A stretch of DNA of 22,530 nt from a virus. The DNA lies in IMG/VR virus record IMGVR_UViG_3300009620_001904, positions 1 through 22,530 of that record; one strand, written 5' to 3'. Positions 1 through 22,530 of this stretch are shown here, piece after piece. Both the position numbers and the translations under genes were made by a program. Within the stretch, counting starts at the first letter, position 1; every line of letters starts with the position of its first letter. The notes beneath the pieces were generated by a model. The model saw nothing but the letters and a program-made list of their open reading frames with translations. It did not search any database and was not told where the DNA came from.

Positions 1-1
1 A

Positions 2-580
2 TTAGAACCATGTGACTCCGTAGTAGCAGCCTAGCGCTACCCATGTGAACTTGATTGTTTTACCAATGAATACTAGAAGAAGAAACCTGCGGACAGGGTA
101 GAGTATGCTGCCAGCAGCAACACCCATGATGTCAAACAGTGGGTTAGGAATGATGCTGCCAAAGAATAATGTAAGGGCAGCGTATCTTAAGAATAAGTTC
201 TTGAACCGTAGGTAGAAACGGTTGCGTTCAAAGACAGCCTTGCCTCCCATACCAGCAAGATAACCTGTCAACTCTCCGATAGCCTCTGCTGAGGCCGCTA
301 CAACTGCAATTAGAAAGGGGTTCAGGTCAACCGTAGCAGCCACACAGACCGCTGCTAAGGAACTGACAGGCAGGAACACCAGTGCTGCGCCGATGAAGGC
401 TAAGAACCAGATGCTAGTGTAGCCAGCACTTTCGATGTTGAATGTTCCGGTAGTCCATAGCACAAGTCCCGTAGCAACAAAGACTATGCTTATAAGTAAT
501 GGCGTGACGCGTGTTAGAAACTTCTGATGCTGAACTAGCCAGTGTTGTCGGTAGTTTGTTTCATTTAGTATCGGGGGCAT
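2..580 (-). CDS. VTT/DedA-like membrane protein
   Basis: A 192-residue integral membrane protein, probably of the VTT (SNARE-associated/DedA-like) family, whose members act in lipid or small-molecule handling at the cytoplasmic membrane. Hydrophobic stretches lie near residues 24-45, 55-85, 88-108, 130-160 and 163-190. A GYLAG motif near residue 106 and the segment GSIIPNPLFDIMGVAAG, followed by YP-RRFLL-GK, match the conserved re-entrant region of VTT proteins (pattern recognition only). The ATG start has no clear Shine-Dalgarno sequence. An intrinsic terminator lies 20 bases upstream, so the gene probably has separate transcription or depends on read-through. Membrane proteins of this kind are unusual phage cargo; an auxiliary or envelope-modifying role is inference. 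The stop codon is inside the window. Confidence 0.7.
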   Translation of the reverse strand: MPPILNETNYRQHWLVQHQKFLTRVTPLLISIVFVATGLVLWTTGTFNIESAGYTSIWFLAFIGAALVFLPVSSLAAVCVAATVDLNPFLIAVVAASAEAIGELTGYLAGMGGKAVFERNRFYLRFKNLFLRYAALTLFFGSIIPNPLFDIMGVAAGSILYPVRRFLLLVFIGKTIKFTWVALGCYYGVTWF

Positions 581-595
581 CGTTGCTAGAAGTAA

Positions 596-620
596 CTTAA
601 AAAAGTCCTATCGGACTTTT
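596..620 (-). terminator. Intrinsic terminator after the 67-aa gene
   Basis: A perfect 8-bp stem (AAAAGTCC/GGACTTTT) with a 4-base loop occupies 601-620. On the minus strand it is followed by a run of T. It begins right at the stop codon of the leftward gene at 621-824 and separates it from the membrane-protein gene. Confidence 0.7.
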
Positions 621-824
621 CTAAGTTAAGGGCGGGTCTTTTGTTTGTGGTTCCTTCCCTAAGATATTATCTATCTGAATAACTAAAGCAAGTAGCCTCT
701 CTTGAATTGAAGCTAATTCTTCTTTGTGGGAAGCTGGCTCTGGTTCATAAAAGAGTGACGCACTCTGCTCCATACTGCCAATAGCTCTAATCTTTCTGAC
801 TAGATTCTCTACGTTGATTGACAC
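621..824 (-). CDS. Small hypothetical protein, predicted helical
   Basis: A 67-residue protein starting at GTG (822-824), preceded on the minus strand by AAAGGAAAG at good ribosome-binding distance. The reading starts SINVENLVRK and is rich in E, L, I and K, consistent with a helical or coiled-coil peptide; the C-terminus is polar (GKEPQTKDPPLT). The start lies 38 bases inside the end of the upstream nuclease gene, suggesting translational coupling. No family is recognised. It is the last gene before an intrinsic terminator. Confidence 0.6.
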   Translation of the reverse strand: MSINVENLVRKIRAIGSMEQSASLFYEPEPASHKEELASIQERLLALVIQIDNILGKEPQTKDPPLT

Positions 825-1173
825 TGATGCTTTCCTTTGGAATAGTAAGGCCCGCTTTAGTAGCCAGCTTTAAGAACTCATCTACCTCTAGCATTACCCA
901 GTTAATGTTTCCTTGATTACCCTTTCTTGTTTGGGAAACACAAAGTATAGGCATTTGCCCAGTGCCTTGCTCATCCCTGCTAGCCTTAGCTTGTTCCATC
1001 CCGTCCTGTAACCGTGTTGATATAGTCTTACCTGCCTTTACTTCTATAGCAAAGTCAGGGTGCTCTACATCTGGGGCAGCCCCTCTCTGTCTGCCAGTAA
1101 CTGGTACTCTCTTGCCACCTAGTGCCTCTGCCCACCATCTCTCAATAGCTTTCCATCTACTTCTGCTAGTCAT
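787..1173 (-). CDS. PD-(D/E)XK nuclease, phage Holliday-junction-resolvase-like
   Basis: A 128-residue protein with the core of a PD-(D/E)XK nuclease: E11 in the first helix, P34-D35, then E44-V-K46 in FAIEVKAGK, followed by a helix with Q and K residues near 58-64. The segment WWAEALGGKRVP-TG-(x)n-D-EHP-FAIE resembles small phage resolvase-like nucleases that cut branched or foreign DNA with Mg2+. The start ATG overlaps the end of the 73-aa gene by 8 bases, a junction type repeated in this block. The location near a RecT-like gene fits a recombination or packaging-intermediate role (inference). Substrate cannot be read from the sequence. Confidence 0.75.
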   Translation of the reverse strand: MTSRSRWKAIERWWAEALGGKRVPVTGRQRGAAPDVEHPDFAIEVKAGKTISTRLQDGMEQAKASRDEQGTGQMPILCVSQTRKGNQGNINWVMLEVDEFLKLATKAGLTIPKESISVNQRRESSQKD

Positions 1174-1387
1174 CGGGATTCACCTTTGCAAAGTCTACGA
1201 CTGCGGTGAGTGCAACCTCAGTCATTCGCAGAGCAGAAGCAGGGCTGATAGGTGACTGGTCGCCCAGAACCTTTGCCTCTATAAAGCTGTTCATTAAGTA
1301 GTTTATTAATTTCTCAAGATGCTCTGGAAGAGGCTTGCCCTGATCTGTAACAATCTCATGAGTAACGGTCTTTTTTATTTTCAACAT
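1166..1387 (-). CDS. Small hypothetical protein
   Basis: A 73-residue protein with no recognised family. It has a basic N-terminus (MLKIKK) and two likely amphipathic helices (about residues 20-40 and 48-66). The ATG has the leader AAGAAAGG nine bases upstream, the same ribosome-binding leader found before several other leftward genes, which supports this start. Its stop overlaps the start of the resolvase-like nuclease, so the two are probably translated together. Confidence 0.6.
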   Translation of the reverse strand: MLKIKKTVTHEIVTDQGKPLPEHLEKLINYLMNSFIEAKVLGDQSPISPASALRMTEVALTAVVDFAKVNPDD

Positions 1388-1402
1388 TAGCTGTTGCCTT
1401 TC

Positions 1403-1885
1403 TTAATCTGTGTCATGTTCAAACCAACTCCACGGAATGTAGACAACCTTCTCTACGTCCCATCTATCTCTAGTCTGTTTTGTCCTGCCTCCTACAAAGG
1501 CTTCTAGTTTCCTGCCATCTATCATGTAGATGTAGTCATGCGCTCTGCCAAATGAGACACCTATCCCTACGGGCCAGCCTCTCTGCCATTGAAGATAAAG
1601 CTTTATAAATTTCTTTTGAGAAAGCATGTAGCCTTTCTCTTCAACTGACTTTCTAAACCACGGCTTCCTGCATTTTATTTCCAGTCCTGCTGTGAAGTCA
1701 GGCATTGGATAGTTAGTAGTAGGCAGGGTGTCGTTCCAGAATATCCAGTCAGGCGTAGCAAACTCAGGGGCTTTGACTGCTACAAGCTTACGTCGCCTTG
1801 CATACCTAGCAGCAAAGTATTTTTCAAAGTCAGAATCTTTAGTTGATTCATACTTAGGTCTTTCTTTTCCTCCAACTGAATTCAT
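1403..1885 (-). CDS. Second PD-(D/E)XK-like nuclease
   Basis: A 160-residue protein with a plausible nuclease core: E21 in the first helix, T44-P45-D46, P62-D63, then E69-I-K71 in GLEIKCRKPW, followed by a K/Q-rich helix (SQKKFIKLYLQWQRG, about 89-103). The segment EIKCRKPWF and the YIYMIDGRKLEAF strand-turn fit a small restriction-endonuclease fold. It is distinct in sequence from the nuclease at 787-1173, so this is not a recent duplication. The start has AGAGGGGA upstream and lies 3 bases after the stop of the preceding gene. Nuclease assignment is from motif spacing only; the family within the superfamily is unknown. Confidence 0.55.
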   Translation of the reverse strand: MNSVGGKERPKYESTKDSDFEKYFAARYARRRKLVAVKAPEFATPDWIFWNDTLPTTNYPMPDFTAGLEIKCRKPWFRKSVEEKGYMLSQKKFIKLYLQWQRGWPVGIGVSFGRAHDYIYMIDGRKLEAFVGGRTKQTRDRWDVEKVVYIPWSWFEHDTD

Positions 1886-1888
1886 TTA

Positions 1889-2374
1889 TCATTCCCCTCT
1901 GTGCCTCATCTCTGGACACTTGACTGTAAATTGTTCAGTGGCAGGATCGTAGGTTTGCTCTAGCTTATTAGGCTCTTCAATTGAGTAGGTGTAATGCATC
2001 CCTTCGTTCTCCCCTTCAGCGAGAACTAAATAATCACAGTCCAGCCACGCTTGAATTGGCTCAACTCGACACTTACAAGGAAACACAAACCATATCGGAC
2101 TCATCTTAGGCATTTCTTTTCCTGCGGCAGATTCAGATATGCCGCACAGCGGGACATTTGTGTACATCTTGCCTCTCTGCCACTCGCCAAAATCAGAGTA
2201 AGGTAAGTGAACTGGGACACTCTTTTTACTCTTTCCATTCTTTAGTAATTTAAGGTTTGCCTCACTTATGTAACATTCATTGGTCGGTGACTGCACTTCG
2301 CCATCGTGAGCAAAGTAAACACTGAGACAACGCTTGCATCTTGTTAGTTTTAAATCTGTTCTCTGGCTAACCAC
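1889..2374 (-). CDS. Hypothetical protein with N-terminal CxxC
   Basis: A 161-residue soluble protein that I do not recognise. It opens with a CxxC pair (C13-x-x-C16 in TRCKRCLSVYF) and has further cysteines (CGIS near 77, CKC near 100, a C-terminal C), so it may bind zinc. The start is GTG (2372-2374), with AAAGG about eight bases upstream, and overlaps the end of the upstream 101-aa gene by 8 bases. No catalytic motif is visible. Confidence 0.6.
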   Translation of the reverse strand: MVSQRTDLKLTRCKRCLSVYFAHDGEVQSPTNECYISEANLKLLKNGKSKKSVPVHLPYSDFGEWQRGKMYTNVPLCGISESAAGKEMPKMSPIWFVFPCKCRVEPIQAWLDCDYLVLAEGENEGMHYTYSIEEPNKLEQTYDPATEQFTVKCPEMRHRGE

Positions 2375-2672
2375 CCTGCTTGCCTTTCTTTTCTTCTAGT
2401 TCCTTCAAGCGTTCAACTACTGCTTCATCTGGAGTAGCAAATGCTATGTCTGGAAATGGGAACAGCATATCCTTTATGTAATGCATGTCCTTTAGATTAG
2501 ATTTCTCTTGCAGTATCTCTGGCTCTACGGATTCCAAAGCCTTTATGCCATAGTAGAGAGCCTGAGCCATTATGTACTGTCCTCTAGGTGAGAACATGAA
2601 TGAGATAGGTTCACTGTGGAACCTCTGGTATTGAGAGTTCTTTAGAATCTCTTGGAGTTGTGCACTGTCCAT
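2367..2672 (-). CDS. Small hypothetical protein, helical
   Basis: A 101-residue protein of unknown family. It is predicted mostly helical, with a highly charged C-terminus (ERLKELEEKKGKQGG). The ATG follows the leader TTAAGAAAGGAC, the commonest ribosome-binding leader in this block. A hairpin and a 109-base spacer separate it from the zinc-ribbon gene on its right, so a new transcript could start here. Confidence 0.6.
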   Translation of the reverse strand: MDSAQLQEILKNSQYQRFHSEPISFMFSPRGQYIMAQALYYGIKALESVEPEILQEKSNLKDMHYIKDMLFPFPDIAFATPDEAVVERLKELEEKKGKQGG

Positions 2673-2705
2673 GAGTGCTGTCCTTTCTTAACTAAAACTA
2701 ATGCA

Positions 2706-2733
2706 GGGCAGTGGCTTGTCCGAGCCACTGCCC
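2706..2733. repeat. 11-bp inverted repeat in intergenic spacer
   Basis: Perfect arms GGGCAGTGGCT / AGCCACTGCCC with a 6-base loop sit in the 2673-2781 spacer. No T-run follows on the minus strand, so a Rho-independent terminator is not well supported. It may be an mRNA-processing or protective hairpin. Confidence 0.6.
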
Positions 2734-2781
2734 CTACCCTGTACAGAACTGGAGGCAGTAAACTGTATTGGGATAAAATAA

Positions 2782-3009
2782 CTAACCTAAATCCTCCTTG
2801 AATATATCTATTAGCTTCTTGCGGTCTGTCCCTTTAACATCAGGATCTATTGGCATCACATGGTAGTCTGGATTCCTTGAAGCAGAGTTCTCTACGTTGC
2901 CGCAGGCTCTGCATACCCACTCCTTACCACCCTCTCTAAAGTAGCCAAACCTAGCATCACAGTTAGAACAACGGTGACGCTTCTGTGCTTTCTTTGTAGT
3001 ACTAGGCAT
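2782..3009 (-). CDS. Zinc-ribbon protein
   Basis: A 75-residue protein with two CxxC knuckles (C14/C17 and C33/C36) separated by 15 residues, the layout of a zinc ribbon, following a basic N-terminal tail (TTKKAQKRHR). The frame could open further upstream at 3033 (MMMN...), but the ATG at 3007-3009 has GGAGG five bases upstream and makes the same 8-base overlap with the preceding stop seen elsewhere in the block, so I chose it. Zinc ribbons of this type often bind DNA or RNA polymerase; here the role is unknown. It follows the RecT-like gene directly. Confidence 0.65.
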   Translation of the reverse strand: MPSTTKKAQKRHRCSNCDARFGYFREGGKEWVCRACGNVENSASRNPDYHVMPIDPDVKGTDRKKLIDIFKEDLG

Positions 3010-4102
3010 CTGTGCCTCCGTATTCATCATCAAGTCTATTAGCTAGTTCCCACCAATCAATAACACGCCAGTTGCTGATGGGTATATGGGCTACTTCTGC
3101 CATCAGTTTTTCACCTGCATCTCTACGATCACTAGGAGAAATTCCATAGGTATCCATCAGGTTAGTTACCTGATCTTTATACCTTAGTGCGATAGCTTCA
3201 AAGTCACACCACTTCTTCTCACCTGCTACTGGATGAGCATAGCCACGCATCTTGCCACGCTTGAAGAAGTAAACAGGTCTGCCTCTGTTGTCATCTAAAG
3301 TAGGCTTATGGTTCCAGTGAACAGGACAGAGTTCATCTCCTAATTCAGTCTCGCCACTAGGAGTAAACCACTTGTAGTCACCTGCTACCGGAGCACTTGC
3401 ATTAGATAACTTTCTATCCTCAGATGGATTATCTAGATCTACTTGCAGTTCTTCTGGGGTATAGACAGCACCAGTAAATGCATCAGCACAGAACCATCGT
3501 GCTCCATTGGTCAAGGCTCTGGCAAAGAGCATGTTCCTAGGATACTTAGTCCATCCGCTACCCTGCCTTACCAGCCCAGCTATCTGTGCATCTTCCATAG
3601 AGAAGCTAGATACCCCAGCCTCTTCACCGTTCTCAGTAAAGGTAAGCACACAGTGCTCATTGTCATGTGAGTCAATGGTGTAGTTATACTTACCGGACTT
3701 CTTTATCATGCTGGCAATCAGCCCTGCTGACATAGCCACCTTGCCCTCAACAACATAAAGTTCTTGAAGAGACTTTAGTGGGCCTAGTCCTATCTCTCTA
3801 CCTGCAAGTATTGAGATGATTGCTTGCTCTGAATTGAAGATAGCAGGGAACCTGTTACTGGCAACAGCAACATCTCCTATCTGTCTCATATCAGCAAGCG
3901 ACATACCCTGCTTCATTATTGCAGTGTCTGCCTCATCATCTGTTAGTTCTTCTGGGACTTCCTCTACTACCTCTGCCTCAACAACTTCTACAGGCTCAGA
4001 ATCCCACGGTAGTTCTTCTACTACTACATCCTCAGTAGATTCAGTTGTCTCTGCCTCTGGTTTTTTATCTGGCGTGAGGTCGCCAAAGTCTAGCTTGTCC
4101 AT
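3002..4102 (-). CDS. RecT-like single-strand annealing protein
   Basis: A 366-residue protein. Residues 12-62 are very acidic and probably disordered. Residues about 68-225 match the RecT-type recombinase pattern: a helix with RFP-IFNSEQA, then GREIGLGPLKSLQELYVVEGKV-MSA, a strand pair, W184-TKYPRNMLFARALTNGARWF, and AVYTPEEL. RecT-family proteins anneal complementary single strands during phage recombination, usually with a partner exonuclease. The C-terminal part holds C259-x2-H262, H265, H290 and C299, a possible zinc site not part of the core fold. The start has AAAGG eight bases upstream. No lambda-exo/RecE homologue is evident next to it; the two small PD-(D/E)XK proteins downstream are too short for RecE. 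Confidence 0.7.
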   Translation of the reverse strand: MDKLDFGDLTPDKKPEAETTESTEDVVVEELPWDSEPVEVVEAEVVEEVPEELTDDEADTAIMKQGMSLADMRQIGDVAVASNRFPAIFNSEQAIISILAGREIGLGPLKSLQELYVVEGKVAMSAGLIASMIKKSGKYNYTIDSHDNEHCVLTFTENGEEAGVSSFSMEDAQIAGLVRQGSGWTKYPRNMLFARALTNGARWFCADAFTGAVYTPEELQVDLDNPSEDRKLSNASAPVAGDYKWFTPSGETELGDELCPVHWNHKPTLDDNRGRPVYFFKRGKMRGYAHPVAGEKKWCDFEAIALRYKDQVTNLMDTYGISPSDRRDAGEKLMAEVAHIPISNWRVIDWWELANRLDDEYGGTDA

Positions 4103-4104
4103 AG

Positions 4105-4524
4105 CTATGCCTTTCTTCTGATTGTTAATACCTTATCAGGTAATACTTTCATCGCACTGTCTATAATTTGTTTGGCCCTGCCGCCTCTCTTTCTAAGATT
4201 CTTTATCTTAGTGTGATTGAATCGTCTTGGTCTTGGCTTTACTAATAGACCTTCCATATCTTCTGGGCTGAATACCTCACCCAGCATACTCAAAGCATTG
4301 TCATCGTAGATAACTTTTTCTTTGGCGGTTACTGTTATTGAACCATCCTCTGCTTTGAATAACTCAGCGCCTAGTTCCTTCATTGCTCTGGATATTTCTA
4401 CTTCAATTATCCCCTTGTTGGTCTTACTGATTTTCTCTTGTCGATCTTCAGCATCCCATGTATCTATCAATGCATATAGCTTTTCATTAGTAGCTGTCAT
4501 ATCTACTGCTTCTGTGTCTACCAT
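4105..4524 (-). CDS. Hypothetical protein
   Basis: A 139-residue protein with no recognised family. The N-terminal half is acidic and helical. The C-terminal 35 residues are strongly basic (RPRRFNHTKIKNLRKRGGRAK), suggesting nucleic-acid or protein binding. The start has GGAAG about eight bases upstream and overlaps the end of the upstream gene by 7 bases. It sits directly before the RecT-like gene (2-base gap), so the two are probably translated together. Confidence 0.6.
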   Translation of the reverse strand: MVDTEAVDMTATNEKLYALIDTWDAEDRQEKISKTNKGIIEVEISRAMKELGAELFKAEDGSITVTAKEKVIYDDNALSMLGEVFSPEDMEGLLVKPRPRRFNHTKIKNLRKRGGRAKQIIDSAMKVLPDKVLTIRRKA

Positions 4525-5081
4525 TTAACTTCTTCCAACTTCCCAGTCCCCTCAAGGGTTGACTGCGTTTCAAACTTCCCAATCTTTTTAGTAACTCGAT
4601 CTATCTCTGCTATCTCACATTGTTCTGAGTAGCTACCGTCCTCCAATTTTCTTTTTGAATACACAAGTAAGACATCTTTAGTAAGTTCTTCAGGCAATCC
4701 CCCTAATCCTTCTGAGTTGTATTTATCTAAAGAACTTTCCCAATCTGCCTTGTCTTTGAATGTGCCAATAAAACTTTCAGCAACAAAGATAACGGCAAAG
4801 GCTTCCATCTCTCTTGCTGTTGCTTGCATAACTGGATACCAGATACTCTTTGGAAATCCTGCTAGCATAAATGCAGTAACACAGCCTTTCTTGGTAGGAT
4901 CTTCAATGAAGTCTCCTGCCCCTAGTTCAACAGGTAAGGACTTAGCCATTTCTCTTGGCATATTTTTACCTGCTGCCATAAAGAATGGTATGATTTCCTT
5001 ACCACTTTCTTCAGTTCCCTGTGCTAATGCCGCCCCTTTTGCAAGGTCAATGAGCATCTCACGATCTTTTTCTGTATACAT
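4518..5081 (-). CDS. Hypothetical protein
   Basis: A 187-residue protein of unknown function. The frame extends upstream to a GTG at 5120, but the ATG at 5079-5081 has AGAAAGGG five to six bases ahead, matching the block's ribosome-binding leader, so I start it there. Residues 20-110 look alpha-helical with mixed hydrophobic segments (VTAFMLAGFPKSIWYPVMQATA, given here only as a landmark near 67-88), but no clear membrane helix. The C-terminus is polar. It follows the VWA gene and could be part of the same transcript. Confidence 0.6.
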   Translation of the reverse strand: MYTEKDREMLIDLAKGAALAQGTEESGKEIIPFFMAAGKNMPREMAKSLPVELGAGDFIEDPTKKGCVTAFMLAGFPKSIWYPVMQATAREMEAFAVIFVAESFIGTFKDKADWESSLDKYNSEGLGGLPEELTKDVLLVYSKRKLEDGSYSEQCEIAEIDRVTKKIGKFETQSTLEGTGKLEEVKW

Positions 5082-5098
5082 ATTTTCCCTTTCTGTAT

Positions 5099-5110
5099 AC
5101 TCACACACAC
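5099..5110 (-). promoter_or_regulatory. GTGTGTGTGAGT box before the 187-aa gene
   Basis: This 12-base sequence on the minus strand also occurs at 9168-9179 ahead of the first leftward gene. Here it is followed by TATACA and then the AGAAAGGG leader. It may belong to a leftward promoter or operator, but the -35 hexamer is not clear. Confidence 0.3.
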
Positions 5111-5119
5111 AATGATACA

Positions 5120-6799
5120 CTAATGTCGAGATGAGAGGAAGTTGAACGTGTCAACGACCGAAGTTAAATCCTCCTTGTCTGTTACTTTTGCAACGACTTC
5201 TTGTGGGTAGTAGCCCCTGTCAATATTGGAGCGCCTCCTGCCCAGCGAAACAGTAACTGAACAGAACTTAACCCCCTTAGCTATCATTCTTTTAGCTACA
5301 ACTGCGCACTTGTCAGGGTTCTGGGGTTCTCCATCAGTGATAACTACTCCGGTTGCACCTTGAGATTGATCTCCAAGTAAATCTTCCATGACTTCAAGTG
5401 CTGCTTCTTCTGGAGTGTTGCCATTTAAAGTTTTACCTTCTTCACAATAAGGACACAGAAGTCTCTCTCCTCTGGGTACTTCTACAATTACTGGAAACTT
5501 TCTCTCATCTGAATACCCAAAGACTCTGGACTCAGGAAAAGATCTGCTTAGCATTGCTGCTATATCCCAGATTGTTACCCCTATATGATATGACGGATCT
5601 ACCCTGTGATAGTTACCACATCTACACGAAGTAGATTGAGAACAATCAACCATAATTATTAGCTGGCTGCTAGAGATGTCATCTTTCTTGAATACATCTA
5701 GCTCACCGAATGGAAGCCGTGCAATCTTCTTGTTTGGCTTACCAGTGCTGCCTTGTTTTACTAATTTATAGTCAGCAAAATCATTTAGAAGTAGCCGTGC
5801 TTGAAGTGAACTAACAACTGGCTTAGTCTTATAGCCTGTGGATACACTAGGGTGTGCAAACCTAGCGTTGTTTTGTTGGAGGGCAGCCCAATCACGTTCA
5901 TCTTGTTTCTTACCCTCTTCTTGCTGTACCTTTCTGGTTTCTTGCTGCTTTTGTTTAATCTTATTGAGTAGTTCTTTTACACGTTCACTTTGCTCAGGGT
6001 TAGCTACTTCTTCCTGCTCTGAATTAGTATTCTCAATGTCTCTGGGTCTACGCTCCTCATCAGATCCGATGTCTGAATTCTTATCATCTGATCTGCTGGG
6101 TTCCCCCTCTCCTTCTGCTTCTTCACTGCTATCCTCAGCCTCATCGGGAGCGTCACTGCTTGTAGGATCTTGCTCATCATTTTCATGGCCTTGATCTTCC
6201 TCTTGATCTTCCGGTGGCTGCTTCAGATATTCAAGAATCTTTATTGCTTCTTCTGCCAGAGGCAGCACTGCATCCATGCTTGGAAGCTTAGAGATCTCAA
6301 CTAATCTTTTAGAAAGCCGCTTCCCGTTAGCCTCAAGATACTTTGTTATTCCAGAGCTGAAGTTTCTTTTAGCAGCACCAGTAAACATGGCTGAAGTGAT
6401 AGCACTATTACCAAAGTTATCTTCTGCTAGTATCTTCTCTAAGGCAGAGCCGTTATAGAACTCATGTCCACGTAACACTGCATAACAATAAGCAAGTTCT
6501 TCTAGTACCTGCTCAGGATAGTGGTGGTACGAAGATGGACTTTGATCTGGTATCAAACCGTAATAATTATTTGATACCTGTGTCCCTACTGCTCCAAGTT
6601 CCTGTGCTACATCTCTTACCACTGACAGTGATGCAAGCTTTGCATAGCTATCAGTTTCCTCATAGGTAAAAGACTGAGAGGCTGTGTTCTGATTTTCCCA
6701 TGCTTTAATCCTGCCTCTAGCACTGTTTCCATGCTGCTGCTGTGCATCAGTTCTGGATTTACTAAGATGATCTAAGTATGATCTAACTTCTTCTGACAT
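5120..6799 (-). CDS. VWA-domain protein, CobT-like partner of the AAA+ ATPase
   Basis: A 559-residue protein. The N-terminal ~190 residues are helical, residues about 195-270 are highly acidic and low complexity, 275-305 are a K/Q/E coiled-coil-like stretch, and the C-terminal ~190 residues form a von Willebrand A domain. The metal-ion-dependent adhesion site is intact: D385-x-S387-x-S389, T462 and D489 (VVITDGEP). This acidic-linker-plus-VWA architecture is that of CobT and other VWA partners of MoxR-type ATPases. Two cysteine pairs inside the VWA domain (C392/C394 and C449/C452) may form an added zinc site. TAATG coupling joins it to the cysteine-rich 49-aa gene. A role with the ATPase at 7173-8789 is likely; cobalt chelation itself is not implied. 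Codons 374-384 carry the 32-nt repeat shared with the gene at 10271-10597. Confidence 0.8.
   Translation of the reverse strand: MSEEVRSYLDHLSKSRTDAQQQHGNSARGRIKAWENQNTASQSFTYEETDSYAKLASLSVVRDVAQELGAVGTQVSNNYYGLIPDQSPSSYHHYPEQVLEELAYCYAVLRGHEFYNGSALEKILAEDNFGNSAITSAMFTGAAKRNFSSGITKYLEANGKRLSKRLVEISKLPSMDAVLPLAEEAIKILEYLKQPPEDQEEDQGHENDEQDPTSSDAPDEAEDSSEEAEGEGEPSRSDDKNSDIGSDEERRPRDIENTNSEQEEVANPEQSERVKELLNKIKQKQQETRKVQQEEGKKQDERDWAALQQNNARFAHPSVSTGYKTKPVVSSLQARLLLNDFADYKLVKQGSTGKPNKKIARLPFGELDVFKKDDISSSQLIIMVDCSQSTSCRCGNYHRVDPSYHIGVTIWDIAAMLSRSFPESRVFGYSDERKFPVIVEVPRGERLLCPYCEEGKTLNGNTPEEAALEVMEDLLGDQSQGATGVVITDGEPQNPDKCAVVAKRMIAKGVKFCSVTVSLGRRRSNIDRGYYPQEVVAKVTDKEDLTSVVDTFNFLSSRH
5655..5686 (-). 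repeat. 32-nt exact repeat, copy 1
   Basis: Located in the VWA gene just before the metal-site D385; identical to 10374-10405. The encoded strand leads into the VWA core, so this copy is probably the ancestral one (inference). Confidence 0.9.
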
Positions 6800-6819
6800 T
6801 AACTATCTCCACATTCAAT
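6797..6819 (-). repeat. Gene-junction repeat, copy 1
   Basis: This 23-base segment (stop/start junction plus the last codons) matches 6946-6968 with one mismatch. Both copies hold a GGAGATAGTTAATG ribosome-binding and TAATG start arrangement and encode E-(C/S)-GDS ends. Confidence 0.7.
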
Positions 6820-6948
6820 ACAGGCACAGTTGCCTTCACCTATGAAGTCAGGACAATCCTCACCTTCTATACACCAGTTTGGGTTAGCCCTGCATCTATG
6901 TGTGCGACATTCATTAGCTGTGCAATCTTCACAAATTTCTTTTGGCAT
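6799..6948 (-). CDS. Cysteine-rich 49-aa protein
   Basis: A small frame lies exactly between two genes, with TAATG junctions at both ends: its ATG overlaps the stop of the 74-aa gene and its TAA overlaps the ATG of the VWA gene. It encodes 49 residues with nine cysteines (at 6, 9, 14, 19, 26, 32, 41, 43 and 46), opening MPKEICEDCTANEC and ending CACIECGDS. The cysteine density and precise coupling argue for a real metal-binding or disulfide-rich peptide. No family is recognised. It could be a metal-binding accessory of the AAA+/VWA pair (inference). Confidence 0.65.
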   Translation of the reverse strand: MPKEICEDCTANECRTHRCRANPNWCIEGEDCPDFIGEGNCACIECGDS

Positions 6949-6968
6949 TAACTATCTCCAGATTCAAT
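6946..6968 (-). repeat. Gene-junction repeat, copy 2
   Basis: Second copy of the 23-base translational-coupling junction described at 6797-6819, one mismatch apart. Confidence 0.7.
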
Positions 6969-7172
6969 CTCGTTATACCTAGCCTTTAGCGAGTCATCGG
7001 ATTCATACCTTAGTCCACGACTTCCGTATTCTCCTAGGTTAGAGATTTCCTGTATCAATTCCTCTTTAGACCAGCTTTCATGGCTTAGCTTCCAATGCTC
7101 AACAATTCTTTCAATAAGAAGATGCCTTATCGTCTTGTCTGCTGCCATTACAGCTCCCTCTTCTTTTGACAT
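6948..7172 (-). CDS. Small hypothetical protein
   Basis: A 74-residue helical, charged protein of unknown family, between the AAA+ ATPase gene and the cysteine-rich gene. The first ATG abuts the ATPase stop codon. An internal ATG at 7146-7148 has a stronger ribosome-binding site (AGAGGGAG), so the protein may be 66 residues. Its last residues (IESGDS) and the bases around its stop nearly duplicate those of the next gene. Confidence 0.55.
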   Translation of the reverse strand: MSKEEGAVMAADKTIRHLLIERIVEHWKLSHESWSKEELIQEISNLGEYGSRGLRYESDDSLKARYNEIESGDS

Positions 7173-8789
7173 TTAGAGATTGATCCCTTCTAATCCTTCT
7201 ACTTCTTCGTAGTCTTTTTCAAAGTGCGTTGCAAACACTGACATAGCCCTCTCTTTCTGCTCTGTTTCTTTGAGAGTATTTACATGACAAACTATCAGTG
7301 CAGTAGTTATGTCCACTCCCCGCAGCAAAGTCTTTGCTGTCATAATCAATGATCTTGTAGAGATGGTAGTTGTAATGTCCTCTCTCATATCAACAGCCAT
7401 TTGCCTTAGCTTGTTAGCAGTCTTACCAAAGTACTGCTCTGGAAGAATCCCATCCAGTATCACTGGCTCATCTGCAATCTCATCCTTGATCTGAATGATT
7501 CTCATTCTGTCAAGCAAGGCTTTGTCTAGTGGGTTGTTGAAGTAACCACCACCAGTTGGGTTGCCTGTTGCATATATCCAGAGTTTAGGATGAACAGGTA
7601 TTTCATCTTCACTATTTTCATAGACAGTGAAGTGTCTGTACCCATCTTCCATTAGTGAGTGCAGCCTGTTGTTGAATTCTGGCGGAGCCTTTGGTAACTC
7701 ATCAAGAATTAACATGCCACCCTCACCGCTTGCCCTAACCATCTTGGTTACTGTTCCATCTTGCCAGCCCAGTCCAATACCTAAGTATTCATAGCTGCTC
7801 ATGTCTTGACCTAGGCCAGTCTTACCTATTACTGTTCCGTCTGCCTGTCTCCAGAACGGGGTTGGTCTTGGAGTACCTACTAATACTTCTTGGTCAATAC
7901 GACTTGTAAAAGTAATACTGTTTATGTTGTCTCTGCCAGTGTGTTCACCTAGCATGTGACCCATGAAAGTCTTGCCTGCACCAGCCTCACCCTCCATATA
8001 TATTGGAGATCCTTCTAGTGATAAGCAAAGATTGAATACTTTATCGCCATAATCTGTTAGTGCAATCTTGTATTCCGCTGCGTCTTTAGCTGCACTAAGC
8101 TCATTAGCATCTAGCTTTGGAACAGACCAAGCTTCCTTATTGGTTATGTCAAAGCCAAGCCCACTCTCTACATCAGATGTATTTGGCACAACAGTGCCAG
8201 CCATTGACGCATCTGCTAATACTTCCCCAGCTATTTCTTCCATGCCTAACGTTAGAAGAAAGTAAGGATTATGCATAAGTATTTTATGGACATGATCCCT
8301 GTCATATTCAGCTATGTAAGCAGCATTTTGCCTAGCCTCTGCGGTACACGCAGCGGTGGCTGCCAGCCTTGGCTTGATATAAGTCTGATCTGATTGTTTA
8401 GAACTATATCTGCCAGTGAGCCGTGTCAGATTGGTGTGAATCCCATCAAGATAAGTAGTCAACCACTGTTTATATTTCTGGGCAGTAGTATTGCTAAAGG
8501 GAATGTTATACATAAGAACACTACTGCTTGCAGTTGGTTCGAATGTTGTGACTAATCCCTTTGTGTAATCTTCAATGAGAAAATTACCAGTAGTAATAGC
8601 TATTGGAAGTACTGCGCCAGAGCCTTTGCTTTTAGCACATAACTCCATGAATTTATGTTCAACGCCCTGTGTATCTCTGATATATGTGCTGTTTGTCACT
8701 AAATATCTGTGACTGAGTGATCGTCCTCTGCAAAATGCTTGAAGCGTAGTCTCATACTGAGCAGGAACTCCGATATTTTGAATTGTCAT
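7173..8789 (-). CDS. MoxR/CobS-type AAA+ ATPase
   Basis: A 538-residue protein whose second half is an AAA_5 (MoxR/CobS) ATPase. Visible motifs are Walker A GEAGAGKT (about 267-274), Walker B MLILDEL (D363-E364), sensor 1 in WIYATGNP (N410), and an STRS segment in the lid. ATPases of this group form hexamers that remodel or load metal into target complexes, with a VWA protein as partner; that partner is encoded two small genes downstream. The N-terminal ~240 residues are not a familiar domain and may be phage-specific. The frame opens upstream to 8846, but the ATG at 8787-8789 has AAGAAAGG in good position and does not overlap the previous gene, so I use it. Confidence 0.8.
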   Translation of the reverse strand: MTIQNIGVPAQYETTLQAFCRGRSLSHRYLVTNSTYIRDTQGVEHKFMELCAKSKGSGAVLPIAITTGNFLIEDYTKGLVTTFEPTASSSVLMYNIPFSNTTAQKYKQWLTTYLDGIHTNLTRLTGRYSSKQSDQTYIKPRLAATAACTAEARQNAAYIAEYDRDHVHKILMHNPYFLLTLGMEEIAGEVLADASMAGTVVPNTSDVESGLGFDITNKEAWSVPKLDANELSAAKDAAEYKIALTDYGDKVFNLCLSLEGSPIYMEGEAGAGKTFMGHMLGEHTGRDNINSITFTSRIDQEVLVGTPRPTPFWRQADGTVIGKTGLGQDMSSYEYLGIGLGWQDGTVTKMVRASGEGGMLILDELPKAPPEFNNRLHSLMEDGYRHFTVYENSEDEIPVHPKLWIYATGNPTGGGYFNNPLDKALLDRMRIIQIKDEIADEPVILDGILPEQYFGKTANKLRQMAVDMREDITTTISTRSLIMTAKTLLRGVDITTALIVCHVNTLKETEQKERAMSVFATHFEKDYEEVEGLEGINL

Positions 8790-8800
8790 ACTTGCCTTTC

Positions 8801-9103
8801 TTAGTATTCTGACGGAAACAGTAAGGTCGTTACTGATCTGTCCCACTCTGTAATAATCCAGAGCTTATCTTCTCTACCCTCATAGAGATTAGTGGCATCT
8901 ATTGGATAAGAACTCAGCAGCCTGCCACCAGTCTTGGCTGAATCATCATTGAGTTTCGCATCTTCAGCGTCAAGTTCACCCCAATCACCTGACTTATGCT
9001 TATCTAGTAACTTACTAACAACAGATTTACGTTCATCGGGGTTTTTCATAACCCAACCTGCTACCCCTGCTGTTACCACTGTCCTTCCAAGATCAACTTC
9101 CAT
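8801..9103 (-). CDS. Plasmid/phage conserved hypothetical (GDWGDLD-type)
   Basis: A 100-residue protein. The segments HKSGDWGELDAEDAKLND, GGRLLSSY and KLWIITEWDRSVTTLLFPSEY match, from memory, a small family common on plasmids and mobile elements and usually annotated 'plasmid related protein'; its biochemical role is unknown to me. The ATG at 9101-9103 has GAAAGG upstream; the longer frame to 9169 would use GTG without a ribosome-binding site. It is the first gene of the leftward block, so it may be the first expressed. Confidence 0.7.
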   Translation of the reverse strand: MEVDLGRTVVTAGVAGWVMKNPDERKSVVSKLLDKHKSGDWGELDAEDAKLNDDSAKTGGRLLSSYPIDATNLYEGREDKLWIITEWDRSVTTLLFPSEY

Positions 9104-9155
9104 ACTTATAAACCTTTCTTCGGTTTCGTTTTCGCTTGTCCGTTCCCTCACCTCC

Positions 9156-9186
9156 AGTGTACCACACACTCACACACACTTGTCAA
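9156..9186 (-). promoter_or_regulatory. Candidate leftward promoter
   Basis: On the minus strand, TTGACA (9181-9186) and TACACT (9156-9161) are spaced 19 bases apart, with TGG before the -10. The -35 is a perfect sigma-70 match; the spacing is long. The spacer contains the GTGTGTGTGAGT box shared with 5099-5110. It points into the leftward block, 50 bases from the first start codon. Confidence 0.45.
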
Positions 9187-9202
9187 ATCCCGAAGGGATT
9201 TG
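9184..9202. promoter_or_regulatory. Inverted repeat at the -35 (possible operator)
   Basis: Perfect 8-bp arms CAAATCCC / GGGATTTG with a 3-base centre overlap the candidate -35 of the leftward promoter. The position and dyad symmetry suit a repressor site; a small hairpin is the alternative. Confidence 0.4.
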
Positions 9203-9398
9203 TTTAACGAAAATCCGTCCGAAAATGTGGCGAAATGTGTCCCTTTATTTAAATATAAAAATAGACCCCATCAATAAGAGATCAACCTTATCAATGAGGT
9301 CTAAGCAAGAGGTCATCTAGCTTAAGAAAGGGTAGAAAACTAGGAATGTCATAAGTAAAGAGGACAAGTCTCTGACTTACGCCTCTTGCTCATTAGAT

Positions 9399-9404
9399 TA
9401 TACT
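9399..9404 (+). promoter_or_regulatory. Possible -10 for terS
   Basis: TATACT lies 30 bases before the terS start. The sequence 17 bases upstream (TTACGC) is a poor -35, so this is only a weak promoter candidate. Confidence 0.25.
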
Positions 9405-9434
9405 TAGCCTATGTGTAAAAAGGGGTAAGGTTTT

Positions 9435-10004
9435 ATGGCTGGACATCAATTAGATAAAAGAACTAAGACAGTAGAGGTAATAAAGAAGGCTAAGATGGGC
9501 AGAGAGCCTGTCATCCCTGCCTTTGGTGTTACTAGGCGAGAAGAACTGTTTTGCAGAGAGGTAATCGAAGGGTCTACCTTAACTGAGGCTTATAAGCTAG
9601 CGTATCAGCCCCATATTAACTCTACTATTCAGTCAATACATAACAAAGCCTCTGCTTTATTCCGCAAGGAAAGGGTAGCAAGAAGGGTAGAAGAACTGTA
9701 TGAGCAGCAGGATTCACTGTCAAGACTAGACACAGACTATGTAATCACTAACCTGATAAGTAATCATAGGATAGCTTTAGAGTCGGGCGATCTGACATCA
9801 AGTAATAAATCATTAGAATTATTAGGGCGACATCTAAATCTATTTGAAAGAAAACCACAAGCAGACGAACAAGTTGCTAGTTTATTTAGTTGGATAGCCC
9901 AACAGTCTGGCAACATAAATATAGAAAAACCTAGGGATTCAGCACTCGCTCCAGCTACGATAGAGGTAGAGGTCAAAGAGTTAGACGGTCAACCAGACAA
10001 CTGA
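9435..10004 (+). CDS. terS: Terminase small subunit
   Basis: A 189-residue protein resembling terminase small subunits, which bind the packaging site and regulate the large subunit. The basic N-terminus is followed by TRREELFCREVIEGSTLTEAYKLAY, a helix-turn-helix-like DNA-binding segment at about 33-58 (cited as a landmark). Then come VARRVEELYEQQ and DTDYVITNLISNHRIALESGDL with KSLELLGRHLNLF, the usual oligomerisation region. The C-terminus is polar. The ATG has AAGG four bases upstream. It is isolated from terL by 3.8 kb of mostly opposite-strand sequence, which is unusual. Confidence 0.75.
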   Translation: MAGHQLDKRTKTVEVIKKAKMGREPVIPAFGVTRREELFCREVIEGSTLTEAYKLAYQPHINSTIQSIHNKASALFRKERVARRVEELYEQQDSLSRLDTDYVITNLISNHRIALESGDLTSSNKSLELLGRHLNLFERKPQADEQVASLFSWIAQQSGNINIEKPRDSALAPATIEVEVKELDGQPDN

Positions 10005-10022
10005 CCGCCTAACAGTCTACCC

Positions 10023-10054
10023 CTGCCAAAGCCAAAAAAATTAGGCTTTGGCAG
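10023..10054. repeat. 11-bp hairpin after terS
   Basis: Arms CTGCCAAAGCC / GGCTTTGGCAG enclose an A-rich 10-base loop 19 bases after the terS stop. No T-run follows, so it is probably an mRNA 3'-end or protective hairpin rather than a terminator on its own. Confidence 0.55.
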
Positions 10055-10062
10055 TAAGCTCT

Positions 10063-10077
10063 GTAAGAAGTACCCCC
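10063..10077 (+). repeat. GTAAGAAGTAC repeat, copy 1
   Basis: GTAAGAAGTACCCCC occurs here and, inverted, at 13798-13812. The 11-base core also occurs at 12083-12093. Confidence 0.6.
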
Positions 10078-10096
10078 TGAAGATTTGGGGTTAAAT

Positions 10097-10133
10097 AAAA
10101 AAAGGGAGCGGCCCTAAAGCTGCTCCCCTTTTG
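10097..10133. terminator. Bidirectional intrinsic terminator
   Basis: A 9-bp stem (GGGAGC-GGC paired with GCT-GCTCCC, one G:U) is flanked by A-run and T-run on both sides. On the minus strand it lies directly after the CCA end of the tmRNA-like RNA and is followed by seven T. On the plus strand it can end terS transcription. Confidence 0.8.
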
Positions 10134-10141
10134 TTATTAGT

Positions 10142-10220
10142 TGGTGGAGGTGGGGGGAATCGAACCCCCGTCCTGCAACTTCCACATGTGGTTTTAGTTG
10201 CAGTCTTACCAGTCACCCCC
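10142..10220 (-). ncRNA. Minimal tmRNA-like (tRNA-like domain only) RNA
   Basis: The minus strand folds as a 79-nt tRNA-like molecule. The 7-bp acceptor stem is GGGGGTG (10214-10220) with CACCTCC (10146-10152), the third pair being G3:U70, the alanine identity pair. A73 and an encoded CCA follow (10142-10145). The T arm is GGGGG-TTCGATT-CCCCC (10153-10169), and GAC links it to the next helix as in tmRNA. The D region ACTGGTAAGA has no stem, as in tmRNA. Instead of an anticodon arm there is an 8-bp helix (CTGCAACT/AGTTGCAG) like tmRNA helix P2, closed by a 15-base loop containing the palindrome CCACATGTGG. There is no room for a tag-coding domain or pseudoknots. A strong terminator follows on the same strand. 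Alternatives are a degenerate tmRNA remnant or a divergent tRNA; an attachment site alone would not keep the paired 5' half. Confidence 0.75.
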
Positions 10221-10225
10221 CTAAA

Positions 10226-10249
10226 GCGGGCGACATTTCTGTCGCCCGC
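10226..10249 (-). repeat. GCGGGC hairpin upstream of the tmRNA-like RNA
   Basis: A perfect 10-bp stem (GCGGGCGACA/TGTCGCCCGC) with a 4-base loop lies after the 108-aa gene and 5 bases before the RNA. Only TTTAG follows on the minus strand, so termination may be leaky and the RNA could be processed from read-through transcript. It is one of three similar gene-spacer hairpins. Confidence 0.6.
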
Positions 10250-10270
10250 ATAAGCGATTACTATTTACAT

Positions 10271-10597
10271 CTATGGATGGTTTTTATCGTAATCGCTTAT
10301 AGATATTGCTATGCCACGTAGTGAAACGGCTACATCTGAAAGATTTTCAGATAACTCTGTATCTCTTCCAGATATTATTAGCTGGCTGCTAGAGATGTCA
10401 TCTTTGATGACATCTCTAATGGAGCCGATAGTGGCTAGCAATGCGTAGATCTCTGCCCTTTTATGCAGTTGATCTACGCTAAAAGGCATTGTTCCATCTG
10501 ACTGAACATCTGCTAAAACCTTAGCATCGTTCAAAGATGTAACTGCCTTTTCATAGTCTAAGCCCGGCAATATGTTCGGTCTGTTTTCATCAGACAT
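10271..10597 (-). CDS. Hypothetical protein sharing a peptide with the VWA gene
   Basis: A 108-residue protein of unknown family, acidic and mostly helical. The ATG has AGAGGA five bases upstream. Residues about 62-76 include KDDISSSQLII, identical in peptide and in 32 nucleotides to a segment of the VWA protein encoded at 5120-6799. The same stretch forms half of a 13-bp perfect hairpin in the DNA (10390-10418). It is the gene nearest to the tmRNA-like RNA. Confidence 0.6.
   Translation of the reverse strand: MSDENRPNILPGLDYEKAVTSLNDAKVLADVQSDGTMPFSVDQLHKRAEIYALLATIGSIRDVIKDDISSSQLIISGRDTELSENLSDVAVSLRGIAISISDYDKNHP
10374..10405 (-). repeat. 32-nt exact repeat, copy 2
   Basis: Identical over 32 bases to 5655-5686, on the same strand and in the same coding frame (KDDISSSQLII). 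Flanking bases differ immediately on both sides. Confidence 0.9.
10390..10418. repeat. 13-bp perfect hairpin inside the 108-aa gene
   Basis: Arms TAGAGATGTCATC / GATGACATCTCTA with a 3-base loop. The left arm and loop belong to the 32-nt repeat; the right arm is unique to this copy. Confidence 0.85.
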
Positions 10598-10618
10598 AAG
10601 TTCCTCTTGAGAGTTAAT

Positions 10619-10642
10619 GCGGGCGACATTGCTGCCGCCCGC
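10619..10642 (-). repeat. GCGGGC hairpin between 62-aa and 108-aa genes
   Basis: Nearly the same hairpin as at 10226-10249 (GCGGGCGACA / TGCCGCCCGC, one mismatch) in the spacer between two leftward genes. Confidence 0.6.
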
Positions 10643-10647
10643 CTGAA

Positions 10648-10836
10648 CTAAGCTGGTTTCTTGTGCTGGATTACTCCAACACTGAAACCAGACTCGCGAA
10701 AACGCTTCGCAAGCTTTTCACGCTGTTCACGGTCTTTAGCGTCCAGCTCAGCGTTCCTGATGTTAAGATATTTCAAAACATCAAAGGACTGAGATGGACT
10801 AAGACCGTCACCAGTAAGTGCAGCAGCTTTAGGCAT
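10648..10836 (-). CDS. Small basic hypothetical protein
   Basis: A 62-residue protein of unknown family. The middle is a charged helix (NAELDAKDREQREKLAKRF) and the C-terminus is basic. The ATG has TGAGG nine bases upstream. GC-rich hairpins flank it on both sides, as with its neighbours, so it may be a separately stabilised cistron. Its small size and charge suit a virion or regulatory protein, but nothing specific can be claimed. Confidence 0.55.
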   Translation of the reverse strand: MPKAAALTGDGLSPSQSFDVLKYLNIRNAELDAKDREQREKLAKRFRESGFSVGVIQHKKPA

Positions 10837-10851
10837 ACGCTTTTACCTCAA

Positions 10852-10905
10852 GCGGGCAAGGCAACGGATGCTTTTTGTAATGCATCCCATGTGTTGCCTG
10901 CCCGC
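10852..10905 (-). repeat. GCGGGC nested hairpin between genes
   Basis: Outer arms GCGGGC(A)AGGCAAC / GTTGCCTGCCCGC pair over 13 bp with one bulge; inner arms GGATGC/GCATCC pair over 6 bp. It fills the spacer between the 266-aa and 62-aa genes and shares GCGGGC ends with the other two spacer hairpins. Confidence 0.65.
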
Positions 10906-10920
10906 ACTAAGCTGGGCAAA

Positions 10921-11721
10921 CTAGGAAGTTAATCCTATTTTGCTCAGCAAGTTTGGAGACTTCGGAGCTTCAGCAGGTTTAGCTTCCTGTTGGGCCTCAA
11001 GCCCGGCAGTAAGCATGTGAACCTGCTTTGCTAGCAGTTCAAGCTGCTGCTTTAGAGACTGGTTTTCAGACTCTAATGCAGATGTATCAGCTTGAACAAC
11101 TGGAGGAGTCTCCAGTTGAGGTACTGGCGGCGTAACCTGCGCTGCTGGTGGTGCTACAGTCCCCTGTGCATAAGCACTGGGGTGCACAACCAAATTGCCT
11201 TTAGAGGCAGTTTGTGTGTGCCTGCCGCACCACGGTTGCGCATAAGCTGGCGCGTCGCATCTGTAACCATCTGCGGCTTTGGAAGCTATACACTTTCCAT
11301 TAGCCACGATGGGAATACCTTTGTAACTGGTAATGCCAGTTACTGGATTCCCTGAGCCAACCGGACTTGAATTCCCATTCAAGTTCGTAGCTGGCTCTGT
11401 TGGTGCTGTAGCACCAACAAATGCTGGCGGCTGGAAAGTGGCTACAACAGGCTGTTGAGCAGGTTGCATAGCTTTGATCTCAGATTGGATCTTAGATCTA
11501 AAAGCTGTGTACTTGTCTGCTGTCGCAGAGAACCACTCGCCGTGCTGATTGGCTTGAACATCGTTGCCTTGGGCTCGATGCCAAGCGTCAATCCCCGGCA
11601 CAGCCCATCTACGTGGGCTGCGGATGTGGTTCTGCAAGTGCTCAAGCTGTTGAGCGCCCATCCCACAGAGGCAGACATAGCGCATTGCGCTTGCCGTGAA
11701 TTCCGGATTGCCTATATTCAA
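10921..11721 (-). CDS. Hypothetical protein with possible zinc sites and C-terminal coiled coil
   Basis: A 266-residue protein. It has an N-terminal C17-x-C19 followed by H28 and H32, a P/A/Q-rich linker, and a C-x(11)-C-x(9)-C-x2-H cluster at about 144-169, similar to small C3H zinc motifs in phage proteins (GYRCDAPAYAQPWCGRH). A second P/Q/V-rich linker leads to a coiled coil at about 213-240 (ALESENQSLKQQLELLAKQ). The start is TTG at 11719-11721, with AGAAAG 12 bases upstream; the first ATG (11683-11685) is the alternative. The modular linker pattern suggests a scaffold or virion-associated protein, but function is unknown. A highly structured segment lies just upstream of its start. Confidence 0.55.
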   Translation of the reverse strand: MNIGNPEFTASAMRYVCLCGMGAQQLEHLQNHIRSPRRWAVPGIDAWHRAQGNDVQANQHGEWFSATADKYTAFRSKIQSEIKAMQPAQQPVVATFQPPAFVGATAPTEPATNLNGNSSPVGSGNPVTGITSYKGIPIVANGKCIASKAADGYRCDAPAYAQPWCGRHTQTASKGNLVVHPSAYAQGTVAPPAAQVTPPVPQLETPPVVQADTSALESENQSLKQQLELLAKQVHMLTAGLEAQQEAKPAEAPKSPNLLSKIGLTS

Positions 11722-11743
11722 TTCTTAGCATATCTTTCTACTT

Positions 11744-11898
11744 GTGGCTCACGAACATCGCAAGCAACTTAAATTTTCCAGAGCAGGGCGAAAGAAATTC
11801 AGGGCGCAAGTATTCTGCGAATCCGGTTTATCCGGCCTGACTTGCGCCGGGGAGTTCCGCCCTGCTAAATTTGTGTTGCGCAGCAGAGTGTGAGCCAC
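11744..11898. ncRNA. Structured element A (155 nt), candidate RNA or 5' leader
   Basis: Four helices are nested in order: GTGGCTCAC/GTGAGCCAC (9 bp), GCAAC-TT-AAATTT/AAATTT-GT-GTTGC (11 bp with a small internal loop), AGCAGGGCG/CGCCCTGCT (9 bp) and GGCGCAAGT/ACTTGCGCC (9 bp). Two small hairpins (ATTC-TGC-GAAT and CCGG-TTTAT-CCGG) close the end. On the minus strand it would be the leader of the 266-aa gene, ending 22 bases before the TTG start. On the plus strand it would start a non-coding RNA. I do not recognise it as a known family. Confidence 0.6.
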
Positions 11899-11937
11899 GT
11901 AGAAACAGGCTAAGAAGAATATGGGGAGTTCACTGCT

Positions 11938-12045
11938 ATGTGCAATGTCTGCCATGCTAAGCAGTTGGGTAGTTGCATTGCTGAAGCACTGCAACGCTGC
12001 TTAGCTTGTGGGATAGCAGAGTCAAGCAGCAGATCAGCAGGCTGA
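11938..12045 (+). CDS. Possible 35-aa CxxC-CxxC peptide
   Basis: A short plus-strand frame with ATG at 11938 and GGGGAG nine bases upstream encodes 35 residues with C2, C5, C13, C21 and C24, a zinc-ribbon-like pattern. It overlaps stem-loops B and C, so it may be chance coding over RNA structure. Low confidence. Confidence 0.25.
   Translation: MCNVCHAKQLGSCIAEALQRCLACGIAESSSRSAG
11956..12005. repeat. Structured element B
   Basis: Nested arms GCTAAGCAG/CTGCTTAGC (9 bp) and GTTGCA/TGCAAC (6 bp) in the gap between the 266-aa and 201-aa genes. Confidence 0.6.
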
Positions 12046-12076
12046 GAAACTGACTGCTGACCAGCTTAAGCTTGAC
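12021..12076. repeat. Structured element C
   Basis: Nested arms GTCAAGC/GCTTGAC (7 bp) and TCAGCAG/CTGCTGA (7 bp), directly following element B. Confidence 0.5.
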
Positions 12077-12106
12077 CCAGCGGTAAGAAGTACGGGGTAT
12101 TTTTTT
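12075..12106 (+). terminator. Possible plus-strand terminator
   Basis: Short paired segments ACCC/GGGT and GTA/TAC, formed by a GTAAGAAGTAC repeat copy, are followed by seven T on the plus strand. The stem is weak, but it would suit the end of a plus-strand RNA starting near element A. Confidence 0.35.
12083..12099 (+). repeat. GTAAGAAGTAC repeat, copy 2
   Basis: GTAAGAAGTACGGGGTA; nearly the same string occurs at 13787-13804 with one mismatch and one extra G. Confidence 0.6.
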
Positions 12107-12117
12107 GTGAGTAACAC

Positions 12118-12154
12118 AAAAAAAAGGGCAGGATGGCGTTAGCCATCCTGCCCT
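12118..12154 (-). terminator. Strong intrinsic terminator of the 201-aa gene
   Basis: A perfect 13-bp stem (AGGGCAGGATGGC / GCCATCCTGCCCT, loop of 4) is followed on the minus strand by eight T, seven bases after the stop codon at 12162. Confidence 0.9.
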
Positions 12155-12161
12155 AAGTAGA

Positions 12162-12767
12162 TCAACCCTGCTTAGCTGTAGCAGTTGAGAGTTCGTAGTT
12201 GACCCTATCGACGCCGTAAACGCTACCGTAAGGATCATTTGGAAGTGTTTCCTTGAGGGTAAACTCTTCTTTCATGATGCGTTTACGGCTAGGCCCAGTC
12301 TGACGAGTAACTGTCCTTGATTTTGCGTAAGTGTAGTTACTCCACTCATCCTCTTCACCCGGCGGAAAATCAAGGTAGAGATCGTCCCAGTCCCTGACGT
12401 AATCGCCTCCAGCGGATTCATTTGCTTGAAGACTGTCATCATCTTCAAGCATCATCGAGGATCTCTTGATCTCGATGGGATGAATCCAGCTACAGTCTTC
12501 TTCGTCATGATTCACACATTCATGCTCATGACTGTGCTCAACTGGGACGATGCTCTTATCGCAGGTGTCTTCAGAGCAGAGTCTGAATTCACCCGGATAC
12601 TCGCGTACTAAAATATCGAATCTGGTCTTTACAGGTAAAGATCGGATTCGTGCAGAAGCTTTTTTAGAAGCATCTGCTGCTATTTTAGTGCTATCAGTTT
12701 GATAAGCCTTAGCCTCTCGGAGCGCCTCTTGGCGTTCTGAGAACTCGTATAGGAAACTGTTGTCCAT
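12162..12767 (-). CDS. Hypothetical protein, acidic, His/Cys cluster
   Basis: A 201-residue protein of unknown family. The N-terminal ~50 residues form a charged helix rich in A, K and E. The centre holds C-x4-C and a HSHEHECVNHDEEDCSWIH cluster (about 79-97 in this numbering), which may bind metal. The C-terminal half is acidic with aromatic residues (DWDDLYLDFPPGEEDEW). The frame extends to a TTG at 12824, but the ATG at 12765-12767 with AAGAAAGAG upstream is preferred. It is the most upstream gene of the 10.2-12.8 kb leftward group and ends at a strong terminator, so it is probably a single-gene transcript. Confidence 0.6.
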   Translation of the reverse strand: MDNSFLYEFSERQEALREAKAYQTDSTKIAADASKKASARIRSLPVKTRFDILVREYPGEFRLCSEDTCDKSIVPVEHSHEHECVNHDEEDCSWIHPIEIKRSSMMLEDDDSLQANESAGGDYVRDWDDLYLDFPPGEEDEWSNYTYAKSRTVTRQTGPSRKRIMKEEFTLKETLPNDPYGSVYGVDRVNYELSTATAKQG

Positions 12768-12847
12768 GACTCTGCTCTTTCTTAATGTTTTTGCTGATGC
12801 GAAAACACACCAGTGCCTACCCAATAATCTAGCCTTGTCAGTTCTTG

Positions 12848-12923
12848 GTCACGCAATTTATGCATCCTTAGAAATAATCAATTTATTTTATTATTTCTAC
12901 CGCAGAGCTAAATTGCTGGTGAC
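12848..12923. repeat. Structured element D
   Basis: Nested arms GTCAC-GCAATTTA / TAAATTGC-(TG)-GTGAC (13 bp with a 2-base bulge) enclose AGAAATAAT/ATTATTTCT (9 bp). Confidence 0.7.
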
Positions 12924-12926
12924 TTT

Positions 12927-12958
12927 GACGTTTCATCTTTTTCATTTTATGAAACGTC
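12927..12958. repeat. Structured element E
   Basis: Perfect 10-bp arms GACGTTTCAT/ATGAAACGTC around a T-rich 12-base loop. Confidence 0.7.
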
Positions 12959-12965
12959 TAATGAA

Positions 12966-12998
12966 CTGATGCAAGTTAGGCAATAAGCCTAACGTCAG
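12966..12998. repeat. Structured element F
   Basis: GTTAGGC/GCCTAAC (7 bp, 5-base loop) inside CTGA/TCAG. Confidence 0.55.
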
Positions 12999-13046
12999 CA
13001 CCTAGATTACGGTATCGGCGCTGTGTGTGTGGTAGTAGTGTAGAGC

Positions 13047-13158
13047 GATTGGGGTGCGACCATGTTTCCTGTTTCGTTTCATGCTGGTTTATGTCTTTTC
13101 CTCTGCGTTTAGCAGATAAAAAGGCCAGCATTAAACTCAACCTGAAACATCCCCAATC
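13047..13158. repeat. Structured element G, 112-nt rod
   Basis: Four helices nested in register: GATTGGGG/CCCCAATC (8), ATGTTTC/GAAACAT (7), ATGCTGG/CCAGCAT (7) and TCTGC/GCAGA (5), separated by internal loops. It forms a single rod. Confidence 0.75.
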
Positions 13159-13173
13159 GTGGCCAATACGGAA

Positions 13174-13225
13174 AACGACAGACCTCCCCTGTCGTTTCGT
13201 TTGTAGGGAGGAAAACCTACAAACG
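13174..13225. repeat. Structured element H, two tandem hairpins
   Basis: AACGACAG/CTGTCGTT (8 bp, 13174-13196) is followed by CGTTTGTAGG/CCTACAAACG (10 bp, 13198-13225). Confidence 0.7.
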
Positions 13226-13261
13226 TCACCCCCGCCTGTCTAAAGGCGTTGCTGCCCTGAA

Positions 13262-13324
13262 AGCAGGCTAGCCCACCACTCTGCACTAGCCTGCTTGTTG
13301 CTTTGGCTCAATGCCTAAAGCAAC
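13262..13324. repeat. Structured element I, two tandem hairpins
   Basis: AGCAGGCTAG/CTAGCCTGCT (10 bp, 13262-13295) is followed by GTTGCTTT/AAAGCAAC (8 bp, 13297-13324). Confidence 0.7.
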
Positions 13325-13364
13325 GCAAGAGGGGATTACTATAGTAACTGTGATCTTGGGGCGT

Positions 13365-13393
13365 GATGATTGCTTGTCCAATAAGGAATCATC
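13365..13393. repeat. Structured element J
   Basis: GATGATT/AATCATC, 7-bp arms. Confidence 0.45.
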
Positions 13394-13443
13394 TCGATAG
13401 GTGTAGGTCGGGGAGAACAGCGGGCGACCTAAGGGTGTCCGAT

Positions 13444-13567
13444 CACCCTCTCGTCACATTACCCTCTCAGTAGTTATACACACAATAGTCCCCGCTTGGG
13501 AGAGAAAGGGAGGGAGAGGAAAGGGGGGACTATAGGGGGGATAGGTGAGAGAGGGTAAGAGAGGGTG
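13444..13567. repeat. Structured element K, 124-nt rod with G-rich core
   Basis: CACCCTCT/AGAGGGTG (8), TTACCCTCTC/GAGAGGGTAA (10) and ATAGTCCCC/GGGGACTAT (9) are nested. The core at 13498-13528 has at least four runs of three or more G on the plus strand and could form a quadruplex. Confidence 0.7.
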
Positions 13568-13626
13568 CTCTTGTGTTAAGAGCAGTCCTATCTATCTATC
13601 ATTACCTTACTTAATTGAGAGGACTG
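13566..13626. repeat. Structured element L
   Basis: TGCTCTT/AAGAGCA (13566-13584) is followed by CAGTCCT/AGGACTG (13583-13626), 7-bp arms each. Confidence 0.5.
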
Positions 13627-13668
13627 TATATTACTTAGAAAAGCTTTAACTTAGCAAGTAACCACTTT

Positions 13669-13727
13669 GTGCGCACGCGAGGCTTATCGGTATTACACAG
13701 GCTATGCCACGTAATACCTCAGCGCAC
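13669..13727. repeat. Structured element N
   Basis: GTGCGC/GCGCAC (6) outside and GGTATTAC/GTAATACC (8) inside. Confidence 0.6.
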
Positions 13728-13745
13728 GGATACAGTCGTAGGGTT

Positions 13746-13782
13746 GCAGAGCCTCCGCATCCTTAAGATGCTAGGACTCTGC
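13746..13782. repeat. Structured element O
   Basis: GCAGAG/CTCTGC outside and GCATC/GATGC inside, with short unpaired segments between. Confidence 0.5.
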
Positions 13783-13786
13783 GGGG

Positions 13787-13812
13787 GTACGAAGTACGGG
13801 GGTACTTCTTAC
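13787..13812. repeat. GTAAGAAGTAC repeat, copy 3 (composite)
   Basis: It contains GTACGAAGTACGGGGGTA on the plus strand, like copy 2, and the inverted 15-base sequence of copy 1 at 13798-13812. GAAGTAC/GTACTTC form a 7-bp hairpin with a GGGG loop 10 bases before the terL frame opens. Confidence 0.6.
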
Positions 13813-13821
13813 CCTTAACGA

Positions 13822-15381
13822 GTGCTGAATAGAGATATACACCCTCGCAAATTATTTGTAATTCTGTATCCTTTTGTGATGGACAAGAAAGTAGCTGAAG
13901 TAATTTGGAAGGCCCTTGAGGACTCTGATCCGGGCAGTGGTGAAGGTTATAAGATGCCGGGGCCCAGTCATGAGGGGTTTTTGTTTGATGGGACTCCTAC
14001 GACTCTTGTGAGTGGTGGTGAGCGTGGTGCGAAGAGTCATACGGGGGCGATGAAATGTATGTTGATAACGCTGGATTTCATTGCCCGGCATCCTTTGCAG
14101 GCAAGTAAGGGTGTTTCGTGGCTGGTGGGGGACTCATACGAGTTAACTCGGAGCGAATTTGATTATTTATCGGAGTGGTTTCAGACGATTGTTCCGGGTA
14201 CAAAGGTCAGTACACGGGTAGATCCGGGTCAGATAGAGGTTCCGGTGCGTCATGACGACCATCCGGGGTTAAGAGGGGTATTTACGATAAAGACAAAGTC
14301 TGCGGCAGACCCTATGAGTCTCAGGGCGGAGGCTCCAATATGGATTTATGGCTGTGAGGCTGCCCTGTTGACGCAGGATGTCTATTTCAGGCTGCTTGGA
14401 AGGGCCGGGCAGTCGAGAAGCATGTATAAAGACTTTGGGCAATTCATCCTGACGGGGACTTTTGAGAACAGTCTTGGCTGGTATCCAACTTTATGGACTA
14501 AATGGCAGTCAGGTGCGGCTCAGGTTGTTGACAGGGCGCGGAGTTTTAGCTTTCCCAGCCATGAAAACCGCTTTGCGTGGCCCGGAGGGGAGAAGAACGA
14601 GACTTTAATGCATCTCAAGAACATGCTTCCTGAAGATGTATACAAGGAACGCCATCTGGCTATCCCCGCGCCGCCATCAGGCCGTGTGTTTGGGAACTTT
14701 GACAGCACTGTTCATGTCCAGAAGTGCTCTTATGACCCCGATTTGCCTGTTTATCTTGGAATTGACCCCGGTTATTCGGGCAGAAGCTCTACTTATGCGG
14801 TTGAGGCGATGCAGAAAGTAGCAGATCAGTGGGTAGTCTTTGACGAAATAGCGATAAATAAGATTTCCGACCCCGGATTTACCGTAAAAGACATCTGCTA
14901 CCTTGCGCAACAGCGCTATTGGTGGAAAAATGCAGACAAAGTAGGGGTTATTGATATTGCGGGCGCAGCACACGCTGGCGCGCAGGAGTCAAACGAGGAG
15001 GTTTGGCTCAGGGAAACAGGACTGGTACTCAGACACCAGAGAGTTAACCTGCTTCCGGGTCTGGACAGGATGAAAACCAGCCTTCAGGTCAACCCGATCC
15101 ACAAGGAACCGGGAATAATCTTTGATCCATCGTGTAAATTAGTAATCTCAGAGCTTGGAGGGGCGGTAAACCCCTTTGATAACCAAGTTCACGTATATTC
15201 TTATAAGACAGACAGGCAGGGAAATGTAACTGATTCACGCCCAAGGGATGACTATTGTGACGGAATCAAGGCAATAATCTACCTGTTAGTTGACCAGATG
15301 GGATATGCTACCGGGCGTGGGCTCAGGAAACGTATAAGAGTAAAACGGCGTTCAATACGTCATGAAACTGTTGTTGTATGA
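13822..15381 (+). CDS. terL: Terminase large subunit
   Basis: A 519-residue packaging motor and nuclease. A Walker A-like segment SGGERGAKSHTG lies at about 64-75, with a Walker B-type acidic segment (IYGCEAALL) near 172-181. The C-terminal nuclease domain shows LGIDPGYSG (about 313-321), VGVIDIAGAAHAG and RDDYCDGIKAI, the acidic triad pattern of RNase H-like terminase nucleases. The frame opens at GTG 13822 without a clear ribosome-binding site; the ATG at 13879 (giving 500 residues) is an equally possible start, also without a Shine-Dalgarno sequence. ATGA overlap couples it to the portal gene. It is separated from terS by 3.8 kb. Confidence 0.85.
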   Translation: MLNRDIHPRKLFVILYPFVMDKKVAEVIWKALEDSDPGSGEGYKMPGPSHEGFLFDGTPTTLVSGGERGAKSHTGAMKCMLITLDFIARHPLQASKGVSWLVGDSYELTRSEFDYLSEWFQTIVPGTKVSTRVDPGQIEVPVRHDDHPGLRGVFTIKTKSAADPMSLRAEAPIWIYGCEAALLTQDVYFRLLGRAGQSRSMYKDFGQFILTGTFENSLGWYPTLWTKWQSGAAQVVDRARSFSFPSHENRFAWPGGEKNETLMHLKNMLPEDVYKERHLAIPAPPSGRVFGNFDSTVHVQKCSYDPDLPVYLGIDPGYSGRSSTYAVEAMQKVADQWVVFDEIAINKISDPGFTVKDICYLAQQRYWWKNADKVGVIDIAGAAHAGAQESNEEVWLRETGLVLRHQRVNLLPGLDRMKTSLQVNPIHKEPGIIFDPSCKLVISELGGAVNPFDNQVHVYSYKTDRQGNVTDSRPRDDYCDGIKAIIYLLVDQMGYATGRGLRKRIRVKRRSIRHETVVV

Positions 15382-17405
15382 CCACTCAAGAATTTAGCCC
15401 GGAAGAACAAGAGCAAGCCCAGCTTCAAGCCCAAAGGGAAGAAGAAGAGGCTGGAAGACGTATATTCGACCAGATAGAGCGGGAATTTGAAGATAACCGC
15501 GCCGTTATGGATCGGATGGAAGACGACTACGATCTCTATACGTTGAAGCGATGGAACCCTGACATAGAGGATTCAATATCCCCTGAAGATGCTTATACCA
15601 CCAACGCTCCCAGAGTAATGGCTGAGAAGATAATCTCGTTTATTAACAGCACAGAAGTGGTAATACGGGTTCCGAATGATGACGCGACCAAGGAGCAGGA
15701 GTATGTAAACGATGCTCTGGAGCAGCTTTCAATCGGTATGCTTGCAAACTCTGACAGAAGGCTAAGGCGCAGGCATGAGCCAACAATCAAGGAGCAGCTT
15801 TCTTGGTTTACCGTAGTCCGTGGCAGGTATGCAGCAGCAAGGGCATTGCTCAGGAAAAGAGAAAACGGGGAAACATATGAAGACATCCTCCCCTTAGACC
15901 CCCTGCATCTGGTGGTAGGTATGGGGCCAGAAGAGCCAGAATGGGCAGCCTATAGAACCTACATGACAAGACGGGAGATCAGGCTTCGGTATCCGGGGTT
16001 TGAATTTGCAACCCGTGACCTGCAAGGGGCAGACGAAACCCAGTCTGAGGCAGCCTACGAGTACTACCTGAAATCAGAAAACCCCCTGTATAACCCCCAG
16101 TCACAGAATCCATTTGAGCGGCATCCCTTTATTTACTTCTCAGGAATGATTATCGACCAGCGTTGGGCAAGGCCAATGCATCCTGTCTTTACCCTGAATT
16201 TCCCCATTATTGCTATTCCTGTTACCGCACACCCAATGGTTGCAGGAACAACTGGCGATAACGATATGTGCCAGCATGTAGGGGAATCTGTATTTGCAGA
16301 GAACAGGCAGCTTTATGAAAAGCACAACAGGCTTATCTCTTACGGTATAGACATGGCTGCCAAGGCCAGCAACCCCAGACAGAAGATATTTTCTATTGAC
16401 GGTGAGGCTGCCCTTGAAGATGGATCTACAGAAAAGGGAGCAGAGGTTCCTCTTTCTACTGCAAACCAAGAAGACATCCAGCCTTTCTTAGAGCCTGATG
16501 CTACTAATGCCTATGGTGCTGCCCTGAATATAATCAATCAGGAATCAGTAGCTGGTGGCTTACCACCCCAGTCTTTCGGATTACTTGATAAACCACTGTC
16601 TTCTGTTGCATTAAGGCAGCTTGGAAACAACCTAGAACACAGGGTTCAACCCAGAATGGAAGCAGTAAGACGCTGCATTGAAGGCTGTCTGGAAGTAATG
16701 CTGGGGCAGTATGAGACTGGTGCATTTTCCCCGATCACTGTTTCAGGTAGAAGGTTTGACAATCACAGGTTTTCTAATAAACAGATTTCCCCACTCGACG
16801 TTTACGGGCATGATGCAATAGAAGTAGAGATGGCTCTGGCACTTCCTGAAGATGAAACTGTCAGGTGGTCGATTGCGCAGATGGCAATGACCCCGACACC
16901 AAGCGGCGAACCCCTAGCATCTCTTGAATGGACTAGGGAACATATCCTGAAAATGCAGAGCCACAAGACTCTTGCAGACCAGAACAAGACAATGCTTGCA
17001 TATCAGAATACCCCAATCGCAGCATTGCTTGATTCCTTAAGGGCAGCACAGGAAGACGGGGATAATGCATTGGTCGCTGCACTGTATGACCAGATGAGAC
17101 TTGCGGTACTGCAACACCAGCTACAGGGTTCAATGGCAATGTTCCAGCTACAGCAACTGGCTCAGGGAATACCACCTATGACGATGGTAAATTCCCAGAC
17201 AGCCGATGATCTTTCTGCCCCGCCAAGGATGGGCGGTGCTGGTAATAACCAGCGGTTCAACCCTGCAAATGGAGCCGTTCCTGCTGTATCATTCAGCGGA
17301 ATGGGTAATAACCCATCACCGCAGGCTGGATTTAATACAACTGCTCCTAGGCAGAGAGATACGGGACTTGTAAACAGCAATATAATGCCTGTTAGCGGGC
17401 AGTAA
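15378..17405 (+). CDS. Portal protein
   Basis: A 675-residue protein placed directly after terL with an ATGA overlap. Its length and layout suit a large portal: a charged N-terminal helix, a YDLYTLKRWNPD segment (about 51-62), a mixed alpha/beta body with LDPLHLVVGMGPEEPEWAAYRTYMTR, a conserved-looking helix pair (AENRQLYEKHNRLISYGIDMAAKA) and a C-terminal Q/A/G-rich tail with likely coiled coil. Portals form the dodecameric ring through which DNA enters the capsid. Assignment rests on position, length and general resemblance; no single diagnostic motif exists. Confidence 0.75.
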   Translation: MTTQEFSPEEQEQAQLQAQREEEEAGRRIFDQIEREFEDNRAVMDRMEDDYDLYTLKRWNPDIEDSISPEDAYTTNAPRVMAEKIISFINSTEVVIRVPNDDATKEQEYVNDALEQLSIGMLANSDRRLRRRHEPTIKEQLSWFTVVRGRYAAARALLRKRENGETYEDILPLDPLHLVVGMGPEEPEWAAYRTYMTRREIRLRYPGFEFATRDLQGADETQSEAAYEYYLKSENPLYNPQSQNPFERHPFIYFSGMIIDQRWARPMHPVFTLNFPIIAIPVTAHPMVAGTTGDNDMCQHVGESVFAENRQLYEKHNRLISYGIDMAAKASNPRQKIFSIDGEAALEDGSTEKGAEVPLSTANQEDIQPFLEPDATNAYGAALNIINQESVAGGLPPQSFGLLDKPLSSVALRQLGNNLEHRVQPRMEAVRRCIEGCLEVMLGQYETGAFSPITVSGRRFDNHRFSNKQISPLDVYGHDAIEVEMALALPEDETVRWSIAQMAMTPTPSGEPLASLEWTREHILKMQSHKTLADQNKTMLAYQNTPIAALLDSLRAAQEDGDNALVAALYDQMRLAVLQHQLQGSMAMFQLQQLAQGIPPMTMVNSQTADDLSAPPRMGGAGNNQRFNPANGAVPAVSFSGMGNNPSPQAGFNTTAPRQRDTGLVNSNIMPVSGQ

Positions 17406-17416
17406 GGAAGATAGCC

Positions 17417-18415
17417 ATGGAATTTATCGTACTTATAAGAACTCCAAATGGAGACAGGCTTGAAAGAGTTCAGGCGTTAAATCAAGGCGAGGATCTTGCC
17501 AATCAAATTAACGCAATGATAGTTAACGGACAGTTGCCCTCAGGCAGTTTCAGCCTTGGGAGCCAGAGGATAGAATCTGCGGCAACAGGATGGGGAAGCG
17601 GTGATCCCGGCTTTGGCGAATCAGAGATGTGGGAAGAGATTTCCGAAAATATCCAGAAGCTGATGCAATCCCATGGGTCACAAGGCAGGACAGATGCGGA
17701 TGGTAATGGTATTCCACTTTATATAAATGAGGCACAGCCGGGACTTCTTGCATCCAAATCAGCAATAAACCCCACAGGGGCGGCTGGAGGAATAATGCCT
17801 CCTACGCAGGAAAACTTAGACGTAGCAGCGCCCCAAGCGATATACAGGAACTGGCTTCGTGAACGACAGGGCATTACCAGTCCCGGAGCACCATTTGCCG
17901 CTGGAACTGGATACACTCAAGGGCTGGCTAAGGTTGCGCCTTTACTTGGGGCAGCATCGCAGGCATTTTTTGGGGGTAATCTTGGGGGAGATATGCCAAC
18001 AGGCGAAGAGACTCTTCCAGCTAATCCGTCAGAAGGCTTTAAATCTTTCTTGGATTTGGTTGGCGCTCAAATGGGGGTAGCGGGTCGTGGTATTGGCGGA
18101 GCATTTGGAGATGTAGCCCAAGGGATGTTGAATACAATTGGTGGGCTGAATATGGACTTGCCTGCTGGAGCGAGAACATGGGCAAGTCCGGGTTCGCCTG
18201 AATCTCAAGGAGCACAACAGGTAGATGCCCTTACTCACGCAGCATTAAGAAGCAGGATGGGCGCTTTGGGCTCTCACTGGTTTGGCGGCAATATAGTAGA
18301 TGAAGCATCAAGGCAATTCTGGGATCAGTATGCTCAATCAGGAGTACAGCCCGGAAGTTATGCAAGGTGGATGTTGCAGAAATCAGCCAGCCCCGACTTT
18401 CGTCCATCCGTATAA
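17417..18415 (+). CDS. Virion-associated or scaffold-like hypothetical protein
   Basis: A 332-residue protein following the portal gene by 11 bases, with AAGGAAG before its ATG. The first ~55 residues look folded (MEFIVLIRTPNGDRLERVQAL); the rest is rich in G, A, S, P and Q with few charges, including glycine-rich stretches (GVAGRGIGGAFGDVAQG). The C-terminus is W/Y/Q-rich (FWDQYAQSGVQPGSYARW). It does not resemble a major capsid protein. An internal or structural role is inferred from position only. Confidence 0.55.
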   Translation: MEFIVLIRTPNGDRLERVQALNQGEDLANQINAMIVNGQLPSGSFSLGSQRIESAATGWGSGDPGFGESEMWEEISENIQKLMQSHGSQGRTDADGNGIPLYINEAQPGLLASKSAINPTGAAGGIMPPTQENLDVAAPQAIYRNWLRERQGITSPGAPFAAGTGYTQGLAKVAPLLGAASQAFFGGNLGGDMPTGEETLPANPSEGFKSFLDLVGAQMGVAGRGIGGAFGDVAQGMLNTIGGLNMDLPAGARTWASPGSPESQGAQQVDALTHAALRSRMGALGSHWFGGNIVDEASRQFWDQYAQSGVQPGSYARWMLQKSASPDFRPSV

Positions 18416-18430
18416 GGAGTTCTAGGTAAT

Positions 18431-18766
18431 ATGCCTCAGAACTTCTTTGGCAATAATATCTGGCAGGAAATGTTAGAAACCGATCCTCTGGGTCGGCAGG
18501 CTATATTCCAGTCATTCATTCCGCAGGGTTATGGCGCTGCCCAGAGAGAGCAGGCCAGTAACCTGTTTCAACCTGCTTTTAACCAGTATCTTGGTCAGTT
18601 TGGCCAGCAACTAGGACAGGTCGGAAGGGGAGAAAGAGAAGAAGAGCCTACCAGTTTTACTGATTTTATAAGTAACCAGTATGACTTTACTCGCAACAGG
18701 ATCAGGCAGCCATCTACTGCTAACCAGCAAAACCTCCTAGGCTTTAGAACGGCATTTGGTTACTAA
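18431..18766 (+). CDS. Small hypothetical structural-region protein
   Basis: A 111-residue, Q/N/F-rich protein (NQYLGQFGQQLGQVGRGE) with no recognised family. AAGGAG and AGG precede the ATG. Its stop codon overlaps the next start (TAATG), so it is translated with the giant gene. It could be a minor virion or ejected protein (inference). Confidence 0.6.
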   Translation: MPQNFFGNNIWQEMLETDPLGRQAIFQSFIPQGYGAAQREQASNLFQPAFNQYLGQFGQQLGQVGRGEREEEPTSFTDFISNQYDFTRNRIRQPSTANQQNLLGFRTAFGY

Positions 18767-21700
18767 TGCCACCTTTTAGCCCACCTAATATTGGCCCTTT
18801 TGTAAGGTTTCTCTCAGACGTTTGGAGAGGAATCAAGGAATACACTCCAAGGGATGTTGGAGTGTATAACCAATCTACATACGCTCCAATGACAGTGATT
18901 GGCGGTGTGCCTCATTTGCCTATGACGGAAGTAGTTTCCAAGGGCGATGAACGATATGAAAACATAACAAACCCGTATGGACACAGGCTAGACCAAGGAG
19001 TGTGGGAGCCTACTGAAGCTTCTGTTGACATTGCAATGATGTTTCCTGAAGGCTGGCCACAAACTTTGGCGCTGGCAGCAACAGGGTTTACATCTCCTGC
19101 TGAAGCAGCATTGATCCCAGCCTTAGCGCTTGGCGGAGGACTTCCAGCAGCAGGCTGGCTATCAGGAACTGCTGCGCCTGCCTTGAAGTCAATTCCATAT
19201 ACTGGCGGAGCGTTGCAGTATATCCCCAGAACTGGGGCTGCATTTCTCCGTCCGATTTCAGGAAGCAGTAACCCTGCAAAAGCACTGGCTACTGAAGCAA
19301 CCGCTGTTTATGCCGCAAATCTTGGAGGACAAGAAGCAGTCAGGCGAACACCTGAAGATGCCCACCCTGCCGTAAAGTTTGGAGCGCAGATGGCTGGTGC
19401 TTTAGGTGCAGCAGGAATATCTGTTGGCGCTCTAAAGGGAGCGTCAAGGGCAAAGAGTTCTGCTGAAATAATCTATGACACAAAGAAGGCTATGGAAGTA
19501 TGGGACGAAACCTATAACAATAGCGCTTGGAAAGACCAGAGTGGCACTACCCAGAGATATAAAGATGCCTACGGTGTTTTACGTGAAGCAGAACGACAGG
19601 CAAAAACAGAGGGATATAGAGGCCCTGTAATAGATACATCTCAGGTAGATAGCTGGAAGCGCCCTGCACAAGAAGGGGCAACATTAGAACCTGACATTGC
19701 AGTTCCAAGAGGAGCAGAGTCAACTGGAAGATGGGCAGGTGATCCCCGTGGAGAGCAGCTAGTACGAGTTGCAGGCGGAGTTGATGACGATATATGGATT
19801 CCGCGCTCTCTTGAAGAGTTGAAAATGAGTGAAAGGTCAGATGAAGAATTACTAAGAATATATGGAGATATAGTCGCAGAGAATGGTGATAAGGAAATAA
19901 GGCAGGCTATACAGCGTGAACTCATTAGCAATCGTTCATCTCTTAGGAAGAAAGCACCGGGGATAGATCAGGAAGACCTTGACGCACCCGGCCCAACCGT
20001 ACATTCACTTGAAGGCACTCCTAATATCCAGATCAGGGATCAGCTTAGCCAAGCCAGAACAGATGCTTTTACTAGGCGTAGAGAAAGAAATGTGCAAAAG
20101 CGTGAAACTCAGCCTTTCTTAGAAGAGCCTCCAGAAGCATCTATGGTACGCCCTGAAGATCCCCTCTCTCGCCCAAGTATATTAACGGAATCTGGGAAAT
20201 ATACAGTATTTGAAACTACAGATCCAGAAGCTCGACTTCTCCAAAAGGAAACAGGAGCACAACTAGAACATCCTAGAAACTTTGACATACATGACTCAGA
20301 AACAGGGGAGCCTCTTCTCAGGATAGATACTCAACAAATGCCGATAGGTGCAGCAGGCGCTAGAAAGACTGTTGAAGTTTCTATTCGTGGTCTGGATTTA
20401 AATGGAGAGCCATTACCGTATACAGATCAAGGATTTATGAATGAGTTTTCTCAATCAGATCTTACAGAAATTGCACAACAAATTTTCAAAACAACAGGCG
20501 CTGATGCAATCGTTGGGTTCAGGCTTCGTCGTGAAGGCAGGCCAGTTACGTTAAGACGGGCTGATGTAGGACTAGAAGCAAGAACTGATGAAACAACTGC
20601 TGTAGAAATAGAGGAAGATAACAATATACTCAGTCCTGCTAAGCAGGGATTAGAGGTTAGTGAAGCTGCTGACGTACAAGAACGAGGAACTATATCTTCT
20701 GCTGAAGACCCAGAGGTTACTACTACAGGCTTAGATGAACGAAACCGAATCGTAGAACCAGTTAGGTATAAAGAGCATCTTGAGTCTGATGAAAAGGCAT
20801 TTTTCACAAGGTCAGTTCATTCCTTAATGGAAATTGCTAAAGAGCAAGGGCATCCTTTTGAGCAGGATTTAAGAGAAGGGCTTCCGCAATTTACAAGAGA
20901 AGCACTAACTGATATAGAACTTGCTGAGTTTCTTAATTCTCAGAAAGTTATAGATTTTCATACAGATAAAGCAGACGGATATACTGTTTTAGATGTAGCC
21001 CTTGGTAGATACATTGACGACCTAGACGTTTCCCTTGACCCAGCCCATTCACGTAAGGGAGTGGATAAAGTTGAAGAGGCTCACATTGCCCATCTAAGGG
21101 AGATGGCCCTTCAAGAAGCAAAGGCTGCATATCTTGCTGGAGGAAGGTCGCTAGAGGCATATGCGCGAGACAATCCTTACGCTTCTCACACTTTACTAAA
21201 TGCAGCATCGCATTTTGCCAGAGAGCAAGCAGCAACAACAAAGTTATTAGACTTTGAGAGAACTGGCGACGTTGGCCCAAATCCTTTCAATCCCGATAAT
21301 GCCCCCGACAGATTCAACAGGAAGTTTGAAACTATAGGACTGGTTGATGCCTTTGCTGAAGAGCTTGATGATATATATGGCTTTGGCATAGCAGGTCGTA
21401 CTGCGGGCGATATTATTCTTCAGGATTTTTCTGGTAGTAAAAATGCTGGACTTGGAAGACTCAGGGCATTGGCAGATGACTGGGACGAAAAATATAAAGA
21501 TGTCTCGCCTGAGTTTTACAGCAGAGAGACTATGATGCCTTTGTTTGAGGCATTAGACCCAAACACTTACAGCAGCGTAACTAAGGCTAGCGACTCTCTT
21601 GAGGGATTCCCTCTCCTGCAACAAATGTATCACGACATTCGACTTTTACTTGACGATCATGAAGTTCAGTTTCTGAAATTCCTAGAAAATATGTCAGGAG

Positions 21701-22530
21701 ATGAAGATGTTATTAAAAGGAAACTAAACGCAGCACATGTCGCACAGACCTTTATGGGAAGCCCTAACTACTTTCCGCGTAGCTGGATAAGGGAGGGGCA
21801 GAAATTAGATATGTGGGACGCTCCAATGACCCCACAGGAAAGTATGCGATGGCTCCAAGCCAGAAACGATATGACTTTCAGGGAGATGGTAGAGAAGCGC
21901 AAGGTTGAACCTGTTAGCTGGAACCCTGTGGATATGGCCTTCAGAAGAGTGCAAGAAGGTCAGGAATTCATGCTTAACTACCTTTTACTCAAACATGCAA
22001 GAAGATTAGAAATTGCAGTTGATGCTGGCGATCCAAACTGGTTGCCGCATGTAGGAGATGGCAAGCCCTTAAGGGTTCCAGAGTTATCTGGGCCAGCAGC
22101 GCGCATATGGAAAGGAACGCCCATAATAAAAGAAAACGCCAAGGGCGAACTGGAATACGAGGTAGATGAAGACGGGTTAGTAAAATTAACAGGAAGCATA
22201 GCTGTTCCAAACTCATTTGCAGATACATTAGAGTCGATATTCAATATACCGGGCATCAGCAAAACTTCTAAAAAGGGCAAAGCGTTTCATCACTACGATA
22301 GATTTGCAGATAATGTCAAGCGTATAAACCTGACCGGATCTCTGTTCCAGCACTCAGACATGATGCGTCGTGCTATTGGAGCCTCTCTTGCTCCCGAAGC
22401 ACTGATCCACACCAGAGGGATGTCAGCACTTACTCTTCCGTCGTTTGTTGGCGAAGCCTTTAATGTTTCATTTAGGCCAAGTAAACGGAAGCAGCTAAGG
22501 AGAGATATTTTATTTGGTGAAGATCCTCTG
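18766..22530 (+). CDS. Giant polyvalent or internal virion protein, partial
   Basis: One open frame runs from the ATG at 18766 (overlapping the previous stop as TAATG) through the end of the window without a stop: at least 1,255 residues, right end missing. Residues about 85-160 and 175-225 are A/G-rich and hydrophobic, of the kind seen in ejected or membrane-active virion proteins. The middle (about 260-700) is charged and partly disordered. The last ~500 residues are helical with a segment (NYFPRSWIREGQ ... MRWLQARNDMTFREM ... MAFRRVQEGQEFMLNYLLL) like the large polyvalent protein-associated region of some phages. Enzymatic modules may lie beyond the window. Function is uncertain; an ejection or internal virion role is the best guess. 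Confidence 0.7.
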   Translation, partial: MPPFSPPNIGPFVRFLSDVWRGIKEYTPRDVGVYNQSTYAPMTVIGGVPHLPMTEVVSKGDERYENITNPYGHRLDQGVWEPTEASVDIAMMFPEGWPQTLALAATGFTSPAEAALIPALALGGGLPAAGWLSGTAAPALKSIPYTGGALQYIPRTGAAFLRPISGSSNPAKALATEATAVYAANLGGQEAVRRTPEDAHPAVKFGAQMAGALGAAGISVGALKGASRAKSSAEIIYDTKKAMEVWDETYNNSAWKDQSGTTQRYKDAYGVLREAERQAKTEGYRGPVIDTSQVDSWKRPAQEGATLEPDIAVPRGAESTGRWAGDPRGEQLVRVAGGVDDDIWIPRSLEELKMSERSDEELLRIYGDIVAENGDKEIRQAIQRELISNRSSLRKKAPGIDQEDLDAPGPTVHSLEGTPNIQIRDQLSQARTDAFTRRRERNVQKRETQPFLEEPPEASMVRPEDPLSRPSILTESGKYTVFETTDPEARLLQKETGAQLEHPRNFDIHDSETGEPLLRIDTQQMPIGAAGARKTVEVSIRGLDLNGEPLPYTDQGFMNEFSQSDLTEIAQQIFKTTGADAIVGFRLRREGRPVTLRRADVGLEARTDETTAVEIEEDNNILSPAKQGLEVSEAADVQERGTISSAEDPEVTTTGLDERNRIVEPVRYKEHLESDEKAFFTRSVHSLMEIAKEQGHPFEQDLREGLPQFTREALTDIELAEFLNSQKVIDFHTDKADGYTVLDVALGRYIDDLDVSLDPAHSRKGVDKVEEAHIAHLREMALQEAKAAYLAGGRSLEAYARDNPYASHTLLNAASHFAREQAATTKLLDFERTGDVGPNPFNPDNAPDRFNRKFETIGLVDAFAEELDDIYGFGIAGRTAGDIILQDFSGSKNAGLGRLRALADDWDEKYKDVSPEFYSRETMMPLFEALDPNTYSSVTKASDSLEGFPLLQQMYHDIRLLLDDHEVQFLKFLENMSGDEDVIKRKLNAAHVAQTFMGSPNYFPRSWIREGQKLDMWDAPMTPQESMRWLQARNDMTFREMVEKRKVEPVSWNPVDMAFRRVQEGQEFMLNYLLLKHARRLEIAVDAGDPNWLPHVGDGKPLRVPELSGPAARIWKGTPIIKENAKGELEYEVDEDGLVKLTGSIAVPNSFADTLESIFNIPGISKTSKKGKAFHHYDRFADNVKRINLTGSLFQHSDMMRRAIGASLAPEALIHTRGMSALTLPSFVGEAFNVSFRPSKRKQLRRDILFGEDPL

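Follow-up and report, generated by a model that had tools for sequence, protein, structure and literature searches.

The bacterial one-piece tmRNA (RF00023) joins a tRNA-like domain (TLD), made up of an acceptor stem with G3:U70, a D region, a GA/GGA junction, the P2 helix, a T arm and CCA, to a tag reading frame, pseudoknots and a resume codon. TLD-only forms have been described before, in one phage and in organelles. The RNA of Mycobacterium phage DS6A (tmID 11587) comprises little beyond the tRNA-like domain of tmRNA (PMC4131195, PMC11915505) and is classed there as TLD only (PMC4131195). In mitochondria and in Mallomonadaceae plastids, the CDS-less tmRNAs consist of a tRNA-like domain without a tag frame; they are organellar and of a different lineage, the mitochondrial forms occurring with imported SmpB and the plastid forms being about 65 nt long (PMC11915505). 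The tmRNA genes carried by phages of the Bxz1 group, Bacillus phage G and Melnitz are reported as full or two-piece, with a message domain (PMC4131195, PMC9004378).

The 79-nt RNA described here shares with the bacterial tmRNA all of the TLD elements named above, whereas a short hairpin takes the place of the remaining 302 model positions. It is phage-encoded, like the tmRNAs of the Bxz1 group, phage G and Melnitz, but has no message domain, and in this it resembles the DS6A and organellar RNAs. DS6A differs in phage and host, and its RNA is compared with ours by description only, the inner hairpin lying outside the comparison. The original prediction had taken such a minimal form to be new for a phage, which is wrong in view of DS6A. 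What appears to be new is the breadth of the TLD-only family and the evidence for selected alanylation: no description of the family size, the inner hairpin, the alanine constraint or the location in tRNA arrays was found in the literature searched, which covered few subscription papers.

The RNA lies on the minus strand of a 22,530-base IMG/VR virus record (the whole stretch analysed, called the window below), which also encodes the small and large terminase subunits, a RecT-like protein and a CbbQ/CobS-like ATPase (Pfam, PHROGs); record type and terminase genes on the same contig mark the RNA as phage-encoded. From 10220 to 10142 it reads GGGGGUG-ACUGGUAAGA-CUGCAACU-AAAA-CCA-CAUG-UGG-A-AGUUGCAG-GAC-T arm-CACCUCC-ACCA (Table 1). 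The acceptor stem (GGGGGUG/CACCUCC) has 7 bp, includes G3:U70, and is followed by A73-CCA. P2 consists of 8 bp, the first C-G pair taking the first G of GGAC, and encloses, behind the AAAA bulge, an inner 3-bp hairpin (CCA-CAUG-UGG) that is common to most relatives. The D region of the window RNA (GGUAAGAC) is slightly divergent from the relatives' consensus (GGUUUCGAC). The minimum free energy is -32.9 kcal/mol (z -2.5), and both the MFE and the centroid folds correspond to the TLD/P2 structure.

Table 1. Features of the TLD-only RNA and its surroundings (positions in the window unless a contig is named).
Feature	Position	Strand	Evidence or remark
TLD-only tmRNA-like RNA, 79 nt	10142-10220	-	RF00023 65.6 bits, E 8.8e-24; R1 model 72.8 bits, E 1.2e-14
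Acceptor stem, 5' strand GGGGGUG	10214-10220	-	partner 10146-10152; G3:U70; 99.1% of cells paired in relatives
Acceptor stem, 3' strand CACCUCC	10146-10152	-	U70 is position 5 of the strand; sequence, Rfam match, fold, relatives
A73 and encoded CCA tail	10142-10145	-	sequence
Stemless D region ACUGGUAAGA	10204-10213	-	GG, and GA preceding P2; Rfam alignment
P2 helix, 5' strand CUGCAACU	10196-10203	-	8 bp with AGUUGCAG
P2 helix, 3' strand AGUUGCAG	10173-10180	-	last G is first G of GGAC; fold and relatives
Inner hairpin CCA-CAUG-UGG	10182-10191	-	in the place of the mRNA-like domain; fold
T arm, 5 bp, loop UUCGAUU	10153-10169	-	100% of cells paired in relatives
10-bp hairpin, GAAA loop, few bases upstream of RNA 5' end	10226-10249	-	fold -21.7 kcal/mol, z -6.9
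Intrinsic terminator behind RNA, stem-loop and T7	10095-10130	-	fold -17.3 kcal/mol; plus-strand version also found
108-aa ORF directly upstream of RNA	10271-10597	-	ORF list; no Pfam or PHROGs match
Terminase small subunit, convergent neighbour	9435-10004	+	phrog_51 4e-16
TLD-only tmRNA in Streptomyces-phage tRNA arrays (LuckySocke, BRock, pSt2308, Shaeky)	L352 3001-3081, L353 2992-3072, L357 3001-3081, L354 2991-3072		

The RF00023 match (65.6 bits) spans exactly 10220-10142 on the minus strand and runs between model ends 1-374, with 9 nt replacing 302 internal positions. Acceptor, T arm, stemless D region and the start of P2 are all present, while the tag frame, the pseudoknots and the resume codon are absent from the alignment. 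The complete tmRNA-type tRNA-like domain proposed from the letters is thus correct in its coordinates and parts, as is the single 8-bp P2-like helix said to replace the mRNA-like domain. A covariance model of the relatives (R1), seeded with 24 pattern matches from which the window was excluded, recovers the same RNA at 72.8 bits. With E values of 8.8e-24 (Rfam) and ~1e-14 (R1) the match is far beyond chance, and the assignment of the RNA as tmRNA-derived and reduced to the tRNA-like domain is strongly supported.

Two other classes were rejected. The ordinary tRNA model (RF00005) gives 24.1 bits, below its cut-off of 29 and far worse than the tmRNA model; the RNA has no anticodon arm, and ARAGORN calls neither a tRNA nor a tmRNA at 10142-10220. 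The permuted two-piece tmRNA model (RF04321) reaches 28 bits against a cut-off of 47, and the unpermuted acceptor pairs perfectly.

In the window, the RNA ends a minus-strand gene run and is convergent to the terminase small subunit gene. The predicted intrinsic terminator is found directly after it (a GC-rich hairpin followed by T7) and likely serves both strands. A crude test finds a terminator behind the RNA in 4 of 85 relatives, so it is not a family feature. In the window's lineage, the RNA is present in a near-identical contig (L086) and absent from a distant relative (L364, a 38,992-base record with TerL 66% identical), and is therefore an accessory there. BLAST of the window against phages gave no match, and BLAST for the phage lineages of L206, L117 and L366 gave none either.

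Relatives were collected from viral contigs with a pattern in which GGGG..G, GAC and the GGAC/T-arm core were fixed and the 3' acceptor strand and P2 were left free. At least 119 stretches fit this pattern, and nearly all of the matches listed are 76-84 nt long with 7/7 acceptor pairs. The R1 model places more than 90 RNAs besides that of the window at 50-95 bits, while the 3' parts of full tmRNAs in bacterial genomes reach at most 44 bits. With the pattern scans combined, the TLD-only RNA occurs in at least about 132 viral contigs, forming 49 clusters at 80% identity; CcrColossus, CcrRogue, PaMx31, SlimJimmy, IME-SM1, Kumao and RpAliso (R1 about 22-32 bits) are not counted as members. In the cultured Streptomyces phages LuckySocke, BRock, pSt2308 and Shaeky the RNA is located among tRNA genes and is not annotated as RNA. 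ARAGORN misses nearly all relatives. The known phage example was a single case, DS6A, and is now joined by a covarying RNA shared by this large set of viral contigs.

Two loci are of separate note. The first is L180 5905-6228, which ARAGORN reports as a tagged, full-length tmRNA. The 3' end of this call coincides with that of an 83-nt TLD-only RNA that fits well, and the tag is probably spurious. In the scan of bacterial genome contigs, the matches listed are mainly the 3' parts of full tmRNAs (the class that stays at or below 44 bits) and include one true case (L342 2383-2466). Its contig, 17 kb long and of low coverage, belongs to a Pseudanabaenaceae assembly, bears tRNA genes and may come from a phage.

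A MAFFT alignment of the relatives (A1) was misaligned in the 5' half, and the pairing statistics were therefore taken from the covariance-model alignment (A3) and from an anchored parse. In A3, where about six rows score low and probably do not belong to the family, 96.8% of cells are standard pairs and 18 of the 22 pairs are changed on both sides; the covariation score of 0.614 compares with 0.122 after shuffling and with no more than 0.081 when the partners are slid. The inner hairpin (helix 3 of A3) is 96.6% paired, with two-sided changes in two of the three pairs. Since a model alignment is fitted to the structure and leans towards it, the separate parse was anchored on GAC and GGAC only, and the GAC chosen in a given sequence was the one yielding the longest helix. 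By this parse, P2 pairs 2-7 are 90% paired, versus 44% with the strands swapped between sequences (maximum 52% in 2000 swaps). Acceptor, P2, inner hairpin and T stem all covary strongly among the relatives, so that the acceptor and P2-like pairings, expected of true homologues, are both conserved and varied in a compensatory manner. Compensatory changes in every helix across 49 clusters, together with the conserved inner hairpin and the invariant G3:U70, require selection.

The G3:U70 pair is an established identity element of AlaRS. Pair 3 is G:U in all 88 relatives of the anchored parse, a count in which the 5' GGGG was imposed by the scan and the 3' U was not, and in 95 of the 98 rows of A3. 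The G3:C70 version of the pattern has no match in 2.9 million viral contigs, against at least 119 stretches when the 3' acceptor strand is left free, while a single acceptor class with U70 has 47 matches in viral contigs. Other pairs do vary across the relatives: every Watson-Crick type occurs at acceptor pairs 5 and 6, which are close to G3:U70, and at T pairs 1 and 2. A73 is found in 88/88 relatives. CCA is encoded in only a third (34 of the 102 counted), and host CCA addition is probably needed in the remainder. From the invariance of G3:U70 we infer that the RNAs would be charged with alanine and that charging matters to them; the alanine charging suggested in the original prediction gains support from it.

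No SmpB was detected in the 50 carrier records, many of which are fragments, while the control search was positive in 10 bacteria; the RNA would consequently rely on the SmpB of the host. What the carriers hold, in genomes without SmpB, is an RNA that derives from tmRNA, lacks a message, is under selection and keeps its alanine determinant invariant. With shape and alanine-charging mark so strongly conserved, the RNA is probably a working device that interferes with host ribosome rescue or reroutes it.

On balance, we lean towards the reading that the phage TLD-only tmRNA acts as an alanylated competitor on host SmpB, EF-Tu and stalled ribosomes, blocking or bypassing tagging. Host enzymes would process the RNA and complete the CCA end where needed, host AlaRS would charge it with alanine, and the charged RNA would bind host SmpB and EF-Tu. 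It would then enter stalled ribosomes in place of the host tmRNA, and nascent chains would escape degradation tagging, their release being left to other factors. Having neither a tag message nor a stop codon, the RNA cannot complete trans-translation, which is why competition with the host tmRNA is expected. As summarised in PMC4131195 and PMC11915505, both citing Mao et al. 2009, a molecule similar to the DS6A RNA strongly inhibits tmRNA in E. coli, and the decoy role considered in the original prediction is compatible with this experimental precedent. The summary in PMC4131195 describes the inhibition as independent of alanine charging. On that description a pure SmpB decoy needs no G3:U70, and the invariance of the pair asks for more than titration. 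The divergent D region of the window RNA and its absence from L364 also count against the competitor reading. Conservation of G3:U70, set beside inhibition without charging, suggests that accepting the nascent chain is part of what the RNA naturally does, and the alanine determinant likewise points to something beyond passive SmpB binding.

The main rival, possible although we consider it doubtful, is a rescue RNA that is minimal but functional. Alanine-charged and borne by host SmpB, it would accept the nascent chain on stalled ribosomes and allow untagged release through a release factor or hydrolase, so that phage translation is sustained during mRNA breakdown. It would then aid translation instead of poisoning rescue. 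An active acceptor needs the alanine determinant, which is invariant here, and the tag-less mitochondrial tmRNAs, which persist with imported SmpB, are thought to aid with incomplete mRNAs (PMC11915505). Against it, the sole test of such a molecule reported in the accounts given by PMC4131195 and PMC11915505 is an inhibition of the host tmRNA, and the absence of a message, and hence of a stop codon, leaves the release step unexplained. A wider form of the same idea, which we put forward only tentatively, is that the whole viral family would serve in tag-free, alanine-charged rescue with host SmpB, possibly with the addition of one or more untemplated alanines, either to free stalled ribosomes or to shield phage proteins from ssrA-tag degradation. 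The blocked ribosome remains the best explanation and untagged release its main rival; the strict conservation of the alanine pair makes the choice between decoy and working rescue RNA experimentally decidable, and the carriers include cultured Streptomyces phages that are directly testable. This conservation also suggests that trans-translation is commonly targeted when phages and hosts are in conflict.

One 123-kb viral contig (L126, record G011) carries both a mini-tmRNA (46486-46567) and a full tmRNA (77588-77979, 94.2 bits), so a single phage could supply a competitor together with a working RNA.

It is improbable that the RNA acts outside rescue, for instance by donating alanyl groups or by baiting AlaRS, EF-Tu, tRNA nucleases or further host defences directed at tRNA. 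Phage tRNAs counter host tRNA cutting, and the RNA is often found among phage tRNA genes, but it has no anticodon arm, and the conserved tmRNA-specific D region, GA/GGA junction and P2 would be superfluous for such a role. The primer or telomere-like element mentioned in the original prediction found no support.

It is also quite unlikely that the RNA is an attachment site, the temperate phage carrying a segment of host ssrA with which to integrate. The ssrA gene is a common integration site, and 12 of the 50 carrier records encode a recombination enzyme (a tyrosine integrase in 8, a serine recombinase in 4 others), about 0.7-1.1 kb from the RNA in G023, G028 and G035. The other 38 have neither enzyme, among them the window record, which may be a fragment; most carriers thus show no sign of attachment-site use, with the reservation that many records are fragments. 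For attachment, identity with the host over one stretch would be enough, whereas here the tRNA-like domain has both of its halves, and these covary, with paired bases conserved instead of primary sequence. The location inside the tRNA arrays of Streptomyces phages and the low share of encoded CCA speak against it as well.

A dead relic of a full tmRNA with the middle deleted is scarcely credible: derivation from tmRNA is evident, but covariation in every helix, the conserved inner hairpin and the invariant G3:U70 refute this for the family.

Two further arrangements are observed in the window. The 10-bp hairpin upstream of the RNA has a near-identical second copy at 10619-10642, ahead of the preceding gene (GCGGGCGACA...; 2 matches versus 0.01 expected), and each copy is placed after a minus-strand gene and before the next unit; they are possible processing or stability elements. 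At 5120-8846 on the minus strand, the CbbQ/CobS-like AAA ATPase adjoins a 559-aa protein that matches no family; the two together resemble the MoxR or CobS-CobT pairs of other phages. An annotated CobT-like gene is also located near the mini-tmRNA of pSt2308.

Follow-up and report, generated by a model that had tools for sequence, protein, structure and literature searches.

A phage quasi-palindrome that appears to pair a gene's start region with a shortened, inverted copy of itself

Introduction

Hairpins in cis-regulatory mRNA leaders can bury a translation start. The locus described here resembles such leaders in that a stable structure immediately precedes and covers the start of a single gene, and differs from them in that it forms one hairpin of 300-380 nt, that the start region of the gene, coding sequence included, recurs inverted as the other arm, and that no sequence is conserved between lineages.

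Hairpin RNA genes and plant microRNA genes can arise by inverted duplication of their targets (PMC10317233, which has Allen 2004 among its references). They share with our locus a partial inverted duplicate beside a gene and a long complementary hairpin, but they work by eukaryotic RNA interference, usually in trans, whereas in the present case, in a bacterial virus, one arm is supplied by the start of the gene itself. Quasi-palindromes can also be made or mended by template switching (PMC8794818, PMC8604942). The likeness here is that the arms of an inverted repeat change together; the cases described there are mostly short stems, whereas our locus has long gapped arms, with the gaps on one side, recurring in three phages at a single gene. 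A search of the open-licence literature found no phage case of such an arrangement.

Results

The window, by which we mean the whole stretch of DNA that was analysed, is the 22,530-base IMG/VR virus record IMGVR_UViG_3300009620_001904, which we assign to a tailed phage by its small terminase (9435-10004), large terminase (13822-15381) and RecT-like (3002-4102) genes. Among named phages the terminase has distant matches only (<60% identity) and the portal and leftward proteins have none, while terminase and portal profiles found no relative in the genome contigs collection that would point to a host. In the ORF list of the window, leftward genes lie between the two terminase genes. Two of them, one with its start at 11721 and the other with its end at 12162, flank the element studied here; a turn of the cumulative GC skew falls in this broad region too (about 9-13 kb). 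The first of these two, hereafter the leftward gene (10921-11721, minus strand, TTG start), encodes a 266-aa product with an N-terminal zinc-finger-like motif (YVCxCGxG...L..HI), a second C/C/C/H cluster and a helix-prone C-terminal tail. This protein matched no Pfam or PHROGs family above cut-off, and its predicted structure (mean pLDDT 41.5) was left out of our conclusions. The upstream leftward gene (12162-12767, minus strand) is Cys/His-rich and has the same place in both related lineages described below; the 201-aa form was used, and its ORF can begin at 12824.

The original prediction was a 155-nt element at 11744-11898 with four nested helices, ending 22 bases before a TTG start. These helices are present, as read from the sequence and from the folds of both strands: helix 1 (9 bp) pairs 11744-11752 with 11890-11898, helix 2 (5 bp) pairs 11764-11768 with 11875-11879 and is joined by an A/T helix ending at 11867-11872, helix 3 (9 bp) pairs 11782-11790 with 11858-11866, and helix 4 (9 bp) pairs 11803-11811 with 11840-11848. 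The loop between the arms (11812-11839) holds a small hairpin, CCGG-TTTAT-CCGG, at 11823-11835, and the TTG at 11721 fits the predicted distance. The predicted fold is confirmed and far exceeds chance expectation: its MFE is -64.9 kcal/mol (z = -4.5) for the minus strand and -70.1 kcal/mol (z = -5.4) for the plus strand, and none of 200 dinucleotide shuffles was as good on either strand. Since the element also occurs in two other metagenome contigs (identical in L013, and with a single base difference at 11881 in L015, from another metagenome), an assembly oddity is excluded. A core-stem pattern scan of viral contigs returned 52 stretches, and the same element was found in L013 and L015 only. 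Near relatives are 99.9% identical or end at 12243, short of the element, and the 'phages' collection contained no direct DNA relative of 11700-12160 at blastn sensitivity.

The 155-nt fold is only the core, the inner half, of a longer imperfect palindrome at about 11617-12000. The predicted core therefore holds and its predicted borders do not, because pairing goes on outward and into the coding region of the leftward gene, which it enters by about 95-105 nt. The left arm (11617-11811) comprises the leader (11722-11811) and the first ~33 codons of this gene, and the right arm (11840-12000, with a score-supported end at 11989 under stricter scoring) is a shortened inverted copy of it. An outer helix joins 11670-11688, inside the coding region at about codons 12-17, to 11935-11953, with 84% complementarity. 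In a gapped comparison of the arms, 11626-11811 pairs with 11840-11989 at a score of 88, the maximum in 300 shuffles being 41. The arm alignment over 11617-11811 and 11840-12000 has 128 identical positions, with the left arm well supported to about 11626 only; past about 200 alignment columns the outer extension of the arms was not significant (p = 0.12, 0.99 and 0.67). The longest unbroken helix is 9-16 bp. With its score of 88 this is the strongest gapped palindrome of the window, the next reaching 45 and the maximum in 8 dinucleotide-shuffled whole windows being 41.

To find relatives of the locus, viral contigs were scanned with the terminase, portal and neighbour proteins. The same gene order was present in two diverged lineages with terminases 62-67% identical, L062 (67%), which consists of a single contig, and L065 (63%), of which L066 is a near-identical contig, so that there are three lineages in all, window included. 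The leftward gene is recognisable in both (30% identity in L062 and 22% in L065), and the YVC-x-CG-x-G...L..HI motif and the second Cys/His cluster are invariant in the three proteins. An ORF profile search of loci L060-L119 found the leftward gene in no other lineage, and profile scans with the portal, leftward and upstream proteins gave no fourth lineage; weak HMM rows for L074, L072 and L073 (E 0.02-0.12) were left out of the lineage count. On the fetched contigs, a palindrome lies at the start of the leftward gene in all three lineages carrying the gene, and each is the strongest of its own locus: the one in L062 (arms 6785-6945 and 6956-7086) scores 116 (next 36, maximum 37 in 8 shuffles) and the one in L065 scores 67 (next 34, maximum 37 in 8 shuffles). 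The geometry is also similar, with the palindrome centre about 134-167 nt ahead of a conserved Tyr codon, and the left arm ending about 10-22 codons past that codon; the arms are 28, 10 and 12 nt apart. Because the same arrangement is found at the homologous gene in two diverged phages, with the both-sided changes reported below, the predicted tie to the 5' end of the leftward gene is supported.

Palindromes were also sought in 119 other loci, 11 of which are L062 and L065 lineage members. Among the remaining 108, the L065 level was reached by L007 alone (score 75, shuffle maximum 41), an unrelated viral contig whose palindrome (arms 9318-9386 and 9437-9504) lies apparently between genes. Its score is significant, but it was rejected as the same arrangement, as no inverted copy of a gene start was seen so far as inspected. 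The palindromes of L077/L078 and L031 are near shuffle level and GC-rich, and were not accepted as counterparts either.

Every right arm was then compared with every left arm. Arms from the same genome scored 124.5, 156 and 102, as opposed to 26.5-41.5 for arms from different genomes (shuffles: mean about 33, maxima 54-68), and the right arms of different lineages were mutually unlike (28.5-37.5). No sequence is conserved between the three lineages outside the gene, and their non-coding arms do not align. At homologous coding positions, lined up through the protein, both partners had changed and still paired in 15 of 43 columns for L065/L062, 21 of 39 for L065/window and 32 of 56 for L062/window. 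These columns come from match-favouring arm alignments, so that their paired total is necessarily inflated; the cross-arm control is free of this inflation. Sliding the partner by 1-3 bases left 0-5 both-sided changed columns. Covariation, whose absence the original prediction had named as one outcome that would refute it, was thus found (15, 21 and 32 both-sided changes). By these comparisons the arms of the palindrome change together, which selection or template switching could both bring about. The arms are homogenised within each genome, with cross arms at shuffle level, which is the pattern expected of template switching, and the position at the 5' end of the homologous gene is conserved in 3/3 lineages with compensatory changes, as expected of a cis-acting leader.

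The right arm consists of the gene's own leader and first ~30 codons in inverted and shortened form; that it is shortened follows from the gaps in the arm alignments, which fall nearly all on the right side. Gap openings in the right and left arm, respectively, numbered 14:3 in the window, 16:3 in L062 and 21:4 in L065 under the first scoring, totalling 51:10 (p about 1e-7), and ranged from 34:5 to 54:12 over six scorings (all p below 1e-5).

A 35-codon plus-strand ORF in the right arm of the window (11938-12045) has two Cys-x-x-Cys pairs and a GGGGAG stretch ahead of its ATG. The right arm was nevertheless rejected as peptide-coding, because the ORF of L065 is short, the copy in L062 is without a start and the ORFs are not alike. 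As it is kept in neither lineage, the 35-codon ORF is probably a relic of the copied gene start.

The strand preference of the pairing was assessed from G-U-type mismatches. These were distributed 18:2 between the plus and minus strand under the first scoring (p = 0.0004; wobble pairs by lineage 8:1, 5:0 and 5:1), and 23:8, 14:2, 18:4, 15:6 and 19:6 under five others (p = 0.011, 0.0042, 0.0043, 0.078 and 0.015). The mismatches thus lean, weakly and depending on the settings, towards a plus-strand RNA, an option that had been raised in the original prediction; this is a lean and not a proof, and an asymmetry in the same direction could also arise from mutation biased between the strands. Folds of the whole element were more stable on the plus strand by about 17-21 kcal/mol in all three lineages. 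Shuffled sequences favour the plus strand in energy too, so that base composition accounts for part of this advantage, and the z-scores therefore differ less between the strands than the energies do (plus versus minus: -6.7 versus -6.1, -14.0 versus -11.0 and -6.7 versus -4.4).

A predicted intrinsic-terminator-like hairpin at 12125-12154 (minus strand) closes the upstream leftward gene. Similar hairpins occur in L062 (7383-7416) and L065 (7386-7417), and in the three lineages they lie about 125-270 nt right of the palindrome. Since such a hairpin closes the upstream gene in all three, the leftward gene probably has its own promoter, either in the gap between terminator and palindrome, in which case the mRNA would carry both arms, or inside the palindrome, in which case it would not. 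Near the element, promoter scans gave no match on the minus strand in the window, L062 or L065, so the leftward mRNA may start inside the palindrome. On the plus strand, one weak sigma-70-like match was found in the window at 11691-11718 (0.7 expected), and none in L062 or L065. When the right arm was added, the predicted mean unpaired probability near the start fell from 0.50 to 0.31 in the window and from 0.59 to 0.30 in L062 (anchored one base off the ATG), with a slight drop from 0.51 to 0.46 in L065.

Known classes of element were considered as well. At gathering score, Rfam 15 matched only a tmRNA elsewhere in the window; permissive searches gave chance-level scores near the element in the window and nothing at E <= 1 in L062 and L065. 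A riboswitch or other known RNA family is rejected for want of an Rfam match in any lineage. With no sequence conserved between lineages outside the gene, no Rfam match and a right arm that is the inverted gene start, the description 'riboswitch-like' is unsupported, while that of an autoregulatory leader may be right. An intrinsic terminator or attenuator was rejected, as no U run directly follows the hairpin; the sole terminator-like site within 11200-12400 is the one at 12154-12125 on the minus strand, outside the element. A hairpin telomere of the protelomerase-phage type was likewise dismissed, since a perfect central palindrome is missing and the spacers measure 28, 10 and 12 nt.

Discussion

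Our best reading of the locus, which we put forward tentatively, is that a self-complementary leader locks the translation start of its own gene. The gene has just upstream of it a shortened copy, in inverted orientation, of its leader and first ~25-35 codons, and the leftward mRNA would start right of this copy, after the terminator of the upstream gene. The 5' part of the mRNA would then be antisense to its own start region, and the mRNA would fold as one long, bulge-interrupted hairpin holding the region of the start codon. Translation would be kept low until the hairpin was opened or cut, and the opener might be ribosome loading, an RNase or the zinc-finger-like product itself. The arrangement is present in 3/3 lineages with the gene, and complementarity is kept without sequence conservation. 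Transcription through the right arm, the fold in the cell, the lowered translation and the opener are steps that we infer.

We favour this leader lock because the palindrome lies directly upstream of, and extends into, the same gene in three lineages with conserved geometry, because each right arm matches its own left arm and no other, with changes on both sides, and because the right arms encode no conserved peptide. Further support comes from the minus-strand terminator that precedes the element in all three lineages, leaving room for a separate promoter, and from the predicted fall in start access with the right arm. The leader lock is weakened by the G-U-type mismatches and the better folds, which favour the plus strand and not that of the mRNA, by the slight start-site effect in L065 and by the lack of a minus-strand promoter match near the element. 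It is also weakened by the fact that only three lineages are known and that template switching alone could keep the complementarity.

The palindrome may have no function at all, with recurrent template switching writing the inverted copy or re-matching existing arms, and a useless right arm decaying by small deletions. This would account well for arms that change together, and the excess of gaps in the right arm (51:10) is what one would expect of a decaying copy whose original is the gene; the template-switching papers describe the creation and re-matching of hairpin arms (PMC8794818, PMC8604942), and two weaker palindromes in the window, together with a 32-nt exact repeat in two genes, hint that such switching is frequent. 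However, chance events would have had to hit one and the same gene in three lineages, with matching centre and extent, which requires a hotspot, and other portal-related loci outside the three lineages are without a comparable palindrome (the best, L077 with 60 and L078 with 58, are GC-rich). Moreover, the one-sidedness of the gaps extends to the non-coding part of the arms, in which nothing requires the left arm to be favoured. On balance we consider an origin by template switching alone somewhat unlikely. A distinctly less probable explanation is a plus-strand antisense RNA, transcribed rightward from inside the gene, that would fold on the weaker copy until a perfectly matching mRNA displaced the copy and was silenced. 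In each lineage the plus strand retains wobble pairs and gives the more stable fold, and a weak promoter-like site lies at 11691-11718 of the window, but the wobble result varies with alignment scoring (p from 0.0004 to 0.078), shuffles show the same strand preference in energy, the promoter-like match occurs at the expected number with no counterpart in L062 or L065, and no plus-strand terminator follows.

Taken one step further, and with still more doubt, the phages might possess a counterpart of the target-derived hairpin RNA genes: such an antisense RNA would be caged on a deliberately weaker copy of its target, and bulges and wobbles would make this cage looser than the pairing with the mRNA. 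As the gene evolves, the cage would be rebuilt from it, and function would be kept while sequence was not. We regard as improbable, and least credible among these explanations, that the palindrome works at the DNA level, serving replication, recombination or packaging in the form of a cruciform or single-strand hairpin to which the zinc-finger-like protein might bind. Its position between the small and large terminase genes, the turn of the cumulative GC skew in the same broad region and the zinc-finger-like motif in the product of the overlapped gene would suit this role. Yet the lineages share no sequence for a protein to recognise, the centre is imperfect in all three (spacers of 28, 10 and 12 nt), and the strand asymmetry of the mismatches, if genuine, suggests that one strand acts in single-stranded form.

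If the leader lock or another function applies, the element would be a regulatory one whose identity lies in how it relates to its own gene and not in its sequence, and conserved-sequence searches and RNA-family libraries would therefore miss it. It would likewise offer a small natural example for weighing selection against template switching in keeping the two sides of a hairpin matched. If it is not functional, the locus would represent a replication hotspot that repeatedly writes inverted copies at one place in a phage family.

Other features of the window and its relatives

Two further quasi-palindromes, at 13441-13570 (score 45) and 13046-13159 (43; shuffled windows at most 41), lie in a stretch without clear genes ahead of the large terminase gene. 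A leftward CbbQ/MoxR-like AAA ATPase gene and a VWA-like gene, the latter assigned by eye from a DCSQSTS motif without a Pfam match, are found at 5120-6799 and 7173-8846; both are kept at least in part in L062, and the AAA gene also in L065. A 32-nt exact repeat (5655-5686 and 10374-10405) lies in the VWA-like gene and in a short leftward gene, in the same frame in both (KDDISSSQLII), its second copy running into a perfect small hairpin; it is as though a patch of one gene had been copied into the other.

The Rfam match mentioned above concerns a 79-nt RNA at 10142-10220 (minus strand), which fits the tmRNA model end to end at 65.6 bits (gathering 47) and is without the whole middle of tag-coding and pseudoknot sequence. 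It folds into an acceptor stem, with by inspection a G-U at the third pair, a long P2-like stem and a T-arm with UUCGAUU, and has a CCA end. ARAGORN made no call at these positions and Rfam found no tmRNA-like counterpart in L062; the RNA resembles a tmRNA reduced to its tRNA half. After the small terminase gene of L062, two similar small folds on the minus strand (5375-5465 and 5731-5795) both have a GCUCGA loop and a C-rich CCCCGCCRCCACC stretch ahead of the closing stem, and in L065 the corresponding gene is followed, at 5029-5583, by several strong hairpins and repeated short motifs such as GTTCCGGTGG.

Follow-up and report, generated by a model that had tools for sequence, protein, structure and literature searches.

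The window analysed here, a 22.5-kb IMG/VR virus record (22,530 nucleotides) of an uncultured phage, carries terS (9435-10004) and terL (13879-15381) on the plus strand, with a portal-like gene (15378-17405) downstream of terL. The gap of about 4 kb (~3.9 kb) between the terS stop (10004) and the terL start (13879) is filled by a self-complementary island, nearly all of whose sequence has a pairing partner close by, and in which lie about four minus-strand genes, i.e., three genes and one or two small ORFs. To the left of the island, the minus strand encodes a RecT-like gene and MoxR/VWA-like genes; the VWA-domain-like and MoxR/CobS-like ATPase genes stand close together near terS (5120-8846, minus strand) and are kept in two related contigs, L016 and L013. 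A scan of the sequence for sigma-70 promoters gave no excess over chance, and ARAGORN called no tRNA, so no tRNA island stands beside the folded region.

Genes, hairpins and end repeats of the island

Two of the minus-strand island genes have homologues in L016 and L013: one of 201 aa (12162-12767) with CxxxxC/HxHxHxC motifs, and one of 266 aa (10921-11721) with two Cys/His motifs. ORFs of 62 aa (10648-10836) and 108 aa (10271-10597) lie on the same strand. Inside the 108-aa ORF, a 37-nt stretch of the VWA-like gene (5655-5691) recurs at 10374-10410 with 95% identity and in the same reading sense, and it pairs with the sequence that now flanks it to give a 13-bp hairpin (10374-10419). Another hairpin, GCGGGCGACA...TGTCGCCCGC, occurs in two copies that are 89% alike (10222-10249 and 10615-10642), between minus-strand island genes. 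At 10142-10220 on the minus strand, and likewise at 107-185 of the near-identical contig L002, there is a match to tmRNA (65.6 bits, 79 nt only), the sole Rfam match over the whole window at gathering scores. This element possesses a 7-bp acceptor stem with G3-U, a T arm, a short P2-like hairpin and a CCA end; an mRNA-like domain or tag would not fit into it, and ARAGORN calls nothing there. It may represent a mimic of tmRNA that lacks the tag, one half of a split tmRNA, or an ssrA end that was captured. An attP site in ssrA was rejected as its source, as no tyrosine integrase was found in nine related records, all of which may be fragments.

The initial annotation had described 12768-13821 as a kilobase of inverted repeats, with arms differing from element to element, in which no protein gene fits. 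The repeats are real (36 pairs in 12600-13950 with a seed of 7), the arms do differ, and no convincing protein gene was found; the coordinates, however, were too narrow, covering only the right-hand quarter of the ~3.9-kb island. The non-coding part proper (12830-13821) contains about 13-15 simple hairpins and nested rods. From left to right, these include the hairpins TAGAAATAAT/ATTATTTCTA (12869-12899, within a rod at 12847-12924), GACGTTTCAT/ATGAAACGTC (12927-12958) and GTTAGGC/GCCTAAC (12975-12993), the nested rod CGATTGGGG...CCCCAATCG (13046-13159, with inner arms 13062-13087/13125-13150), two abutting hairpins AAACGACAG/CTGTCGTTT and CGTTTGTAGG/CCTACAAACG (13173-13225), two more abutting hairpins AAGCAGGCTAG/CTAGCCTGCTT and GTTGCTTT/AAAGCAAC (13261-13324), a nested rod around CAATAGTCCCC (13475-13543), the hairpin GGTATTAC/GTAATACC (13689-13718), both sides of which are altered in the near-identical contig L003, and the last rod before terL (13785-13814), which carries the right end repeat. 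Nine perfect hairpins of at least 8 bp were counted in 12830-13821 against 0.8 in shuffles. Measured against dinucleotide shuffles, the same stretch folds with z-scores of -8.7 as plus-strand RNA, -10.5 as minus-strand RNA and -13.1 as DNA, and none of the 20 shuffles folded as well.

The two ends of the island are complementary. The left end repeat GTAAGAAGTACCCCC (10063-10077, minus strand) is the reverse complement of the right end repeat GGGGGTACTTCTTAC (13798-13812, plus strand) at 15/15 positions, and an outer nested repeat at 9937-9948 (minus strand), inside the 3' end of terS, pairs at 12/12 positions with CGAGTGCTGAAT (13819-13830, plus strand). This nested second pair resembles the base of a folded structure more than a simple transposon end. 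An internal copy of the end motif (GGTAAGAAGTACGGGG) lies at 12082-12097 on the minus strand. There are also two terminator-like hairpins, one at 12125-12154, whose T run is confined to the minus strand, and one at 10104-10127 with a long T run on the minus strand and a short weak T tract on the plus strand, which also scores as a weak plus-strand terminator.

Extent of the fold and its recurrence in related lineages

A sliding fold z-score over the window showed one continuous block from ~9961 to ~13860, the scores to either side being close to 0; together with the local fold and the hairpin count, it defines the whole folded island as 10005-13879. The local fold of this 3.9-kb stretch (-1629 kcal/mol) is a head-to-tail series of hairpins and rods that spans the whole distance between the terS stop and the terL start. 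Perfect hairpins with 8 bp or more number 32 in the island, compared with 3.0 +/- 1.4 in shuffles, and the flanks of the island do not rise above shuffles (11 vs. 7.7 expected on the left, 5 vs. 6.8 on the right).

The fold was also assessed gene by gene through shuffling of synonymous codons only. At this level, the island genes of the window are folded, with z-scores from -5.4 to -12.7 (-6.8 for the 201-aa gene, -12.7 for the 266-aa gene, -5.4 and -7.4 for the 62-aa and 108-aa ORFs), and so are the minus-strand island genes across lineages, with z from -3.2 to -12.7 in 12/12 genes. The terS gene is unfolded (z -0.9), terL is little folded (z -2.7; +0.8 in L016 and -0.1 in L013), and the small plus-strand genes between island and terL are unfolded as well (z +1.0 for a 98-aa gene in L012, z +1.4 for a 116-aa gene in L016). 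Folding well above shuffles thus runs through the coding regions, as it does in levivirus-like folded ssRNA. Pervasive folding that overrides codon choice is a feature of ssRNA viruses.

The continuation of the structure through coding genes to 10005 bears on the suggestion of the initial annotation that the kilobase might be a cluster of structured RNAs, since it means that these are not small RNAs confined to the 1-kb gap; moreover, there was no Rfam match to E 10 and no RNA loop or wobble signature. A single large, structured non-coding RNA similar to GOLLD and ROOL (PMC12286853), occupying the 1-kb part with the remainder incidental, would agree with the size, the phage setting and the strong fold of what is, as in GOLLD/ROOL, a large folded non-coding stretch in a phage, and also with the finding that five sequences keep three rods in order ahead of a common end motif. 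However, a cmscan of 12768-13900 to E 10 returned chance-level matches only, i.e., no covariance-model match, individual pairs are not conserved among L010, L012 and L013, and the island differs from GOLLD/ROOL in including coding genes and in having no adjacent tRNA island, and we consider this explanation quite improbable.

Searches with terL revealed near-identical contigs (L001-L004, L008 and L009) as well as two other lineages, L016 and L010-L015, with terL about 64-67% identical (L016, L013/L014). The near-identical island sequence occurs in contigs of different sample numbers (L002, L003, L008), showing that the island is no amplification artefact of one sample. The contigs L016, L013 and L014 possess the same kind of folded block in the terS-terL interval, with a different sequence and no folding outside; beyond its island, the L016 contig shows mostly ordinary folding. 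Two island gene families are common to the lineages in the same order, at 28-30% and 22-30% identity, and a SLOG-type gene (PF10686) is found in the L016 island, with a similar gene in L013. In each of the three lineages, which make up the sample of islands, the longest distant inverted match joins both island ends; in L016, 5538-5562 matches 9505-9529 at 22/25 positions (14 exact in a row), and in L013, 5276-5291 matches 9652-9667 at 16/16. The complementarity of the ends therefore persists although the end sequences differ. Direct observations comprise the fold and where it stops, its occurrence in three lineages, the pairing of its ends and the unfolded state of the plus-strand genes in the same interval, and the comparison suggests that folding itself is kept while the lineage sequences differ.

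In distant relatives, with a portal about 37% identical (e.g., L031 and L035), terS stands directly before terL and the block is absent. Further scans of viral contigs gave no additional carriers, and neither did genome contigs, phage records or plasmid records. The open-access literature yielded no account of an island of this kind, which is weak evidence of novelty. The terminal inverted repeats in each lineage, as in a transposon, and the adjoining terS and terL of relatives without the island are what a mobile element inserted between the two genes would leave. However, the island proteins have no transposase or integrase match, no target-site duplication was seen when the flanks were compared by eye, and all carriers have the island at one position and with one gene order, while phage and plasmid records contain no copy. 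Moreover, terminal repeats alone leave the pervasive internal pairing unexplained, and a mobile element is in our judgement very improbable. The island also resembles the attC arrays without integrase described in phages (PMC9892861) in that folded single-strand sites follow one another among small genes, but it lacks a RYYYAAC...GTTRRRY array and its gene order is fixed between lineages. An attC array or CALIN was rejected, with one RYYYAAC and GTTRRRY box set per strand in the window (chance 0.2) and none in L016 and L013, as was a reverse-transcriptase element, with no RVT_1 in five records.

Strand symmetry and turnover of the pairing

Both strands of the island fold about equally well. 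G-U pairs make up 4.6-9.2% in the islands vs. 13-16% in shuffles, the loops are not A-rich, and GNRA/UNCG tetraloops are not enriched. Perfect stems reach 4.6-12.1 per kb in the islands, compared with 1.7-3.3 in ssRNA phage genomes and 0.9-3.3 in all controls. One-sided changes in strand-neutral helices are divided between 18 of the G-U type and 19 of the A-C type on the plus strand. An early excess of A-C on the plus strand, by which the strand might have been assigned from static mismatch type, was not upheld with dinucleotide shuffles and ssRNA phage controls, and no test picked out the folded strand, or RNA as against DNA. However, the static mismatch test does not identify the genomic strand in Qbeta or PP7 either, and the MS2 antisense strand folds well too (gain 28% vs. 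35%), so that the folded form may still be RNA. The native folding gain amounts to 38-45% in the window, 27-39% in L016 and 23-24% in L013, with MS2 at 35%.

The ssRNA phages (MS2, Qbeta, PP7 and AP205) resemble the island in having about 4 kb in which both coding and non-coding parts are folded, whereas the island is a segment of a dsDNA phage, has denser perfect stems, and carries no recognised replicase or coat gene. It is improbable, in our estimate, that the entire ~4-kb island acts as a single molecule in single-stranded form (RNA or ssDNA), with lineage-specific ends closing it and its coding genes included in the fold, and serves a separate function in the phage cycle, for example by being protected, packaged or copied as a whole.

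DNA-level folding is a serious rival of the late-transcript model set out below, although we regard it as unlikely. The island would then fold as DNA, single-stranded or as a cruciform, at the start of replication or during recombination, packaging or entry, and the hairpins and end repeats would be needed at that moment. The Watson-Crick-perfect stems with few G-U pairs (4.6-5.7% vs. 13-14% in shuffles) and no wobble bias, the equal folding of both strands, a DNA fold z of -13, the inverted repeats at both ends and the RecT-like annealing protein of the phage all agree with this. However, no iteron family was found, DnaA-box-like sites are few, and the unfolded plus-strand genes of the interval are left unexplained, except as lying outside the end repeats. 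The origin of replication proposed in the initial annotation found no backing, as the cumulative GC-skew minimum at the terS/terL junction is not specific to the island: it is also present in the island-less L031 and thus reflects gene orientation only. For the packaging region proposed there as well, the position beside the terminase genes is the sole point in favour.

The proposal that pairing rather than sequence is kept finds support at the level of the region, though not pair by pair. The right ends of L010, L012, L013 and L016 each have three rods in matching order ahead of the end motif, with arms that differ in sequence, and L003 differs from the window by a two-sided change that preserves a stem (GGTATTAC/GTAATACC to GGTATTGC/GCAATACC). 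Covariation in relatives, by contrast, was not borne out, as changed pairs are mostly unpaired at the homologous positions in L010/L012/L013, where hairpins re-form elsewhere, albeit in few sequences; the property is therefore described as folding kept regionally. Neither of the contrary outcomes named beforehand, i.e., shuffles pairing equally well or relatives losing the arms while keeping the genes, was seen. L012 and L013 are 99.4% identical through terL and about 82% in the island, suggesting that segments are probably also exchanged by recombination. A comparison of L012 (1-560) with L013 (9572-9985) shows the 98-aa plus-strand gene to be extra in L012, which suggests recombination at the island edge.

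Template switching over short distances during replication, which creates and perfects hairpins (PMC8794818), might keep making and perfecting inverted repeats in the island with little or no function. We rate this as somewhat unlikely, yet as a serious rival as well, since the stems are perfect, strand-symmetric and different everywhere, and, as with template-switch hairpins, perfect unique inverted repeats turn over while pairing persists. The multi-base changes between window and L003 are clustered, suggestive of block conversions, with no ancestor to polarise them, and the 37-nt VWA-derived stretch now pairs with its new flank. Stems defined in L003 show no depletion of changes (P 0.15-0.44), whereas stems defined in the window carry 5 changes vs. 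26.5 expected (shift test P 0.001; P 0.03-0.13 at other thresholds), which speaks against template switching. A Fisher test for purifying selection on stems (p 2e-8) was set aside because the changes cluster, making its result over-optimistic. Template switching also leaves unexplained why one 4-kb interval only is affected, with edges at gene ends and complementary ends in three lineages, why the adjacent plus-strand genes are spared, and why the rod order at the right end persists.

Possible role of the fold in the late transcript

We tentatively favour the explanation that a plus-strand late transcript crosses an untranslated antisense cassette and is kept folded there with its ends paired, while holding that this may well be wrong. 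According to this model, a minus-strand gene cassette was inserted between terS and terL, and its entire length would be kept self-folded, the folded molecule being a late transcript of the plus strand that leads from terS into terL. Such a transcript would not be translated anywhere from the terS stop to the start codon that follows on the plus strand. Rho requires bare RNA. With dense hairpins and paired ends, Rho or RNase E would find no long bare stretch, and terS and terL would be brought together. We infer that there is such a read-through transcript, that what folds is RNA and not DNA, and that the benefit lies in avoided termination or cleavage.

Several observations count for the late-transcript model. 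The edges of the fold coincide with the untranslated part of the plus transcript in three lineages, and the fold stops where plus-strand translation would resume; the minus-strand genes are folded while terS/terL and the plus-strand small genes are not; and the folding gain is of the size found in MS2. Ends that change and yet stay complementary are as expected if both ends pair. The minus-strand T-run terminators (a strong one at 12125-12154, inside the end repeats, and 10104-10127) make it unlikely that minus transcripts hold both ends, whereas both ends could lie on one plus transcript. Against the model count the absence of a strand preference (18 vs. 19 one-sided changes), the lack of A-rich loops and of GNRA/UNCG enrichment, perfect stems that are denser than in ssRNA phages and unlike ordinary RNA folds, and the fact that 10104-10127 is a weak plus-strand terminator too. 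A promoter just before terL would make read-through needless. The antisense moron genes of lambda (e.g., bor) are likewise minus-strand genes in or beside a plus-strand late block, but they lack a synonymous-level fold (z -2.9 to -0.1), and this counts against the model. The model is held only tentatively because the evidence for it is indirect and the lambda antisense genes are unfolded.

A sharply bounded folded island in a dsDNA phage, kept in three lineages as its sequence turns over, would show that a folding rule can govern a local stretch of a DNA genome. Should the late-mRNA reading be true, the island offers transcription a protein-free route across an antisense cassette; should template switching be true, it is a natural place for studying the birth of hairpins. 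Many strongly folded spots were also seen among the minus-strand early genes of the distant relatives L031 (1-6400) and L073, where repeated peptide-like stretches (GAFCPPIVLVI) appear at points at which intergenic repeats run into ORFs.
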